A stretch of 64,000 bases of DNA from Erysipelotrichales bacterium (GTDB lineage Bacteria > Bacillota_I > Bacilli_A > Erysipelotrichales > Erysipelotrichaceae): the NCBI GenBank assembly GCA_910575705.1, contig CAJTFG010000002.1, positions 310,001 to 374,000 on the forward strand. Reading direction: 5' to 3'. Positions 1-64,000 of the stretch are shown here, piece by piece (within the stretch, counting starts at the first letter, position 1; the number at the start of each line of letters is the position of its first letter). The translations under genes were made by a program, and so were the position numbers. Below the pieces are notes generated by a model. It was not told the DNA's origin, searched no databases, and saw only the letters and a list, made by a program, of their open reading frames with translations.

Positions 1-62
1 TATCATTTTTTTAAAATTACAAATAGTTATATATTCTTTTGCTATGTTTCATTTTCTTAATT

Positions 63-71
63 TGTTATAAT
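63..71 (+). promoter_or_regulatory. Extended -10 promoter of ruvAB
   Basis: TGTTATAAT lies just upstream of ruvA (TATAAT at 66-71 with a TG one base before it). This is the extended -10 form that needs little -35 support. It is 15 bases before the ruvA start codon, so the leader is very short. Confidence 0.5.
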
Positions 72-86
72 AGAAAAGGTGATAAT

Positions 87-668
87 ATGATAGCATTTGT
101 CAGAGGAACGGTGTGCAGTATAACGAAGGACACCGTAATTGTCGATAATCATGGAATTGGATATCTCGTCTATGTAAGCGATCCTACAAAGATTGCGTTA
201 AATAGGGAAGTAACTTTGTATACATATCAGCATGTGCGGGAGGATGCCATTCTTTTGTTTGGCTTTTTAAGTATGGAGGAGCACGATGTATTTTTACAGC
301 TGATATCGGTTAAGGGAGTAGGGCCGAAGACAGCCTTGACGATGCTCGGGGTATGTCCGGTCAAAGAAATGATCTCTGCGATCGAAAATAATGATGTTGC
401 GGCTTTGAAAAAGCTGCCGGGAATCGGCGCGAAGACAGCGCAGCAGATCGTTTTGGATCTGCGCGGTAAACTCGTAGAAGAAGAACAGGAAGATGTACAG
501 CCGCAAAATAGTGCGCAGCGTGATGCTGTGGATGCACTGAAAGCATTGGGATATAAACAGTCTGAGATCAACAGCATCAAGAAGGAATGGAAGAGCGATG
601 AAACGAAAAGTGTTGACGAATATATTCGCCAGGCACTTGTTTTGTTAGCGAAACGAAAGGGAGTTTAA
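87..668 (+). CDS. ruvA: Holliday junction branch migration protein RuvA
   Basis: RuvA binds four-way DNA junctions as a tetramer and loads the RuvB motor during recombination repair. The 193-residue product starts MIAFVRGTV and shows the N-terminal OB-fold region. The helix-hairpin-helix repeats follow ([11 protein letters not shown] and [19 protein letters not shown]), then an acidic linker and the C-terminal RuvB-contact domain ([13 protein letters not shown]). I chose the ATG at 87 because it follows AAAGGTGAT and matches the family N-terminus; the frame is open further upstream without a ribosome site. ruvB follows after one base, so the two are co-transcribed. Confidence 0.95.
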
Positions 669-669
669 G

Positions 670-1680
670 ATGGAAGAGCGAATTTTATCACAGGAAGAGC
701 AGCTTTCGGATGATGATATAAATCTGCGTCCGCAGCGCTTGGAAGAATACATCGGACAGCATCAGCTGAAAGAGAATCTTCATATTTTTATGGAAGCCGC
801 AAAGCAGCGTGAAGAGGCGTTGGATCATGTATTGCTGTATGGGCCTCCGGGACTTGGAAAGACGACGCTTTCCTATATCATCGCAAATGAAATGGGAGGA
901 CAGATCAAGATCACAAGCGGTCCTTCCATTGAAAAAAGCGGTGATCTCGCGGCTGTGTTATCAACGCTGCAGGCAGGGGATGTGTTGTTTATCGATGAGA
1001 TACATCGCCTTCCCAAGCAAGTGGAAGAGATCTTATATCCGGCGATGGAGGACTATTGCATCGATATCGTTGTGGGAAAGGATGCGAGTGTGCGTTCCAT
1101 CCGTCTGGATCTGCCGCCGTTTACCCTTGTAGGCGCTACGACACGTGCTGGCGATTTGACCGCTCCTTTACGCGATCGTTTCGGTATCGTTTCCCAGTTG
1201 GAATTCTATGACTTAGAAGAGCTTTCTGCCATCGTTCGCCGCACATCGCATGTATTGGATGTGGAGATCGATGAAGATGCCGTTATCGAAATCGCAAGAA
1301 GAAGCAGAGGGACTCCGCGTATTGCGAATCGTCTGTTTCGCCGCGTCCGCGATTTTGCTCAAGTTATGAATGACGGCCGTATTTCTAAGGAGATCGCACA
1401 GATGGCGCTGGATCGTCTCAAAGTGGATCATCTGGGCTTAGATGCCGTCGATCACAAGTATCTGAAGGGTATCATCGAGCGTTTTAAAGGCGGCCCTGTA
1501 GGGTTAGAGGCGCTTGCCAGCAGCATCGGGGAAGAATCTATGACATTGGAAGATGTTTACGAACCGTATTTGCTGCAGATCGGTTTTATCAATCGTACGC
1601 CGCGCGGCCGTATGGTTACGGAAAAAGCCTATTCTCACCTCGGTTATGTGTTGGAAGAAGGACTTTTCCGCTGTGATTAG
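670..1680 (+). CDS. ruvB: Holliday junction branch migration ATPase RuvB
   Basis: RuvB is the hexameric AAA+ motor that drives branch migration with RuvA. The 336-residue protein has Walker A ([10 protein letters not shown], about residues 57-66), Walker B (LFIDEIHRL), the sensor/arginine-finger stretch [18 protein letters not shown], and the C-terminal winged helix with the family signature near [10 protein letters not shown]. Length is normal. It starts one base after the ruvA stop. The stop codon region overlaps the convergent membrane-protein gene at 1677. Confidence 0.96.
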
Positions 1681-2027
1681 ACCTTTCTGCTTAAAGCGAA
1701 TGCACAGCCGACTGTATAACAAAGCAGTTTGCTGACAAGCTTTATTATGACCATCAACGTGAAGCTTTCCAAAAGAAGGCAGCCGATGACGGCGATGATC
1801 GCAATGACTCCTAAAGCGTGTAACAGCGCTTTTTTTTGTATTCCCATGCCGAGGATGAAGCCTGCGATAAGGTAAGCGGCCGCACCGAATATCCAATTCA
1901 GTATGTGGAAGGCATTCGTATTGATCATATGAAAAAAGTATAAAATACTGAAAATAAGAGAAAATAAAATTGTACATAGAAAAAGACAGGCTATGGATTG
2001 AAGAAGGATTTTTGCATTTGATTTCAT
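1677..2027 (-). CDS. TIGR04086-like small membrane protein
   Basis: This 116-residue protein appears to have four hydrophobic segments: [20 protein letters not shown], an [20 protein letters not shown] region, [16 protein letters not shown] and a C-terminal [12 protein letters not shown]. The pattern resembles the TIGR04086 membrane family; the function is unknown. The start at 2027 follows GAGGTGACA on the minus strand. The 3' end overlaps the ruvB stop tail-to-tail, and it diverges from the DUF421 gene. Confidence 0.6.
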
Positions 2028-2086
2028 AGTGTCACCTCGATTCAGTGTATGATGAAGGGTACTCATCTATGCAAGGAGGAAGAAAA

Positions 2087-2749
2087 ATGCAGGAATATTT
2101 TGAACTTATCGGCAAATGTTTTATTTTTTATTTTGTCATTATATTAGCTTTGCGTCTTATGGGAAAGAGGGAAGTCGGCGAACTGAGCATCTTTGATATC
2201 GTCATCTATCTCGTCATGTCGGAGCTGTTGGCATTATCCATCTCGGAATCGGATGAGAGCATATTGAAATCCTTAGTTCCGATCTTTACGCTTGCGTTTC
2301 TTCAGATCATCGTTTCACTGGTATTGCTGAAAAGCAAAAAAGCGCGTGATTTGATCGATGGGAAAGGTGTCATCATCATTCATAACGGTCATATCAATCA
2401 GCGAGCGATGAAAAAAGAACGCTACAGCATCGATGATATGATGACACAGCTGCGGGATAAGGATCTTTCATCACCGGATGAGGTGGAATTCGCCGTTTTA
2501 GAAAACAGCGGTCATCTGTCGGTGATACCGAAATCCAAATGCAAGGTAAAACATCCCAGTCCGTTGATCAGTGACGGCATGATCAACGATGCGGCATTGC
2601 AAGATCTGGGCTTTGATCGGGAATGGCTAAGCGAATGTCTTTTACGAGAGGGTGTGGATGACTATCGGGATGTCTTTTTATGCATGTATCAAAAAGACGG
2701 ACTTTATGTTATCAAAAAAGAACTGAATTCCAAGGATTCCTTGTTTTAA
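2087..2749 (+). CDS. DUF421 (YetF-like) membrane protein
   Basis: The 220-residue protein has three N-terminal transmembrane helices containing the family signature RLMGKREVGELSIFDIVIYLVMSELLAL. A soluble C-terminal domain follows, with YSIDDMMTQLRDKDL and EFAVLENSGHLSVIPK, as in the YetF/YdfS group. The role is unknown, though relatives are linked to sporulation or membrane stress in bacilli. The ATG at 2087 is chosen because AAGGAGG lies at 2073-2079; an earlier in-frame start at 2045 lacks a site. Its 3' end meets the convergent flippase gene. Confidence 0.8.
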   Translation: MQEYFELIGKCFIFYFVIILALRLMGKREVGELSIFDIVIYLVMSELLALSISESDESILKSLVPIFTLAFLQIIVSLVLLKSKKARDLIDGKGVIIIHNGHINQRAMKKERYSIDDMMTQLRDKDLSSPDEVEFAVLENSGHLSVIPKSKCKVKHPSPLISDGMINDAALQDLGFDREWLSECLLREGVDDYRDVFLCMYQKDGLYVIKKELNSKDSLF

Positions 2750-4032
2750 TGCTGTTGTGCCAAAGAGATGCTGACCTTTATTGCATGAAGCAGGGTAGTT
2801 GCCATCATACCGCAAGTCAATCCGATTGCCAGACTGGAAGTCGTATGTGCGGAAAGGAAAGCGACACAGAAGATGCGGATCAAACAGCCGATGAAAGTAT
2901 CCAGCATCGCTGAGCTGCTTTTGGATAAAGAGTGCATCATACTGGATAAAGGCGGCTGCAATGAGTACAGCGCAAACGGCCAAGCCAACTGTTTTAACAG
3001 CAGTGCGCCGTTTGTATTATGATAAAATAGCTGCAGCAATTGTTCGGGAAAAACGTAACAGACAAGTGAGGATCCGATACCGATGAGAAAGCAGGATCCT
3101 AAAATCACATTGCATAGTTTTTTGGCATGCCGCACGTTGTTTCGGGAAAAGTGATACGTGAAGCTGGGTAGCAGATAATTGCTTAAGCTGACCGTGATGA
3201 AAGACGGCATGGTGATGATCGGCAATACGTAGCCGTTTAATTGTCCGTATGTGGCGAGCATCGCTTGGTTTTGAGCGAGGCTTACGCCCCATACCATGAC
3301 GATCGGTTCTAAAAAATATGTCAGGGAACCGATGAGACGGCTGCCGGTCATAGGTAAGGAAATGCGCAAAAGATCGATAAAATCTCGTTTATGCGGCCGC
3401 TCCTGAATGACAGGAGTCCTTTTTTTATGGCTTGTGATATGCATCAGCATATAGATGGAACTGAAGAGCTCTCCGACCGTGATGGACAGCATAGCGATTC
3501 TGGCCATTGCGACGGCATCCATATTCGGAATCATCCAGAAGATAAATACTAAAAACAGGATACGTGACAATTCTTCGTAAATCTGCGATGTTGCTGCAGC
3601 GATATGACTTTGTACGCCGTACAGATATCCTTTCAGGATGCCGGAAAGACTGACTATCGGAAGCAAAGGAACGATGGCATACAATACGGGAACGATGACA
3701 TCCTGCTTTAAGACCGTATGAGCCATCCACGGAATGAGTATCAGAAAGGAGCATACGATGATGAGATTCGTCAGTACGGATATGCATATGCTTGTATACA
3801 AAGGGATTCTTTTTTGCTGCTTTTGCGCGATCAGCTTGGATAAGGCAGATGGAATTCCGATCTGAACGATGGTGATCATGAAGATCATCGTACTGGAAGC
3901 GAGTGAATAATAGCTCATGGCATCACTGCTTAACACCCGTGCTAAAATGATTCTTCCGCCGAAAGAAAGTATTTTGGCGATGACGGATATCAAAATGAGT
4001 AAAGCGGTTGATTTAAGTAGTGTTTTTTTCAT
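2746..4032 (-). CDS. Polysaccharide-type flippase (SpoVB/MurJ-like, MOP superfamily)
   Basis: A roughly 428-residue integral membrane protein with about 12-14 hydrophobic segments. The N-terminus is typical of the oligosaccharide flippase/SpoVB group (KSTALLILISVIAKILSFGGRIILARVL). Such proteins flip lipid-linked sugars, sometimes lipid II. The start at 4032 follows CAGGAGC on the minus strand and removes an upstream non-hydrophobic extension. The stop is tail-to-tail with the DUF421 gene. A role in cell wall or spore cortex precursor export is inference. Confidence 0.75.
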   Translation of the reverse strand: MKKTLLKSTALLILISVIAKILSFGGRIILARVLSSDAMSYYSLASSTMIFMITIVQIGIPSALSKLIAQKQQKRIPLYTSICISVLTNLIIVCSFLILIPWMAHTVLKQDVIVPVLYAIVPLLPIVSLSGILKGYLYGVQSHIAAATSQIYEELSRILFLVFIFWMIPNMDAVAMARIAMLSITVGELFSSIYMLMHITSHKKRTPVIQERPHKRDFIDLLRISLPMTGSRLIGSLTYFLEPIVMVWGVSLAQNQAMLATYGQLNGYVLPIITMPSFITVSLSNYLLPSFTYHFSRNNVRHAKKLCNVILGSCFLIGIGSSLVCYVFPEQLLQLFYHNTNGALLLKQLAWPFALYSLQPPLSSMMHSLSKSSSAMLDTFIGCLIRIFCVAFLSAHTTSSLAIGLTCGMMATTLLHAIKVSISLAQQH

Positions 4033-4133
4033 AAGCACGCTCCTGATCATCTCTATTGTATGGCCATGAGAAGCGGAACATTCTACTTCATAAAAAATAT
4101 TTCGATATTGCATTCAAGAGATAGAAATAATTA

Positions 4134-4162
4134 TTGTTTGTAAAAAAGAACTATTGTATAAT
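4134..4162 (+). promoter_or_regulatory. Promoter of comN-secDF
   Basis: TTGTTT (4134-4139), a 17-base spacer and TATAAT (4157-4162), ending 29 bases before the comN-like start codon. Confidence 0.55.
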
Positions 4163-4191
4163 AAATAATACGATGTAAGGAGGTCATGTGA

Positions 4192-4476
4192 ATGGATCAG
4201 CGGTTTATCGATGATAAGCATTTGAAACTGGCAGTAGCTTTGCGAACCAATCAGCTGAAAAGAGAACAGCTATCCTCCTTGACTTATCAACACGTAGAAG
4301 CAGCACTTCAGGAAATGGTTTGGAAACATAAGCAGCCGGCGTCCATACATGAAGCGATTGATGATGTATTTCGTTTGACGGCAAATGAAGTAGTTGCCTT
4401 TCTTTCAAATCAGGCAGTCATTATGGGTTCGCAGATGAAACTGAATGATCTGAAAGATGTGATAGGAGGGAAATAG
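4192..4476 (+). CDS. comN: ComN-like post-transcriptional regulator
   Basis: This 94-residue helical protein matches the small post-transcriptional regulator family typified by Bacillus ComN, from the pattern LRTNQLKREQLSSLTYQHVEAAL. The family gene commonly sits beside secDF, as here: the stop is directly followed by the secDF ATG at 4477. AAGGAGG precedes the start at a good distance. In Bacillus, ComN affects comE mRNA; the role here is not shown by the sequence. Confidence 0.7.
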   Translation: MDQRFIDDKHLKLAVALRTNQLKREQLSSLTYQHVEAALQEMVWKHKQPASIHEAIDDVFRLTANEVVAFLSNQAVIMGSQMKLNDLKDVIGGK

Positions 4477-6762
4477 ATGAAAAAATCCAGATTGATCGCA
4501 TTTGCATTGACCGTTCTGGTCATCATCGGTGTCATTGCAGGATACTATGGTGATATTCAAAAAAATATGAAACTGGGACTGGATCTGCAAGGTGGATTTG
4601 AAATTTTATATGAGGTAGCGCCGCTGGACGGACAGGAAATGCCGGATATGAGTGCGGTTGCTAAGTCTGTCAGCAAGCGTATCGATGTTTTGGGTGTCAA
4701 TGAACCGGAGATCCAGGTGGAAGGGGATAATCGCATTCGCGTTCAGTTAGCGGGAGTGCAGGATGCGGATCAGGCACGCCGTGTGATTTCTTCTACTGCC
4801 AATCTTACATTCCGTGATATCGATGATAATCTATTGATGGACGCTACGGTTTTACAAGAAGGACAGGCTTCGGTGCAGTACGATGAATACAGCCGTCCTA
4901 TGGTATCGTTAAAGCTTTCTGATCAAAACCGATTTTACGAGGTGACGAAGAAGGTTGCCGCTATGGGAAGCGGCAGGAACCTGATGGTCGCTTGGCTTGA
5001 TTTTGATGAAGCGAAGGATTCCTATGCCAAAGAATATCAGAAAGAAAAGCCGTCATACATATCCGCAGCGACCGTAAAAGAGGGGATCAACTCAACGAGC
5101 GCTGTCATTTCGGGAAATTTTGATAAGAAAGAAGCACAGGAATTGGCGGATCTGATCAATTCCGGATCCCTTCCCGTGAAAATGACGGAGATCTATACGA
5201 ATGCCGTTACCGCGGATTATGGAATGGATGCTTTTTCCAACACGATGTTGGCAGGAGGTGTCGGAATTGCATTGATCATGCTGTTTATGATCTTGTATTA
5301 CCGTCTTCCGGGTTTGGTCAGCGCCATTACGATCGCTGTATACGTATTTGCGGTATTCTTCATTTATAATGCGATCGGTAGTGTCTTTTCCTTATCCGGC
5401 ATCGCTGCTTTGCTGCTTGGTGTCGGGATGGCTGTTGACTCCAATATCATTACCTTTGAGCGAATCAAGGATAGTATGTATGCCGGAAGAAGTTTGAAAA
5501 CTGCCTTTTATGAAGGAAGTTCAAAATCGTTTACGACGATTTTGGATTCTCAGCTTACGACGTTTATTTCCGCGATTATTTTATATTTATTAGGAACCGG
5601 AAGTGTTAAGGGATTTGCGACGATGCTGATCGTCTCTACCGTAGCGACGCTGCTGTTGATCGTCTTTGTGGCTCGCTTCTTATTGAAGATGATCGTGGAC
5701 AGCGGGATTGCGGATGATCGCCGTTCTTGGTTTGGCGTAAGCGATCGGTTGGTTCCGAATGTCGCAAAAGGAGAGGAACAGTTCTACTTTGGCCATTTTC
5801 ATAATTTTGATTTTATAGCTAAAGCGAAATACTTTATCTTTGCTTCTTTGAGTGTTTTGGTGATTGCCGTTTTGTGTATGGGATTCCATGGCTTTAAAGG
5901 GGATGGGATCATGAACTTCGGTATTGACTTTACAAGCGGTACGAAGATTACCATACAAAGTGATACGGCAATTGATTCTGCAACGCTGAACAAGCAATTG
6001 AGTGATCTGGGAATCGAAGCGAGCGCCATTAAGATCAATGGTGAAGGCAATACAAATGCTCAGGTTTTTGTAAAGCATGCGATCGAGCAGGAAACGATGA
6101 ATCAGGTAAAGACTTCTCTGCAGCAGACGTACGGTCACGAGATTAACGAGAATACCGTAACACCGGTTATCGGAAAAGAACTCGTGCGTAATGCGGTGAT
6201 CATATCGCTTTTGGCATGGATCGGTATCATGGTATATGTATCCATCCGTTTTAAATGGGATTATGCCGTTTCCGGTATCGCCGCATTGGTTCATGATGTT
6301 GTCATCATACTTGCTTTCTGTGCGATTTTCCGTTTGGAGATCAATACGGAGATCATTGCGGTCATGTTAGCGATCATCGGTTATTCTATTAATAACTCTA
6401 TTGTAGTATTTGACCGTATCCGTGAATCTGTAAAGGCACACAGCCATAGCCGGATTACGAAAGGACAGTATAAAAAGATCGTCAATGAAGCCCTTCAGAA
6501 GACGATGATACGTTCCGTCTTATCTACTTTTACGACGATCATTCCGGTAGTATGTTTGATGCTTATGGGCAGTGAAGGTATCTTTACGTTCAACCTGACC
6601 TTATTTATCGGTCTTGCTGCCGGTGCCGGTTCTTCGTTATTTATCGCCGCACAGCTCTGGTATTATATTCGTACGCACTTGCATATAAAGCCGAAACAGA
6701 AGAAGACGAGGAAAAAAGAAGAACTGGAAGAGATGATCGTTCCGGGAATGAATGACTATTAA
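4477..6762 (+). CDS. secDF: Fused protein-export membrane protein SecDF
   Basis: SecD and SecF use the proton motive force to help SecYEG export proteins. Here both are one 761-residue chain. The SecD half has LGLDLQGGFEILYEV, the P1-like periplasmic region and the transmembrane block with LLLGVGMAVDSNIITFERIKD. The SecF half begins near residue 440, with FGIDFTSGTKITI and MLAIIGYSINNSIVVFDRIRE. Both RND-type cores are intact. It follows comN without a gap and is closed by a hairpin at 6770-6805. Confidence 0.95.
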   Translation: MKKSRLIAFALTVLVIIGVIAGYYGDIQKNMKLGLDLQGGFEILYEVAPLDGQEMPDMSAVAKSVSKRIDVLGVNEPEIQVEGDNRIRVQLAGVQDADQARRVISSTANLTFRDIDDNLLMDATVLQEGQASVQYDEYSRPMVSLKLSDQNRFYEVTKKVAAMGSGRNLMVAWLDFDEAKDSYAKEYQKEKPSYISAATVKEGINSTSAVISGNFDKKEAQELADLINSGSLPVKMTEIYTNAVTADYGMDAFSNTMLAGGVGIALIMLFMILYYRLPGLVSAITIAVYVFAVFFIYNAIGSVFSLSGIAALLLGVGMAVDSNIITFERIKDSMYAGRSLKTAFYEGSSKSFTTILDSQLTTFISAIILYLLGTGSVKGFATMLIVSTVATLLLIVFVARFLLKMIVDSGIADDRRSWFGVSDRLVPNVAKGEEQFYFGHFHNFDFIAKAKYFIFASLSVLVIAVLCMGFHGFKGDGIMNFGIDFTSGTKITIQSDTAIDSATLNKQLSDLGIEASAIKINGEGNTNAQVFVKHAIEQETMNQVKTSLQQTYGHEINENTVTPVIGKELVRNAVIISLLAWIGIMVYVSIRFKWDYAVSGIAALVHDVVIILAFCAIFRLEINTEIIAVMLAIIGYSINNSIVVFDRIRESVKAHSHSRITKGQYKKIVNEALQKTMIRSVLSTFTTIIPVVCLMLMGSEGIFTFNLTLFIGLAAGAGSSLFIAAQLWYYIRTHLHIKPKQKKTRKKEELEEMIVPGMNDY

Positions 6763-6769
6763 TGAAAGA

Positions 6770-6805
6770 AAAAGCTATATGATGATACATCTATAGCTTT
6801 TTTTG
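6770..6805 (+). terminator. Terminator after secDF
   Basis: A ten-base stem AAAAGCTATA / TATAGCTTTT with a short loop, followed by a run of T. Confidence 0.8.
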
Positions 6806-6925
6806 TAAGATAAGAGGAAAGATTATTGAAAGGATGATATAGGTGTTTATAAAAGGATGTTAATATAGTAATATTTATGTAGATAAAAGACTCTTGATAT
6901 CTTTATCATATAAGGAGAACATCAT

Positions 6926-8095
6926 ATGGTAAAAAGTAAAATCGCTCTTTTCGTTCTCTTTCTTGTAATGCTTACAGGTTGCTCAAAAGCAGAAGATGAA
7001 AGCATTATGGAGACAGATCCGATGAAAGTAATAATGACAGAAAAAGTGTATGAGCTTCAGGAATTGGAATTCCATGATTTTAATCAGATCCCGTATTCTT
7101 CATTTATCATGTTTCATGGGATAACGGATAATGTATTATATTTTGCCTATGGAGAATCTGACAATGCTACGATCTATTCGACAAATGCCTTGTATGGTTA
7201 TGATATAGAAACCAAAAAGGTTACTATGTTAAAGGATATTCAAAATAAATTCCGCGTATGGGATTTTGTGTTATGCGATAATGGCGACATGTTGTATTCA
7301 AAAGTAGAATTAGGAGACAGCGAATCGGATCCTTTCCATTTTGAGATCATAAAGGAAAGTAATGGCAAAGAAACCGTGCTGGATGAAGGCAGTTTATTTA
7401 ATCATTTAAATGGTCCGGCATTCTCAAGGGCAGGCGAAAACATATTTTATCTCTTGCAGGAAGTGGAAATGGACGCAAGTACCAATACCGCAAATGCGCA
7501 AATAGATTCTTTAAATGAAATAACGAAGGATGGTACTGCCGTTTCTGTTTGGTCTTCATAAGCGAAAGTGGAAGATCAGCACATTGTAGAGGAAGAGGAG
7601 ATATTAATATCTACAGACCCGCATCATAGTGCTACATCTGTTGTTTTCTATACACAAAAGGCGTCTGCCACAGAAATGGAATCAACGCTTTATTACTATC
7701 AAGATGAGAAGTTAAAAAGCAAAGTTTTTAAAGAAAGGATCAGCACTGTCGTTCCTTTGACGAATTACATTGTTGTAAATACGCGTTCTGCTTCTTATGT
7801 CATCGATATAAAAAAAGATACGGTAAAAGAAATTGTGGATTTGAACATGAAAGTTTATCAAGGTGTGCAAATGAAAGGCGATAAATTCATTTATTATAAT
7901 GAAGACGGAAATGCTTATATTATGGAAATTATGGAGTCCGGTATTGAACTTTCTAAAGTGACGGGAATGAAAAGCGGATTTTTGCCAAGGTTTATTGTAG
8001 ATAAGCATGGAAATGTGATAGCGGGTGGTTATCGGGTGAATGATGAAGCTACTCAAATGCAAACAGTGGAATTGTATTATCTAGCAAATGATTAG
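6926..8095 (+). pseudogene. Lipoprotein gene split by one in-frame TAA
   Basis: The reading frame from 6926 begins with a lipoprotein signal (FVLFLVMLTGC, lipobox LTGC near residue 19) after AAGGAG. It runs 211 codons to a TAA at 7559-7561. The same frame then continues without another stop for about 177 codons to 8095, so a single nonsense codon divides one protein of about 389 residues. Both halves read as repeated strand-like units (NVLYFAYGESDN, KFIYYNEDGNAYIMEI), suggesting a beta-propeller-like secreted domain. I do not recognise the family. The two pieces may be a recent pseudogene, a sequencing error, or a translated N-terminal fragment. A clear terminator follows. Confidence 0.75.
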
Positions 8096-8119
8096 AGGCT
8101 GTAAAGCAGCCTCTTTTTT
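8094..8119 (+). terminator. Terminator after the split lipoprotein gene
   Basis: Stem AGAGGCTG / CAGCCTCT with a TAAAG loop, followed by six T. Confidence 0.85.
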
Positions 8120-8235
8120 ATCATCGGTAGATATTTGATGACGTATAAAAGTTGATCATTAATTTTACAAAAATACCTCGCTAAGTAGGAAAAGGAGACG
8201 AAATATGCTATTATATAAAAATTAAAGGAGCATAT

Positions 8236-9849
8236 ATGAAGATAGTTGAATTGGATATTTCACAATATAAAGATATAAAAGAAAAATATCGTATAAATGA
8301 TCTTTGTGCTAAAGTGTTGGCATCAAAAAATCTTACTTCCAAACAGATAGAGGAGATCTTGAAAAAACCGGTACTGGCAGATCCGATGAAAGCCATCGGC
8401 TTAAAGGAAGTAGCCGGAAGGATCTTGCTTGCGAAATCACAGCATGAAAAGGTGCTGGTGTGTGGAGATTATGATGCGGATGGGATATGTGCTACGACCA
8501 TCTTGTACGAAACGCTGGGACGTTTGGGTATCCAGGCGGGGTTTTATATACCGAACCGCTTTAAGGAAGGATACGGGCTGCATACGGATACGGTGCAAAT
8601 GGCGAAAGAAAAAGGCTATACGTTATTGATAACAGTAGATAACGGCGTAAAGGCGATCGAAGCGCTGGAGATGGCAAAACAGTTACAGTTGGATGTCATC
8701 GTTACGGATCATCATGCGATGGATGGTGAAATACCGTGTTTCTGTCTTCTGCATCCGCAAACGATGGGAGAGGAATTTCAATATCTCAGCGGCGCCGGAG
8801 TTGCTTTGGAAATTTCGCGTGCCTTGATCGGGGAGCATAAGGAATTTGTCGTTCTTGCCTGTGTAGCGGCTATTGCGGATGTTATGCCGTTATGGAAGGA
8901 GACCAGAGCGATCGTAAAGCTGGGGATACAATATTTGAAAGAAGGCTGTTGTAAACCGATTCAACTGTTGAGCAACGATGCGCAGCCGATATGGGAAGAA
9001 TCCATGATCGCTTATCAGATCGTGCCTAAGATCAATGCTACCGGAAGGCTCGCAGACATGGCAAATGCGAATAATACGGTACGTTACTTGATGTTGAACA
9101 ATTATGAGCAGATGAAGAGCTTTGCCCGGCAGATCAACAAGCTGAATGAGAAGCGGAAGATGATGAGCGATACCATGTGTGAGGAAGCCTCGACGCTCAT
9201 TCAGGAAGAGAAACGCTTTCAGGTTCTTTATAAAGACGATTTTCATGAGGGAATCGTAGGATTGGTCGCAGGAAGGATATGCAGTCAGCGTCATCAGCCG
9301 GTTATGGTGCTTGCTCGACATGATCAGTTTCTGCGCGGCAGCATTCGCAGCTGCAGCAGCATCGATCTGACGGAGTTTTTTGATGGCTGCAGAGATCTGT
9401 TACAGGCGTATGGAGGGCATAAGGCCGCTGCGGGAATCGGCTTTCATGAGAGAAATCTTACGGCGATACGGCAATATATTGATGCGCAGATGGCGGATAA
9501 GGAATTGATGGAAGAGGAGCCTTTGGAGGTCATTGCTATTGACGGGACAGAGCTGACGATGCATGATGTGTCCGCTTTAAGAATGCTGGCACCGTTTGGG
9601 CAAGGATTTTCGGAACCGCTGTTTTTGATAAGCGATCTGTCTCTTACTTCTTTAAAAACTTTAAGCAAAAAGAAGCATCTGAAATGGGAAAGTGAACAGG
9701 ATATCGACTGCATGTACTTTCATTGCGGAGATATCGCAAAGGAATATGAAGGTAAGTCGCGGTTGGAATTCATCGGTACATTGAAATTAAATCACTTCAT
9801 GGGACGAAAAAAAGTGAATATTTTTGTTGAGGAAGTTCTCGTACGATAA
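8236..9849 (+). CDS. recJ: Single-stranded-DNA-specific exonuclease RecJ
   Basis: RecJ degrades single-stranded DNA 5' to 3' in recombination and mismatch or base-excision repair. The 537-residue protein has the DHH-phosphoesterase motifs VCGDYDADGICAT, ITVDNG and VTDHHAMD. The DHHA1 region includes SGAGVALEI, and the GGHKAAAGIGF stretch is followed by an OB-fold C-terminus. It is on the short side for Firmicute RecJ, lacking the longer C-terminal extension. The neighbours apt and rel give the usual secDF-recJ-apt-rel order. Confidence 0.92.
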   Translation: MKIVELDISQYKDIKEKYRINDLCAKVLASKNLTSKQIEEILKKPVLADPMKAIGLKEVAGRILLAKSQHEKVLVCGDYDADGICATTILYETLGRLGIQAGFYIPNRFKEGYGLHTDTVQMAKEKGYTLLITVDNGVKAIEALEMAKQLQLDVIVTDHHAMDGEIPCFCLLHPQTMGEEFQYLSGAGVALEISRALIGEHKEFVVLACVAAIADVMPLWKETRAIVKLGIQYLKEGCCKPIQLLSNDAQPIWEESMIAYQIVPKINATGRLADMANANNTVRYLMLNNYEQMKSFARQINKLNEKRKMMSDTMCEEASTLIQEEKRFQVLYKDDFHEGIVGLVAGRICSQRHQPVMVLARHDQFLRGSIRSCSSIDLTEFFDGCRDLLQAYGGHKAAAGIGFHERNLTAIRQYIDAQMADKELMEEEPLEVIAIDGTELTMHDVSALRMLAPFGQGFSEPLFLISDLSLTSLKTLSKKKHLKWESEQDIDCMYFHCGDIAKEYEGKSRLEFIGTLKLNHFMGRKKVNIFVEEVLVR

Positions 9850-9903
9850 TGCATTTTCAAAGAGAATTTGTTATAATGAATACATTCGAGAAGGAGAACT
9901 GTG

Positions 9904-10419
9904 ATGAACTATAAAGACTATATTGCAACGATACCTGATTTTCCTCAGGAAGGTATTATTTTTCGTGATATAACACCGCTCATGTCGGATGGAACGGCAT
10001 TTCGCTCTGCCTGTCATGAATTGGCGTTGTTTGCTAAAGAAGTCGGCGCGGATGTAATCGTCGGGCCGGAATCAAGAGGTTTCATCTTTGGCTGTCCGGT
10101 TGCTTATGAGTTGGGAATCGGCTTTGTACCGATCCGAAAACCGAACAAACTGCCGCGAGAGACGATCTCCGTAAAATATGATCTGGAATATGGAAGCAAT
10201 GAACTGCATATGCATAGTGACGGTGTACGCAAAGGGCAGAATGTTCTTATCGTCGATGATCTGCTGGCGACCGGAGGGACGGTGGCAGCGACGATCGATT
10301 TGGTAAAACAAGCCGGCGGTACGGTTGTCGGATGTGCGTTTCTAATTGAATTGACCGGATTGCATGGAAGGGATGCGTTGCAGGGATATCCGGTTTTAGC
10401 GTTAATGTCTTACGAATAA
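9904..10419 (+). CDS. apt: Adenine phosphoribosyltransferase
   Basis: Apt salvages adenine to AMP with PRPP. The 171-residue protein has the N-terminal [17 protein letters not shown], the flexible-loop region [11 protein letters not shown] and the PRPP-binding motif [16 protein letters not shown]. The start at 9904 is preferred over the GTG three bases upstream because AAGGAG lies seven bases before it. A hairpin separates it from rel. Confidence 0.95.
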
Positions 10420-10445
10420 AAAAAGAGGCATGTCCTCTTTTTTTA
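10418..10445 (+). terminator. Terminator between apt and rel
   Basis: Stem AAAAAGAGG / CCTCTTTTT with a five-base loop and a continuing T run. It ends about 20 bases before the rel start, so it may attenuate rather than fully stop read-through. Confidence 0.7.
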
Positions 10446-10463
10446 ATAAAAGCAGGTGAGGGT

Positions 10464-12665
10464 ATGGAAAAGAAAACAGTAGGGAACTTAGATGAGCTGT
10501 TAGCAGAAGTCAAAAAGTATATCAAAAAACAAGAAAATATCGATCTTATCACAAGAGCGTTTCTTTGTGCTGAAAAAAATCATGAAGGGCAGTTTCGCAA
10601 AAGCGGGGAGCCATATCTCACGCATGCTTTGCAGGTAGGATTTATCTTGGCGCAGATGCGGACCGGACCAAAGACGATTGCCGCAGGTTTGATGCATGAT
10701 GTGATCGAAGACTGTGATATGAGTGGTAACGATATGAAAGCGCTGTTCGGAGAGGAGATCTATACCCTTGTAGAAGCGGTCACTAAGATCGGCAATCTGA
10801 AGTTTACGGACGAAAAGGAATATCAGGCATCCAATCATCGCAAGATCTTCATTGCCATGGCCAAGGATGTGCGTGTGATCTTGATCAAATTGGCGGATCG
10901 CCTTCATAATATGCGGACCTTGCAATTCATGCGAGCAGAGAAACAAAAGAAGATCGCTTCGGAGACCTTAGAGGTATATGCGCCGATCGCTCATCGCCTT
11001 GGTATCAGTGAAATCAAGAATGAATTGGAAGATTTGTGCTTTATGTATTTGAATAACGAAAAATACCACGAAATAGCGCTGTTGGTAGAAAAGCGAAAGG
11101 CAGAGCGAGATGAGCAGGTGCAGAATATGATCAGCGAGATCAGCGCCCTGATGGATGAGAATCATATTCAATACCGTATCTTCGGCCGTAGCAAGCATCT
11201 TTACAGCATTTATAAGAAAATGGTAAACAAGAATAAGCGATTTGAAGAGATCCTGGATCTGCTGGCCATCCGTATCATTACGGATACCGAAACGGCCTGT
11301 TACGAGATATTAGGTTATATTCATGCTAAATACATGCCGATACCCGGACGCTTTAAAGACTATATTGCCATGCCGAAAGTAAATATGTATCAATCCTTGC
11401 ATACGACGATCATCGGTGATGGTGGGAATATCTTTGAAGTGCAGATTCGTACCGAACAGATGGATGAAATTGCCGAACAAGGTGTAGCGGCTCATTGGCG
11501 GTATAAAGAAAACAGCAATTATAATTCGGTTGTTCAGCAGAAAGAGATCGAGGAACAGCTGCATTGGTTTAAGGATTTTTCATTGATGAGCGACGATTCG
11601 GATGATGCGATGGAGTTCATGAATATCATGCAGAAAGATATTTTTGAAGCGAACGTTTATGTTATGTCTCCCAAAGGGAGAGTGATTGCGCTTCCTAATG
11701 GTTCAACGCCTATTGATTTTGCTTACCGCATTCATACGGAAGTCGGTCATCATACGGTAGGTGCTACGATCAACGGTGCCATCGTTCCATTGAATACCAA
11801 GTTAAATACCGGAGATGTCGTAGACATCCGCACGTCCAATCAGTCCTTTGGACCGAGCGAAGATTGGCTGAAAATAGTGAAGTCTTCCCATGCCCGCAAT
11901 AAGATACGATCCTTTTTCCAAAAGCAAGAAACGGAAAAGCGTGCCAATGGTATCAAGAAGGGTGAAGAGATCTTAGAAGAAGAATTGAAGAAGAGAAACC
12001 TTGATACCGCTATGTATATGGATCAAAAGAAGATAGAATCCATTACCGGTTCTCTCAGTTTTTCCAGTTATCATGATCTGATGTATGCCATCAGCATGAA
12101 AAACGTATCATTGCAATCCGTCATTGAACGATTGGTAAAGCATAAGACATCGACCCAGCTTGATAACGAAGACCTGGTAAAGATGTTCAATCGTCAAGAA
12201 GGACGCAAGAAAGCTCCTTCTAAAAGCGGCATACGTGTTGCCGGTATCGATTCTATGATGATCACATTGGCTTCCTGTTGTTCTCCGGTGCCCGGTGATG
12301 ACATCGTCGGATATGTGAGTAAGGGGCAGGGTGTAAAGGTGCATCGTGCGGATTGTCCGAATGTCGCAAATGAAAAAGAACGATTGATCACAGTGGAATG
12401 GGAAGATGAGATAGAAACGAAAAACTATGAAGTAAATCTGGTCATTCATTCCACCGACCGCAGTTTTTTACTCAGTGATATCGTAACGGTAGTTTCCCAA
12501 TGCAAAGCAGGGTTGAATCATGTGGATTCTAAGGTAGAAGAGGATCGTATTTCGGCAACGACAAAGATGACGGCGGTCGTTCGGGATGCGGATCACCTTC
12601 GGATGCTGATCAGCAATCTTAAAAAGATCAACAGCGTTCTCACGGTAGAGCGGGTCATTAAATAA
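10464..12665 (+). CDS. rel: Bifunctional (p)ppGpp synthetase/hydrolase Rel
   Basis: Long RelA/SpoT homologue of 733 residues, the main stringent-response enzyme. Domains in order are: HD hydrolase (HALQVGFILA, LMHDVIEDC, about residues 30-180), synthetase with GRSKHLYSIYKKM and the FEVQIRTEQMDEIAEQGVAAHW signature (about 240-370), TGS (YVMSPKGRVIALPNGSTPIDFAY, about 390-450), a conserved Cys-containing region (SCCSPVPGD) and a C-terminal ACT domain. The HD and synthetase motifs look intact. A ribosome site GGTGAGGG precedes the ATG. Confidence 0.95.
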   Translation: MEKKTVGNLDELLAEVKKYIKKQENIDLITRAFLCAEKNHEGQFRKSGEPYLTHALQVGFILAQMRTGPKTIAAGLMHDVIEDCDMSGNDMKALFGEEIYTLVEAVTKIGNLKFTDEKEYQASNHRKIFIAMAKDVRVILIKLADRLHNMRTLQFMRAEKQKKIASETLEVYAPIAHRLGISEIKNELEDLCFMYLNNEKYHEIALLVEKRKAERDEQVQNMISEISALMDENHIQYRIFGRSKHLYSIYKKMVNKNKRFEEILDLLAIRIITDTETACYEILGYIHAKYMPIPGRFKDYIAMPKVNMYQSLHTTIIGDGGNIFEVQIRTEQMDEIAEQGVAAHWRYKENSNYNSVVQQKEIEEQLHWFKDFSLMSDDSDDAMEFMNIMQKDIFEANVYVMSPKGRVIALPNGSTPIDFAYRIHTEVGHHTVGATINGAIVPLNTKLNTGDVVDIRTSNQSFGPSEDWLKIVKSSHARNKIRSFFQKQETEKRANGIKKGEEILEEELKKRNLDTAMYMDQKKIESITGSLSFSSYHDLMYAISMKNVSLQSVIERLVKHKTSTQLDNEDLVKMFNRQEGRKKAPSKSGIRVAGIDSMMITLASCCSPVPGDDIVGYVSKGQGVKVHRADCPNVANEKERLITVEWEDEIETKNYEVNLVIHSTDRSFLLSDIVTVVSQCKAGLNHVDSKVEEDRISATTKMTAVVRDADHLRMLISNLKKINSVLTVERVIK

Positions 12666-12668
12666 AAC

Positions 12669-12692
12669 AGACAGGCATAAGCCTGTCTTTCT
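12669..12692. terminator. Bidirectional terminator between rel and MATE gene
   Basis: Stem AGACAGGC / GCCTGTCT with an ATAA loop lies between two convergent genes and has a T-rich 3' flank on the plus strand. Confidence 0.75.
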
Positions 12693-12694
12693 AT

Positions 12695-14041
12695 TTACAT
12701 GGTATTTCCTTTCAGCCAGCTGCCTTTTTGATAATAACGGAAGATAATGATGGAACTTAAGATCCAGGATAATGTATATCCCAAAAATACAACGATGATA
12801 TCCGGATATATCGACATGGCACCGACGATCCAGATAATGCGGAAGATACACCAGCAGCCTACCATGATATACATAGGTACGGCAGCGACGCCGGCACCGC
12901 GGATGACACCGGCGAGGATCTGTGTGATCGATAAGAAAATATATCCGGGAACGAGGACCTTCAACATATAAACACCGTAATACAGCACTTGCTCATCTTG
13001 TGAGAAGATCTTTAAGACATGGTCACCAAACAGGAAGAGAAGTAAGGAGATACTTGTAATGACACCGAGGCTGAGCCACAAACAGCTCTTAGCGCCTTCT
13101 TTGACGCGGTCATACTTTTCCGCTCCCATATTCTGTCCCGTAAAGGTAGTGATCGCCATAGAGAAACTCATGATCGGCATGATCGCGAAACCGTCCAGCT
13201 TTACATAACTCCCGCATCCTGCCATCGCATCGGAACCGAAGGCGTTGATATTGCTTTGGACGATGACGTTGGAAAAGGAGACGATGGCATTTTGAATGCC
13301 GCTTGGCAAGCCTAAACGAATGATATTTTTTAAGATCGGCATATCCAGATGTAAATTCTTTAAGGAGAACCGATAGCTTTCTTTCGTACGGATCAAAATA
13401 TAGAGGACAAGAACGGCGGAAACGCTCTGAGCGATGAGCGTAGCCAAGGCAACACCGGTGATCCCCATGTGCAAAGAGATGACAAAATATAGATCCAAGA
13501 CAATGTTGATAATGCTGGAGATGCATAGAAAATATAGCGGCCGCTTGCTGTCACCGACCGCGCGAAGAATACCGGATCCCATATTATAAAGCATAACGGA
13601 TAAAATGCCGGCAAAATAGATCTGCAAGTATAAGATCGAATCCGCCATGACATTCTCCGGTGTCCCGACCCACTTCAATATGAGCGGTGTAAAGAGGATG
13701 CCGATAAACGTTAATACAATGCCCGATAAGGTTGTAACGATGATGGAAGTCTGTACGCTTTTTGTCAGATCCTCTTGATTTTTGGCACCGAAATAACGGG
13801 ATATGAGAACACCGGCACCGGTGGAGATCCCCATGAAGAAGCCGACCAGCAGATTGATGATCGGATTGGAAGCACCTACTGCTGCTAAAGCATGGGATCC
13901 GATGTAATTTCCTACCACGATGGAATCAACCGTGTTGTATAGCTGCTGAAACAGGTTGCCCAGCAAAAGCGGTATCGAAAACAGCAGGATCTCTTTCCAG
14001 ATAATGCCGTCCGTCATCAATTTATGATTTGTTCTTTCCAT
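12695..14041 (-). CDS. MATE family efflux transporter
   Basis: A 448-residue membrane protein with twelve predicted hydrophobic segments. The MATE signatures are visible: IPLLLGNLFQQLYNTVDSIVVGNYIG near the N-terminus, and the mirrored half beginning after about residue 230 with LGLPSGIQNAIVSFSNVIVQ. It likely exports cationic drugs or metabolites with Na+ or H+; the substrate is unknown. Of two ATGs, 14041 is preferred because AGGAGG lies six bases before it, whereas 14047 abuts the site. Confidence 0.88.
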   Translation of the reverse strand: MERTNHKLMTDGIIWKEILLFSIPLLLGNLFQQLYNTVDSIVVGNYIGSHALAAVGASNPIINLLVGFFMGISTGAGVLISRYFGAKNQEDLTKSVQTSIIVTTLSGIVLTFIGILFTPLILKWVGTPENVMADSILYLQIYFAGILSVMLYNMGSGILRAVGDSKRPLYFLCISSIINIVLDLYFVISLHMGITGVALATLIAQSVSAVLVLYILIRTKESYRFSLKNLHLDMPILKNIIRLGLPSGIQNAIVSFSNVIVQSNINAFGSDAMAGCGSYVKLDGFAIMPIMSFSMAITTFTGQNMGAEKYDRVKEGAKSCLWLSLGVITSISLLLFLFGDHVLKIFSQDEQVLYYGVYMLKVLVPGYIFLSITQILAGVIRGAGVAAVPMYIMVGCWCIFRIIWIVGAMSIYPDIIVVFLGYTLSWILSSIIIFRYYQKGSWLKGNTM

Positions 14042-14111
14042 TTGCATCCTCCTATCTTTGTCCTATTATACTCCCTTTTTCGTGGAAGAAAAAGGGAAAA
14101 TATAAAATGAT

Positions 14112-14141
14112 TTGACATGAAAACGCTGTCAATGATAGACT
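14112..14141 (+). promoter_or_regulatory. murT promoter containing a cre-like CcpA site
   Basis: TTGACA (14112-14117) and TAGACT (14136-14141) are separated by 18 bases. The spacer carries TGAAAACGCTGTCA at 14118-14131, which fits the catabolite-responsive consensus TGWNANCGNTNWCA at every position. TTGACA and TGTCAA around it also form an inverted repeat. CcpA bound here would block RNA polymerase. Confidence 0.55.
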
Positions 14142-14169
14142 TAAAAAATAATCGGAAAGGGATGTTTCT

Positions 14170-15471
14170 ATGAAGATGGCAGCGATTGTTTTTGCGAAGA
14201 TATCAGGCTGGATCCTGCACCTGTTTCATCGCGGCGGTTCTTATCCGGGACAGATTGCTTTACAGCTTTGTCCCATGATTTTAAAAAGGCTGCAGGTACA
14301 CGGAGAAGTGATTGTGATCACCGGTACCAATGGCAAGACATCGACCGCCAATATGCTTGCACAAAGCTTGAAACAAGCGAATAAAAAAGTCATCAGCAAT
14401 GCCAAAGGCGATAATATGCGCAACGGTATTGTGAGTACCTTGATAAGCGGTGCTACATGGAAAGGATACATAGACTGTGATATGGTCGTTTTAGAGGTAG
14501 ATGAGTTATCGCTTCCTTATGTGATGGAGCATCTTCCTATCGATGATATCATCATCACGAATTTCTTTCGCGACCAGTTGGACCGTGCAAAAGAGATGGA
14601 ACAGCTCATCCAAAGCTTGGAAGCTTCTCTTCACGGTTTCCGTGGGAATCTGATCTTAAATGCACATGATCCCAATACCGTTCGCTTTGCTCATAGCGTC
14701 CCGCATGCCCAATGTTATTTTTACGGTGCAGAGGCACAGGCAACAGATGATGTGGAAGAGGCCAAGGAAGGTACGTTTTGTCCGCTCTGTGGAAATCGTT
14801 TAACGTATGCACATTATCAGTATTCGCATATCGGTACGTTTGCATGTGAGCGCTGCGGCTTTCAAACACCGTTCAACGCCCTTATGGCTACCGATGTGGC
14901 AGGGAAGAGCTTCCGTGTGCACTTCCATACATATGAAGCTCCTTTGGATGCTCTTTACATGATATATAATTGCATGGCGGTTCTTTGCATGTTCGATGTC
15001 CTTCATTTGGAAAAGCAATGTGCGAAAAAGGCTTTTCAAACATTTGTCATGCCTATGGGGAGAAACGAGATCTTACAAGACGGCAGTCGGACGATCACCT
15101 TGCATCTCATAAAAAATCCCACTGGAACGAATGAAGTGCTGAAGCAGATCGCCAAAGATGAAAACGAGCACGTCGTCTTGTTTGTATTGAACGATCATCC
15201 TCAGGACGGCACGGATGTGTCATGGATATACGATTCTGATTTTGAACGTATATTTCACGATCCGACCGTATGTATCATCACCGGTGGAAGCAGGGCATAT
15301 GAAGCGGCGCTGCGAATGAAATACGGCGGTTTTAAAAAGGATATCATCATTCGAGATGATCTGAAAGATGCGCTGCAAGCTGCCCGAGAATATCCTTATT
15401 CGATCTACGTACTTGCCACCTACACGGCATTGGCGCCGATGCGCTCTGTTATCGGAGGTGTTTTGAAATGA
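14170..15471 (+). CDS. murT: Lipid II isoglutaminyl synthase, subunit MurT
   Basis: MurT with GatD amidates the alpha-carboxyl of glutamate in lipid II. This 433-residue protein has the Mur-ligase P-loop TGTNGKTS (residues 51-58) and the central Mur ligase domain. A zinc-ribbon insert (CPLCGNRL and CERCGF) and the C-terminal DUF1727 domain (YVLATYTALAPMRS) follow. The stop overlaps the gatD start by four bases. It sits downstream of a cre-overlapped promoter. Confidence 0.93.
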   Translation: MKMAAIVFAKISGWILHLFHRGGSYPGQIALQLCPMILKRLQVHGEVIVITGTNGKTSTANMLAQSLKQANKKVISNAKGDNMRNGIVSTLISGATWKGYIDCDMVVLEVDELSLPYVMEHLPIDDIIITNFFRDQLDRAKEMEQLIQSLEASLHGFRGNLILNAHDPNTVRFAHSVPHAQCYFYGAEAQATDDVEEAKEGTFCPLCGNRLTYAHYQYSHIGTFACERCGFQTPFNALMATDVAGKSFRVHFHTYEAPLDALYMIYNCMAVLCMFDVLHLEKQCAKKAFQTFVMPMGRNEILQDGSRTITLHLIKNPTGTNEVLKQIAKDENEHVVLFVLNDHPQDGTDVSWIYDSDFERIFHDPTVCIITGGSRAYEAALRMKYGGFKKDIIIRDDLKDALQAAREYPYSIYVLATYTALAPMRSVIGGVLK

Positions 15472-16199
15472 TATTGACGATCGGATGGATGTATCATGAT
15501 ATCATGAATCTTTACGGCGATAAGGGAAATATCATGGTTTTAAAAAAGAGATGCGAAGACCGCGGTATCGATGTGAGGATCTCCTATTGCGATATCGGTG
15601 ATGATGTCGACTTGTCCGCTATGGATCTGGTGTTTTTCGGAGGCGGTGCCGATAAGGAACAGAGCAGTTTAATGCGTGATCTGTTAAGCAGAAAAGAGAA
15701 TATTCAAAAGGCGTTGGACGCAGGTGTCATGTTTTTGTTGATATGCGGAGGATATCAGTTGTTCGGTCAATACTATATCGATGCCAACGGAAACCGCATC
15801 GACGCTTTGGGCATATTTGATTATTACACCGTTTCGGGAAAGAGTGAGGAACGCTGTATCGGTAATATTGCGGTTCGCTGTGAACTTGAGGGACAATCGA
15901 TGACGCTAGTGGGATTTGAGAATCATGGCGGGCAGACATATGATGTAGCAACGCCTTTAGGCGACGTTCTTTTCGGACATGGGAATACCGCTCAAAAGAA
16001 ACAGGAGGGATTTTATAACGGACAGGTAATCGGTACGTATCTGCACGGTCCGCTTCTACCGAGGAATCCCGAATTTGCGGATTTTGTGATCATGAAAAGC
16101 CTGCGGAAGTCTTATGGGGAGCAATGTTTGGAACCGTTGTCCGATGATATGGAACTGGCAGCTAAAAATATCATGCTGAAGAGGATGGAACTGTTGTAG
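15468..16199 (+). CDS. gatD: Lipid II isoglutaminyl synthase, glutamine amidotransferase subunit GatD
   Basis: GatD supplies ammonia from glutamine to MurT. This 243-residue class I glutaminase has its nucleophile at Cys93 in FLLICGGYQLFG, a GENHGG-type stretch (VGFENHGGQTYD) and the catalytic histidine in GTYLHGPLLPRNP. The four-base overlap with murT indicates translational coupling. Confidence 0.93.
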   Translation: MILTIGWMYHDIMNLYGDKGNIMVLKKRCEDRGIDVRISYCDIGDDVDLSAMDLVFFGGGADKEQSSLMRDLLSRKENIQKALDAGVMFLLICGGYQLFGQYYIDANGNRIDALGIFDYYTVSGKSEERCIGNIAVRCELEGQSMTLVGFENHGGQTYDVATPLGDVLFGHGNTAQKKQEGFYNGQVIGTYLHGPLLPRNPEFADFVIMKSLRKSYGEQCLEPLSDDMELAAKNIMLKRMELL

Positions 16200-16206
16200 C
16201 AATCGC

Positions 16207-16234
16207 TTGACAATTTGCATTTCCATGTTAAACT
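16207..16234 (+). promoter_or_regulatory. Promoter of the hisS-aspS T-box transcript
   Basis: TTGACA (16207-16212), a 16-base spacer and TAAACT (16229-16234), the latter preceded by TGT. It starts only seven bases after the gatD stop. Confidence 0.6.
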
Positions 16235-16239
16235 ATAAC

Positions 16240-16450
16240 TACATCCGATGAAAAAGAGAGATTTTTCTTTATGAAGCAAAGAGAGGAAACGGTTGGTGGA
16301 AGTTTTCGTTCATGAGAAAGAGAAGACACTTTGGAGGAATCATCAGGAAATGGGTGATCGTGGTGCAGACGTTAGTGCAGAGGGCATGGATGAATATCCG
16401 TGAAATAAGGTGGTACCGCGTTGTAAAACGTCCTTAACTGGACGTTTTTT
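16240..16450 (+). promoter_or_regulatory. T-box leader controlling hisS-aspS
   Basis: The 13-base T-box core AAGGTGGTACCGCG-like run lies at 16407-16420. It is followed by a terminator stem AAAACGTCC / GGACGTTTT and a T run (16425-16450). A Stem I GGTG distal loop is visible near 16292-16298. The helix ATGAA / TTCAT and the basal pairing CC-GATGA / TCATC-A-GG place the specifier loop's 3' side around 16321-16335. There GACAC (16325-16329) contains both GAC (Asp) and CAC (His) codons. Uncharged tRNA should favour antitermination and expression of hisS-aspS. The exact specifier is an inference from hand folding. Confidence 0.88.
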
Positions 16451-16482
16451 TGTTTAGAAGATCATTAAAGGAGGAATGCTGT

Positions 16483-17808
16483 ATGGCATATCAAATGCCG
16501 AGAGGAACACAAGATATTTTGCCGAAGGATATTAGCAAATGGCATCAGTTGGAGGAAATGATTCGTCAGTTTACCTACGTTTATGGGTATGATGAGATCC
16601 GGACACCGATATTTGAGCATACGAATGTATTTAAGCGCGGGAATGATTCCAGCGATATGGTAAATAAGGAAATGTATACATTTACTTTGGATAATTCATC
16701 TACATCGCTTACCTTGCGACCGGAAGGAACCGCCGGTGTATGCCGCAGTTTTGTGGAACATAAGATGTTCGGCGAACCGGATCAGCCGGTCAAGATGTAT
16801 TATGTCGGTCCGCAGTGCCGTCATGAACGTCCGCAGAAAGGAAGACAGCGCATCTTTCATCAATTCGGTGTAGAAGTGATCGGTGCCAAGCATCCGCTGT
16901 TGGATGTCGAAACGATTTCTTTGGGATGGTCTTTTGTATCGGCGCTTGGTTTGAAGGATATGAAGGTGCTGATCAACACCTTAGGTGATGATGCATCAAG
17001 AGATGCTTATCGGGCGGCGCTGAAAGAGCATTTTAAAAACGATATCGATTCCATGTGTGCGGATTGCCGACGCCGTTATGAGCAAAATCCTCTTCGTATT
17101 CTCGATTGCAAGGTGGATAAAGAAAAGGAGATCATGCAAAATATACCGAAGATGCAGGATTATTTGAATGAAGAATCAAACGCTTATTTTCAGCAGGTCT
17201 TGCGGGGATTGGAAGAGCTGGGGATTCCTTATGAGGTGGATGAACGTCTTGTCAGAGGACTTGACTATTATACGCATACCGTATTTGAAGTAGTTTCCGT
17301 AAATAAAGAAATGGGATCCCAGTCTACGGTATTCGCCGGAGGTCGCTATGATGGACTGATTGAATATTTTGGAGGACCGAGCATCAGCGGTATCGGCTGG
17401 GCGATGGGCCTGGAGCGTCTGATTCTGGCATGTGAGGCAGAAGGCATTGAATTGGGTGAGGAACCTGCTTTAGATGCCTATGTATTATGTTTGTCGCCAC
17501 AGGCGGCACTGATGTCATTGAGGGTGACGACGCAGCTGCGAGCTGCCGGCTATCGAAGTGATATGGATTATTTAAACCGCAGCTTTAAGGCACAGTTTAA
17601 GACCGTGGATCGCCGTCATGCGAAGATCGCCGTATTGATCGGTGAAACGGAAATGGAGCAGGGAACTGTAAATATAAAGGAGATCGCAACGCAAGTACAG
17701 CAAACGGTCGCTATGGACGATCTGATCGATGTCGTCGATCATATATTTGAAGCAGAAGAAGAAAGTACGGGACATTGTGCATGTCATGCACATGAGGAGG
17801 AAGAATGA
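16483..17808 (+). CDS. hisS: Histidyl-tRNA synthetase
   Basis: HisRS charges tRNA-His. The 441-residue protein starts MAYQMPRGTQDILP after AAAGGAGG. It shows class II motifs (motif 2 YYVGPQCRHERPQKGRQRIFHQFGVE-like region; motif 3 with GIGWAMGLERL), the His-specific RGLDYYTHTVFE stretch and a C-terminal anticodon-binding domain. The extreme C-terminus is unusual: after the normal fold it ends in an acidic tail with HCACHAH, a possible metal-binding patch. It overlaps aspS by four bases. Confidence 0.95.
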   Translation: MAYQMPRGTQDILPKDISKWHQLEEMIRQFTYVYGYDEIRTPIFEHTNVFKRGNDSSDMVNKEMYTFTLDNSSTSLTLRPEGTAGVCRSFVEHKMFGEPDQPVKMYYVGPQCRHERPQKGRQRIFHQFGVEVIGAKHPLLDVETISLGWSFVSALGLKDMKVLINTLGDDASRDAYRAALKEHFKNDIDSMCADCRRRYEQNPLRILDCKVDKEKEIMQNIPKMQDYLNEESNAYFQQVLRGLEELGIPYEVDERLVRGLDYYTHTVFEVVSVNKEMGSQSTVFAGGRYDGLIEYFGGPSISGIGWAMGLERLILACEAEGIELGEEPALDAYVLCLSPQAALMSLRVTTQLRAAGYRSDMDYLNRSFKAQFKTVDRRHAKIAVLIGETEMEQGTVNIKEIATQVQQTVAMDDLIDVVDHIFEAEEESTGHCACHAHEEEE

Positions 17809-19550
17809 TGAACAGAACACATACTAACGGAGAGCTTCGCTTATGTGATGCCGGTTCTCAGGTATCTTTGATCGGCTGGGTAACCAAACGCCGTAATTTC
17901 GGCAGTCTGGTTTTTATCGATCTGCGCGATCGTACCGGCATTACGCAGTTGGTTTTTGATGAGAACATGGCAAAAAAGATCAGTGATGTAAGAAATGAAT
18001 ACATATTGGAAGTCCATGGGATCGTTGCGGAGAGAAAAGATAAGAATCCCCAGCTTCCTACAGGAGATATTGAAATTCAAGTACAGGAAGTATCTGTCAT
18101 TAATACGGCCAATACGACACCGCTTATCATTGCCGATGAAACGGATGCATTGGAAGATACAAGGCTGAAATACCGTTATTTGGATTTGCGCCGCCCGATT
18201 ATGCAGAATAAACTGATCATGCGTCACAAGATCACACGCAGCCTTCGTGATTATTTGGATCATCATGATTTTGTGGAAATTGAAACACCTTTGTTGGCGA
18301 AATCCACACCGGAAGGAGCCCGTGATTACTTAGTGCCTTCTCGTATCCACACCGGAAGTTTTTATGCCCTTCCGCAATCCCCGCAGCTGTTTAAGCAGCT
18401 GTTGATGATCTCCGGATTTGAGCGTTATTATCAGTTTGCCAGATGTTTTCGCGATGAAGACTTGCGGGCGGATCGACAGACGGATTTCACACAGTTAGAC
18501 ATTGAAACGAGCTTTTTAAATGAACAGCAGATTCAGGCGATGAGCGAAGAGATGATGGTAAAACTGATGAAAGATGTTTTAAATATCGATATACCGTCTC
18601 CTTTTTTGCGCTTGACATATGAAGAGGCGATGAATCGTTATGGAAGCGACAAACCGGATAATCGTTTCGGTATGGAACTTCACGATATTACTTCTGTTTT
18701 TCAACATTCGCAATTTAAAGTATTTAAAGATTGTATTGCGTCTCAGGGAGCGATTAAAGCGATCGTTGTACCTGAGAAGGCAGATATGTCAAGAAAGGAA
18801 ATCGACCGGATCACCGATCTTGCGAAAAAGAACGGCGCCAAAGGCTTGGTATCTTTAAAGTATATGGAAAATGCATTGCAGGGAGCTGTAGTGAAATTCT
18901 TTTCCGAAGCGGAGCTTCAAGGACTGACATCTGCATTACAGCTGAAGGATCAAGATCTGGTTTTGATCATTTCCGATTGTTGGCAGACTTCCTGTGAAGT
19001 GCTTGGTGCACTCAGAAATCATTTCGGAGAAGTGCTCGGTTTGAAGAAGAAAGATGAATTTTCATTCCTTTGGGTCGTGGATTTCCCGATGTTTGAATAC
19101 AGTGAAGAGGACGGACGCTATTATGCGAAGCATCATCCGTTTACAAGACCGAAGGAAGAAGATCTGGTCTATCTTGACAGCGATCCGGGAAAAGTGCGTG
19201 CCAATGCCTACGATATGGTCCTTAACGGATATGAGTTGGGTGGAGGATCTCTTCGTATTTATGATGCGCAAATGCAGGAAAAGATATTTAGTGTATTAGG
19301 CTTCAGCGATGAGGATATCGAAGAGCGTTTCGGCTTCTTTGTGCATGCTTTTCAATATGGTACACCTCCTCATGGCGGGTTAGCGTTTGGACTGGATAGG
19401 ATAGCGATGATTCTGACGCAGAGCGACAGCATCCGTGATGTGATCGCATTCCCGAAAAATGCCAATGCCAAGTGTCCGATGAGTGAAGCGCCGACGCCGG
19501 TAGATCAGGCGCAGCTGGATGAGCTGCATTTAAGTGTTGAGTGGGAGTAA
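17805..19550 (+). CDS. aspS: Aspartyl-tRNA synthetase
   Basis: AspRS charges tRNA-Asp. The 581-residue class II enzyme has the N-terminal OB anticodon-binding domain (VSLIGWVTKRRNFGSLVFIDLRD), motif 2 (FARCFRDEDLRADRQTDFTQLD), the bacterial GAD insertion (about residues 290-410) and motif 3 (GGLAFGLDRIAMIL). It ends normally with the AFPKNANAKCPMSEAP stretch. The start overlaps hisS (ATGA) after GAGGAGG. The AT-rich island begins immediately after it. Confidence 0.96.
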   Translation: MMNRTHTNGELRLCDAGSQVSLIGWVTKRRNFGSLVFIDLRDRTGITQLVFDENMAKKISDVRNEYILEVHGIVAERKDKNPQLPTGDIEIQVQEVSVINTANTTPLIIADETDALEDTRLKYRYLDLRRPIMQNKLIMRHKITRSLRDYLDHHDFVEIETPLLAKSTPEGARDYLVPSRIHTGSFYALPQSPQLFKQLLMISGFERYYQFARCFRDEDLRADRQTDFTQLDIETSFLNEQQIQAMSEEMMVKLMKDVLNIDIPSPFLRLTYEEAMNRYGSDKPDNRFGMELHDITSVFQHSQFKVFKDCIASQGAIKAIVVPEKADMSRKEIDRITDLAKKNGAKGLVSLKYMENALQGAVVKFFSEAELQGLTSALQLKDQDLVLIISDCWQTSCEVLGALRNHFGEVLGLKKKDEFSFLWVVDFPMFEYSEEDGRYYAKHHPFTRPKEEDLVYLDSDPGKVRANAYDMVLNGYELGGGSLRIYDAQMQEKIFSVLGFSDEDIEERFGFFVHAFQYGTPPHGGLAFGLDRIAMILTQSDSIRDVIAFPKNANAKCPMSEAPTPVDQAQLDELHLSVEWE

Positions 19551-19676
19551 TAGTAAACAGAACGCTCAAATACCGCATAAATAAAGGAAATTTGAGATTT
19601 TGAAAAACAAATTGATACTGTTATCATAATTTAATACATAGGTAAACCCCTAATGTATGAACGCTTAATGATATGT

Positions 19677-19713
19677 ACCCTCTTTACTGGACAAACCAGT
19701 AAGGAGGGTTTTT
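19677..19713 (+). terminator. Strong hairpin with T run at the left edge of the island
   Basis: ACCCTCTTTACTGG pairs with CCAGTAAGGAGGGT (one GU or mismatch) around a five-base loop, then TTTTT. It would stop read-through from hisS-aspS into the island, or it may be a relic of a mobile element end. Confidence 0.65.
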
Positions 19714-19738
19714 AGATGAAATATGATTATGTATTTAA

Positions 19739-19963
19739 GTTAATCTACTAACTCAAAACAAACTTAATTCATATCTTCACGATATAGATGTTAAAGCAAA
19801 GAAAATGTATGATGACTTAATTTATCAATTTGCCGAAAAGTAAGGCATAACCGAGCAACTCAAAGCGGAAAATCAAATGTTTTGGGTACAAAAAATGAAC
19901 AATATTGTTAATCAAGCAAGAGAAATTGTAAATGACAAAATTATTTATATTACGACATATTAG
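19739..19963 (+). pseudogene. tnpV: Remnant of transposon-encoded protein TnpV
   Basis: Translating from about 19742 gives NLLTQNKLNSYLHDIDVKAK, then KKMYDDLIYQFAEK, a TAA stop near 19841, and in the same frame GITEQLKAENQMFWVQKMNN, then IVNQAREIVNDKIIY. These phrases match the conserved C-terminal two-thirds of TnpV, a small protein of Clostridia-type mobile elements (family knowledge). The N-terminal part is missing and one stop interrupts the rest, so this is a fossil that marks the region as former transposon DNA. Confidence 0.75.
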
Positions 19964-19965
19964 TG

Positions 19966-20003
19966 TTGATAATATGCTATAAATATATTATAATTATGCT
20001 ATA
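19966..20003 (+). promoter_or_regulatory. XRE-gene promoter flanked by 9-bp direct repeats
   Basis: TTGATA (19966-19971), a 17-base spacer and TATAAT (19989-19994) form a near-consensus promoter. TATGCTATA occurs at 19973-19981 and again at 19995-20003, 22 bases (two helical turns) apart, one copy in the spacer and one just after the -10. This arrangement suits autorepression by the adjacent XRE protein. Confidence 0.6.
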
Positions 20004-20024
20004 TTTATTGGGAGGTTAATACAT

Positions 20025-20246
20025 TTGAATTTTGCTGAAGATATTAAGAAACTTCGTAGAAAGTTGCTTTTAAGCCAAGAGGATTTTGCTAATGAATTAG
20101 GAATTTCATATGCAACTGTTAATAGATGGGAAACCGGAAAAAGCAAGCCTACCTATAAAAATATGAAATTAATTGATGAATATTGTAAGAAAAATTCAAT
20201 TGATTTTGATATAGCGAATGAAATTCTGGAGGACGAAAATGATTAA
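20025..20246 (+). CDS. Small XRE-family regulator
   Basis: This 73-residue protein is almost entirely one HTH_3 domain: KLRRKLLLSQEDFANELGIS then YATVNRWETGKSKPTYKN (residues 5-48). It starts at a TTG ten bases after GGGAGG. It overlaps the methyltransferase start by eight bases, so the two are translated together. Small XRE proteins next to restriction-modification methyltransferases often act as controllers; here the repeats at its own promoter and the palindromes before the downstream operon are the candidate targets. Confidence 0.85.
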   Translation: MNFAEDIKKLRRKLLLSQEDFANELGISYATVNRWETGKSKPTYKNMKLIDEYCKKNSIDFDIANEILEDEND

Positions 20247-21333
20247 AGTAGCAACTGTATTCAGTGGTATAGGTGCTCCTGAAGAAGCATTAAAACAGTT
20301 GAATATTGATTTTGATATTGTTTTTGCTTGTGATAATGGAGAGCGAGAAATTGAAAAGACTTATGAAGAGATATTAGAAGAAACAAAAGAAATGACTTCT
20401 GATGAACGGGTTTCATTTGTAAATGGTTTATATAAATTAACTAATAAGGAAAATTTTGTAAAAAAGTCATATTTTGCAAACAATAAAATATCAAATGATA
20501 AGTGGTACGAAGATGTTAGATTTATAGATGGTAAAAAGTATAAAAATTCTATAGATTTGCTTATTGGTGGTAGTCCGTGTCAAAGTTTTTCAACATTTGG
20601 TAAAAAGAAAGGATTTGAAGATACAAGAGGAACATTATTTTTTCACTATGCAAATTTAATTAAAGAAATTAGACCATCAGTATTTATTTACGAAAATGTA
20701 GTTGGATTAAAAACACATAATGGTGGAAACATATGGAAAAGAATTCAAGAGGTTTTTGATGAATTAGAATATAATGTATTTGATTTTGAATTAAATGCAA
20801 AAGATTACGGATTACCACAATTAAGAAATCGTGTGTTTGTAGTTGGCTTTAAAAACGAAATGAATGTAGATAAATTTGATGAACCAGAAAAAGTTGAACT
20901 AAAAAAGTTTGCCACAGATTATTTGTCAAATAAAGTTGACTTAAAGTATTATATGGGGAAGAAAGGATTTGAATGGGTAACTACACCAGAAAAACACCAA
21001 AGCAGATCAAGAGTAAATCGTGATATCATAGGGTGTCAAACTGCTAATCAACAATTTAATTGGATAGGAGATTTTAGAATAGAATCACCTACTGATGAAA
21101 TGCGAAATAATGAAAAAATACACATTGGTTTGTATGATGGAAAAGAATCTGTTGCAAGAAAACTAACTCCTGAAGAATGCCTTAAACTTATGGGGTTTGA
21201 AAATTTTCATATTGTTGTTGATGATAAAAATGCTTATAGGCAAAGCGGGAACTCAATTGCAGTACCAGTTTTGAAGGCATTATTGAAAAATGTAGTTAAA
21301 ATTATTGAAGATTATAACGAAAGGAATGATTAA
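20239..21333 (+). CDS. dcm: DNA (cytosine-5-)-methyltransferase
   Basis: A 364-residue m5C methyltransferase with all key motifs: the SAM-binding start VATVFSGIGAPEEAL, the catalytic GGSPCQSFSTFG (Cys114), YENVVGL (ENV, 152-154), the QLRNR arginine motif near 194-198, a target-recognition region of about 100 residues and motif X (RQSGNSIAVPVL). The ATG at 20239 follows GGAGGAC; an earlier in-frame start would run into the XRE gene. The target sequence cannot be read from the gene. Its transcript ends at the hairpin overlapping the stop codon, separating it from the GHKL operon. Confidence 0.93.
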   Translation: MIKVATVFSGIGAPEEALKQLNIDFDIVFACDNGEREIEKTYEEILEETKEMTSDERVSFVNGLYKLTNKENFVKKSYFANNKISNDKWYEDVRFIDGKKYKNSIDLLIGGSPCQSFSTFGKKKGFEDTRGTLFFHYANLIKEIRPSVFIYENVVGLKTHNGGNIWKRIQEVFDELEYNVFDFELNAKDYGLPQLRNRVFVVGFKNEMNVDKFDEPEKVELKKFATDYLSNKVDLKYYMGKKGFEWVTTPEKHQSRSRVNRDIIGCQTANQQFNWIGDFRIESPTDEMRNNEKIHIGLYDGKESVARKLTPEECLKLMGFENFHIVVDDKNAYRQSGNSIAVPVLKALLKNVVKIIEDYNERND

Positions 21334-21353
21334 TTTAATCGTTCCTTTTTTTT
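21320..21353 (+). terminator. Terminator at the end of the methyltransferase gene
   Basis: AAAGGAATGATTA pairs with TAATCGTTCCTTT (one GU) and is followed by a T run. The 5' arm includes the last codons and stop of the methyltransferase. Confidence 0.8.
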
Positions 21354-21386
21354 GTTAGTTGTAACAAATCAAGAGTGCATATTCAA

Positions 21387-21439
21387 AATGTTGCAATATT
21401 CAAAAATCTATTGACAAATATTGCAATATTTATTATATT
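21387..21439 (+). promoter_or_regulatory. Consensus promoter with two palindromic operator-like sites
   Basis: TTGACA (21411-21416), a 17-base spacer and TATATT (21434-21439). The perfect 14-base palindrome AATATTGCAATATT fills 21417-21430 inside the spacer. An imperfect copy, AATGTTGCAATATT, lies at 21387-21400, 30 bases upstream. A dimeric regulator on the spacer site would directly compete with RNA polymerase. The XRE protein is the obvious but unproven candidate. Confidence 0.65.
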
Positions 21440-21481
21440 TTGTTTGTAAGAACTGATAAAATCGAAAGGAAAATCGCTATT

Positions 21482-21697
21482 ATGGAGAGTAAAAGGGAAA
21501 AATTTGTAAGATTAGCAGAAACCAGAACAAATAAAATTATTGATATGATTAGATTGCTTGGAAATTGTGCAAATAAAGCAAATTATGATTATTCAGAGGC
21601 AGATGTTCAAAAAATATTCAGTGCTATAGAAAAAGAAATAAAAACAGCAAAAACGAAGTTTTTCATAAATGAAGTTGAAGATAAATTTAAGTTATAG
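21482..21697 (+). CDS. Small helical protein of the methyltransferase/GHKL module
   Basis: A 71-residue, strongly charged protein (MESKREKFVRLAETRTNKII, then DMIRLLGNCANKANYDYSEADVQKIFSAIEKEIKTAKTKF). It appears all-helical, with no membrane segment and no catalytic motif. The ATG at 21482 follows GAAAGGAAA; a frame-open TTG at 21440 overlaps the promoter and is rejected. It is the first gene after the palindrome-bearing promoter, 17 bases before the ATPase gene. I do not know its function; a DNA-binding or adaptor role is possible. Confidence 0.75.
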   Translation: MESKREKFVRLAETRTNKIIDMIRLLGNCANKANYDYSEADVQKIFSAIEKEIKTAKTKFFINEVEDKFKL

Positions 21698-21714
21698 TCT
21701 AAAATCAAGGAGAG

Positions 21715-23610
21715 ATGAAATTGGAGAAATATTCATGGAAGTTTCCGTCTTATGAGGGTCCTGGTGACCAAGGAATAAATGATGGCGGAATATCAATGTT
21801 TAAAGGTTCGCAACTGTATAACAGTTTAGCACGAGAAATTTGTCAAAATTCACTTGATGCTAAGGCAGACGGAGAAAATACAGTTATTGTAAAATTTAAA
21901 TGTACAACACTAAATAAAAAAGATTATCCTTCTCTTTCGGGATTAGTAGAGGTTTTCAAGGAATGTCGAGTATCATGGGCAAAAAGAATGAACACAAAAT
22001 TGCAGAATTTTTTGGATGATGCAGATAATGTTCTTTCTAATAATGATATTGATTGTTTAATAATTAGTGATTCAAATACTACTGGTTTGAGTGGTGTAAA
22101 AAAACCTGAGGATGAACGCTCTAAATGGAGGGCATTAACAAGTTCTGATGGTGTTACAGATAAAGATGATGGTAGTGGTGGCTCATATGGTATTGGAAAA
22201 AGTGCGCCATTTGCATGTTCTTCCTTAAGAACTGTATTTTATAACACTTATGCCAAAGAGGATGGCATTAAAGCTTTTCAAGGTGTTGCGAGATTAGTTT
22301 CGCATAACCATAATGGGAAAAAGACACTAGGAACAGGCTTTTATTTGAATAACGAAACATGGGATCCTATATTTGATACTGAAAAATGTTTACTTAGAGA
22401 TTTAATCAATAGAAAAGAATATGGAACCGACGTAGTTATTGCGGGATTTAAAAAGACTGCTACATGGGATGAAGATATTGAAAAAGCAGTAATTCAAAAC
22501 TTCTTTGTAGCAATTGCAAAAAATGAACTAATTGTAGAAATAAATGATATTAGATTGGATAGTAACACTTTACATAGTAGAATTGAATTCTATGCTGATA
22601 AAGAAGTTGAAAGTAAAAATAAGCCTATAACGACTATTCTCGAATTCTATCATACAATTATTGAACAAGATCATCTTGTTATCAAAGGTTCCATAATGGA
22701 AAAAGAGGATGTAACTCTTTATATAAGAAAAGACGAAAATTATAGTATGTCTATTGTTGAAATGCGTTCAATTGGAATGGTTGTTAGAAAAAGGCGTAAA
22801 AGCCTACTTTCTCATTATGCTGCAGTTATGATTGTTAATGAAGGAAAACTAAATAATTTACTTAAAAATATAGAACCTCCAAAGCATGATGAATGGGATC
22901 CAGGTATATTGGATGATGAAGAGGAAAAGAAACAAGCAACTAAATATAAAAGACAATTATTCAAATGGGTCAATGATACCATCATAAAGAATTGTAGAAG
23001 CGAAGAAACTGATGAATTGGACTTAGATGGAGTAAGTGCATATCTCCCGTTTGATGAAACAGATGAGTCTTTAGGAGTTGAAGAAAAAGAAGATATCTCT
23101 CCGGATTCAGATCCAAAAGTAGGAGAACCAAAAAAAACTAGACCCAATGTGAGGAAGATTACAATATCTGCTAAAAAGGTTAAAGGTATTAAAGACGAGA
23201 AAAACGATCCACATAATGAAACTGAAGGTGGTAATGGAAGAGGACGTTCAGGGGGAATAAAAGATCCTAGTGGAAAAGATGATGTTATATCTCCAACTGA
23301 TGGGAATAAAACACTGAATATTCCTAAGGTTTTACAGCAGAGAATAGTTCAAATGCCTGCAGATTCTTCATATAGAGTTGCTTTTATCCTTGAAAACGAT
23401 TGTAAGGATGTTAACATTGAATTGAAAGCAGTTGGAGATGATAGAAAAAAAGAAAAAGTTAATATTATTGATTATAAAATCGGAAAATTTAAAACAAATA
23501 TAAATTCTAAAACTATTACTTTACATAATATCAAAGCTAATGAAAAAAATGAAATTTTTTTAACTTTAGAATATTCTGAAAAAATGGCTTTGCAATTACT
23601 TATTTTTTAG
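21715..23610 (+). CDS. GHKL (MutL/Hsp90/MORC-like) ATPase of a putative defence operon
   Basis: A 631-residue protein with a Bergerat ATP-binding fold at the N-terminus. The N-box is LAREICQNSLDAK (E41, N45, D48), the second motif IISDSNTTGL (D119, G124) and the glycine lid GGSYGIGKSAPF (155-166). A middle domain follows. Then comes a charged, low-complexity linker of about residues 465-540 (DPKVGEPKKTRP, GGNGRGRSGGIKDP) and a C-terminal domain (QRIVQMPADSSYRVAFILEN). The N-terminal motifs resemble the paraMORC ATPases described in bacterial modification systems. Such ATPases act as ATP-gated clamps; no nuclease motif is visible. The ATG at 21715 is only two bases from AAGGAG, so the TTG at 21721 (spacing eight) may be the real start. 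Confidence 0.8.
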   Translation: MKLEKYSWKFPSYEGPGDQGINDGGISMFKGSQLYNSLAREICQNSLDAKADGENTVIVKFKCTTLNKKDYPSLSGLVEVFKECRVSWAKRMNTKLQNFLDDADNVLSNNDIDCLIISDSNTTGLSGVKKPEDERSKWRALTSSDGVTDKDDGSGGSYGIGKSAPFACSSLRTVFYNTYAKEDGIKAFQGVARLVSHNHNGKKTLGTGFYLNNETWDPIFDTEKCLLRDLINRKEYGTDVVIAGFKKTATWDEDIEKAVIQNFFVAIAKNELIVEINDIRLDSNTLHSRIEFYADKEVESKNKPITTILEFYHTIIEQDHLVIKGSIMEKEDVTLYIRKDENYSMSIVEMRSIGMVVRKRRKSLLSHYAAVMIVNEGKLNNLLKNIEPPKHDEWDPGILDDEEEKKQATKYKRQLFKWVNDTIIKNCRSEETDELDLDGVSAYLPFDETDESLGVEEKEDISPDSDPKVGEPKKTRPNVRKITISAKKVKGIKDEKNDPHNETEGGNGRGRSGGIKDPSGKDDVISPTDGNKTLNIPKVLQQRIVQMPADSSYRVAFILENDCKDVNIELKAVGDDRKKEKVNIIDYKIGKFKTNINSKTITLHNIKANEKNEIFLTLEYSEKMALQLLIF

Positions 23611-23627
23611 TTTGGTGGTGTAAAAAC

Positions 23628-24515
23628 TTGAAGAAAACAAATATAAATTATCCGTATCCTGTTTTAAATTCATCTAACGAAGATTATATTGAGTGTTTTT
23701 TCAATATAGTTGGTCCAGATGAAATTACTATGAATGGCGATAACATAGAAATTAAAATTTCCTATAATCTTAAGTCTAATGGATTGGCAGAATTAATCCA
23801 AGAAAACAAGGCAAATGTCGTTCTTTATTGTGAAAGCGTAGAGGCTGAATATAGAAAAATAAAGAAGTTTCCATCTAACTCAAATCAAATAGACTTTACT
23901 ATAAATAAAAACGAAATAAGTAAGAATATTGAAATTAGAGGGTATGTTGTTTCATTAGGCGAAATTTATCCATTTAGATTAGATGAACACAATTATGATT
24001 TATTCGGAGGTGTTCCTTTTAAAATAAGAAAAGGTGATATTCTTGCTATATCAAATGATTTTCTAGTTTATCCTATAAAGTATTATGATCCATTAGCTAA
24101 TAGACCATCAATATTTTCCATACGCAGAGGTAGTAAACCAAATGAAGAAATATATGTTGATATATTTTCGTATGATAAAATTACAGTCTTTTTAAATGAT
24201 GAAATTTATAACAATTATAGTGCGCTATATCAAGAAGCAAAAGTTAGAACAATATTATCATCTATGTTTGCTGCATCTGTTTTAATTGATGTTTTATCAT
24301 ATATCAAAAATAGTCCCGAAGATGATATTGAAGATATTAAAGATAAAAAATGGTATCAAGTTATAAATTCAAGATTAGATACTTTATCGATTGATTTAAA
24401 ATTAGAATCGTCATTAACAAAAGTAGCGAATATGGTGCTTCCTCACATATATAAGGAATTTGTAGATTCCTTTAAAAATGCTTTTGAAAGTTTAATGCCT
24501 GAGGAGGATAACTAA
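23628..24515 (+). CDS. Unknown beta-rich protein in the GHKL operon
   Basis: A 295-residue protein starting at TTG 23628, after GGTGGTG. The first half reads as a strand-rich domain (ITMNGDNIEIKISYNLKSNG, VVLYCESVEAEYRKI, IEIRGYVVSLGEIYPFRL). The second half is helical (RTILSSMFAASVLIDVLSYI). No signal peptide or known catalytic motif is seen. It lies 17 bases after the ATPase gene and two bases before the next gene, so it is clearly part of the operon. The beta domain could bind DNA or a partner protein; function unknown. Confidence 0.7.
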   Translation: MKKTNINYPYPVLNSSNEDYIECFFNIVGPDEITMNGDNIEIKISYNLKSNGLAELIQENKANVVLYCESVEAEYRKIKKFPSNSNQIDFTINKNEISKNIEIRGYVVSLGEIYPFRLDEHNYDLFGGVPFKIRKGDILAISNDFLVYPIKYYDPLANRPSIFSIRRGSKPNEEIYVDIFSYDKITVFLNDEIYNNYSALYQEAKVRTILSSMFAASVLIDVLSYIKNSPEDDIEDIKDKKWYQVINSRLDTLSIDLKLESSLTKVANMVLPHIYKEFVDSFKNAFESLMPEEDN

Positions 24516-24517
24516 CA

Positions 24518-25270
24518 ATGAAATTAAAATATTTCTCAGAATCAGCATATAATGACTTGTTTGATTGTGTAGATAAAAATGTTGACTATTATAGCGATAT
24601 TGATAATAGTTGGATTGAAAAGAGATTTGACAAAAGAGAATATTCAAAAGAATCTCGTATTGATGTTACACTTCCACAATTATCTATATCCAATAGCGAA
24701 TATATGAATGCCGTAAATATTCATACTGCTTTTAAAGATCGTATTACTCCAAAACAGGCAAGCAATCCATATTTATGGAGTTATCTTTCCCATTGTATAT
24801 ATTGGGAATATACTTGTCAAAGATGGTCTAGTACAAGAATGTCTGTTGATTCAATAAAAGAACATTATTTTTGCAAATCTGAAACCGGAAATAGAATAGG
24901 CTTTTTAAGGAATTCAATATCTAGGCTGTGGTGGATGGCGGAGCTCTCATATCAAGATGACAAATCCAATAGGTATGAATTAACTGAACTTTTATTTTCG
25001 CATTCGGATTTATGTCAAAGCGTTATAGAGCGAAATTTTTCAATGAACAAGGAAGTAATAGTTGGAATTCTAAGTGCAATAAAGGCAATTAACGATGATC
25101 TTGATTTAAAAAATGTTGGTATAGATAAAAATGGAGAGTATGAATGGCGAAATTTATGTAAATACATAAATAGATATGGAGCAGTTACTTTATTAGATGT
25201 ATTAGATCGTGATGATATTAGAGAAATTTCTTATAAGTATATTTTAGAACAACGAAAAATAGGAGAATAA
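24518..25270 (+). CDS. DUF6339-like protein in the GHKL operon
   Basis: A 250-residue soluble protein. The start MKLKYFSESAYNDLFDCVDK and the central aromatic block ASNPYLWSYLSHCIYWEYT followed by RNSISRLWWMAEL resemble my recollection of DUF6339, a family of unknown function found near methyltransferases and paraMORC ATPases. I hold this match loosely. No nuclease (PD-D/ExK, HNH) motif is evident. It is packed two bases after the previous gene and one base before the next. Confidence 0.6.
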   Translation: MKLKYFSESAYNDLFDCVDKNVDYYSDIDNSWIEKRFDKREYSKESRIDVTLPQLSISNSEYMNAVNIHTAFKDRITPKQASNPYLWSYLSHCIYWEYTCQRWSSTRMSVDSIKEHYFCKSETGNRIGFLRNSISRLWWMAELSYQDDKSNRYELTELLFSHSDLCQSVIERNFSMNKEVIVGILSAIKAINDDLDLKNVGIDKNGEYEWRNLCKYINRYGAVTLLDVLDRDDIREISYKYILEQRKIGE

Positions 25271-25271
25271 T

Positions 25272-25706
25272 ATGGAAATAAACTACAAACAGAGATTTGA
25301 AGATCGAAGAGCAATTAACAAAATGCTTGGTAGTGATATTGTAAAAGGTATTTCTTTAACGAAAAAAGCTGATGCAATTGTATTAATTATGAATGACGAA
25401 GAGTTGTATTCAGATTATTTCTATCCCAAGAATACATATGATTATTGTATGTACACAGGTATAGGTAGATATGGTCATCAAGATAGTATAAACAATAATA
25501 TGTACTCCCGAAATATGGATGTTTTGACGCATAAGAAAGATAAACGAACATTGCTTGTATTTGATAAAGATGAAAATAATTATATCTTTGCAGGACAATA
25601 TGAATTAATTGAAACACATCAAAATGTTCAACCAGACAAAAAGGACGAATTACGAAGAGTTTTTGTTTTTCATTTAAAACAAATATCAAAAACATACAGT
25701 TTCTAA
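25272..25706 (+). CDS. Possible stand-alone SRA-like (ScoMcrA-type) DNA-reader domain
   Basis: A 144-residue protein whose second half carries the spaced pattern YTGIGRYGHQD, then an asparagine-rich stretch, LLVFDKDENNYIFAGQYEL, QPDKKDELRRVFVFHL. It is like the modified-base-reading wing or SRA-type domain found N-terminal to HNH nucleases of the ScoMcrA group. Here that domain stands alone, without any HNH or PD-(D/E)xK part. It is the last gene of the operon and begins one base after the DUF6339-like gene (AGGAG overlaps that stop). Reading the partner methyltransferase's m5C, or its absence, is a plausible role but is inference. Confidence 0.6.
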   Translation: MEINYKQRFEDRRAINKMLGSDIVKGISLTKKADAIVLIMNDEELYSDYFYPKNTYDYCMYTGIGRYGHQDSINNNMYSRNMDVLTHKKDKRTLLVFDKDENNYIFAGQYELIETHQNVQPDKKDELRRVFVFHLKQISKTYSF

Positions 25707-25721
25707 TAAATTATAATTTCA

Positions 25722-25769
25722 TGTTTTGATTTAATAATTTTTGATTTAATAATTTATTGAATCAAAACA
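25722..25769. repeat. AT-rich inverted repeat containing a tandem 15-bp repeat
   Basis: TGTTTTGATT (25722-25731) is mirrored by AATCAAAACA (25760-25769). Within it TTGATTTAATAATTT is repeated head to tail at 25726-25740 and 25741-25755. It follows the last gene of the GHKL operon by 16 bases and could terminate its transcript. The rest of 25707-25974 is AT-rich DNA in which I see no gene. Confidence 0.6.
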
Positions 25770-26040
25770 GATATTATGATAATATATGTTTCAAGAATTA
25801 TTAATAAATAACCCGATATGTTAATCTTGATACTATTTTGATAGTAAAAATTCCGATAAACAAAAATACAACAATAAAAACGAAATAATATAGATATTAA
25901 ATCAAACTGAATCTAAACAAATAAGTTTAATATTTATTTGAATTAGGCGAGTGGAAATAGTATCAAACGGTTAAAGGGGCTGTTAAGAAATAGAGATAAA
26001 AAATCTAGGGCTTAATAGTCCTTTTTTTGATATAAATAAG

Positions 26041-26077
26041 AAAAGTGCCTAAGGAATCGAACCTATTGGGCACTTTT
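26041..26077 (+). terminator. Hairpin inside the IS left end
   Basis: AAAAGTGCC pairs with GGGCACTTTT around an 18-base loop, followed by further T. It lies between the left repeat and the transposase start and would block transcription entering from outside, a common protective feature of insertion sequences. Confidence 0.6.
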
Positions 26078-26109
26078 TGATATAATTGTCTTGTTCGGAG
26101 ACATATATC

Positions 26110-27777
26110 ATGAATTATTTTACTACAAGACAATCTTTTTTTCTATACTCCTACGACATAGATGTCAAGGAAAAGGAAAAATTAGATCTTTTTTTAAAAC
26201 TATTGGATAAAGCAAATCTATATGAAGTAATACGCCCTTCATTGGAAAAAACAAATTATCAAGGGCGTAATCGTATTCAACCATGTAACATGCTGGCAAC
26301 CATATTGTATGCCTTTATGATAGACAATGGGCATCTGCGAGAAATAGAAAGATCCTGTAAAATTAGTTTGGATTACATGTATCTTATGAATGGAGAAAAA
26401 GCAAGTTATGTAACTTTTTCAAACTTTATAAATGACATAATCTTGTCCAATATTTTTGAAATATTCAAAAGGATCAATCAAGCACTCATTTCAGAAATAG
26501 GTTTTGATATAAGTGATATATTTATTGACGGCTCAAAATTTGAAGCTAATTCAAACAAATATAAATTTGTATGGAAGCCTACTAAAAAATTAAAGAGATT
26601 AGAAAATGAAATAAAGGAATTACTGAGCCAATACAGTATCAAACCTCAAACGATAGATATGGCTTCGCTATCTGAATCGATAAATAAATTGAATGAATTA
26701 TCTTTGAAAAGCAATATTGGTCTAAAGAAAACGTTGCGAGGGAAAGGAAGAAAATTAACTCAAATACAAAAAGATTATTTCAAACTTTTAGAATATGTAC
26801 CGAAATTATTGAAATATCACGAGCAGATTAGAATATGTGGAGAAAATAGAAATTCCTATTATAAGAGCGACCATGATGCAACGGCTATGTGTCTGAAGGA
26901 AGACTATTACTCAGGATTAGGAAGCAATATGCACGCAGCATACAATGTACAGTTTATAGTAGCAAAAGGCTTTATATTAGGGGTTTATGTAAGCCAAGAT
27001 CGAACGGATTATATGACTTTGAGCCCCTGCTTAGAGCAATTCAAGACATTTTATGGAACATACCCTAAGAATGTATGTGCTGATGCAGGATACGGGAGCT
27101 ATGATAATTATAAGCACATTGAAAGTAAATATATCGGCAATTATATAAAATACCCTTCTTGGCAAGGAGAAAGAAAAGGAACAAGTCCGCAGTTATTTAG
27201 GGAAGAAGAGGAAAAGATTCTGTGTTTAAATAATCGGGTAGGAGAAAAGATTGAAATGAAAAATCGACACCCGCAAAAAAAAGAAGCATTCATTTATAGA
27301 TTCACAGGATGTAGGAAGTGTAAATATAAGGCAATATGTAAGAAGAGAACTAAGAAGAAAACAGAGCCCTTTAGAATAGCAGAGATATGTCCTGATTATT
27401 TAAAGTTTATAGAGATCGTAAGAGAAAATCTACTTTCGCCTAAAGGAATAGAACTAAGGGTAAACAGATCCATACAAGCAGAAGGTGATTTTGGAAACAT
27501 GAAACAGAATCTATCGTATAATCGGTTTAGAAGAAGAGGAAAAAATAAAGTAACAATGGAGATCATATTAATGTCAATCGGCATTAATATAAGAAAATAT
27601 TTAAGATTTAAAGCGACAGGGGAATTACCAAAATTTTGGATAGCACCAGATAATTTACAGTCTGAGGGCAAACCCAAAATCAAGATACCAAAATCGACAA
27701 ACAAGAAAACAAAAGCAGTGAACCAGCTATCTAAAGATTCTCATAAATATCAAAGAAAAAGGACCATTAAGTCCTAG
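26110..27777 (+). CDS. tnp: IS1182-family DDE transposase
   Basis: A 555-residue transposase. The N-terminal domain (NRIQPCNMLATILYAFMIDN, YLMNGEKASYVTFSNFI) is typical of the IS1182 group. The first catalytic Asp lies in DIFIDGSKFEAN, the second in NVCADAGYGSYDNY, and the glutamate probably in SIQAEGDFGNMKQN. A four-cysteine zinc patch (CRKCKYKAICKK) precedes it. The ATG at 26110 follows CGGAG; eight codons of open frame upstream lack a site. The frame is intact. Confidence 0.9.
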   Translation: MNYFTTRQSFFLYSYDIDVKEKEKLDLFLKLLDKANLYEVIRPSLEKTNYQGRNRIQPCNMLATILYAFMIDNGHLREIERSCKISLDYMYLMNGEKASYVTFSNFINDIILSNIFEIFKRINQALISEIGFDISDIFIDGSKFEANSNKYKFVWKPTKKLKRLENEIKELLSQYSIKPQTIDMASLSESINKLNELSLKSNIGLKKTLRGKGRKLTQIQKDYFKLLEYVPKLLKYHEQIRICGENRNSYYKSDHDATAMCLKEDYYSGLGSNMHAAYNVQFIVAKGFILGVYVSQDRTDYMTLSPCLEQFKTFYGTYPKNVCADAGYGSYDNYKHIESKYIGNYIKYPSWQGERKGTSPQLFREEEEKILCLNNRVGEKIEMKNRHPQKKEAFIYRFTGCRKCKYKAICKKRTKKKTEPFRIAEICPDYLKFIEIVRENLLSPKGIELRVNRSIQAEGDFGNMKQNLSYNRFRRRGKNKVTMEIILMSIGINIRKYLRFKATGELPKFWIAPDNLQSEGKPKIKIPKSTNKKTKAVNQLSKDSHKYQRKRTIKS

Positions 27778-27810
27778 ATTTTTTATCTCTATTTCTTAAC
27801 AGCCCCTTTA

Positions 27811-28357
27811 AATTATTATTGTTTTCTATTTCCCAAAAATAAAAAATTTAGATAAACTCATCAATGTAATGGGAACACCAGATATTAAAATAATTACTGG
27901 TGTAAGGCGTAGTGGGAAATCGAAATTACTTGAAAGTTTTAAAGAATATATTTTAAAAAATGCTGCTGATACTAATATAATTCATATTAATTTTAATATA
28001 ACCAAGTTTGAAAATTTAAAAGAATATCATGCATTGGAAAATTATATAGAAAATGCGTATATTTATGGCAAAGAAAATATTGTGGCAATTGAATTATTGC
28101 GTAGGGGATATGAAGTTTATGTAGGAGTTCTTTATAAAAAAGAAGTGGATTTTGTTGCAATCAAACGAAATGAAAAGATTTATATTCAAGTTTTAGATAA
28201 TATTAGTGATGACAAGACTTTTGAAAGAGAAGTTAGTCCTTTATTGAAGATTAACGATGCCTATCCAAAAATGGTTATAGCAAGGATAAGACATGAAGAA
28301 TATCAATATGAAGGTGTTAGAATGGTTGATATTTCAGATTGGCTAATGAATGAGTAA
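27811..28357 (+). pseudogene. Internally deleted AAA/DUF4143 ATPase
   Basis: From 27869 the frame gives GTPDIKIITGVRRSGKSKLL, the Walker A of the AAA_14/DUF4143 ATPase family. It then jumps after about 65 residues to KENIVAIELLRRGYEVYVGV, then KEVDFVAI, the C-terminal DUF4143 nuclease-fold end. The middle (Walker B to early DUF4143, normally over 200 residues) is missing without a frameshift. In-frame codons continue upstream (LDKLINV) past the ATG to near the IS right end, so the true 5' end was probably lost to the IS insertion. Confidence 0.8.
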
Positions 28358-28469
28358 GTCTTAAGAAAAGAAATAAAATTAATTAACTATTTGAAAATCA
28401 ATAAGAATGTAATTACTGATATAAAGAAATTAAAAGAAGTAAGAAAATAAGTGGTATATTAAAAATTTT

Positions 28470-29759
28470 AGGTAGTGTGTAAAAGATTGTGTAAACCTTC
28501 AAAAGTAGTATGATAAACATATGAAATTGGAGGTTTTTCTAATGAACAAAAGAAAAGAATTAATAAAAGAACTAATGAAAGAATTTGAGTTAAAAGATAC
28601 CAATGATATTTCAAACATGTTTCGTGAATTGATGGGCAGCACCATTCAAGAAATGATTTCTCTGAAAAAAGTATGAGAAGCGAATATGGCGATGTAACTG
28701 TCAAGATCCCAAGAGATCGTATGGGTGAATTTGAACCACAGGTCGTTAAAAAATATCAGAAGGATCTAGGTTCAATCGAACATCAAATCATCACTTTATA
28801 TGCCAAAGGTATGAGTAACAGAGAGATTGAGGATTTCATAAAAAACATGTATGGCGCTGAGGTATCACCTTCTTTAATATCACGTATTACCGATCGTATA
28901 CTGCCGGAAATCAGAGAATGGCAAAACAGACCGCTAAAGCGTTTGTATGCGATGGTATTCATGAATGCGATATATTATCATGTGCGTAAAGAAGGAAGTA
29001 TCGTAAACAAAGCAGTATATATCGCTATCGGCATTGACATGAGCGGATGTAAAGATGTATTGGGGTTGTATATCGGCGAAGTTGAAACTAGTAAATTCTG
29101 GTTAAGTGTAATGAATGAACTTAAAAACAGAGGGATGGAAGATATCCTAATTTGTTCTGTAGATGGCTTAAATGGATTCTCACAAGCGATTACAGCAGTA
29201 TATCCACAGACGATCGTACAACGTTGTATCGTCCATCAAATCCGCAACAGCACACGTTATGTGAGCTATAAAGATATCAAGGAGTTTATGAGGGATCTTA
29301 AAAGTGTATATCAAGCAGCGACCTTGGATTTGGCGGAATATAATTTAGATAAAGTAGAGGAGAAATGGAAGGAAAAATATCCAAGCAGTATCAAATCATG
29401 GAGAGAGAACTGGACAGAATTAAGTGTATATTTTGTTTATCCGCAAGCGATACGAAAAATGATTTATACCACAAATTCAATTGAGAATTTCAATCGGCAA
29501 TTACGAAAAGTGACAAAAACGAAATCGAGTTATCCAAGTGATGAAGCCTTATTGAAATCACTGTACTTGGCAATCTTGGATATCACTAAGAAATGGACGG
29601 GAACACCGCATAACTGGATGAGCATCGCCAATCAGTTGATGATTTATTTCGAGGGGAGGATTGTCAATGATGACCTAATCGTTTAAAATAATGAAAAAGC
29701 GGCTACTACTTCCGATTCTTCCTAACATTTACGGTTTACACAAAAAATGAAACACTCTC
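28470..29759. mobile_element. Degenerate IS256-type element
   Basis: The left repeat GGTAGTGTGTAAAAGATTGT begins at 28470 and ends TGTGTAAACC at 28496. The complement of the right repeat (29733-29759) matches 19 of 27 positions, including the inner TTGTGTAAACC. Flanks AAATTTTA and AAATTTAT could be an eroded eight-base target duplication. The transposase inside is broken, so the element is immobile on its own. Confidence 0.78.
28542..29686 (+). pseudogene. Disabled IS256-family transposase
   Basis: The start (MNKRKELIKELMKEFELKDT, GSTIQEMISLKK) ends in a stop at about 28676. The remainder opens in another frame at 28673 with MRSEYGDVTVKIPRDRMGEF. A normal IS256 transposase has roughly 30-40 residues between these parts, so a frame-changing deletion has occurred. 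The first catalytic aspartate also appears mutated: AMVFMNAIYYHVR has Asn where the family has Asp. The second (SVDGLNGF) and the glutamate (NSIENFNRQLRK) remain. It is dead by two independent lesions. Confidence 0.85.
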
Positions 29760-29864
29760 AAATTTATCTTCGTTCGAAGAACAGTTTATTAGATATTTAA
29801 TGAACTGATAATTTTAAAATATTTCCGCTTTCTTATTTTTTTGAGGACTACATCACTGCCACAG

Positions 29865-30971
29865 TTAATATATTTTATTAATATCCTCCATCGATAACGA
29901 AAGCAGAGATCGATAATATGCAATACCGCTTTGCAACGTCTTCTCATCAAAATTAAAATGATCACTATGCAGAGGCTCGTCCATGCCGGTACCTAAATAA
30001 ACGTATAAGCCGGGAATCTCCCGTGCATAGAAGGAAAAATCATCTGTTAGAAAATTACCTTCTTTTAATTCCTGTAAAGGATAAAGAGAAAATACCTTCT
30101 CAAATAGCTCTTCATGATTGATGAGAGGCGGATATCCGTCGGAAAGCGTCATTTGTATGCGGCAGTCATACTTCTTTTCTATCTTTTTAGAAAGCATTAC
30201 GATCCCATGCATGATATTTTTACGAACAGGTTCGTCATAATAACGAAGAGATCCTTTTATCAAAGAATAAGCACTGATGGCATTAGGCGCAGTGCCGCTT
30301 TGCATAAAGCCGAATTTCAAAAGGTAATGCTCATTACCAGGAAAGTGTTCATATATTGTTTGTAACAGCTCTGTAGCGGCATGAAGGGCATCTTTTCCAT
30401 TTTCGCAGGAAGCGATATGAGCTCTGCTTCCTTTTACGGAGAGATAGATCTCATGAGATCCCGCCATCAGCGCTCCGCTCTTAGAGGCAATGGTTCCACA
30501 TGGAAGACCGGGCCATAGATGAATACCAAATACAGCTGCGGTATGCAGCTTTTTTAATAGATTTGTCTTACAAATATCCTCAGCACCGCCACTTGTTTCT
30601 TCTGCCGGCTGGAAAAGAAGCAGAATGTTATGACGGCATGTTTTCAAACTTGCCGCATATTGAGCAAATTCCAGCAGCATCGCCATATGTCCGTCATGCC
30701 CGCAGGCGTGCATTTTACCGAGGTGCTGAGATACATAAGAAATATCATTGGTTTCTCGGATAGGCAAGGCATCCATATCGCTGCGGAAAGCGAGCGTATG
30801 ATCCTGATGAAAGTCAAAGTAAGCCGCAAGAGAAGAAAGGGTAGGAGACCAAATACGACAGGGAAGCGTATTTAAACAGGAGAGGATAAATGATAAAGTC
30901 TTAGGAAGCGAGCGGTCTAACTCCGGCATCTTATGAAGTACTCTTCGCATTTCAATACAATTCTTTTGCAT
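29865..30971 (-). CDS. M20 amidohydrolase, probable N-acetyl-diaminopimelate deacetylase
   Basis: A 368-residue metallopeptidase of the M20D group with the metal-binding MHACGHDGHMAML, LFQPAEETSGGAE and FGIHLWPGLPCG motifs. It is divergent from dapF-dapH, and dapH makes N-acetyl intermediates of the diaminopimelate pathway. Deacetylation of N-acetyl-LL-diaminopimelate is therefore the likely reaction; other N-acyl amino acid hydrolase activity cannot be excluded. The start at 30971 follows GGTGATG. Its 3' end borders the island: only about 100 AT-rich bases separate it from the IS256-type repeat. Confidence 0.85.
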   Translation of the reverse strand: MQKNCIEMRRVLHKMPELDRSLPKTLSFILSCLNTLPCRIWSPTLSSLAAYFDFHQDHTLAFRSDMDALPIRETNDISYVSQHLGKMHACGHDGHMAMLLEFAQYAASLKTCRHNILLLFQPAEETSGGAEDICKTNLLKKLHTAAVFGIHLWPGLPCGTIASKSGALMAGSHEIYLSVKGSRAHIASCENGKDALHAATELLQTIYEHFPGNEHYLLKFGFMQSGTAPNAISAYSLIKGSLRYYDEPVRKNIMHGIVMLSKKIEKKYDCRIQMTLSDGYPPLINHEELFEKVFSLYPLQELKEGNFLTDDFSFYAREIPGLYVYLGTGMDEPLHSDHFNFDEKTLQSGIAYYRSLLSLSMEDINKIY

Positions 30972-31077
30972 ATCATCACCATTACTATTTATATTCTTCT
31001 TCCTTCTGATCTATGTAAATATTACAAATGTATTTGGCATAGAATAAAGTAATCATGCCGAAGGAAGGAGAATGAGA

Positions 31078-31911
31078 ATGATAGAGTTCTGGAAATTTCA
31101 AGGCTGCGGTAATGATTTTCTGATCATGGAAGAAAAGGATGATATCGATTACGATACACTGTCAGAACATATATGTGATCGTCACTATGGGATCGGTGCG
31201 GACGGCATTATCTTAGTTAGACAAGATCCCTTATCTATGAGGATCTTCAATCAGGACGGCAGTGAAGCTACGATGTGCGGAAACGGCATACGCTGTTTTG
31301 TTCGCTATTGTTATGAGATATTAAATATGCAGAAGCGAGAATTTTTAATCCATACCAAAGCTGGATCGTTTTGCGGAAAGGTACTTGATGAATCGGCATC
31401 CGATATTGAGATCGATATGGGAACACCATCGTTTACTATGGAGCACACGGGATTGGTTAATGAACTACCGGTGATCAACTATCCGTTTTACATGCACTTT
31501 CATGTTTATATGATCACAACGATGTTTTTCGGTACGATCCATACGGTATTGTTCGTCGCAGATGCTGATGATGGCAAATGGCAGCATGTCGGCAGACAGA
31601 TGCATCAACACCCATTTTTTCGTAAAAAAACAAATGTGAATTTCGTAGAGATCGTAAATGATCATGCGATCAAGGTCAGAACATATGAAAAGGGGGTCGG
31701 CATGACGCTTGCCTGCGGCAGCGGTGCCTGTGCATCTGCTTATTGTGCACATATGCTGCATTTCTGCAAAGATCAGATGGAAGTATATTTAAAAAGCAGC
31801 ATGCTTCACATACAAATAAAAGAAGATCGCGTTCTCATGCGCGGACCGGCAAAATATATTGGTAAGGGCATATACCTTGATAAGGAGGAAACAGCAAATG
31901 GACGTACATGA
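31078..31911 (+). CDS. dapF: Diaminopimelate epimerase
   Basis: DapF converts LL- to meso-diaminopimelate. The 277-residue enzyme begins MIEFWKFQGCGNDF and carries both catalytic cysteines in MCGNGIRCF and ACGSGACASAY, plus the substrate-binding NVNFVE stretch. I prefer the ATG at 31078, seven bases after AGGAG, over 31072, which is one base away. It overlaps dapH by 14 bases. Confidence 0.93.
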   Translation: MIEFWKFQGCGNDFLIMEEKDDIDYDTLSEHICDRHYGIGADGIILVRQDPLSMRIFNQDGSEATMCGNGIRCFVRYCYEILNMQKREFLIHTKAGSFCGKVLDESASDIEIDMGTPSFTMEHTGLVNELPVINYPFYMHFHVYMITTMFFGTIHTVLFVADADDGKWQHVGRQMHQHPFFRKKTNVNFVEIVNDHAIKVRTYEKGVGMTLACGSGACASAYCAHMLHFCKDQMEVYLKSSMLHIQIKEDRVLMRGPAKYIGKGIYLDKEETANGRT

Positions 31912-32584
31912 AGTGATCGAGAAGATCGCCAATGGAGAACGACGTACTCCTGTTCGCGTATATCTGAAAGCGGAGCATCCATTGGAATTTCCGGATGCGA
32001 CGGTATTCGGTTTACATGATATGATCGTATTCGGTGATTGGGAGAATATAAAAAAAATTCTAAGTGCACATGAAAGCGAAATACGGGAGATCATCGTAGA
32101 GACCGATTGCCGAAATTCGGCAGTTCCGCTTTTGGATGTAAAGGATATCCACGCTCGTATAGAACCGGGTGCCATTATTCGTGAACATGTGGAAATAGGA
32201 GAAAAAGCCGTTATTATGATGGGAGCCATCTTAAATATCGGCTGTGTGATCGGGAATGAAAGCATGGTGGATATGGGGGCGGTGATCGGTGGAAGAGCCG
32301 TGATCGGTGATCGGGTGCATATCGGTGCGAATGCCGTTATTGCGGGTGTCATAGAACCGGTAAGCGCACAGCCGGTACAAATTGATGACGATGTTTTGAT
32401 CGGTGCCAATGCCGTTGTTTTGGAAGGCATTCATATTCATAGCGGCGCTGTTGTCGCAGCCGGAGCTGTTGTTACAAAAGATGTGTGTGAAGATTGTATT
32501 GTGGCAGGGATACCGGCAAGGATCATAAAAAGACGTAATCAAACGAAAGAAGAAAAGATAGCGATCAATAAGCAGCTTCGATAA
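31898..32584 (+). CDS. dapH: Tetrahydrodipicolinate N-acetyltransferase
   Basis: DapH acetylates tetrahydrodipicolinate, the branch-defining step of acetyl-type diaminopimelate synthesis. The 228-residue protein has a short N-terminal helical part and a left-handed beta-helix of hexapeptide repeats (ARIEPGAIIREHVEIGEKAV to VVTKDVCEDCIVAGIPARI). The ATG at 31898 follows AAGGAGG, inside the end of dapF; an earlier TTG start is rejected. Confidence 0.93.
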   Translation: MDVHEVIEKIANGERRTPVRVYLKAEHPLEFPDATVFGLHDMIVFGDWENIKKILSAHESEIREIIVETDCRNSAVPLLDVKDIHARIEPGAIIREHVEIGEKAVIMMGAILNIGCVIGNESMVDMGAVIGGRAVIGDRVHIGANAVIAGVIEPVSAQPVQIDDDVLIGANAVVLEGIHIHSGAVVAAGAVVTKDVCEDCIVAGIPARIIKRRNQTKEEKIAINKQLR

Positions 32585-32589
32585 TTTAT

Positions 32590-32636
32590 CTAGTTTTTAA
32601 AACTAGATTGACTAATTATTATAATTAGTTTATACT
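32590..32636 (+). promoter_or_regulatory. Promoter with two palindromes before the DUF1836 gene
   Basis: TTGACT (32608-32613), a 17-base spacer and TATACT (32631-32636). One perfect palindrome, ACTAATTA-TTA-TAATTAGT, spans 32611-32629 across the spacer. Another, CTAGTTTT-T-AAAACTAG, spans 32590-32606 just upstream. The half sites are related. Repressor binding would occlude the promoter. Confidence 0.6.
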
Positions 32637-32653
32637 TTGCATGAGGTGGTATC

Positions 32654-33208
32654 GTGGATGCTATACAAAAAGTAATGGAAGATTGGAGCATACAAATTAT
32701 GGATTATCATATTCCGCGATGGGAAGAGCTTCCGGATTTCGATATTTACATGGATCAGCTGGTTACGCTCGTCGATCGCTATTTGTCTCCTTTAAAGCAT
32801 CAGGAAGATGCGATCATCACTTCTTCCATGGTAAACAACTATGTAAAATTGAAACTGATACCAAAACCGAATAAAAAGCGCTATGGCAGAGTGCATCTGG
32901 CATATCTGCTTGCTATTACGCCATTGAAAGAAGTATTGTCGATCAGTGAAGTAAAAGAGGGGATCGAATATCAGGCTCAGATGAGCGGGTTGAAGCAGGC
33001 ATTCAATCTGTTTTGTGAACAGCTGGAGGAAGCCCTTCATACGATGATGAAACAGATCCAGCCGACGGCGCAAAAGGATATCCATATAGAGCAGATGGAT
33101 TATGAAACGATGGCACTTCGTCTGGCATCCTATGCGTTTGCCAGCAAGCTGGTGGCAGAAAAACTTGTGCATGTGCGTAAAAATCAGGGAGGGAACGTGA
33201 ATGAATAA
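32654..33208 (+). CDS. DUF1836 family protein, possible DNA-binding regulator
   Basis: A 184-residue soluble protein starting at a GTG after GAGGTGG. Its recognisable part is PRWEELPDFDIYMDQLVTLV and TSSMVNNYVKLKLIPKPNKK, typical of DUF1836, which looks like a MerR-type helix-turn-helix module. The helical C-terminal half is of unknown use. The paired palindromes in its promoter suggest autoregulation. It overlaps degV by eight bases. Confidence 0.78.
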   Translation: MDAIQKVMEDWSIQIMDYHIPRWEELPDFDIYMDQLVTLVDRYLSPLKHQEDAIITSSMVNNYVKLKLIPKPNKKRYGRVHLAYLLAITPLKEVLSISEVKEGIEYQAQMSGLKQAFNLFCEQLEEALHTMMKQIQPTAQKDIHIEQMDYETMALRLASYAFASKLVAEKLVHVRKNQGGNVNE

Positions 33209-34058
33209 ACAGAAGATCGCTATTTTAGTAGATACGTGCTGTGATGTGCCAATGGAGATGGTAAAGGCATACGGCATGTATGTATTGCCGGTGAAAATCA
33301 TCTACCATGATCGTGAATATCTTGACGGTATCGATATCAGCGCGGAAGAAGTATACCGCGGATTTGATAAGGAGATCCCTAAAACTTCTCTTCCCAGCGG
33401 AGAATATATCGAAAAGACATTGCAACAGATACGTGAAGATGGCTATGAAAAGGTTTTGGCAATTACATTGTCAAGCGGATTAAGTGGAACTAACAATATT
33501 GTGAGTTTGGTAGCACAGGAATTTGAAGGGCTGGATATCTTTGTATTGGATACGAAGAATATCGCCATAGGATCCGGATTTCATGCGATTCAGGCAGCTC
33601 GTTATATCGAAATGGGCATGTCCTTCCAGGATATCGTAGAAAAACTGCAAAAGGATATCCCGCGAAGCAAAGTCTTCTTTGTCGTATCCACGTTAGAATA
33701 TCTCCAAAAGGGAGGTCGGATCGGGCTTGTTGCTTCTTTATTCGGTAATGCGCTCAATTTAAAGCCGATCATCTCCTGTAATGAGGAAGGGATTTATTAT
33801 ACCGTGGCGAAAGTGCGAGGAAGAAAGCAATCCATCTCAAAACTGATGGAGATCGCCAAGAAGGAGATCGGTAAATATAAGCGTTATAATATTGCCATTG
33901 TACATGGGGATGCCCAAGAAGCTGCCGATGAAGTAATACAGCAGATGAAAGATCAGATGCCGGGTATGGAGGTATTTGTGGAAGGACAGATTTCACCGGT
34001 CCTCGGTGTTCATACCGGACCGGGATTGGTAGGAATTGCTGTTGAAGGATTAGACTAG
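33201..34058 (+). CDS. DegV family fatty-acid-binding protein
   Basis: A 285-residue two-domain DegV protein: the N-terminal VDTCCDVPMEMVKAYGMYVL and TSLPSGEY, then SSGLSGTNN, STLEYLQKGGRIG and the C-terminal ISPVLGVHTGPGLVG. DegV/FakB proteins bind fatty acids and present them to FakA kinase, which is not in this window. It is translationally coupled to the DUF1836 gene and closed by a terminator. Confidence 0.92.
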   Translation: MNKQKIAILVDTCCDVPMEMVKAYGMYVLPVKIIYHDREYLDGIDISAEEVYRGFDKEIPKTSLPSGEYIEKTLQQIREDGYEKVLAITLSSGLSGTNNIVSLVAQEFEGLDIFVLDTKNIAIGSGFHAIQAARYIEMGMSFQDIVEKLQKDIPRSKVFFVVSTLEYLQKGGRIGLVASLFGNALNLKPIISCNEEGIYYTVAKVRGRKQSISKLMEIAKKEIGKYKRYNIAIVHGDAQEAADEVIQQMKDQMPGMEVFVEGQISPVLGVHTGPGLVGIAVEGLD

Positions 34059-34077
34059 GCTTGAAAAAGCCTTTTTT
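34057..34077 (+). terminator. Terminator after degV
   Basis: Stem AGGCTT / AAGCCT with a GAAA tetraloop and six T. Confidence 0.8.
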
Positions 34078-34094
34078 ATATGAAATCATTATTC

Positions 34095-34748
34095 TTATTC
34101 AGCAATGCACTGACGTAAGACTGTCTTCCATTTTCGATGATCCGGATCACGGTTATCCTTTATGTAAATTTCATGGTGATGATATTCGTCAAAAAGCAAT
34201 GTGGGGGTGTAGCCATCCTTTTGCAGCATCGCTTCCATGCGAAGAAAGGAAGCCGGTTCTTCATCGTATGATCCTTTGTGCAGCATTTGAATGCACCTTC
34301 CTTCATAAAACTCCTGAAACGATACTTTATCGGAAGCATCGATCTTCTTTTTCTTATATACGTATTCACATGCCCAAGCAACAACATCTTCATCCACAAA
34401 ATCCGGCTGATGCAGCATGGCGATCCACGATAATTTATCTTTTTTGCTAACTGCAAAGCGATCTTCTTTGTTTTGCATCGTCCACAGGCTTTCCAAAGGA
34501 GGAACTACATATGGATAATAGCCCGGTATTGCATATCCTGTTTTATAAGACATCCGTATGGCATAGGAAAGAGCATACAGCATTTCAATCGCTTTTTGAT
34601 ACTCGCCATCTTCTGTGTTGGGATTGCCGGTGCCTTTTATCATGATGAATTTCATAGCGGGGATTTCGATATAATGCGGATCGGTTTTCATCGTATAATA
34701 CATCTTCTGTTCTTTTTTGAAATCATATATGTTCATAGTTTCACTCAT
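34095..34748 (-). CDS. GyrI-like domain protein
   Basis: A 217-residue protein of the GyrI-like small-molecule-binding group: MKTDPHYIEIPAMKFIMIKGTGNPN, AIEMLYALSYAIRMSY, GYYPYVVPPLESLW and the C-terminal HHEIYIKDNRDPDHRKWKT. It overlaps the upstream WYL regulator gene by four bases (ATGA), so both are one operon. It may bind or hydrolyse a toxic compound sensed by the regulator; no ligand is evident. Confidence 0.85.
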   Translation of the reverse strand: MSETMNIYDFKKEQKMYYTMKTDPHYIEIPAMKFIMIKGTGNPNTEDGEYQKAIEMLYALSYAIRMSYKTGYAIPGYYPYVVPPLESLWTMQNKEDRFAVSKKDKLSWIAMLHQPDFVDEDVVAWACEYVYKKKKIDASDKVSFQEFYEGRCIQMLHKGSYDEEPASFLRMEAMLQKDGYTPTLLFDEYHHHEIYIKDNRDPDHRKWKTVLRQCIAE

Positions 34749-35647
34749 CCTGTTCTTTTCTCATATAGTTTCTGTATAGCCGTGATTCGCTCTTTCAGTG
34801 CCTCTCTTAAAGAAACAGGCTCTAAGATCTCCAGTTGATCGCCAAAAGACAACAAGTAATCGATCATCCAGCTTTGATCTGTGATGTCGGCTTCTACTAT
34901 GATATCGTCCTCGGTTGTCTGCATATTTCGATAGGGAAGTTCATCCAATATGCGAAAGGCGCTTTTTTTATTTACTTTCAAGCGAACGGGAATATACTTG
35001 TGATTTTGCGAAAGATCCGTTTTTAAAACGATATCTCTTCGCGTATAATGTTCTTTTGTTACATGCAGTTCCTGTATGCGCGTAAGGCGGAAGAAACGCG
35101 CTGCATTCCTTTTTAAACAATATCCCCATACATACCAAGCACGCCCTTTAAAAATGAGCTTCATCGGCTCTATCTTTCGTTGTGTATGCTGTCCTTGTAT
35201 ATCCATATAAGTAAAAGAGATGACGGTCTGTTCAAAAATAGCGTGTTTGATCAGGTCGAAGTTTTTTTGCTGCTTCTGCAGGGTCCAATCATGAAAATCA
35301 ACATCGATCCAATCCAAAGGTTCCTTTTGAAATATCCCTGTCATCTTTTGCAGAATGCGGGATGGCTGTTCCTCTTGCATGTGTTTCATTGCGGAAAGGG
35401 ATGTCAGGATTTGTTCCTGTTCCTCTTTCGTAAGCAAGGAACGATTCAGCACATAATGATCCATAAGTGAGATCCCACCGCCTTTTCCCTTTGATGTATA
35501 GATAGGGATCCCCGCTTGAGAGAGCACATCGATATCCCGATAAATCGTTCGTACGGATACTTCAAAATAATCAGCCAGTGCATGTGCGGTCATCGTTCTT
35601 TTCTCAAGTAAAAGATATACCGTTTCTAGCAGTCGAGCAATCTGCAT
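34745..35647 (-). CDS. HTH/WYL-domain transcriptional regulator
   Basis: A 300-residue DeoR-type regulator. The N-terminal winged helix is RLLETVYLLLEKRTMTAHAL, then FEVSVRTIYRDIDVLSQAGIPI. The WYL domain (residues about 140-220) has FTYMDIQGQHTQRKIEPM and RAWYVWGYCLKRNAARFF, and a C-terminal WCX extension follows. The start at 35647 follows GAGGTGATA; the longer open frame upstream crosses the operator and is rejected. A perfect inverted repeat at 35676-35707 lies just upstream. Confidence 0.9.
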   Translation of the reverse strand: MQIARLLETVYLLLEKRTMTAHALADYFEVSVRTIYRDIDVLSQAGIPIYTSKGKGGGISLMDHYVLNRSLLTKEEQEQILTSLSAMKHMQEEQPSRILQKMTGIFQKEPLDWIDVDFHDWTLQKQQKNFDLIKHAIFEQTVISFTYMDIQGQHTQRKIEPMKLIFKGRAWYVWGYCLKRNAARFFRLTRIQELHVTKEHYTRRDIVLKTDLSQNHKYIPVRLKVNKKSAFRILDELPYRNMQTTEDDIIVEADITDQSWMIDYLLSFGDQLEILEPVSLREALKERITAIQKLYEKRTG

Positions 35648-35675
35648 AGTATCACCTCTTTTTTTCATAATAGCA

Positions 35676-35707
35676 CATATATATGACAAATGCCTGTCAT
35701 ATATATG
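35676..35707. promoter_or_regulatory. Perfect inverted repeat upstream of the WYL regulator
   Basis: CATATATATGACA and TGTCATATATATG, 13 bases each, flank a six-base centre. It lies 29-60 bases before the regulator start on the minus strand, the position expected for an autoregulatory operator. It is also close to the end of the NUDIX gene, so a terminator role is possible, but there is no T run. Confidence 0.6.
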
Positions 35708-35739
35708 CATAGAAACATATAAAAAGATCGCAAATGCGA

Positions 35740-36273
35740 TCAGGTATTCGATGTTTTTAACATCGCGTATTGTATGGCGATCATTGTTTTGGCATCTTGT
35801 ATTTGTCCTTCCATCACCATATGATAAGCATCTTTTAACGCATGCCATTCTATGGATATGCATTCATCTTCATCCATGGAACGCGGATGCTCTGCTTTGT
35901 ATGGAGCAACGGCCTCATAAAGATAGATCTTCTCACTGCAAAACCCCGGTGTGGAATAAAAGGATGTGATAGAACGCAGCTCTTGACAGCGATAGCCCGT
36001 TTCTTCCTCTAATTCGCGAAGGCCGCAAACATAGGGATCTTCGTCCTTTTCCAGCTTTCCGGCAGGTATTTCCAAAAGCGATCGCTGCGTTGGATAGCGA
36101 TATTGACGAACGAGCAAAATCGCATGATCTTTTATCACAAGCACGCCGACACCACCGTGGTGGTGAATGACATCTCTTGTGACGATCATATCATTTTCGA
36201 TTTTTACCTGATCTTGGGTCAACGTAAAGATGCAGCCTTTATAAAGCATCTTACTGGATATCTTCTTTTGCAT
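35740..36273 (-). CDS. NUDIX hydrolase, ADP-ribose pyrophosphatase type
   Basis: A 177-residue NUDIX enzyme with the complete box GKLEKDEDPYVCGLRELEEE followed by TGY, and the ADP-ribose pyrophosphatase-like LLVRQYRYPTQRSLLEIPAG. It probably hydrolyses ADP-ribose or related nucleotide sugars. The start at 36273 follows GAGGAGGAGC, inside the end of the upstream kinase gene (overlap 23 bases), making an operon with it. Confidence 0.88.
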   Translation of the reverse strand: MQKKISSKMLYKGCIFTLTQDQVKIENDMIVTRDVIHHHGGVGVLVIKDHAILLVRQYRYPTQRSLLEIPAGKLEKDEDPYVCGLRELEEETGYRCQELRSITSFYSTPGFCSEKIYLYEAVAPYKAEHPRSMDEDECISIEWHALKDAYHMVMEGQIQDAKTMIAIQYAMLKTSNT

Positions 36274-36859
36274 GATGCTCCTCCTCTTTATAAAAAAAAG
36301 TAATATCCGCTTTTTCAAAAATATGAAACATCTGAAAATATGCATTCTCTTTGGGTATCCATTCATGTAAAAAACGCTCCAGCAGCTGGGGGTTGCGTTG
36401 TTTTAACCGTTTTTTTTGCAAGGTGTCTTCTATTTGCAGGCAGACTGACAAATGCTTAGGATACGACAAGCGAGGATGCAAAGCGTATGCGCCCTCTATG
36501 ATGATCGGATGTTGGGAACGGATGGGGATGGGGGATCGCAATGTCTTTGTATGGCAATCATATGGGGTATAGCTGAAATCATACGGTTGCCTCAGATGCG
36601 GAAGGATTTCGTTTGAAAAACGCTCATAATCGAAATTTCCGCCGATCTCTTGCAGACGCTGTGGTGTACGCTGTTCTTGCTGAAGAAAAAAATCATCCAT
36701 GTGAATGATACTGCCGCAGAATTTTTCAGCAATTCTTTGTGCCAATGTCGTTTTCCCGCTGGCGCAGTAGCCATCCAGAACCAAGATACCGGAAGGATCC
36801 TCTGAAAAGTACCGGCATATGTCTTGCCAAAGCGCCTCATATGTATGTACCGTTTTCAT
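36251..36859 (-). CDS. Uridine kinase-like P-loop kinase
   Basis: A 202-residue phosphotransferase of the uridine/pantothenate kinase-like group. It has Walker A ILVLDGYCASGKTTLA, IIHMDDFF, IIIEGAYALHP and the arginine-rich KKRLKQRNPQLLERFLHEW lid. The start overlaps the stop of an ECF S-component gene (ATGA). That coupling suggests it phosphorylates the vitamin-like substrate brought in by that transporter, but the substrate is unknown. Confidence 0.8.
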   Translation of the reverse strand: MKTVHTYEALWQDICRYFSEDPSGILVLDGYCASGKTTLAQRIAEKFCGSIIHMDDFFLQQEQRTPQRLQEIGGNFDYERFSNEILPHLRQPYDFSYTPYDCHTKTLRSPIPIRSQHPIIIEGAYALHPRLSYPKHLSVCLQIEDTLQKKRLKQRNPQLLERFLHEWIPKENAYFQMFHIFEKADITFFYKEEEHHAKEDIQ

Positions 36860-37380
36860 GATGGAATCGGTTCCTTTTGCATGATGTAAACGAGCATCGG
36901 TATGAGGATGAACTGAAGGAGAATGCCGGGCAGTGCATTGGCGAATGCCCCTGCGAGAAACATGGAGAATGTAAATGGCTGAACAGCCGGAAGAAGCACC
37001 CACATAGACATGCCCCATAACACTCTGCCAATGAGCATGCTTCCGACAAGTGACAGGCAAATACCTTTGAAACTATGCGGTATCTTTTGGTAAAGGCATG
37101 CCGCACCGATACCGTATCCACTCAACTCAAAAGCCATGGCAATGGCGGTAGGATACATGACGGGCATCGTGAAAAACAGACTGCGCAGCAGCGGAGTCAG
37201 CACTCCCAGCAGCAGCCCGTATTTCCACCCTAAAAGGAAGCCTCCTAAAAGAACCGGTATATGCATCGGCAGAAGCATCTTTCCTATTTCCGGGATCTGG
37301 GCGGTAAAGAAAGGAAGAACCCATCCCAAGACGAGCAGGAATGCTGCCCACACCATCTTTTTTGTTTCCGAAAGCTTCAT
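36856..37380 (-). CDS. ECF transporter substrate-binding (S) component
   Basis: A 174-residue membrane protein with five or six hydrophobic segments. The pattern LPMHIPVLLGGFLLGWKYGL then GVLTPLLRSLFFTMP then YPTAIAMAFELSGYG is typical of ECF S components, which capture a vitamin and join a shared energising module. The start at 37380 follows AAAGGAGTAG. No riboswitch is visible in the short leader. The substrate is unassigned. Confidence 0.82.
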   Translation of the reverse strand: MKLSETKKMVWAAFLLVLGWVLPFFTAQIPEIGKMLLPMHIPVLLGGFLLGWKYGLLLGVLTPLLRSLFFTMPVMYPTAIAMAFELSGYGIGAACLYQKIPHSFKGICLSLVGSMLIGRVLWGMSMWVLLPAVQPFTFSMFLAGAFANALPGILLQFILIPMLVYIMQKEPIPS

Positions 37381-37428
37381 ATTCGCTACTCCTTTAACGC
37401 TTATCATTATATCACATGATATTCTATG

Positions 37429-39348
37429 TCATTTCTGCTTCGTTTTTATATATTGCAATGTACCGCCTGCCATAAGCTTATCGACATCGAATGCAGATAG
37501 TGCACATGTGCCTATATACGTATGATGTTTTGTTTTATTTTGTACGCAGATCCGGCAATGAGGCGTCAAAGAGCGAAGATCGCTCAATTCCAGTTCATCC
37601 ATTTCATCGATATCATCATAATCGTCTGCATTTACAAACGAAATGGGAAGGATTCCGAAATTGATCAGGTTCGCATGATGTATCCGGGCGAAGCTTTTCG
37701 CAAGAACCGCTTTGATTCCCAAATACATCGGTGCTAATGCCGCATGTTCACGTGAAGATCCCTGTCCGTAGTTTTCTCCGGCAACAATGATACCGCCGTT
37801 TTCTTTACGGCATATGTCCGCAAAGTTGGGCTTTACGTTTTCAAATACGAACTGTGATATTTTTTCGATATTGGAGCGATAGGGAAGGACCTTGGCGCCG
37901 GCCGGCATGATATGATCAGTCGTAATATTATCCGCTACTTTCAACAATACTTTTTTTCTTATGATATCTGCAAGCGGTTCCTGCTTCGGCAATTCTTTGA
38001 TGTTTGGTCCGCGTACGACTTTCACTGAGGATGTGTCGGGCAGCGGCTTTATGATAAAATCGTCGTTATATAGAAAGGAATCGGGTTCCTGAACGGCGTT
38101 GTAAGAAGCCTGCCGCGGATCCGCCAAATATCCTTTTAAGGCGCTGTAGGCAGCTGTTTCCGGTGAAACGAGGCATACATTGGCACTGAGGGTACCGCTT
38201 CTTCCGTAAAAATTGCGATTAAAGGTCCGCAAGGATACCGCATTGCTGATAGGAGACTGTCCCATTCCGATACACGGTCCGCACGTACTTTCCAATATCC
38301 TCGCTCCCGACTGTATCATCGTACCGAGTGCTCCCGCATTCGAAAGCATCATGAGGACTTGTCTGGAGCCCGGAGAAATCGTTAAGGAAACATCTTCATG
38401 GACCATATGCCCGTTCAATATTTCCGCAACATTCATCATATCCTGATAAGAGGAATTGGTACAGCTTCCGATGCAGCACTGATCGATTTTCATACCGGCA
38501 GCTTCTTTTACCGTCATGACCCGATCCGGACTATGCGGCATAGCGATCATCGGTTCCAGTTCATTTAGATCAATGGTGTATACCGCGTCGTAAACGGCAT
38601 CTTCATCGGCTTGCAGAGGAATGTAGGCGTCTGCTCGTCCCTGCTTTTTTAAAAAGTCATAGGTAATCTCATCGCTTGGGAATAACGATGATGTAGCGCC
38701 TAGTTCCGCTCCCATATTAGCGATTGTTGCTCGTTGGGGTACACGCAGTGTTTTAACGCCTTCGCCGCTGTATTCAATGACGCTTCCGACACCTCCCTTT
38801 ACGCTGAGCAGCTGCAGTACTTTCAAGATGATATCTTTGGAACTCACACCATGCTTCAAAGCTCCCGTAAGCTGAATGTTGATGACTTTCGGCATAGGAA
38901 GAGAAAAGGGAAGTCCTGCCATCGCACAGGCAACATCCAACCCTCCGGCACCGATGGCCAAACAGCCGATACCCCCGGCTGTCGGTGTATGAGAATCAGA
39001 ACCAAGCAGCGTTTTGCCGGGACAGGCAAAGCGTTCCAAATGCACCTGATGGCATATACCGTTTCCCGGACGCGAAAAGTAAACACCGTGTTTTTGCGCA
39101 ACCGTTTGCAAGTATTTATGATCATCGGCATTTTCAAAGCCGTTTTGCAATGTGTTGTGGTCGACATAGCTGACGGATACTTCTGTTTTTACCCGGTCGA
39201 TCCCCATAGCCTCTAACTGCAGATATGCCAAGGTTCCCGTTGCATCCTGCGTTAACGTCTGGTCGATATGAATAGCGATGGAAGATCCTTTCTCCATAGT
39301 CCCTTCCATAAGATGCTGTTGTATGATTTTTTCACATAATGTCGGCAT
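37429..39348 (-). CDS. acnA: Aconitate hydratase
   Basis: Aconitase interconverts citrate and isocitrate. The 639-residue protein is the short, LeuC-related type: LGSDSHTPTAGGIGCLAIGAGG, the 4Fe-4S cysteines in CCIGSCTNSSYQD and TCGPCIGMGQSP, and the C-terminal swivel domain with GENYGQGSSREHAALAP. AGGAGG precedes the start at 39348. It diverges from citrate synthase, and all three genes around this point form the citrate-to-2-oxoglutarate route. Confidence 0.93.
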   Translation of the reverse strand: MPTLCEKIIQQHLMEGTMEKGSSIAIHIDQTLTQDATGTLAYLQLEAMGIDRVKTEVSVSYVDHNTLQNGFENADDHKYLQTVAQKHGVYFSRPGNGICHQVHLERFACPGKTLLGSDSHTPTAGGIGCLAIGAGGLDVACAMAGLPFSLPMPKVINIQLTGALKHGVSSKDIILKVLQLLSVKGGVGSVIEYSGEGVKTLRVPQRATIANMGAELGATSSLFPSDEITYDFLKKQGRADAYIPLQADEDAVYDAVYTIDLNELEPMIAMPHSPDRVMTVKEAAGMKIDQCCIGSCTNSSYQDMMNVAEILNGHMVHEDVSLTISPGSRQVLMMLSNAGALGTMIQSGARILESTCGPCIGMGQSPISNAVSLRTFNRNFYGRSGTLSANVCLVSPETAAYSALKGYLADPRQASYNAVQEPDSFLYNDDFIIKPLPDTSSVKVVRGPNIKELPKQEPLADIIRKKVLLKVADNITTDHIMPAGAKVLPYRSNIEKISQFVFENVKPNFADICRKENGGIIVAGENYGQGSSREHAALAPMYLGIKAVLAKSFARIHHANLINFGILPISFVNADDYDDIDEMDELELSDLRSLTPHCRICVQNKTKHHTYIGTCALSAFDVDKLMAGGTLQYIKTKQK

Positions 39349-39392
39349 AGTATACCTCCTTCTACATAATGCCTTCATTATATCAGAATTTT

Positions 39393-39433
39393 ATGAAAAT
39401 ATTTCATCATTTTGTGAAAATAAATGATATAAT
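39393..39433. promoter_or_regulatory. Shared control region between aconitase and citrate synthase
   Basis: An extended -10 TGATATAAT (TATAAT at 39428-39433) faces citrate synthase. Two inverted repeats sit upstream of or across it: ATGAAA-ATA-TTTCAT at 39393-39407, and ATCATTT with AAATGAT at 39406-39412 and 39422-39428. They are placed to regulate both divergent transcripts, perhaps in response to citrate. Confidence 0.5.
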
Positions 39434-39460
39434 AAATGAAAATGTGAAAGAGGGATGCGG

Positions 39461-40786
39461 ATGTTAGAGGAATTGTATGAGAAATCAAAGGGATATACAA
39501 AAATTGAAAACGATCTGTTTCAGCGTTATGAGGTAAAAAAAGGACTGCGCAATGAAGATGGTACCGGAGTATGTGTCGGGCTTACGAAAATTGCGGATGT
39601 TATCGGATATGAACGGGATGAACGAGGACAAAAGGTCGATTGTGAAGGAAAGCTCTACTATCGCGGTATCCGCATCCGGGATATCGTATCGCAGCGGGTT
39701 GCACAGCCATATGGATTTGAAGAGGTATGTTTTCTTTTGCTTTTTGGATATCTCCCTTCCCAAAAGGAACTACGGGAATTCTGTATGCTTTTGAGTAAAA
39801 ATTCTCATCTCAGCAAAGATTTCTTAACCGATGCTATTTGGAAATTACCTACCAAAAATATGATGAATAAACTGCAGCAGATTGTCTTGATGCTGTATAA
39901 TGAAGATGAAACTGCCGATGCCATACAGCCTTATGAACAGCTACAGAAGGGGATCGCCGTTCTTGCTAAGCTTCCTTTGCTCATCATGCACAGCTATCAT
40001 AGTCAGCATATGGATGTTCCTAATGAAGATCTGCTTCATTTGCTTCCTCATCCGCTTTCCTTTGCGCAACAGCTTTTATACTATTTGCGTGAAGATCATC
40101 AATACACAAAACAGGAAGAGCAGCTTTTGGACCTTTTATTGATCTTGCATGCCGATCACGGAGGGGGGAACAATTCCACCTTTACCAATGTCGTTATTTC
40201 TTCTGCCGGGGTGGATATCTATGCGACATTTTCCGGTGCCATCGGTTCGATGAAAGGAGTTCGCCATGGCGGTGCGAATATACAGGTCTGCAATATGATG
40301 GAGGAAGTCGTGAAAGAAATCGGGTACTGCAAGGATCCTGCGAAAATCAAATGTCTTCAAACGCGTATATTGGATAAGGAATTTTTTGATGGAACAGGAC
40401 TGATCTATGGGATCGGTCATGCCATTTATACGTTATCTGATCCGCGCAGTGAATTGCTGAAACAAGCGCTTCAGCCGCTGGCGGAAGAAAAAGGAGCTTT
40501 GGAAGAGTTTGCGTTTTATCAGCTATTTGAGCGCTGTGCCAAGGAGTTGATATGGGAAAGAAAAGGCATTCGCGTAAGTTCTAATATTGATTTTTACAGC
40601 GGTTTTGTTTACCGGCTGCTGAAAATCCCTAAGGAGCTGTATACTCCGTTATTTGTATGCAGCCGCATGGTAGGATGGCTGGCTCATAATATCGAAAACA
40701 AGCTTTACGATGGACGGATCATGCGTCCGGCCACTCGATATGTAGGAGAACAAAAGGAATATATAACAATGGAGGAACGTATATGA
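39461..40786 (+). CDS. gltA: Citrate synthase
   Basis: A 441-residue citrate synthase: RGIRIRDIV, LHADHGGGNNSTFTNVVISS, the catalytic histidine regions RHGGANIQV and GIGHAIYTLSDPR, and the C-terminal RMVGWLAHNIE. It condenses acetyl-CoA with oxaloacetate; a 2-methylcitrate role is less likely given its neighbours. The ATG at 39461 is chosen because AGAGGG lies six bases before it, whereas the ATG at 39455 touches it. It overlaps the next gene by four bases. Confidence 0.92.
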   Translation: MLEELYEKSKGYTKIENDLFQRYEVKKGLRNEDGTGVCVGLTKIADVIGYERDERGQKVDCEGKLYYRGIRIRDIVSQRVAQPYGFEEVCFLLLFGYLPSQKELREFCMLLSKNSHLSKDFLTDAIWKLPTKNMMNKLQQIVLMLYNEDETADAIQPYEQLQKGIAVLAKLPLLIMHSYHSQHMDVPNEDLLHLLPHPLSFAQQLLYYLREDHQYTKQEEQLLDLLLILHADHGGGNNSTFTNVVISSAGVDIYATFSGAIGSMKGVRHGGANIQVCNMMEEVVKEIGYCKDPAKIKCLQTRILDKEFFDGTGLIYGIGHAIYTLSDPRSELLKQALQPLAEEKGALEEFAFYQLFERCAKELIWERKGIRVSSNIDFYSGFVYRLLKIPKELYTPLFVCSRMVGWLAHNIENKLYDGRIMRPATRYVGEQKEYITMEERI

Positions 40787-41781
40787 AAAAGATCACGGTA
40801 TTTCGCGGGGATGGGATCGGACCGGAGATTATGGAGTCGGTTCTTAAGATTCTTAAGTTTTTGACCTTACCGCTTGAATTTGAGGAATTCGATGTAGGAG
40901 AAGCGGAATATAAACGAAACGGAAAACTGATACCCGATGCGGCATATGCATCGTTTGATAAGAATAAAGTATTATTAAAGGCACCTATTACAACGCCTAT
41001 CGGCAAAGGGTTTCGCTCGCTGAATGTAACATTGCGTAAAAGGTATGATCTATATGCCAATATTCGTCCTGCGCGATCCATTCCTGCTATTAAGACACCG
41101 TTTCCCGATGTCGATCTGGTAACGTTTCGTGAAAATACGGAAGATCTGTACTGCGGTATTGAAGAAGTGATCGATGAAAATACCGTACATGCCACGAAGA
41201 TCATTACCCGTAAAGCAAGCGAGCGCATTATTCGCCGTGCCTTTGCATATGCTCTGCTTAACGGACGCAAGCAAGTGACTTGTGTGCATAAGGCGAATAT
41301 CATGAAACAAAGCGACGGCTTGTTTTTATCTTGTTTTTATGAAATCGCTAAAGAATTTCCGACAATTCAGGTTAATGATAAGATCATAGATGCCATGTGC
41401 ATGGAGCTTGTCATGCATCCGCAGCGTTATGATGTATTGGTCATGCCGAACTTATACGGGGATATCATTTCCGATCTGACAAGCGGATTGATTGGCGGAC
41501 TGGGTGTTTTGCCAAGCAGTAACCTGGGAGATGAGTATGCCATGTTCGAAGCAGTTCACGGCTCTGCACCGGATATTGCGGGAAAGCATATTGCCAATCC
41601 GAGTTCGCTTTTGTTAAGTGCCTGCATGATGTTGGACTACCTGCATGAGGAGACCGCGGCGAAACGCATTCGCCAAGCGCTGTTTCGGGTTTTTGAAGAC
41701 GGTACGACATTGACGCCTGATCTGCATGGACAAGCGACAACTGAGGAATTTTGCGAAGCTATTCTCACTTATTTAAAATGA
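40783..41781 (+). CDS. icd: Isocitrate dehydrogenase
   Basis: A 332-residue member of the isocitrate/isopropylmalate dehydrogenase family. Motifs are FRGDGIGPEIM, the isocitrate-type FRENTEDLYCGIE, DVLVMPNLYGDIISD and the cofactor region FEAVHGSAPDIAGKHIANP. RENTEDLY and the operon with citrate synthase argue for isocitrate over isopropylmalate. The coenzyme is probably NAD by its short form, but this is not certain. Confidence 0.9.
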   Translation: MKKITVFRGDGIGPEIMESVLKILKFLTLPLEFEEFDVGEAEYKRNGKLIPDAAYASFDKNKVLLKAPITTPIGKGFRSLNVTLRKRYDLYANIRPARSIPAIKTPFPDVDLVTFRENTEDLYCGIEEVIDENTVHATKIITRKASERIIRRAFAYALLNGRKQVTCVHKANIMKQSDGLFLSCFYEIAKEFPTIQVNDKIIDAMCMELVMHPQRYDVLVMPNLYGDIISDLTSGLIGGLGVLPSSNLGDEYAMFEAVHGSAPDIAGKHIANPSSLLLSACMMLDYLHEETAAKRIRQALFRVFEDGTTLTPDLHGQATTEEFCEAILTYLK

Positions 41782-41813
41782 TTTTATATTCTTATGGAAG
41801 GAAATGATCGCAT

Positions 41814-42488
41814 ATGAGCCGCAAATGGATAAATCGGATCTTTATCGCCGTGGGCATATGCTTTCTTTGTATCGTGTTATTTATTTTATATGTTTATAAC
41901 ATCATTCCTCATCGACGGTATACAGCAGCGGATTTTCATATAGAGACCATCCGCAGCAAGAATGATGCCGATGGGGACGGCATTGATGATTTCACCGATA
42001 TCCTGTTAGGCGCAAAAGCGGAGATCCAGCGAGATCCTACCTATCGAAGTACCTATTATGAAGGCGGCTATCCTCCGGATGATGAAGGCGTATGCACCGA
42101 TGTCATATGGCGATCTTTGCGGGATGCTGGTTATGACCTAAAGGAACTTATCGATGAGGATATAAAAAATCATACGGAATATTATCCTCGTACAGGAGGA
42201 CAGCCTGATCCAAATATCGATTTTCGAAGAGTACCGAATGTACAGGTGTATTTATCACGCCATGCACAGTCTCTCACATTGGATTTGAACGAGATTGAAA
42301 AATGGCAGCCTGGAGACATTGTCGTCTTTTCCGACTCTCATATCGGGATCTTATCTGATATACGCAATCATAAAGGAATTCCTTTCTTGCTGCATAATGG
42401 GAATCTTCCCGTTCAGGAAGAAGATGCTTTGGAGCGAGAACATTTTTTAAAAGGAATCAGCGGACATTATCGTTTTATTCTTCATTAG
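41814..42488 (+). CDS. DUF1287 membrane-anchored protein
   Basis: A 224-residue protein with an N-terminal membrane anchor (WINRIFIAVGICFLCIVLFI) and an extracytoplasmic DUF1287 domain. The domain carries YYEGGYPPDDEGVCTDVIWR, NVQVYLSRH, WQPGDIVVF and HIGILSD. The conserved Cys and His suggest a papain/NlpC-like hydrolase arrangement, possibly acting on cell wall. An aspartate-rich DADGDGIDDF stretch resembles a calcium loop. Confidence 0.82.
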   Translation: MSRKWINRIFIAVGICFLCIVLFILYVYNIIPHRRYTAADFHIETIRSKNDADGDGIDDFTDILLGAKAEIQRDPTYRSTYYEGGYPPDDEGVCTDVIWRSLRDAGYDLKELIDEDIKNHTEYYPRTGGQPDPNIDFRRVPNVQVYLSRHAQSLTLDLNEIEKWQPGDIVVFSDSHIGILSDIRNHKGIPFLLHNGNLPVQEEDALEREHFLKGISGHYRFILH

Positions 42489-42503
42489 AAAGGAGACTAT
42501 CTT

Positions 42504-43253
42504 ATGAAAGCATTGATTACAGGTGCCAGTTCCGGTATTGGCAGAGATATGGCAAGAGAACTGGATGCGAGGGGAGTCGATCTCATCGTCGTCGCTCGAA
42601 GAGGAGAGGAATTGGCTAAACTGAAGAAGGAGCTGCATGTTCATGTAGATGTCATTTGCTTGGATCTTTCCATTGTGGAAAATTGTCATCTTTTATATGA
42701 ACGGGTACGCCATGAAGATATATCCATTTTGATCAACAATGCCGGTTTCGGCAGTTTCGGAGAATTTGCAGACAGTGATCTGCATACGGAAATGAAGATG
42801 ATCGATACGAATATCAAAGCTGTACATATCTTATGTAAATACTTTATCAATCACCCATCTATCCGCTATATCATGAATGTCGCTTCTTCTGCCGCCTTTC
42901 TGCCGGGGCCGCTCATGGCTTCCTATTATGCCACAAAAGCATATGTTTTTCGCTTGTCATTAGCCATCCATGAAGAGCTGCGAAAAAAGAAAAGTCCTAT
43001 CGGTATATCGGTTCTTTGTCCGGGACCGGTACAGACGGAATTTAACAAGGTAGCACACGTGGAATTTGCATGGAAAGGGTGGAAGAGCCGTGATGTAGCG
43101 CATTATGCATTGCGAAAGATGTTTGAGAAAAAGCTGATCATCATTCCCGGCGCATTGATGAAATGCAGCTATCTGGCTGCTAAAATCATGCCACAGCGCA
43201 TTCTCATGAGCGCTTCTTATCACATTCAGCGAAGAAAAACGAGCGACATGTAA
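42504..43253 (+). CDS. Short-chain dehydrogenase/reductase
   Basis: A 249-residue SDR with the cofactor loop TGASSGIGRDMA, the NNAGFGSFGEF motif, catalytic Ser in NVASSAAFLPGP and YYATKAYVF (Tyr-x-x-x-Lys). VVARR after strand two suggests NADP. The substrate is unknown. AAGGAG precedes the ATG, and it ends before a strong terminator. Confidence 0.9.
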   Translation: MKALITGASSGIGRDMARELDARGVDLIVVARRGEELAKLKKELHVHVDVICLDLSIVENCHLLYERVRHEDISILINNAGFGSFGEFADSDLHTEMKMIDTNIKAVHILCKYFINHPSIRYIMNVASSAAFLPGPLMASYYATKAYVFRLSLAIHEELRKKKSPIGISVLCPGPVQTEFNKVAHVEFAWKGWKSRDVAHYALRKMFEKKLIIIPGALMKCSYLAAKIMPQRILMSASYHIQRRKTSDM

Positions 43254-43257
43254 TACA

Positions 43258-43288
43258 ACAAAAAAACAGCAGCTGCTGTTTTTTTATA
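43258..43288. terminator. Bidirectional terminator between SDR gene and ncRNA
   Basis: The near-perfect palindrome AAAAAACAGCAGCTGCTGTT extends to T runs on both strands. On the plus strand it ends the SDR gene; on the minus strand it follows the putative structured RNA. Confidence 0.88.
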
Positions 43289-43295
43289 TCATGAT

Positions 43296-43445
43296 GTCTA
43301 GAAGGAGAGATCTTTCCCGGTATATCCAGGTGGGATACCTGTGTGCATAATTCAGGATCCCTGCTCTTGGCAGGTCTTCAACACATTACCACAACATCCG
43401 GTGTCCCGTATCTCTAAGCGTAGGAAAAATGTATACCTTCTAGAC
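43296..43445 (-). ncRNA. ssrS: Structured RNA, possibly 6S RNA
   Basis: On the minus strand an extended -10 TGATATACT (43460-43452) points at a start near 43445. The transcript begins GTCTAGAAGG, and its mirror CCTTCTAGAC ends at 43296. Inner pairings TTTTTCC with GGGAAAGA, then GGGACACC with GGTATCCC, leave two facing unpaired stretches of 13-15 bases. A terminal region follows with hairpin CCTGC-CAAGA-GCAGG. A closing stem, large central bubble and terminal stem are the 6S RNA plan. A terminator follows 8 bases on. No protein fits this 360-base gap. Confidence 0.5.
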
Positions 43446-43621
43446 ACTTTTAGTATATCACGATATGTGCAAAATAAACGTCTTGAAATTCATTTTTTAA
43501 TCATATATAATCTATTGTCTCTATTATGAGATCTTCCATTTTTTGTTTATTTCCATGCATGCGTTTAACCAGAGCAGATATCGCTTTTTTACATATAGTA
43601 AGATGAAAGTGAGGGATCTTT

Positions 43622-44869
43622 ATGACCATAAGAGGAATCGATGTCAGTGAACACAACGGTATTGTGGACTGGCAGAGAATAAAAGACAGCGGTATCCAGT
43701 TTGCCGTCATTCGCAGCAGCTGGGGCCATTTCGTAGAAGATACCATGCTGAGAAGAAATGTTTCCGAATGTGAAAGAGTCGGCATGCCATATGGATTGTA
43801 CCATTATTCTTATGTATTTAACGACGCGACATTACAAGAAGAGATTCGCGGCTTTACAAATCTGATTCAGCAGTTTCGTCCTTTGTATCCATGTTACGTG
43901 GATATGGAAGATGCCGACGGTTTTTTAGCCGAACAAGGTGTCGTTAACGACATTCCTTTTTTAACAAGAGTTGCTAAAAGCTTCTGTCAGGCGATCGAAA
44001 GCGTAAACTACTATGCAGGTATCTACGCAAATCTGTATTGGTTTGAAACAAAGCTGTATTCCGATGAATTGAATCCTTATGATAGATGGCTGGCACAATG
44101 GGCGAGTGCTCCGACGTTTGCCAAGCCATTCGGTATGTGGCAATATACGAGTGATGGCTCCGTTCCGGGTTCCAGTGCCCGTACCGATATGAACATCGCT
44201 TATATCGATTATCCGACCGTGATCAAAGAAAAAGGACTGAATATACCATCCGGAGGCAAACCGATACCGCCAAAACCGGAACCGGGAAAATCATATCATG
44301 TCGGTGATGTCGTGAGCTTTCATGAAATATATTCATCCAGCACAAGTACACAGCCGTTAACGCCGGCGATTACCAGAGGTACGATCACGAAGATCGTCGA
44401 AGGCGCAAGAAATCCATATCTGATCAATGATGGGACCGGATGGATCAATAACGGTTCCATCGATGGAAGTAACAGCGGAGGCGTGAAGCATCGAGTAGGA
44501 GAAACAGTATCCTTTCATAAGATCTATGTTTCCAGTACGAGTACAGAGGCTTTAAAACCTTCTGTCACTACAGGAACGATAACCAGAATCATTTCGGGTG
44601 CACCAAATCCGTATTTGATTAACAACGGTACCGGATGGGTAAATGATGAGAGTATAACGAGCGGTCAGGGAGGTTCTGCCGGAACGATTCAGGTAGGATC
44701 CCGTGTCCGTGTAAAAGAAGGATCTGCGGATTATAACGGTACACCGTTAGCTTCCTTTGTTTATCAAACGACATATACTGTTATGGAAATCAAAGGAGAT
44801 CGTGCTGTGATCGGTCTGAACGGAGCGGTTACGGCAGCTGTGAAACTTTCGGATCTCTCTTTGGCATAA
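43622..44869 (+). CDS. GH25 muramidase with C-terminal SH3-like repeats
   Basis: A 415-residue lysozyme-like enzyme. The GH25 catalytic domain (about 3-205) has DVSEHNGIVDWQ (D7), YVDMEDADG (D94, E96) and GMWQYTSDGSVPG. A proline-rich linker (214-222) leads to two similar repeats (about 224-281 and 288-345: VGDVVSFHEIY/VGETVSFHKIY, NPYLINDGTGW) and a terminal SH3-like domain (357-415). No signal peptide is present, as in phage endolysins, yet no other phage gene is nearby. It likely cuts peptidoglycan; export or lysis-release is unclear. Confidence 0.9.
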   Translation: MTIRGIDVSEHNGIVDWQRIKDSGIQFAVIRSSWGHFVEDTMLRRNVSECERVGMPYGLYHYSYVFNDATLQEEIRGFTNLIQQFRPLYPCYVDMEDADGFLAEQGVVNDIPFLTRVAKSFCQAIESVNYYAGIYANLYWFETKLYSDELNPYDRWLAQWASAPTFAKPFGMWQYTSDGSVPGSSARTDMNIAYIDYPTVIKEKGLNIPSGGKPIPPKPEPGKSYHVGDVVSFHEIYSSSTSTQPLTPAITRGTITKIVEGARNPYLINDGTGWINNGSIDGSNSGGVKHRVGETVSFHKIYVSSTSTEALKPSVTTGTITRIISGAPNPYLINNGTGWVNDESITSGQGGSAGTIQVGSRVRVKEGSADYNGTPLASFVYQTTYTVMEIKGDRAVIGLNGAVTAAVKLSDLSLA

Positions 44870-44875
44870 AAACGT

Positions 44876-44906
44876 AAAAAGCACGCTGCTAACGGCGTGC
44901 TTTTTT
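44876..44906 (+). terminator. Terminator after the muramidase gene
   Basis: AAAAAGCACGC pairs with GCGTGCTTTTT around an eight-base loop, then T run. Confidence 0.85.
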
Positions 44907-45018
44907 ATCATCATGAAAATATCGGTTAAAAAATACGTATGCTAGGCGGATATATCCTTTACCCCCAATCCATAGTTATGATATATTGATAGTGTTATAG
45001 CATGAAGGAGCGTATGAA

Positions 45019-45501
45019 ATGAAAAGGATAAGATTGAAAAAAGCATACATAACGGGATTGGTGTTAACTGTTTTTTTAGGATTGGCAGGATGCAGTCAGG
45101 AAACAAATGAGAAGGTAGAAGGAAATCTTACCGATATCATGGAAGAAGTATATGCCGGCTTTTCCGAAGATGAGCTTCCTATGTTTTTGGAGAATATGGA
45201 AGTTACCGACGATAACATAGAAATGTTTTTAGGTACTTCCGACATTGAATATAAAGAAGCGTTGGCACGGGAGTCCATGACGAGTTCCGTCGCGCATTCC
45301 GTCGTCTTGGTACGTATGAACGATGAAGCGAGCGTAGAAGCCGCAAAAGAGAAAATTAAGGAAAACATCAATCCGCAGAAATGGATTTGTGTCGGTGTGG
45401 AACATGTGATCGTAGAAAGTCGCGGCGATCTGATCATCGTTATTTTGGATGATGACAAAGGAACGGAATTGTTAAAGAATTTCCAAAATATCGGGAAATA
45501 A
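45019..45501 (+). CDS. DUF4358-like lipoprotein
   Basis: A 160-residue lipoprotein. The signal GLVLTVFLGLAGC has the lipobox LAGC near residue 25. The mature part (LTDIMEEVYAGFSEDELPMF, EALARESMTSSVAHSVVLVR, VIVESRGDLIIVILDD) fits DUF4358, of unknown function. GAAGGAG precedes the ATG; it appears monocistronic. Confidence 0.8.
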   Translation: MKRIRLKKAYITGLVLTVFLGLAGCSQETNEKVEGNLTDIMEEVYAGFSEDELPMFLENMEVTDDNIEMFLGTSDIEYKEALARESMTSSVAHSVVLVRMNDEASVEAAKEKIKENINPQKWICVGVEHVIVESRGDLIIVILDDDKGTELLKNFQNIGK

Positions 45502-45581
45502 CTATGTTGATTTCTGGTTACTCCCTTGTAAGCGGGATTCATGAAATTCAATATTGATGAAAAGGATGGAGGGCATGCTAT

Positions 45582-46370
45582 ATGGAACAATATCAATTGA
45601 AAGATTCACCTATCGCATATCATATAAACAGTAAAGACCATAGCGAATGGATATTGTTTCTTCACGCGGCTTTTGTGGATCACAGAATGTTTCAAAAGCA
45701 ATATGACGCTTGGAAAGATGTGTATAATTTATTGGCTGTCGATATCATCGGTCATGGTGCATCTATAAAAACGCGCAAAGGTGACAGCATAATCGATATG
45801 GCGCTTTGGATCCATCAGATACTGGTACAAGAAAACATAAGTAAGGTTCACATCGTCGGTGTTTCTTTGGGAGCGGTTGTCGCACAAGATTTTGCGAACC
45901 GCTATCCGCAGGAGGTCGCATCCTTGGCATGCTTTGGAGCATATGATATCAATCATTTTGATGTCTGTGCGCAAAAAGAAAACGGCGCAGCACAGATGCG
46001 GATGATGCTAAAGGGAATGCTTTCCATAAAGTGGTTTGCTAAAGACAACATGAAAATATCCGCATATTCTCCACAGGCACAGCAGGAGTTTTATGAGATG
46101 AATACCAGGTTCTTGAAACGATCTTTTCGCTACCTTGCCGGTATGAATAAGATGATTAACACATATGAGAGTCAAGAGCGGAAATATCCTCTGCTGATCG
46201 GCTGCGGAGAGTTTGATATCCCTCTGGAACAGGAAATGGTCAAGCAGTGGAAAAACAGAGAACCGGCCAGTCAAGCCGTTATCTTCAAAGATGCGGGGCA
46301 TTGTGTGAACATGGATGTTCCCGAAGAATTTCATAAAGTGATGGAAAACTTCTGGAAAGGGCGTGGCTAA
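45582..46370 (+). CDS. Alpha/beta hydrolase
   Basis: A 262-residue alpha/beta-hydrolase fold protein with the oxyanion region LFLHAAFVDHRMF, the nucleophile elbow VGVSLGAVVAQ (Ser about 96), an acid residue in GCGEFDIPLE and histidine in DAGHCVNMDVPEEF. The substrate is unknown. GATGGAGG precedes the start. Confidence 0.87.
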   Translation: MEQYQLKDSPIAYHINSKDHSEWILFLHAAFVDHRMFQKQYDAWKDVYNLLAVDIIGHGASIKTRKGDSIIDMALWIHQILVQENISKVHIVGVSLGAVVAQDFANRYPQEVASLACFGAYDINHFDVCAQKENGAAQMRMMLKGMLSIKWFAKDNMKISAYSPQAQQEFYEMNTRFLKRSFRYLAGMNKMINTYESQERKYPLLIGCGEFDIPLEQEMVKQWKNREPASQAVIFKDAGHCVNMDVPEEFHKVMENFWKGRG

Positions 46371-46378
46371 GCAATCGT

Positions 46379-46437
46379 AAAAAAAGATGAAGACATCATT
46401 TCAAAACGGATGTGTCCTCATCTTCTTTTTTCCATAA
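46379..46437. terminator. Convergent terminator between hydrolase and ttcA-like gene
   Basis: AAGATGA-AGACATC pairs with GATGTGTC-CTCATCTT and has A and T runs at its ends. It overlaps the last codons of the minus-strand gene. Confidence 0.65.
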
Positions 46438-47148
46438 ATCGATCTGTTTTTCATTAGATAACATATAGAGAAAGTTATGCTTTGCCATCGGGTAGCGGTC
46501 ATATAAGCGTTTTAAAAGCTCTTTCATCTCCTGACGTTCCGTATAACCGTCATTAGGACAAGTGCTTTTTACATAAGGGATATCATTTAGGAGCTGTGCG
46601 TTTAAAATATCGTGTTCATATGCGTAGATCAGTGGTCGTATAAACATCATCTGCGTATTTGTCAAAAACATTTTCGGCCGAAAGGTCGCGATCTTACCGC
46701 CGTGTATCATATTCATCAGTAACGTTTCTACCGCATCATCACTATGGTGTCCGAAAGCGACTTTGTTACAGCCCAAGCTCTTTGCCGCTTCGATGACGGT
46801 AGCCTTTTTGAATTTGGAACACAGACTGCATTTTAAGCGGCCGTTTTTATCGGTATTACGCTTCAATATCTCATATACCTGAGAAGGAAAGATGTGAAAT
46901 TCTATGTTGTGCGCATCGCAAAACGAAATAACTTCATGAAAATCCATATCCGGAAAACCGAGGGATACATGAACTCCTTTTACCGTGAAATTTTTTCCTT
47001 TAAACCTCGAATACATCGCTAATGCGGTTAAGAGGACCATGGAGTCTTTTCCTCCGGATACGCCTACCGCTATGACATCACCGTCCTGTATCATCTGATA
47101 GTCTCTGTCCGCTCTTCGTATCACACGTAAAATCTTTTTTAAATCCAT
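46396..47148 (-). CDS. TtcA-like tRNA 2-thiolation enzyme
   Basis: A 250-residue PP-loop ATPase: AVGVSGGKDSMVLL, then the CSLCSKFKK cysteine pair and FGHHSDDAVETLLMNMIHGG, with a further Cys near STCPNDGYTERQEMK. These are the signatures of the TtcA/TtuA group, which thiolates tRNA bases using an iron-sulfur cluster. The exact tRNA position (C32 or other) is not decided by the sequence. The start at 47148 has only a weak site (AGGGAGC). Confidence 0.87.
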   Translation of the reverse strand: MDLKKILRVIRRADRDYQMIQDGDVIAVGVSGGKDSMVLLTALAMYSRFKGKNFTVKGVHVSLGFPDMDFHEVISFCDAHNIEFHIFPSQVYEILKRNTDKNGRLKCSLCSKFKKATVIEAAKSLGCNKVAFGHHSDDAVETLLMNMIHGGKIATFRPKMFLTNTQMMFIRPLIYAYEHDILNAQLLNDIPYVKSTCPNDGYTERQEMKELLKRLYDRYPMAKHNFLYMLSNEKQIDLWKKEDEDTSVLK

Positions 47149-47254
47149 CGTATGCAGCTCCCTTGCGATTTGATAATTATATCATATTTTGGTAAAAAGC
47201 AAAGATATGATAGGGCATTTGCTGAAATATGTTATAATAATAAACGGTGATGAC

Positions 47255-48085
47255 ATGGATGGAATTCTATTGATCGACAAGCCGGCGAAAATGACATCAC
47301 ACGATGTCGTTGCCCGCCTGCGCAGCATGCTGCATATAAAAAAAATCGGACATAGCGGAACGCTCGATCCGGACGCAAGAGGTGTTCTTCTTGTTTTGGT
47401 TGGAAAAGCTACCAAAATTCTTCCGTACCTGGAAGATACGGATAAAGAATACATTGCCGAGATGGAACTGGGAAAGCGGACATTGAGCGATGATGTTTTC
47501 GGCGAAGTGTTGGAAACAAAAGAGATCCTTCCCATACACGATCTGTCCGCATTGGCTTCCTCTTTTGTAGGGAAACAGAAGCAGCTGCCGCCGATGATCT
47601 CCAGTGTTCGTGTCAACGGACGAAAGCTCTATGAATATGCACGAAAAAACGAAACGGTCGATCGACCGTTAAGAGATATCGAAATATACGAAATAGAAGT
47701 ATTGGATGAGGCGAAGATGCAATTTCGTGTTTTTTGCAGCAGTGGTACCTATATACGATCATTGTGCCGCGATATCGCTGAGAAAAGCGGCAACCTCGGC
47801 TGTATGACTTCTTTGATTAGAACGAAAGTCGGAAGATTTTCTCTTGCTGACTGTGTCACATTGGACGATGTCGCACAAGGACACTGTCCGATCCATACGA
47901 TCAATGAGGCGTTACAGGGATATCCAACAATAGAATATTCTCCGATTGATGATATCTATCATGGGAAGACCATCTGCATTCCGCATTCGGCTGATATGCT
48001 GGCGATTACCCATGAAGGTGTGATTATTGCGATGTATAAACGAAATCACGGCAGCTGGTTTTCCTGTGCCCGTGGTTTATGGTAA
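47255..48085 (+). CDS. truB: tRNA pseudouridine(55) synthase
   Basis: TruB makes pseudouridine 55 in the T loop. The 276-residue enzyme has MDGILLIDKPAKMTSHDVVA, the catalytic aspartate in GHSGTLDPDARGVLLV, YIAEMELGKRTLSDD and a PUA-like C-terminus. The ATG at 47255 is chosen over upstream frame-open starts by homology and GGTGATGAC. A TGTTATAAT extended -10 lies at 47230-47238. The order truB-ribF is the usual one. Confidence 0.94.
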   Translation: MDGILLIDKPAKMTSHDVVARLRSMLHIKKIGHSGTLDPDARGVLLVLVGKATKILPYLEDTDKEYIAEMELGKRTLSDDVFGEVLETKEILPIHDLSALASSFVGKQKQLPPMISSVRVNGRKLYEYARKNETVDRPLRDIEIYEIEVLDEAKMQFRVFCSSGTYIRSLCRDIAEKSGNLGCMTSLIRTKVGRFSLADCVTLDDVAQGHCPIHTINEALQGYPTIEYSPIDDIYHGKTICIPHSADMLAITHEGVIIAMYKRNHGSWFSCARGLW

Positions 48086-48096
48086 AGGTGATAACA

Positions 48097-49029
48097 ATGA
48101 AAATACTGTATGTCAATATGTATGAACCGATTGATATAAATTGTGAAATAACAGCATGTATCGGTTATTTTGATGGCCTTCATAAGGGACATCAGGCACT
48201 GATTCACAAAGTTCTGGAACTATCCAAACGCGATGGTACGATCCCGGCATTGATCAGCTTTGAGCCAGATCCATGGACGGTCTTACGCAACATCGATCAT
48301 CCGCCTCACATCATGGCATTGGAAGACCGCTGTGCAGTTATAGAAGAAATGGGAATCCAGCTCTGTATTATCTTGCAATTCGATAAAACGATGGCCGATT
48401 TACAGGTGGAAGAATTCCATCATCGTATTTTGCATGCCCTTCATGTGAAAACGCTTATCTGTGGCTATGATTTTCATTATGGGATACGGGGAAGCGGTTC
48501 AGTGAAAACACTGCGTGAACAATCGCAATTTCAGATAGAAGTCATCGAACAGATTTGCGACAGCAATCAAAAAATCAGTTCTACGCGAATTGAGGAACTG
48601 ATCCGCGACGGTGATATGGAGAAAGTCGAAGAACTGCTGACAAGGCCATTTGGAATTCGCGGAACGATCATCAAAGGAAACCAGATAGGGAGAACGTATG
48701 GATTTCCGACTGCGAATCTGCGGATGCTTCATGCTTATGTATGTCCTAAACGAGGTGTCTACATCGGATCCGTTTTATGGAAGGATGTTGTATATCCTGC
48801 TATTATCAATGTCGGTTATAATCCTACATTCAATTATCAGGAGCGTATATCCATAGAAGCGCATATCCTTGATTTTCATGAAGATTTATATGGGGAGAAC
48901 TGCTGTTTCTATTTTTATAAGTACATACGCGATGAAAGAAAGCTTCCATCCAAACGGGATCTGATCGATCAGCTGGCTCGCGATCTGCAGACGGCGAAAA
49001 CTTATTTTAAAGAAAAGAGGAGCATCTGA
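48097..49029 (+). CDS. ribF: Bifunctional riboflavin kinase/FAD synthetase
   Basis: RibF phosphorylates riboflavin to FMN and adenylates it to FAD. The 310-residue protein has the N-terminal adenylyltransferase (TACIGYFDGLHKGHQALI, ISSTRIEELIRDGD) and the C-terminal kinase (GRTYGFPTANLRM, YNPTFNYQERISIEAHIL). The ATG at 48097 follows AAAGGTGAT; the earlier ATG at 48079 lies within the end of truB without a good site. It overlaps the next gene by one base. Confidence 0.93.
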   Translation: MKILYVNMYEPIDINCEITACIGYFDGLHKGHQALIHKVLELSKRDGTIPALISFEPDPWTVLRNIDHPPHIMALEDRCAVIEEMGIQLCIILQFDKTMADLQVEEFHHRILHALHVKTLICGYDFHYGIRGSGSVKTLREQSQFQIEVIEQICDSNQKISSTRIEELIRDGDMEKVEELLTRPFGIRGTIIKGNQIGRTYGFPTANLRMLHAYVCPKRGVYIGSVLWKDVVYPAIINVGYNPTFNYQERISIEAHILDFHEDLYGENCCFYFYKYIRDERKLPSKRDLIDQLARDLQTAKTYFKEKRSI

Positions 49030-50399
49030 TGCGTTTAAAAGTATTTGATACCATTGATAACACATTAAAATTGCTGGAAGACAACAATGAGCGATATCAT
49101 CTCATTGAGCGGGAGATCAAACGATATCTGCATGAATTGTTTTATGATCATCAGGATATCATCATTGATATCAACTCTCGTGTAAAAAGCAGTTCCAGTC
49201 TGCGGGAAAAGATCATCCGCAATCGGTTTTACATCGATATGGAAGATGCACAGGAGATTTTGGATCGTCTTAGCGATCTGATCGGCTGTATCATCGAATG
49301 CCGCTTTATAGAGGATGAATACAAGGTTCTGCAATTTTTGCGTGATAAATTGGATCGCCAGCTGGAAGATGGGTATTCCTATTGCGACAGCAATCCGAAT
49401 ATATGTATTGAATGCACTTCACAGCAGCCGCAAATTCAAAAAAACGGCTTTGCCATTTACCGGCTAGACGGCTATTATCTGGATCATGGCAGCAAGGTGA
49501 ATTTTGAACTGCAGATCAAGGCACTGGTACATTCCTTTTGGGGAGAGATCGAGCATAAACTCGTTTATAAGAACACGAACTACTATGTATATGATGATTT
49601 TATGAAAGAACTTTTGGCCAGTATCAAAGCAAATCTGACCATTATGGATCGACAGTTGAATATCGTATACAATCAGATGCAAGATATGTCCATGAATGAT
49701 TCCGCCATTACGGAAAGCAGTTTTGAAAAGGTGATTTCAAAATCGATCAATGATCTGTTTACGATGAAGATGAATGAATCCATCGGTTTTACCCTTAATA
49801 TCAAAAGCACGAGTACGATCCTCGGTCATTATATCTTTATCAAAGATATTCGTTACGATACCGGTAACAATGACCGCATATCATCGCTTTTTCGAACATT
49901 CAAAAAGTTAAATGGCATCCATATGGATTTTGAGCATGAACTCATCGTCGATGGGGAATTTCATTCCTCCGATATCTTCATTCACACCTTGGGCCGATAT
50001 CTGCTATCGGTCATCAATACGGATTATGACTGGTTCGTCTTCTTTAATATTTTATTTGCGATTGAACCTGGCAACAATATGGAAGATTTCTTCTTGTTCA
50101 TGCAGGTGATCGAAAATTATATGATCGATAACTACTGGCTGAATACATCTTTTATAAAGCTTCCTATGCAGGACAGCGAACAAATACACCGTGATCTTTC
50201 TTTGTTTCTTGCTCAGTCACTAGCGGCGATCGGAACGATCAAGATCATTCATGATGATAAGATGATCGCCATTAACAAAGCCTTTGTATGCTTTGTAGAG
50301 GAACTGGAAAAAAGAGTTATATCGTATGATGATTTCTGTCATTATAAGGAAGCTTATTATGAAGACTGGTGCTCTCACTTGGAAGTTATATTTAAATAG
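49029..50399 (+). CDS. RelA/SpoT-type alarmone synthetase domain protein, possibly degenerate
   Basis: A 456-residue protein. Its first 200 residues match the (p)ppGpp synthetase fold of small alarmone synthetases: INSRVKSSSSLREKIIR, LSDLIGCIIECRF and NFELQIKALVHSFWGEIEHK followed by LVYKN. The canonical GYRSIH-type stretch is replaced by KNGFAIYRLDGYY, and ELQIRT by ELQIKA, so activity is uncertain. The helical C-terminal 250 residues (TLGRYLLSVINTDYDWFVFF) are unfamiliar and may sense or inhibit. It directly follows ribF, and a full Rel is at 10.5 kb. Confidence 0.78.
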   Translation: MRLKVFDTIDNTLKLLEDNNERYHLIEREIKRYLHELFYDHQDIIIDINSRVKSSSSLREKIIRNRFYIDMEDAQEILDRLSDLIGCIIECRFIEDEYKVLQFLRDKLDRQLEDGYSYCDSNPNICIECTSQQPQIQKNGFAIYRLDGYYLDHGSKVNFELQIKALVHSFWGEIEHKLVYKNTNYYVYDDFMKELLASIKANLTIMDRQLNIVYNQMQDMSMNDSAITESSFEKVISKSINDLFTMKMNESIGFTLNIKSTSTILGHYIFIKDIRYDTGNNDRISSLFRTFKKLNGIHMDFEHELIVDGEFHSSDIFIHTLGRYLLSVINTDYDWFVFFNILFAIEPGNNMEDFFLFMQVIENYMIDNYWLNTSFIKLPMQDSEQIHRDLSLFLAQSLAAIGTIKIIHDDKMIAINKAFVCFVEELEKRVISYDDFCHYKEAYYEDWCSHLEVIFK

Positions 50400-50408
50400 C
50401 ATAATGCC

Positions 50409-50443
50409 TCCTCCTTGCGCATAGGTTAAAGTAGCAAGGAGGA
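50409..50443 (+). promoter_or_regulatory. Hairpin that buries the Shine-Dalgarno of the SpoIIIAH-like gene
   Basis: TCCTCCTTGC (50409-50418) pairs perfectly with GCAAGGAGGA (50434-50443) across a 15-base loop. The 3' arm contains the AAGGAGG ribosome site for the ATG at 50451. The 5' arm begins 10 bases after the upstream stop codon, so a terminating ribosome could open it. A short T run follows (ATTTTT), so attenuation is an alternative. Confidence 0.65.
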
Positions 50444-50450
50444 CATTTTT

Positions 50451-50927
50451 ATGAATAAGCAGGCTCTCGCTTTTTTGACATTGTTTTCATTAATACTTAT
50501 GCTGTCCGTTTATTATGTAACGCTTCCCATGGATACAGCTTCTGTAATGGGTGAAAATACAAATGCGGAAGAATCACAGGCGGACAACCCATCACAGCGT
50601 ACATCACTTCAGGAAGAAGCAGGCAAGAAAAAGGACGATGAGATCACCAAAAACAGCAATACCGTATCATCTCCGGATGCCAGCGATGCGGACAAGCAAA
50701 AGGCTCTTGAAACCATCGATGAATTAAAAAACGATAAGGCGATGCAAGAGGAAGTCGCGGCTCTTTTGAATGATAACGGGTATATGGCGGCCGTGGAGAT
50801 CATGGACGGAACATGTATCATAACGGTATTTGAGCAAGAGGATTCTGCACAGACCGCAAAGAAGATCATGAATTTGGCACAAAGCAAAGTACAGCAGCAG
50901 TATCTTGTCGAAGTCGCTTTTAAATGA
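50451..50927 (+). CDS. SpoIIIAH-like protein
   Basis: A 158-residue protein with one N-terminal membrane segment (ALAFLTLFSLILMLSVYYVTL), a charged low-complexity stretch (about 35-75) and a C-terminal SpoIIIAH/YscJ-like ring domain (KALETIDELKNDKAMQEEVA, GYMAAVEIMDGTCIITVFEQ). SpoIIIAH forms the mother-cell ring of the feeding tube in spore formers. The rest of the spoIIIA operon is not upstream here; ribF and an alarmone-type gene occupy that place. Confidence 0.82.
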   Translation: MNKQALAFLTLFSLILMLSVYYVTLPMDTASVMGENTNAEESQADNPSQRTSLQEEAGKKKDDEITKNSNTVSSPDASDADKQKALETIDELKNDKAMQEEVAALLNDNGYMAAVEIMDGTCIITVFEQEDSAQTAKKIMNLAQSKVQQQYLVEVAFK

Positions 50928-50980
50928 TTGCAATATGGCAGACGCTTCTGTTATAATACCATCATAGAAGGTGATAAGAA

Positions 50981-51307
50981 ATGGCACAAGAATACGTATC
51001 GGTAAATCAAAGCTCACAATTGGGCATTACAGCATTAAGCAAATCGGTATTTCAGACGATCGCTGTCATCGCTGTCGAGGAAGAGGAAGCGGTCATGATA
51101 GCAGGATCTACTGCATTTAAGGGTGCGGTGTCTTGTAAGGTGCAAGGTGACCAAATGATCTTGACGTTGGATGTGAAAGTAAATTATAACGCAAACGTGA
51201 ATGACGTATGCGCAAAGCTACAGAAGCGGCTTTATGAAGCTACCGAGCATATGACGGGATATGCTCCGGATGTCATCGATATCCGGGTAGTCGGTTTCTT
51301 TTTCTAA
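50981..51307 (+). CDS. Asp23/Gls24 family protein
   Basis: A 108-residue protein of the alkaline-shock/Asp23 group: AQEYVSVNQSSQLGITALSK, then VKVNYNANVNDVCAKLQKRL and the terminal VIDIRVVGFFF. It normally lies between spoIIIA/acc genes and nusB, as here. It has its own extended -10 TGTTATAAT just upstream (near 50950) and a terminator after it. Confidence 0.85.
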   Translation: MAQEYVSVNQSSQLGITALSKSVFQTIAVIAVEEEEAVMIAGSTAFKGAVSCKVQGDQMILTLDVKVNYNANVNDVCAKLQKRLYEATEHMTGYAPDVIDIRVVGFFF

Positions 51308-51333
51308 GAAAGAGCAGAGATGCTCTTTTTTTG
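51308..51333 (+). terminator. Terminator after asp23-like gene
   Basis: AAGAGCA / TGCTCTT with a GAGA loop and T run. Confidence 0.8.
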
Positions 51334-51456
51334 TAAAACCCTTTCCATAAAGGGATTCTTGTATGAGAATACCATATTTTGAGAATATGTATTTTATGAA
51401 AAAATATGGCAATAAAAGGGAAGTTTGATATAATGGAAGCAAAGTGAGGGATTGTG

Positions 51457-52365
51457 ATGGCGATATCTATGAAAGATTATCTGGTAATTGGCGTATCATC
51501 TAGGGCATTGTTTGATTTGAATGATGAAAATGAGATCTATGAGCAGCAGGGTTTGGATGCTTACAGTACCTACCAGATTGCACATGAAAACGATATTCTG
51601 CGACCGGGAAGCGGCTTTGCTTTGGTCAAAGCGCTGCTGAACCTCAATGAGATCGCGCAAGAGCGCATGGTAGAAGTCATCATCATGTCACATAACAGCG
51701 CGGATACGTCATTGCGTATTTTTAATTCTATTTCCTACTACGGATTAGATATTTCCCGAGCTGCTTTAGGCGGCGGTGCCAGTATCTCCCCGTATTTAGA
51801 AGCTTTCGGCGTCGATCTTTTTCTGTCGGCGGATGAAGAAGATGTGCAAGAAGCCATTGATTCCGGAGTTGCTGCCGGACAGATTTATACGAACATCGTT
51901 CACGATTGTGACAGCGCATCGGAAATCAAACAGATCCGTATCGCTTTTGACGGAGACGCTGTTTTATTCTCCGATGAGTCAGAGCAGATTTTTCAAACAC
52001 AGGGCTTAGATGCCTTTGTGGAAAACGAACGTAAAAACGCTAACAAGGAATTGCCGGAAGGGCCGTTTGCGAAATTTTTAAAAACGATATCCGCACTCCA
52101 GTCCCGCTTTACCACATCGGTATCACCGATCCGCACCGCTTTGGTAACAGCCCGCAATGCACCGGCACACGAACGAGTCATCCGGACGCTGCGAGCATGG
52201 AATGTACGTATCGATGAAGCCTTTTTCTTAGGTGGCATGAGCAAGCGCGATGTATTGAAAGCATTTGCTCCGCATATCTTTTTTGATGATCAGGCGGTTC
52301 ATGCCGATCCGGCCAGTCAAGTCGTTCCGAGTGCGAAAGTACCATATAAAAGAAAAGGATCATAA
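51457..52365 (+). CDS. Cytosolic 5'-nucleotidase (NT5C1-like)
   Basis: A roughly 302-residue protein of the 5-nucleotidase family: VIGVSSRALFDLNDENEIYE, VEVIIMSHNSADTSLRIFNS, IAFDGDAVLFSDESEQIF and GMSKRDVLKAFAPHIFFDDQ. These are HAD-like motifs with catalytic aspartates. It dephosphorylates nucleoside monophosphates, probably AMP or IMP. The ATG at 51457, six bases after GAGGG, is preferred to the adjacent GTG. Its presence between asp23 and nusB is unusual. Confidence 0.85.
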   Translation: MAISMKDYLVIGVSSRALFDLNDENEIYEQQGLDAYSTYQIAHENDILRPGSGFALVKALLNLNEIAQERMVEVIIMSHNSADTSLRIFNSISYYGLDISRAALGGGASISPYLEAFGVDLFLSADEEDVQEAIDSGVAAGQIYTNIVHDCDSASEIKQIRIAFDGDAVLFSDESEQIFQTQGLDAFVENERKNANKELPEGPFAKFLKTISALQSRFTTSVSPIRTALVTARNAPAHERVIRTLRAWNVRIDEAFFLGGMSKRDVLKAFAPHIFFDDQAVHADPASQVVPSAKVPYKRKGS

Positions 52366-52368
52366 GAC

Positions 52369-52397
52369 TTCTTAAAGAGAAGCCTTTTCTTTTGAAA
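52369..52397 (+). terminator. Probable terminator after 5'-nucleotidase
   Basis: GACTTCT pairs with AGAAGCC (one mismatch) around TAAAG, followed by TTTTCTTTT. Confidence 0.5.
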
Positions 52398-52466
52398 TCA
52401 ATAGGAAAAGCGTGTAATATTTATGGTTTTATGATAAAATATGCATATCTGAATGGAGGCGTTCAT

Positions 52467-52844
52467 ATGAATAGCAGGCACAAGCAAAGGGAAACTGCCA
52501 TGACTTGTCTTTATCAGTCTTTTTTATTGAATAAGGACATCAAACAGGCAGTGTATGATAACACGGAAACGAATGAGATCGACCCTTTTTTATATACGAT
52601 TACGATCGATGCCATGAAATATCGCGATGTTTACGTCGATAAGATAAGCGCTGTTCTTCGTGAAGACTGGGAGTTTTCTCGTTTGGGATATGTGGAGCAG
52701 GCTATTTTGTTGATGGCGTGCTGTGAGCTGGATCTGGAAACAGCGCCTAAGGCGATCGTCATTGATGAAGCTGTCACGCTCGCCAAAAAGTATTGTGATG
52801 AAGATTCCTATAAATTTGTAAACGGTATTTTGGACAGATTATGA
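52467..52844 (+). CDS. nusB: Transcription antitermination factor NusB
   Basis: NusB helps NusE/S10 assemble antitermination complexes on rRNA operons. The 125-residue helical protein starts MNSRHKQRETAMTCLYQSFL and has the conserved GYVEQAILLMACCELDLETA then PKAIVIDEAVTLAKKYC. The ATG at 52467 follows ATGGAGG. It overlaps xseA by four bases; folD, often between them, is absent. Confidence 0.92.
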   Translation: MNSRHKQRETAMTCLYQSFLLNKDIKQAVYDNTETNEIDPFLYTITIDAMKYRDVYVDKISAVLREDWEFSRLGYVEQAILLMACCELDLETAPKAIVIDEAVTLAKKYCDEDSYKFVNGILDRL

Positions 52845-54175
52845 ATAAATTGATGTACAGCGTTTCAACGCTGAACCGCTATATAAAGCAGTTATTAGAT
52901 AATGATCTCAATGTGAGCTCAATATTGGTAAAAGGAGAAGTTTCAAATTTTACCAATCATCGCAGTGGGCATTGGTATTTCAGTTTAAAAGATCGTCATG
53001 CGAAAATTGCCTGCGTTATGTTTGCTTCTTATGCATGTAAGAGCAAAATCCTTCTGAAGGAGGGCATGCAAGTCATCGTACACGCTTCTTTATCCATGTA
53101 TGAAGCGCAAGGTTCCTGCCAGTTATTCGTCACTCGTGTAGAGATGGACGGCATCGGAGATCTGTATATGGAATTGGAAGATATAAAAGAGCGTATGCGC
53201 AAAGAACATTATTTTTCCTTAGAACATAAAAAAGCGCTGCCCCCATATCCTATGCATATCGGCATCGTAACTGCCAAGGAAGGTGCTGCTATACAAGACA
53301 TGCTTTCTACGATTGCCAGAAGATGGCCGCTTGCCGATGTGGAAGTCTTTCCGACATCCGTACAGGGAGTTCAGGCATCTTCAGAGATCATAGATGCCTT
53401 AAAGCAGGCAGATGAAAAAGGCCTTGACGTCATACTTCTGGGACGAGGAGGAGGCTCCATCGAAGATCTATGGTGTTTTAATAATGAGGAACTGGCAAAG
53501 TGCATCTACCATATGAAAACACCGATCGTTACCGGGGTAGGTCATGAGACGGATACGACCTTAGTGGATTACGTAAGCGATATGAGAGCGCCGACGCCAA
53601 CGGCAGCAGCCGAGAGGATCACGCCCAATATAGAAGAGTGCAAAGAGCGGATACACCAATATCGTCTGAGCTTGCTTCGGGCAGCATCCATCTCTTTAAA
53701 GCAGCATCGTCACCGTCTGCATGAATATCAAACGCACCGCTATCTCATCGATCCGCTTTCTTATACACAGCATCAGCGAATGCTGCTGGCAATACATATA
53801 AAAGGATTGGATACGATCTATGAAAAAGTTCATCGTCATAAAAGTCGTTCTGCTATGCTGACACAAAGGCTTTCTTATGCGGCACAACAGCGGCTGAATG
53901 ATCATGTTCAGCATATGCAACATATGGAATATTCTCTTATAGACAATATAAAAAAACGGCTGCAGCAGGAAAAACAGCAGATGAAAGAGAACATCCTTTT
54001 GCTGGATGCTTTCTCTCCTTTAAAGATATTAGGCAGAGGCTACGCCATTGCCCGCAAAGATCATACGATCATTCACCATGTTCATGAGCTTTCTGCACAT
54101 GATCGAATAGAACTCCGCCTGCAGGACGGAGTCGTAGAAGCAACTGTGGAAGATGTGAAAGGAATGAAACAATGA
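52841..54175 (+). CDS. xseA: Exodeoxyribonuclease VII large subunit
   Basis: XseA with XseB cuts single-stranded DNA into oligonucleotides. The 444-residue protein has the N-terminal OB domain (ILVKGEVSNFTNHRSGHWYF), the catalytic core (IGIVTAKEGAAIQDMLSTIA, LLGRGGGSIEDLW, TGVGHETDTTLVDYVSDMRA, PTPTAAAE), a long coiled coil and the terminal GRGYAIARKDH. Overlaps both neighbours by four bases. Confidence 0.94.
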   Translation: MNKLMYSVSTLNRYIKQLLDNDLNVSSILVKGEVSNFTNHRSGHWYFSLKDRHAKIACVMFASYACKSKILLKEGMQVIVHASLSMYEAQGSCQLFVTRVEMDGIGDLYMELEDIKERMRKEHYFSLEHKKALPPYPMHIGIVTAKEGAAIQDMLSTIARRWPLADVEVFPTSVQGVQASSEIIDALKQADEKGLDVILLGRGGGSIEDLWCFNNEELAKCIYHMKTPIVTGVGHETDTTLVDYVSDMRAPTPTAAAERITPNIEECKERIHQYRLSLLRAASISLKQHRHRLHEYQTHRYLIDPLSYTQHQRMLLAIHIKGLDTIYEKVHRHKSRSAMLTQRLSYAAQQRLNDHVQHMQHMEYSLIDNIKKRLQQEKQQMKENILLLDAFSPLKILGRGYAIARKDHTIIHHVHELSAHDRIELRLQDGVVEATVEDVKGMKQ

Positions 54176-54381
54176 ATAAAAAAATACCGTTTGACGACGC
54201 TATGAAGCGCTTGGAAGAAATTGTTTCCGCTCTGGAAAAGAATGAAATACCGCTGGAAGAATCGATTGCACTGTTTGATGAGGGGCTTCGCCTTGCGAAA
54301 CAGTGCGACGATCAATTAACCGGATTTGAAAACAAAGTACAAAAGCTTCTAGATACATACCAACAGGGAGAAAAAGCATGA
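54172..54381 (+). CDS. xseB: Exodeoxyribonuclease VII small subunit
   Basis: A 69-residue helical hairpin with the family pattern FDDAMKRLEEIVSALEKNEI then PLEESIALFDEG. It overlaps xseA (ATGA) and ispA, so the three are translationally coupled. Confidence 0.93.
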   Translation: MNKKIPFDDAMKRLEEIVSALEKNEIPLEESIALFDEGLRLAKQCDDQLTGFENKVQKLLDTYQQGEKA

Positions 54382-55217
54382 TGTTTGAAGAGTATCTGTC
54401 ACATGCTTTGGATAGCATCCTCCCATCAAACGTAAAAGATGCTATGCTGTATTCCCTGATGAACGGCGGTAAGCGCATACGCCCGCTGCTGCTGTTAGAA
54501 ACCCTAAAAGGGTATGGATATAAGAAAGAACTTGGATATGCCTGTGCGGCCGGTATTGAAATGATTCATACGTATTCTTTGATTCATGATGATCTGCCTG
54601 CTATGGACGATGATACACTGCGGCGCGGAAAACCGTCCTGCCATATCGCTTTTGATGAAGCTACCGCTATCTTGGCAGGAGATGGGTTGCTTACCCATGC
54701 GTTTGCATTGGCTGCGCAAGCAACGAATGATGCCGTTAAAAATGAACGTATCGTTCGGTACTTTTCCCGTTATGCCGGCTGCAATGGGATGATCTTGGGA
54801 CAGACGCTGGATATAGAAGCTGAAAGTCATACATCTTTGCATATCGAAGATCTGGAAAAAATCCATTATTATAAAACCGGTATGCTGTTAACACTGCCGA
54901 TGGTATGCGCGGCGATCATAACCGGGCATGAAAGCGATATTCCCGTGTGGGAAAAAATAGGAGAATGCATCGGTCTTTCTTTTCAAATTCAAGATGATCT
55001 GCTGGATATCACTTCTACAAAAGAGGAGCTTGGCAAAAATCCAAACAGTGATGCGCAAAACCATAAGCAGACATATGCTACCATGATGAAAATGGAAGAA
55101 GCGCAGAAGTTATGTGATATGTATTACGCGAAGGCAAAAAAGCTCATCGAACAGTTGTCATTCGATAATACGGGATTGTTTACGATCCTCGATGCGCTGC
55201 GTAACAGAAGGAAGTAA
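54378..55217 (+). CDS. ispA: Polyprenyl (farnesyl) diphosphate synthase
   Basis: A 279-residue prenyltransferase: NGGKRIRPLLLLETL, first aspartate-rich motif HDDLPAMDDDTLRRGKPSCH, second FQIQDDLLDITSTKEELGK. It makes C15 (or C20) prenyl chains for undecaprenyl and quinone lipids. Two adjacent ATGs (54378 and 54381) are possible. The neighbour dxs supplies its precursors. Confidence 0.92.
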   Translation: MMFEEYLSHALDSILPSNVKDAMLYSLMNGGKRIRPLLLLETLKGYGYKKELGYACAAGIEMIHTYSLIHDDLPAMDDDTLRRGKPSCHIAFDEATAILAGDGLLTHAFALAAQATNDAVKNERIVRYFSRYAGCNGMILGQTLDIEAESHTSLHIEDLEKIHYYKTGMLLTLPMVCAAIITGHESDIPVWEKIGECIGLSFQIQDDLLDITSTKEELGKNPNSDAQNHKQTYATMMKMEEAQKLCDMYYAKAKKLIEQLSFDNTGLFTILDALRNRRK

Positions 55218-55234
55218 CAGAGAGGAGTCTTTAC

Positions 55235-57094
55235 ATGAAGCTGTATGATATCAAAGATCCCGATGATATAAAAGGCATGTCGTTGGATGAACTTGAAAAT
55301 CTATGTCAGGACATCCGTTCTTTTTTAATTGAAAATGTTTCTAAGACAGGCGGTCATCTTTCCAGCAATCTGGGGATCGTGGAATTGACGGTCGCTCTTC
55401 ATTATACGTTTTTTTCACCGAAAGATAAGATCTTTTTCGATGTTGGACATCAAAGCTATGTTCATAAGATCCTTACGGGCAGGGCAGGTTCCTTTTCTAC
55501 TTTGCGGCAATATAAAGGTCTGAGCGGTTTTCAGAAACGCTATGAAAGCGACCATGACGTCTGGGAAGCAGGACACTCTTCCACATCGTTATCCGCGGCC
55601 TTAGGGATGGCTGTCGCACGTGATCTGAATCATGAAAATTATCATATTGTACCGGTCATCGGCGATGCTTCTTTAACCGGCGGCATGGCAATGGAAGCGT
55701 TAAATCAGATCGGCTATGAAAATAAAAATATGATTATTATCTTTAATGACAATAATATGTCCATATCAAAAAATGTAGGTGCCATGGATGCCGCATTCAC
55801 AAGAATGCGTACATCAAAGCCATACATCACATTAAAGGAGGATATCAGCTCCACATTATCGGGATCCAAGATAGGAAAATCCGTATTGGAAAATCTGCGT
55901 TCCTTTAAAAATTCCGTAAAAGACAACGTGGTAGATACATCACTGTTCGGTGAATTCAATCTGGATTACATCGGTCCGGTAAATGGTCATGATCTGAAGA
56001 CGCTGATCAAAATACTGCGGGCTGCCAAAAAGCACCATGGACCTATCGTTGTGCATGTCATCACCAAAAAGGGAAAAGGCTATCCCTATGCGGAAAACGA
56101 TAAATTCGGGAAATGGCACGGTGTTCCCCAATTTGATATAAAAAGCGGAATGTTTTTGTCTAAAATGCCTTCCGGCCATGCCAGTTGGAGTGAAGTGATC
56201 GCTAAAAACCTACAGTATTTGGCGGAAAAAAACGAAGATATCGTTGCGATAACACCGGCGATGATCAGCGGTTCTAAATTAACGGAATTCTTTCATTTTT
56301 ATCCTGAACGCTCCTTTGACTGCGGTATTGCGGAAGAACATGCGATCACCTTTGCGGCAGGGCTTGCCAACAGCGGAAAGCGGCCTTTTGTATCTATTTA
56401 TTCTTCATTTTTACAACGTGCCTACGATCAGATCAACCACGATGTAGCAAGGATGGACCTTCCTGTTGTGATCGGTATCGATCGCTGCGGGCTAGTCGGC
56501 GAAGACGGCGAAACACATCATGGCTTATTTGATGTATCCATGATACGTTCTATGCCCAATATGATCCTCTGCCAGCCTAAGGATGCAAGAGAAGCGCAGC
56601 AGCTGTTATACACTGCCTTTCAGCAGCAGCATCCTTTCGCGATTCGCTATCCGCGCGGTAACATTCCATTTACCGTATCGGATACGATAGAAGAAGTGCG
56701 TATCGGAAGCTGGACAAAATGGAGCTATGCAGAGAAAAGCAAAGTGATCATCATCGCATATGGCAGCGACGTTGATAAGATCATATCTAAGGCCACGGTA
56801 AATGCACAGCCGATCACGGTCATCAACGCGCGTTTCTTCAAACCTCTCGATGAAGAAATGATGCAGGAGATCATGAACAGCAAGCTTCCGGTCATCATTT
56901 ATGAAACGGATATTTTAGCAGGTGGTTTGTCCGGTGCTATTTTAGAATATTCCAATGATCATAACTGTAAAAAACACTATGACAGGATCGGCATCGGCGA
57001 TCATTATGTCGAGCATGGCAGTCTGCCGCTTTTAAGAAAAAGCGAGCATATCGATATGAATTCATTATTTGAAAGGATCGGTTCTTATTTGTAA
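55235..57094 (+). CDS. dxs: 1-deoxy-D-xylulose-5-phosphate synthase
   Basis: DXS makes the first MEP-pathway intermediate from pyruvate and glyceraldehyde phosphate with thiamine diphosphate. The 619-residue protein has GHLSSNLGIVELTVALHY, the ThDP motif GDASLTGGMAMEALN..NDNNMSIS, FDCGIAEEHAITFAAGLA and RCGLVGEDGETHHGLFD, and a transketolase C-terminal domain. Located between ispA and tlyA. Confidence 0.95.
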   Translation: MKLYDIKDPDDIKGMSLDELENLCQDIRSFLIENVSKTGGHLSSNLGIVELTVALHYTFFSPKDKIFFDVGHQSYVHKILTGRAGSFSTLRQYKGLSGFQKRYESDHDVWEAGHSSTSLSAALGMAVARDLNHENYHIVPVIGDASLTGGMAMEALNQIGYENKNMIIIFNDNNMSISKNVGAMDAAFTRMRTSKPYITLKEDISSTLSGSKIGKSVLENLRSFKNSVKDNVVDTSLFGEFNLDYIGPVNGHDLKTLIKILRAAKKHHGPIVVHVITKKGKGYPYAENDKFGKWHGVPQFDIKSGMFLSKMPSGHASWSEVIAKNLQYLAEKNEDIVAITPAMISGSKLTEFFHFYPERSFDCGIAEEHAITFAAGLANSGKRPFVSIYSSFLQRAYDQINHDVARMDLPVVIGIDRCGLVGEDGETHHGLFDVSMIRSMPNMILCQPKDAREAQQLLYTAFQQQHPFAIRYPRGNIPFTVSDTIEEVRIGSWTKWSYAEKSKVIIIAYGSDVDKIISKATVNAQPITVINARFFKPLDEEMMQEIMNSKLPVIIYETDILAGGLSGAILEYSNDHNCKKHYDRIGIGDHYVEHGSLPLLRKSEHIDMNSLFERIGSYL

Positions 57095-57095
57095 T

Positions 57096-57878
57096 ATGAT
57101 GCGGCTTGATCAATATCTCGTAGAAACAAAAGAGCTTTCTTCTCGGACCAAAGCACAGGAAGCTATCAAAGAAGGCAGGGTTTTCATAGATGGCGTACGC
57201 ATTCGGAAATGTTCTTTCCCGGTAAAAGAAGATGCCCACGTAACGGTTAAAAAAGCAGAGCTGGCGTTTGTTTCACGAGCAGGGTTTAAACTATACGATG
57301 CCCTTATGGACTTTCATATCGATATGAAGGATCGGATCGTGATCGATGTGGGAGCCAGTACCGGCGGATTTACAGATGTCTGTTTAAAGCTCGGTGCTTC
57401 CATGGTATATGCAGTGGATGTAGGACATGATCAGTTAGCAGAAGAGCTGACCCACGATCCGCGTGTAAAGGAAATGTCCGGCTGTAACTGCCGTTATCTG
57501 GAACGTGATATGTTTGATCCTCTTCCTGATTTTGCCTGCATGGATGTATCTTTCATCTCCATCAAGCAAATCCTTCCCGCACTCTTGAACGTGATGAGTA
57601 AGACAGAGATCGTCGCTTTGATAAAGCCGCAGTTTGAAGCAGGAAGAGCTCATATCGGGAAAAACGGTATCGTGCGGAATGAAAAAATACATGTTCATGT
57701 AATAGAGGATATGATAAAATTCGTACAATCTTTGGGATATTTCGTCCATCATTTACAGGCAAGCAGCATCCTTGGGAAAGACGGCAACAAAGAATTTGTC
57801 ATGCATATAAAAAAAGAGCCTTGCCACAAGGTATTTCCAACACTGCAGATCGTAAGGAATTATAAAGCTAAGAGGTGA
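57096..57878 (+). CDS. tlyA: TlyA family rRNA 2'-O-methyltransferase/hemolysin-like
   Basis: A 260-residue protein: N-terminal S4 RNA-binding domain (MRLDQYLVETKELSSRTKAQ, EGRVFIDG) and an FtsJ-like methyltransferase (VIDVGASTGGFTDVCLKLGA, YAVDVGHDQLAEEL, DVSFISIKQILPAL, LIKPQFEAGR). It methylates ribosomal RNA 2'-hydroxyls in relatives. It starts one base after the dxs stop. ArgR, which usually lies between tlyA and recN, is absent. Confidence 0.9.
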   Translation: MMRLDQYLVETKELSSRTKAQEAIKEGRVFIDGVRIRKCSFPVKEDAHVTVKKAELAFVSRAGFKLYDALMDFHIDMKDRIVIDVGASTGGFTDVCLKLGASMVYAVDVGHDQLAEELTHDPRVKEMSGCNCRYLERDMFDPLPDFACMDVSFISIKQILPALLNVMSKTEIVALIKPQFEAGRAHIGKNGIVRNEKIHVHVIEDMIKFVQSLGYFVHHLQASSILGKDGNKEFVMHIKKEPCHKVFPTLQIVRNYKAKR

Positions 57879-57882
57879 TTTT

Positions 57883-59532
57883 ATGCTACAGCAGATATAC
57901 GTAGAAAATTTTGTTTTGATCGATAATGTCAATCTCACGTTTCGTGATCATTTATCCGCTTTTACCGGAGAAACCGGTGCCGGGAAATCACTTCTGATCG
58001 ATGCGATCGGCATTTTAAAAGGAGATCGTATCTCTTCATCGCTCGTTCGGCAGAATAAGGAAAAGGCCCTGATCGAAGGCGTGTTTACGCTGAGTGAGCA
58101 GCATCCGGCATATGGGATATTACGGGAAGCCGGTTATGATATCGAGGAAGGAATGCTGATCATCACCCGTGAATTTACCAAAGACGGTAAAAGCACCTCT
58201 CGCATCAATCATCGTCTGACAACCGTTTCTTTCATAAAAGAAGTGATCCGTTTGCTCATCGACATTCATTCCCAGCACGATACACAGTATTTGTTAAACA
58301 GCCGCTATCATTTAGGACTGTTGGATGCTTATTGTGCGCATGACGACCTGCTTACGCAAACAAAAAAGGCATATGAGAAGTATAAAGAATGCTGTGATAC
58401 ATTACAAGATGCTTTGCTGAATACGTATAATGTCGATGATCTGGAATTTTTGAGCTTTCAGCTAAATGAGATCGAACAAGCGGCTATCCACGACGGGGAA
58501 CTGGAAGAACTGGAATCAGAACAGCGGCGCATGCAGGCCTTTGAGAAAATATCTTCCCATCTTCACAATGCTATCGAATATTTGGATGGTGCCCACGGAT
58601 CCAATCCATCTTTGTACGAAGCCTGTCGTGAGTTGGAGAGCCTTGATGAAGACGAACGACTTGTAAAAGCGCATGAAGCGCTTTTGGACGCGTATTATCT
58701 GATCGATGAAAAGCTGGGAGAACTGCGCGATTATCTTTCTTTCATGGAATATGATGAACAGCGTTATAATGATATTCAGGAGCGCATTTTTCTGATCCGT
58801 AAGATAGAAAGAAAATATGGAAATATCCGTTATTTGGATCAGAAAAAAGAAGAACTGCAGAAAAAGATCGATCGGATCCTCCACCGGCAGGAATTTATCG
58901 AACAGCAGGAACATCTGAAAAAAGAAGCGTATGCTATCTTTTTCACTTATGCAAAGCAGCTTCAAGCCAATCGAAAAAAACAGGCAAAGCGTCTGGAATC
59001 CGATATCATAAAGCAATTGGAAGATCTGTATCTTCCTAATGCTCGTTTTGAAATATCCTTCCAAGAGACAGAAGGGAATATGACAGGTATCGATAAAGTG
59101 GAATTCATGATATCCATGAATCCGGGTGAACATATGAAACCTTTAAGTACAACGGCATCCGGCGGGGAATTGTCACGTCTCATGCTTGGATTAAAAGCGG
59201 TTTTTACTAATCTTGCTAAAATTGAAACCATCATATTCGATGAAATCGATACGGGAGTCAGCGGAAGTGTTGCTTTAGCGATCGGAAAAAAGATGAAACA
59301 GCTGGCAAACAGTACACAGGTGTTATGTGTGACCCATCTCGCACAAGTAGCAGCTTGTGCCGATACCCATTATCTCGTCAAAAAGAAACAGCTGGAACAG
59401 GAAACGCAAACCCAGATCGTAAAACTGAGCGAAGAAGAACGCATACGGGAGTTGGCGATGATCTCTTCGGATTCACAGTCGGAACACGCTCTTCGTGCGG
59501 CACAGGAGCTCTTTGCCAAAGGACAGAGTTAA
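57883..59532 (+). CDS. recN: DNA repair protein RecN
   Basis: SMC-like ATPase of double-strand-break repair, 549 residues. Walker A AFTGETGAGKSLLIDAI (about 28-43), a long coiled coil from about 150 to 390, the signature STTASGGELSRLMLGLKAVF, Walker B ETIIFDEIDTGVSGSVA and the VTHLAQVAACAD stretch. It directly follows tlyA after AAGAGGTGA. Confidence 0.95.
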   Translation: MLQQIYVENFVLIDNVNLTFRDHLSAFTGETGAGKSLLIDAIGILKGDRISSSLVRQNKEKALIEGVFTLSEQHPAYGILREAGYDIEEGMLIITREFTKDGKSTSRINHRLTTVSFIKEVIRLLIDIHSQHDTQYLLNSRYHLGLLDAYCAHDDLLTQTKKAYEKYKECCDTLQDALLNTYNVDDLEFLSFQLNEIEQAAIHDGELEELESEQRRMQAFEKISSHLHNAIEYLDGAHGSNPSLYEACRELESLDEDERLVKAHEALLDAYYLIDEKLGELRDYLSFMEYDEQRYNDIQERIFLIRKIERKYGNIRYLDQKKEELQKKIDRILHRQEFIEQQEHLKKEAYAIFFTYAKQLQANRKKQAKRLESDIIKQLEDLYLPNARFEISFQETEGNMTGIDKVEFMISMNPGEHMKPLSTTASGGELSRLMLGLKAVFTNLAKIETIIFDEIDTGVSGSVALAIGKKMKQLANSTQVLCVTHLAQVAACADTHYLVKKKQLEQETQTQIVKLSEEERIRELAMISSDSQSEHALRAAQELFAKGQS

Positions 59533-59601
59533 GTTTTTACTAATTATTACTAATATTATTTCATCTTTCTCGGACATACTATTTATCGAGGAGGTGAATA
59601 A

Positions 59602-60600
59602 ATGTTAAAAAAATGGAGTATGTTTTTATTGGCAGCTGCTTTATTTTCACCCGGTCTCATCTATGCTAACAGTGAATTGATCGTTGGCGGCGATACGATC
59701 GGTATCGAAGTCGATTACGATGGCGTTATGGTAACAGGTACCTATACGATATCTCAAGAAGACGGCATGTATGATCCTTCTCAGACATTTCAGAAGGGGG
59801 ATATCATAAAATCAGTCAACGGCACCGATTTGCATTCTCTGCAGGAACTGTACGCGATCATCAATACCTTTCAAAACAATGTCAATGACATTCCTTGTGA
59901 GATTGAAAGAAACGATCAAAGAGTGTCTGTTGTCCTGCGTACGATTTTCGACAGCTCTACCAATTCCTATAAGAGCGGATTGTATGTAAAAGATAAAATC
60001 ACTGGAGTAGGAACCATCACGTATTATGATCCTGCCAATCAATCGTACGGTGCCTTAGGACATGAGATTATGGATACGGATCTTCAGGAGATCGCAGACA
60101 TCGAAAACGGTTCGATTTACTCTTCGGATGTAACGTCGATAACGAAGGCGCAATCACAGATCGCCGGTGAAAAGCATGCGACGATTGATTACAACGATCT
60201 TTTAGGCGATATACAAAAAAATACGACGATCGGTATTTATGGAAACTACCAGAAAAAAGGCACAAACTCCTTACAGCTGGAATGGGCGGATAAAGAAGAG
60301 ATCACCACTGGTCCCGCGCAGATCTATACCGTTCTCAATGGCAATGAGATCCGGGCATATGATATTGAACTAACAAAAGTGCATGATCAAAGCATGTCTT
60401 CTATCAAAGGGATCGAATTTACGATCACCGATCCTGTCCTCATAGAAAAAACAAATGGTATCGTACAGGGAATGAGCGGAAGTCCTATCGTCCAAAACAA
60501 TAAAATCATCGGAGCGGTCACCCATGTAGTGCTTTCAGATCCGATGCAGGGTTATGGAGTTTTTATCGAATGGATGCTGCAGGAGTCGAATTCGCTATAA
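59602..60600 (+). CDS. spoIVB: SpoIVB-like serine peptidase (S55) with PDZ domain
   Basis: A 332-residue secreted or membrane-anchored protease. An N-terminal hydrophobic segment (SMFLLAAALFSPGLIYA), a PDZ domain (QTFQKGDIIKSVNGTDLHSL), then the S55 peptidase with the histidine of GALGHEIMD (H154), and the GIVQGMSGSPIVQNNKIIGA serine region near 291-293. SpoIVB starts the sigma-K checkpoint in the forespore. Its place before spo0A is the conserved one. GAGGAGGTGA precedes the start. Confidence 0.93.
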   Translation: MLKKWSMFLLAAALFSPGLIYANSELIVGGDTIGIEVDYDGVMVTGTYTISQEDGMYDPSQTFQKGDIIKSVNGTDLHSLQELYAIINTFQNNVNDIPCEIERNDQRVSVVLRTIFDSSTNSYKSGLYVKDKITGVGTITYYDPANQSYGALGHEIMDTDLQEIADIENGSIYSSDVTSITKAQSQIAGEKHATIDYNDLLGDIQKNTTIGIYGNYQKKGTNSLQLEWADKEEITTGPAQIYTVLNGNEIRAYDIELTKVHDQSMSSIKGIEFTITDPVLIEKTNGIVQGMSGSPIVQNNKIIGAVTHVVLSDPMQGYGVFIEWMLQESNSL

Positions 60601-60633
60601 GGATAAATCGACGAATTACTGCATAAATCTCTA

Positions 60634-60661
60634 AAAAACGACAATCAATCGTCGTTTTTTT
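60634..60661 (+). terminator. Terminator between spoIVB and spo0A
   Basis: AAAAAACGAC / GTCGTTTTTT with an eight-base loop and a longer T run. Confidence 0.85.
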
Positions 60662-60679
60662 TATGATTGCATAGAAAAT

Positions 60680-60716
60680 TGTCAAACATATTATGTTTCT
60701 TCGACATTCTTCGATT
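60680..60716 (+). promoter_or_regulatory. 0A-box cluster in the spo0A promoter region
   Basis: TTCGACA at 60700-60706 is the exact complement of the Spo0A box TGTCGAA. TGTCAAA at 60680-60686 and TTCGATT at 60710-60716 are one- or two-mismatch copies. They lie 52-88 bases before the spo0A start, as expected for autoregulation. Spacing to a -10 (CGTATAATT near 60734-60742) is compatible with direct control. Confidence 0.65.
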
Positions 60717-60767
60717 AATTTCTCATCCTCCGTACGTATAATTAAAAACGCGAGGAGGAGAGTTATC

Positions 60768-61601
60768 ATGAAAGAAAATTATAAGGTGTACATCGTAGAT
60801 GACAGTATTGAGATGATTCAGAAAATGAAAAATGAGATACGTAAAAGTTCTATGTTTACCATCATGGGAAATGCGGCAAATGGGGAACAATGCCTGCTGG
60901 AACTTCGTTCTAAACATATCGATATTTTAGTACTTGATCTCATCATGCCGAAAAAGGATGGGATCGCGGTGTTAAAAGAGATGAAAGTAAATAATATTCA
61001 TGCGGATCACATCATATGTACGACACCGTTCATAAATGATCTTATCGTATCTCAAATACAAAATTATCAGGTAGACTATCTGCTGATGAAACCGTTTGAT
61101 CTAACACAGCTGATCGATAAACTACATACGATTGCCGGTATGAATGTAACGGAAACAAGAGAGGGAAACGTACTGAAGATAAATCTGGATGATCAGGAAA
61201 AAGAGCGCATCTTAAAACTCGATCTGGAAAGTGAAATCACCTCACTGCTTCATGAGATCGGAATACCGGCACATATCAAAGGATATATGTATCTTCGTAC
61301 CGCTATTTTAGAAACCTATCTAAACGTTGACTTTCTGGGCCAGATCACCAAGGTCCTCTATCCCGAAATAGCTCGGAAATACGGTACAACGGCATCTCGT
61401 GTCGAAAGAGCAATACGGCATGCTATCGAGGTCGCATGGAATCGAGGAAATATCGATGCCATTGACGATATCTTCGGATATACCATATCTGCCAGCAAGG
61501 CAAAACCAACTAATTCGGAATTTATCGCTATGATATCCGATAAGCTTCGTTTAGAGCATCGTTTGAAAAATAAAACAGGAGTATTACATACATATCGTTA
61601 G
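60768..61601 (+). CDS. spo0A: Sporulation master regulator Spo0A
   Basis: A 277-residue response regulator: receiver domain with VYIVDD (D11, D12), phosphoacceptor Asp57 in [13 protein letters not shown] and the lysine in LLMKPFD. Then, after about residue 145, the Spo0A-specific DNA-binding domain ([40 protein letters not shown]). The ATG at 60768 follows CGAGGAGGAG; the open frame from 60693 has no site. Its presence argues for sporulation or a related developmental programme. Confidence 0.95.
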
Positions 61602-61650
61602 ACGAAGAGATGAAATTCCGTTATAATAATATCCGTATAAGGAGTGTTCT

Positions 61651-62805
61651 ATGGCAGGAAAAGTAATCTTTCACATCGATTTGAATTCATTTTATGCAAG
61701 TGCGGAATTATTAAAAAACTCCGCTTTGGAAGGACAACCAGTCGTAGTTGCTGGCCTCCATCGGCGAAGCGTCGTTTCCACTGCCAGTTATGAAGCTCGT
61801 TCTTTTGGAGTACATAGCGCCATGCCACTTCATATGGCATTGGAAAAATGTCCGGATCTGGTCGTTGTACAAGGGGATTTCGCATGGTATGAAGAACTCA
61901 GCGAACGCTTCTTTCGCTTTATCCGCAGCTTTACACCGCTTGTGGAACCAGCTAGTATCGATGAATGCTATATTGATGTCACAGAACTTATAAAATCTTA
62001 TAAGCGCCCTCTGGATTTGGCTTGGAGCATACAGCATCGGCTTTATGACGAATTGCATCTCCCGTGTAGCATCGGTGTCGGTCCTAATAAGTTTTTGGCT
62101 AAGATGGCTAGTGATATGCGTAAACCGATGGGAATTACCGTATTAAGAAGACAGGAAATCGCAAGGAAAATGTGGCCTCTTCCGATAACGCAAATGTGGG
62201 GGATCGGTTCCAAATCAGCACCGATCTTATCGAAACATGGTATAGAAACCATTGGAGATCTGGCAGATCCTGTGAATGAGACCAAAGTGATGACCTTATT
62301 AGGAAAACACAGCTATCAATTTATTCAAAATGCCCGTGGCTATGATAAAACTCCGCTTTCTTATAATCGCAGTGTACAATCCATATCACAGTCTACAACG
62401 CTGGATCGGGATATTCAGGAATATGAAGAAATACGAGCCGTTTTGGCAAGACTTGCCGAGTCCTTATCTCGCCGTGCAAAAGAAGAAGATGTCATGGGAA
62501 GTCTGATCTCCGTATCTATACGTTATTTTGATTTTACGAATATGGTTCGTTCCTTATCACTGGAAACACCGACTCGTGATGCTAAAAATCTCTTAGAGAA
62601 TGCTCTGCTTTTATTTGACAGAAATCATAATGACAAAGCAATACGTCATTTAGGCATAGGGCTCGGCTCTCTTACTTCTTCCACAAGAAGTATTCAGCAG
62701 CTCAATCTCTTTGAAACGAAGGTTTCCGCTTCTTATGATGTAGTAAACGAATTGAATAAACAATTCCCCAAGGCAAACTTAAAGCGGGCAAGCGATATCA
62801 AATAA
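61651..62805 (+). CDS. dinB: DNA polymerase IV (Y family)
   Basis: Error-prone translesion polymerase of 384 residues. Catalytic carboxylates are in FHIDLNSFYASAE and EPASIDECYIDVTE; the helix-hairpin-helix is QMWGIGSKSAPILSKHGIET; the little-finger domain follows. The C-terminal IQQLNLFE resembles a sliding-clamp-binding motif. A TATAAT-like -10 (61623-61628) and AAGGAG precede it. It is not normally between spo0A and spoIIM. Confidence 0.93.
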   Translation: MAGKVIFHIDLNSFYASAELLKNSALEGQPVVVAGLHRRSVVSTASYEARSFGVHSAMPLHMALEKCPDLVVVQGDFAWYEELSERFFRFIRSFTPLVEPASIDECYIDVTELIKSYKRPLDLAWSIQHRLYDELHLPCSIGVGPNKFLAKMASDMRKPMGITVLRRQEIARKMWPLPITQMWGIGSKSAPILSKHGIETIGDLADPVNETKVMTLLGKHSYQFIQNARGYDKTPLSYNRSVQSISQSTTLDRDIQEYEEIRAVLARLAESLSRRAKEEDVMGSLISVSIRYFDFTNMVRSLSLETPTRDAKNLLENALLLFDRNHNDKAIRHLGIGLGSLTSSTRSIQQLNLFETKVSASYDVVNELNKQFPKANLKRASDIK

Positions 62806-62823
62806 CAGCGATATTTGTCGATG

Positions 62824-62852
62824 AAAAGAAGGAAAGATGCCTTCTTTTTTTT
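62824..62852 (+). terminator. Terminator after dinB
   Basis: AAAAGAAGG / CCTTCTTTT with a seven-base loop and T run. Confidence 0.8.
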
Positions 62853-62878
62853 CATATGCTTTACTAGAGGTGAAGAAT

Positions 62879-63484
62879 ATGAAAGGGCATCAGCGCTATT
62901 ACGGCTTATTACATAAATATAAACAAGTATATCTATTTATTGCCATCCTCGTCATCGTAGGATTTTGTATGGGCATATTTCTTTCCAACTACATAGATGT
63001 AAAGGATACGGCGAATCTATCCGCTTATCTCACTACCGTTAATGAAAATGTTGATAAATATGCATATTTTGTCGATCAGTTTTTTCTCGGAATTCTGTTT
63101 ATCCTTTTTGTATTTTTTCTAGGTACGAGCATTATCGGCATTCCTATCGTATCTTTTATCACGTTCACAAAAGGACTGCAGATCGGCTTTTCTTGCGCTT
63201 TGTTTGTTTGTACGTATCAAATGAAAGGCATTATCGGTATCCTGATCACACTGCTGCCACAAGTGCTGATGGACTTGTTGGCAACATTTCTCATATCTGC
63301 CTGTGCCATACAACTGTCCATGTATTTGATCTACAGCTGCAGCAATTGCGAGCGTCTGGATTTTAAACGCTTGATCAACAGCGTTTTAAACGATATTTTT
63401 ATATCATTTGTCATCGTTTTAATCGGTTCTTATATAAAAGCAACCGTTGTTATGGAACTCATTCGCCTCTTTAATCTCATGTGA
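62879..63484 (+). CDS. spoIIM: Stage II sporulation protein M
   Basis: A 201-residue membrane protein with five hydrophobic segments (VYLFIAILVIVGFCMGIFLS; GILFILFVFFLGTSIIGIPI; GLQIGFSCALFVCTYQMKGI). The FFLGTSIIGIP and F-TKGLQIGF stretches are typical of SpoIIM, part of the septal peptidoglycan-degrading complex that drives engulfment. The ATG at 62879 follows AGAGGTGAA; the upstream extension from 62837 crosses the terminator. Confidence 0.88.
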   Translation: MKGHQRYYGLLHKYKQVYLFIAILVIVGFCMGIFLSNYIDVKDTANLSAYLTTVNENVDKYAYFVDQFFLGILFILFVFFLGTSIIGIPIVSFITFTKGLQIGFSCALFVCTYQMKGIIGILITLLPQVLMDLLATFLISACAIQLSMYLIYSCSNCERLDFKRLINSVLNDIFISFVIVLIGSYIKATVVMELIRLFNLM

Positions 63485-63533
63485 TGCGAAAAGGTACAAT
63501 TTTATTGTATAATAGTAGGCAGGAGATGATATT

Positions 63534-64000
63534 ATGAAAGAAGGAATGAGCTTTGATTATCTGCCGCAGACAGATATTTATATATATCAGAGAAAAGACA
63601 TGTTTCGCATAAATACGGACACGGCTTTGCTCGGCGGGTTTATGAAGATAAATGAACAGGACAGGGTCTTGGATATCGGTACGAATAACGGTGCGCTGTT
63701 GCTATATGCCAACCGCTTTCATCCTTCTTTTCTTTACGGTGTTGAAATTCAAAAAGAGGCATGTGAACTGGCAGAAGAAAACATGCGCTATCACAATATA
63801 ACAAATTTCCAAATTTTTCATGAGAACATTCAGAACACGCATATAGACGCCGTGGATGTGATCGTATGCAATCCGCCGTATTTTAAAGTTTCACAAAATT
63901 CCCATATCAATGAATCCAAAGCTTTGCGCATCGCCCGTCATGAGATCTATCTGGATCTAGATACGCTCTTACAAAGTGTTGAGCGTCTATTAAAAGAAAA
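63534..64000 (+). CDS. trmN6: TrmN6-like tRNA adenine-N6 methyltransferase (5' part, runs off the window)
   Basis: The first 155 codons of a SAM-dependent N6-adenine methyltransferase. The start MKEGMSFDYLPQTDIYIYQR and FRINTDTALLGGFM are typical of the YfiC/TrmN6 group. DRVLDIGTNNGALLLY is the SAM site and VIVCNPPYFKVS the NPPY catalytic motif. It modifies A37 of tRNA-Val in Escherichia coli; the target here may differ. CAGGAG precedes the ATG. The gene is cut by the window end. Confidence 0.85.
   Translation, partial: MKEGMSFDYLPQTDIYIYQRKDMFRINTDTALLGGFMKINEQDRVLDIGTNNGALLLYANRFHPSFLYGVEIQKEACELAEENMRYHNITNFQIFHENIQNTHIDAVDVIVCNPPYFKVSQNSHINESKALRIARHEIYLDLDTLLQSVERLLKE

What the first reader, a model, noticed from the sequence alone, without database searches (positions are those of the whole stretch)
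20025..25706. Candidate defence system: XRE-m5C methyltransferase cassette plus a five-gene GHKL-ATPase operon without a recognisable nuclease
Seen: an intact m5C methyltransferase coupled to an XRE gene, then five genes (71 aa helical, 631 aa GHKL ATPase, 295 aa beta-rich, 250 aa DUF6339-like, 144 aa SRA-like) spaced 17, 17, 2 and 1 bases. All are far more AT-rich than the flanks. Known: GHKL ATPases of the paraMORC type occur with restriction-modification genes, but usually with a Z1 or helicase/nuclease partner. Inference: methylation marks self, the SRA-like protein reads the mark or its absence, and the ATPase clamp assembles an effector. The effector activity must be hidden in an unknown protein.
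Basis: partly seen in the sequence, partly recalled or inferred. Interest (0 to 1): 0.85.

Follow-up and report, generated by a model that had tools for sequence, protein, structure and literature searches.

The report
Restriction-linked MORC-like ATPase operon
This is a mobile bacterial gene cluster pairing a DNA-methylating enzyme with an ATP-driven clamp-like protein and helper proteins, a family already on lists of suspected virus-defence systems, but in a version that carries a probable methylation-reading protein where its relatives carry a DNA-cutting enzyme.

Summary
In detail: seven genes at 20025-25706, gaps 17/17/2/1, 26-32% GC against 44-46% in neighbouring genes. The system is not new in kind. 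The ATPase, the 295 aa and the 250 aa proteins are PADLOC candidate system PDC-M33 (A, B, C). The ATPase also carries the ExxxH signature of the paraMORC2 family described in 2008. In 46 loci the core recurs as (71 aa)-A-B-C, and 26 have a DNA methyltransferase within four genes. The partner methyltransferase (m5C or m6A) and nuclease (MutH/Sau3AI, EcoRII, AlwI, HNH, NgoFVII-like, Vsr) are exchangeable. B and C show no nuclease signature, so the 'effector hidden in an unknown protein' idea is not supported; the nuclease is normally a separate gene, and here none is linked. The 144 aa protein matches the SRA-like reader half of SRA-HNH endonucleases, without the HNH half. Best explanation: an ATP-driven MutL-like module coupling methylation sensing to restriction, in a version whose nuclease is lost, unlinked or unnecessary. 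New here: the 71 aa gene tracks methyltransferase-linked versions, and a reader matched to the local mark adjoins or is fused to C. Defence activity is untested.

The parts
19966..19994 (+). promoter-like site of the XRE-methyltransferase unit, -10 flanked by two TATGCTATA repeats (19973, 19995) that could be the XRE operator
   Evidence: consensus 11/12, repeats; function inferred; the region total of promoter-like sites does not exceed shuffles
20025..20246 (+). XRE/HTH_3 regulator, 73 aa
   Evidence: PF01381 E 5e-14
20218..21333 (+). m5C DNA methyltransferase (likely start ATG 20239, about 364 aa)
   Evidence: PF00145 E 5.1e-66; the only m5C methyltransferase found in this genome
21319..21349 (+). 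terminator-like hairpin after the methyltransferase
21411..21439 (+). promoter-like site of the core operon with the palindrome ATATTGCAATAT (21418-21429) between -35 and -10
   Evidence: function inferred
21482..21697 (+). 71 aa helical protein, restriction-modification-linked small family
   Evidence: 24-61% identical to the other aligned copies, L048 being the divergent one; 16 of 16 full-flank loci with it have a DNA methyltransferase within four genes
21715..23610 (+). GHKL ATPase, paraMORC2 / PDC-M33A, 631 aa
   Evidence: PDLC04582 E 2e-152; invariant E41, D48, D119, G124, G159, G161 and ExxxH E387/H391
23628..24515 (+). PDC-M33B, 295 aa: FnIII-like beta-sandwich plus helical C-terminus, probable adaptor
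   Evidence: PDLC04583 E 4e-53; AF2 pLDDT 75, Foldseek FnIII-like, weak
24518..25270 (+). PDC-M33C / DUF6339, 250 aa, all-helical, probable adaptor
   Evidence: PF19866 E 1e-46, PDLC04586 E 9e-55, AF2 pLDDT 64; no fold match
25272..25706 (+). 144 aa SRA-like reader domain without the HNH nuclease half
   Evidence: tblastn to HNH endonucleases E 1e-3 to 8e-3, alignment with YTGxGxxGxQ motif, relative hits SAD_SRA

Best explanation
The locus is a laterally acquired, restriction-modification-linked paraMORC2 (PDC-M33) module. Shown: an XRE-linked m5C methyltransferase, followed by an operon with its own promoter-like site encoding a small helical protein, a GHKL ATPase, two conserved non-enzymatic-looking partners (B, C) and an SRA-like domain protein. 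Inferred mechanism: the methyltransferase marks host DNA. The ATPase, like MutL, closes on DNA as an ATP-gated dimeric clamp, with B and C as scaffold subunits that carry it to or from sites according to methylation state. The SRA-like protein, encoded directly after C, reads (hemi)methylated cytosine. In most relatives the clamp then recruits or licenses a separate restriction nuclease (MutH/Sau3AI, EcoRII, AlwI, HNH types). Here that nuclease is not linked: it is either lost, with the SRA gene the surviving reader half of an SRA-HNH enzyme, or supplied from elsewhere in the genome.
For: PDC-M33A/B/C matches. paraMORC2 signature ExxxH in 24/24 homologues and invariant GHKL motifs (definition from PMC2292703). 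Core order conserved in genomes, plasmids and viral contigs from Bacillota, Deinococcota and Actinomycetota. DNA methyltransferase within four genes in 26 of 46 loci, and in 20 of 28 with full flanks; methyltransferases are 29 of 297 near genes versus 3 of 259 farther genes. Exchangeable nucleases: MutH plus HNH plus Vsr (L027), HNH (L029, L051), NgoFVII-like (L092), EcoRII (L099), AlwI (L050, L094), Sau3AI (L047). Mark-matched readers: C fused to DpnI_C beside an m6A methyltransferase in L029; SRA gene beside an m5C methyltransferase here. B and C lack a conserved acidic/His constellation and are modelled as beta-sandwich/helical proteins.
Against: No experiment on PDC-M33 was found in the searched papers. 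Eight full-flank core loci have no methyltransferase recognised nearby, so the link to restriction is not obligatory. The SRA identification is transitive and its partners elsewhere are SRA-HNH enzymes not linked to this core. No linked nuclease was found here, so 'couples to restriction' rests on relatives. AF2 models used only 7 sequences.
Confidence: 0.6

Rival explanations
1. Decayed restriction-modification island: the restriction gene was lost, the SRA gene is a truncated SRA-HNH enzyme, and what remains is an orphan methyltransferase with a non-functional accessory module, held beside two insertion sequences.
For: No linked nuclease; the 144 aa protein ends where the SRA part ends, HNH half missing; IS1182 and IS256-like transposase genes and an AAA-family fragment immediately downstream. 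The nearest methyltransferase relatives sit in a locus with two methyltransferases and two further genes that look like an McrB/McrC pair (L108), absent here (although that negative had no positive control).
Against: All seven ORFs are intact with tight spacing and plausible ribosome-binding sites, and all GHKL motifs are kept. No HNH remnant in the 260 bp after the gene.
Confidence: 0.25
2. Nuclease-free, methylation-guided silencing or abortive module: the paraMORC clamp with its SRA reader traps or compacts DNA rather than cutting it, as proposed for eukaryotic MORC proteins.
For: Core-only A-B-C loci without a recognised methyltransferase or nuclease nearby (L030, L031, L033, L034, from one genus); no linked nuclease here; the GHKL clamp and m5C reader parallel eukaryotic MORC contexts discussed in PMC2292703.
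Against: Many relatives with a methyltransferase also carry a nuclease; neighbours of the core-only loci were not all annotated and nucleases may be unlinked.
Confidence: 0.12

Closest known systems
PADLOC PDC-M33 (candidate phage defence system, A+B+C)
   Same: A, B and C all match the three models over nearly full length
   Different: PADLOC has no model matching the 71 aa protein or the SRA protein; the XRE-m5C cassette is outside the three M33 models
paraMORC2 family of Iyer, Abhiman and Aravind 2008 (PMC2292703)
   Same: GHKL motifs, ExxxH in the S5 part, Gram-positive bias, neighbours with methylases, Vsr and nucleases
   Different: The text read here does not describe the B, C and 71 aa partners (figures not held); an adjacent SRA gene is not mentioned
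MZA (MzaABCDE) and other MORC/paraMORC systems
   Same: GHKL ATPase in a defence operon; some M33 relatives carry a large protein with a sigma-70 region 4 that partly matches MzaA
   Different: No Z1 or AIPR gene in this locus; A does not match a Mza model
SRA-HNH modification-dependent endonucleases (TagI family)
   Same: The 144 aa protein aligns with the N-terminal reader half of HNH enzymes whose HNH half matches TagI
   Different: HNH nuclease half absent; no sequence match of the 144 aa part itself to TagI
Two-methyltransferase McrB/C-like restriction locus (LlaJI-like by recollection), seen as L108
   Same: XRE-like gene followed by m5C methyltransferases 48% and 41% identical to this one
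   Different: Second methyltransferase and the two downstream genes are missing here; the paraMORC2 operon stands in their place

Membership tests
paraMORC2 GHKL ATPases | conserved GHKL ATP-binding motifs | tested here: met
   N box ExxQNSxDA, G1 DxxxTxGL, G2 GSxGIGK; E41, D48, D119, G124, G159, G161 invariant in 24
[quoted passage not shown]
   E387-PPK-H391, invariant in 24/24; definition read
paraMORC2 GHKL ATPases | gene-neighbourhood link to DNA methylases, nucleases, Vsr | tested here: met
   nuclease types
MORC proper | GhXhhpXXRhl motif in the S5 domain | tested here: not met
   window protein reads GMVVRKRRKSL at this place; some relatives come close, e.g. L027 GMRILEQNRIS
PADLOC PDC-M33 | adjacent genes matching M33A, M33B, M33C | tested here: met
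   E 2e-152, 4e-53, 9e-55, adjacent with gaps 17 and 2
PADLOC PDC-M33 | experimentally shown anti-phage activity | not testable with these tools
   PDCs are described as unpublished/unvalidated candidates; no paper names M33
Type II restriction-modification system | DNA methyltransferase | tested here: met
   PF00145
Type II restriction-modification system | cognate restriction endonuclease encoded next to it | tested here: not met
   none among the seven genes in Pfam, NCBIfam, PADLOC, PHROGs
SRA-HNH (type IV) endonuclease | SRA reader domain | tested here: inconclusive
   27-33% identity to SRA-HNH N-termini; one relative hits SAD_SRA 1e-7; window protein itself does not
SRA-HNH (type IV) endonuclease | HNH nuclease domain | tested here: not met
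   protein ends before the HNH half; no remnant downstream
MZA system | Z1, AIPR and MzaA proteins beside the MutL-like ATPase | tested here: not met
   no such genes in 20025-25706

The most novel reading that the evidence does not exclude
The m5C methyltransferase, SRA-like reader and paraMORC2-B-C clamp form a complete, nuclease-free, methylation-guided defence that traps or compacts DNA: a bacterial counterpart of MORC-mediated silencing of methylated DNA in eukaryotes.
Probability: 0.12. Interest if true: 0.85.

Novelty: new variant of a known kind. Interest (0 to 1): 0.42.

Why it matters
paraMORC ATPases were predicted in 2008 to work in restriction, but no mechanistic study of paraMORC2/PDC-M33 was found in the searched papers. 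This locus and its relatives suggest a division of labour: a constant clamp module (71aa-A-B-C), an exchangeable methyltransferase, an exchangeable nuclease, and a reader matched to the mark placed beside or fused to C. That makes testable predictions about how methylation state is passed to a MutL-like ATPase. The nuclease-free version is the natural place to ask whether the clamp alone can block DNA.

Tried and rejected
Effector hidden in B or C: rejected as unsupported (no conserved catalytic set; models). The C model is low in confidence, so this is not a proof. IS1182 insertion truncating the SRA gene: rejected, since the element starts about 265 bp after the stop. Linked HNH remnant: none in three frames to the IS. 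Nuclease in trans: the own genome has no Vsr, one PF01844 HNH in a 228 aa protein and one lone HNH_2 protein of 328 aa at G000:C1 about 525.2 kb with host-like composition; neither shows a link to this locus. Search for the McrB-like L108 protein: empty, but without positive control. Empty-site comparison downstream of aspS: the relatives carry different genes there, so it is uninformative. The search for related loci on genome contigs with single proteins gave nothing, and the DUF6339 alignment was too diverse for a scan. PDB profile searches for A and B were empty; the C hits were two helical-repeat chains named C3HR3 and a weak one, discounted. The weak PHROG and DUF72 hits of the 71 aa protein were disregarded.
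Full report
Check of the observation. The genes are 25.9-31.6% GC with 17-23% GC at third positions, against 44-46% for hisS and aspS next door, in an AT-rich block from about 19.6 to 29.7 kb. The methyltransferase ORF opens at 20218, but ATG 20239 behind GGAGG is the likelier start (read from the sequence). A terminator-like hairpin follows the methyltransferase and a good promoter-like site with a palindrome (ATATTGCAATAT) precedes the 71 aa gene, so the cassette and the core operon are probably two transcription units. Promoter-like sites in the region as a whole are not more frequent than in shuffles, so this is suggestive only.

What the proteins are. Pfam, NCBIfam and PHROGs say little beyond XRE, m5C methyltransferase and DUF6339. 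PADLOC-DB matches the 631, 295 and 250 aa proteins to PDC-M33A, B and C over nearly their whole length (E 2e-152, 4e-53, 9e-55). PDCs are described in papers as unpublished or not yet validated candidates from a guilt-by-embedding screen (PMC11811056, PMC12988326), and no paper in the library mentions M33 or DUF6339. In Iyer et al. [quoted passage not shown] In 24 aligned homologues E387 and H391 are invariant, as are the GHKL box residues. The ATPase is therefore filed as a paraMORC2.

Relatives. A PDC-M33A search found matches in 23 of 392 sampled genomes of the phylum, the last three weak, and a search with the ATPase itself in 14 of 273 of the family. tblastn found 26 plasmid records, from Lactococcus and Ligilactobacillus to Deinococcus, Arthrobacter and haloarchaea, and viral contigs hold eight loci. 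Gene calling on 46 loci shows the order (71 aa)-A-B-C again and again. A recognised DNA methyltransferase lies within four genes in 26 of 46 loci and in 20 of the 28 with full flanks; 29 of 297 genes within four of the core are methyltransferases, against 3 of 259 farther away (Fisher p 5e-6, not corrected for relatedness). The type varies: m5C (13 loci), D12 m6A, N6/N4. The nucleases vary too: MutH/Sau3AI with a broken SRA-like (AspBHI_N)-HNH gene and Vsr in L027, HNH in L029 and L051, Sau3AI-like in L047, AlwI type in L046, L050 and L094, EcoRII in L099, NgoFVII-like in L092, Vsr in several m5C loci.

Two patterns not in the PADLOC models. First, all 16 full-flank loci that contain the 71 aa gene have a methyltransferase nearby, against 4 of 12 without it (counts; Fisher p 1.6e-4; several of the 12 are close relatives, so the p-value overstates the evidence). 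The same small family also stands beside m5C methyltransferase and Vsr without A-B-C in L069, and without either in viral contigs L070 and L071. Second, C carries or adjoins a reader for the local mark: in L029 C is fused to DpnI_C (PF17726 E 7.5e-8) beside an m6A methyltransferase; the DpnI winged helix is a 6mA sensor (PMC11037411 abstract). In this window an SRA-like gene starts one base after C, beside an m5C methyltransferase. Two cases are a lead, not a rule.

The 144 aa protein. Its only relatives found by tblastn in plasmids are N-terminal halves of HNH endonucleases from Priestia, Tepidibacter and Halobacterium (E 1e-3 to 8e-3). They share YTGxGxxG(H/D)Q and further positions along the whole 144 aa. 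The Halobacterium one matches SAD_SRA (PF02182, 1e-7) over this part, and the HNH halves match TagI (6ghc, E 7e-21 to 1.5e-27). So it is most likely an SRA-like reader without its nuclease. No HNH remnant follows it.

Is there an effector in the core? B models as an FnIII-like sandwich with a second beta part and a helical C-terminus (pLDDT 75; best Foldseek E 1.6e-3, so the fold label is weak). C is all-helical (pLDDT 64, no match). Among 21 B and 19 C sequences the strongly conserved positions are mainly aromatic, aliphatic, Pro, Arg and Trp, with single acidic positions (E69 in B, D227 in C) and no set resembling a nuclease site. With nucleases found as separate genes in the relatives, B and C are better read as adaptors. 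A catalytic role is not excluded.

Where is the nuclease here? None is linked. The genome has no Vsr, one m5C methyltransferase (this one), one weak HNH protein elsewhere and one lone HNH_2 protein of 328 aa in ordinary surroundings. The nearest methyltransferase relatives (48% and 41%) lie in L108 behind an XRE-like gene and ahead of two genes that look like an McrB/McrC pair (the family call and the LlaJI comparison are from my knowledge). The XRE-methyltransferase cassette may therefore descend from another kind of restriction system and have been joined to a paraMORC2 operon.

Mechanism. Shown: gene content, families, conservation of ATPase motifs, recurrent linkage. Inferred from GHKL biology (MutL clamps that recruit MutH and Vsr; the looping proposal of Iyer et al.): an ATP-gated clamp with B and C as scaffold, loaded according to methylation state, which licenses a separate nuclease in most relatives. 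What the SRA-like protein does with a mark that the host itself makes is open: it could sense hemimethylation, exempt self DNA, or detect other modified cytosines.

Verdict. Real, well-formed, probably mobile, and a variant of a known candidate class. The interesting residue is the nuclease-less, reader-bearing form.

Noticed in passing
window 25971-27811: IS1182-family element with 74-bp terminal inverted repeats (86% complementary) and what looks like a TTAA target, inserted about 265 bp after the SRA gene.
   Followed up: partly
window 28521-29686: IS256-like transposase (my reading of the sequence, no family scan) split into a 51 aa and a 337 aa ORF in different frames; probably a frameshifted copy.
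   Followed up: no
window 27869-28357; L101:1031-1177: 162 aa fragment that seems to join a P-loop start to the tail of an AAA-type ATPase (my reading; no family hit); another fragment 63% identical lies on contig C3 of the same genome.
   Followed up: no
L069:7995-8222, L070:7048-7278, L071:7983-8213: The 71 aa family also occurs in viral contigs without the ATPase core, once beside m5C methyltransferase and Vsr and followed by an 822 aa protein of unknown family.
   Followed up: partly
L032:5910-8720, L038, L040, L092, L094, L095, L096: Large 780-936 aa protein related by sequence to one with a sigma-70 region 4 (in L094 also an RNA polymerase alpha C-terminal domain) beside many M33 cores; it partly matches MzaA.
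   Followed up: partly
L027:7232-8266: SRA-like (AspBHI_N)-HNH endonuclease gene interrupted by an in-frame stop between reader and nuclease, a boundary comparable to the one at which the window's SRA gene ends.
   Followed up: no
L042-L045: Divergent A-B-C subfamily without the 71 aa gene; the C of L045 has no Pfam hit. Neighbours include AIPR (L043) and GmrSD-like (L044) genes.
   Followed up: no
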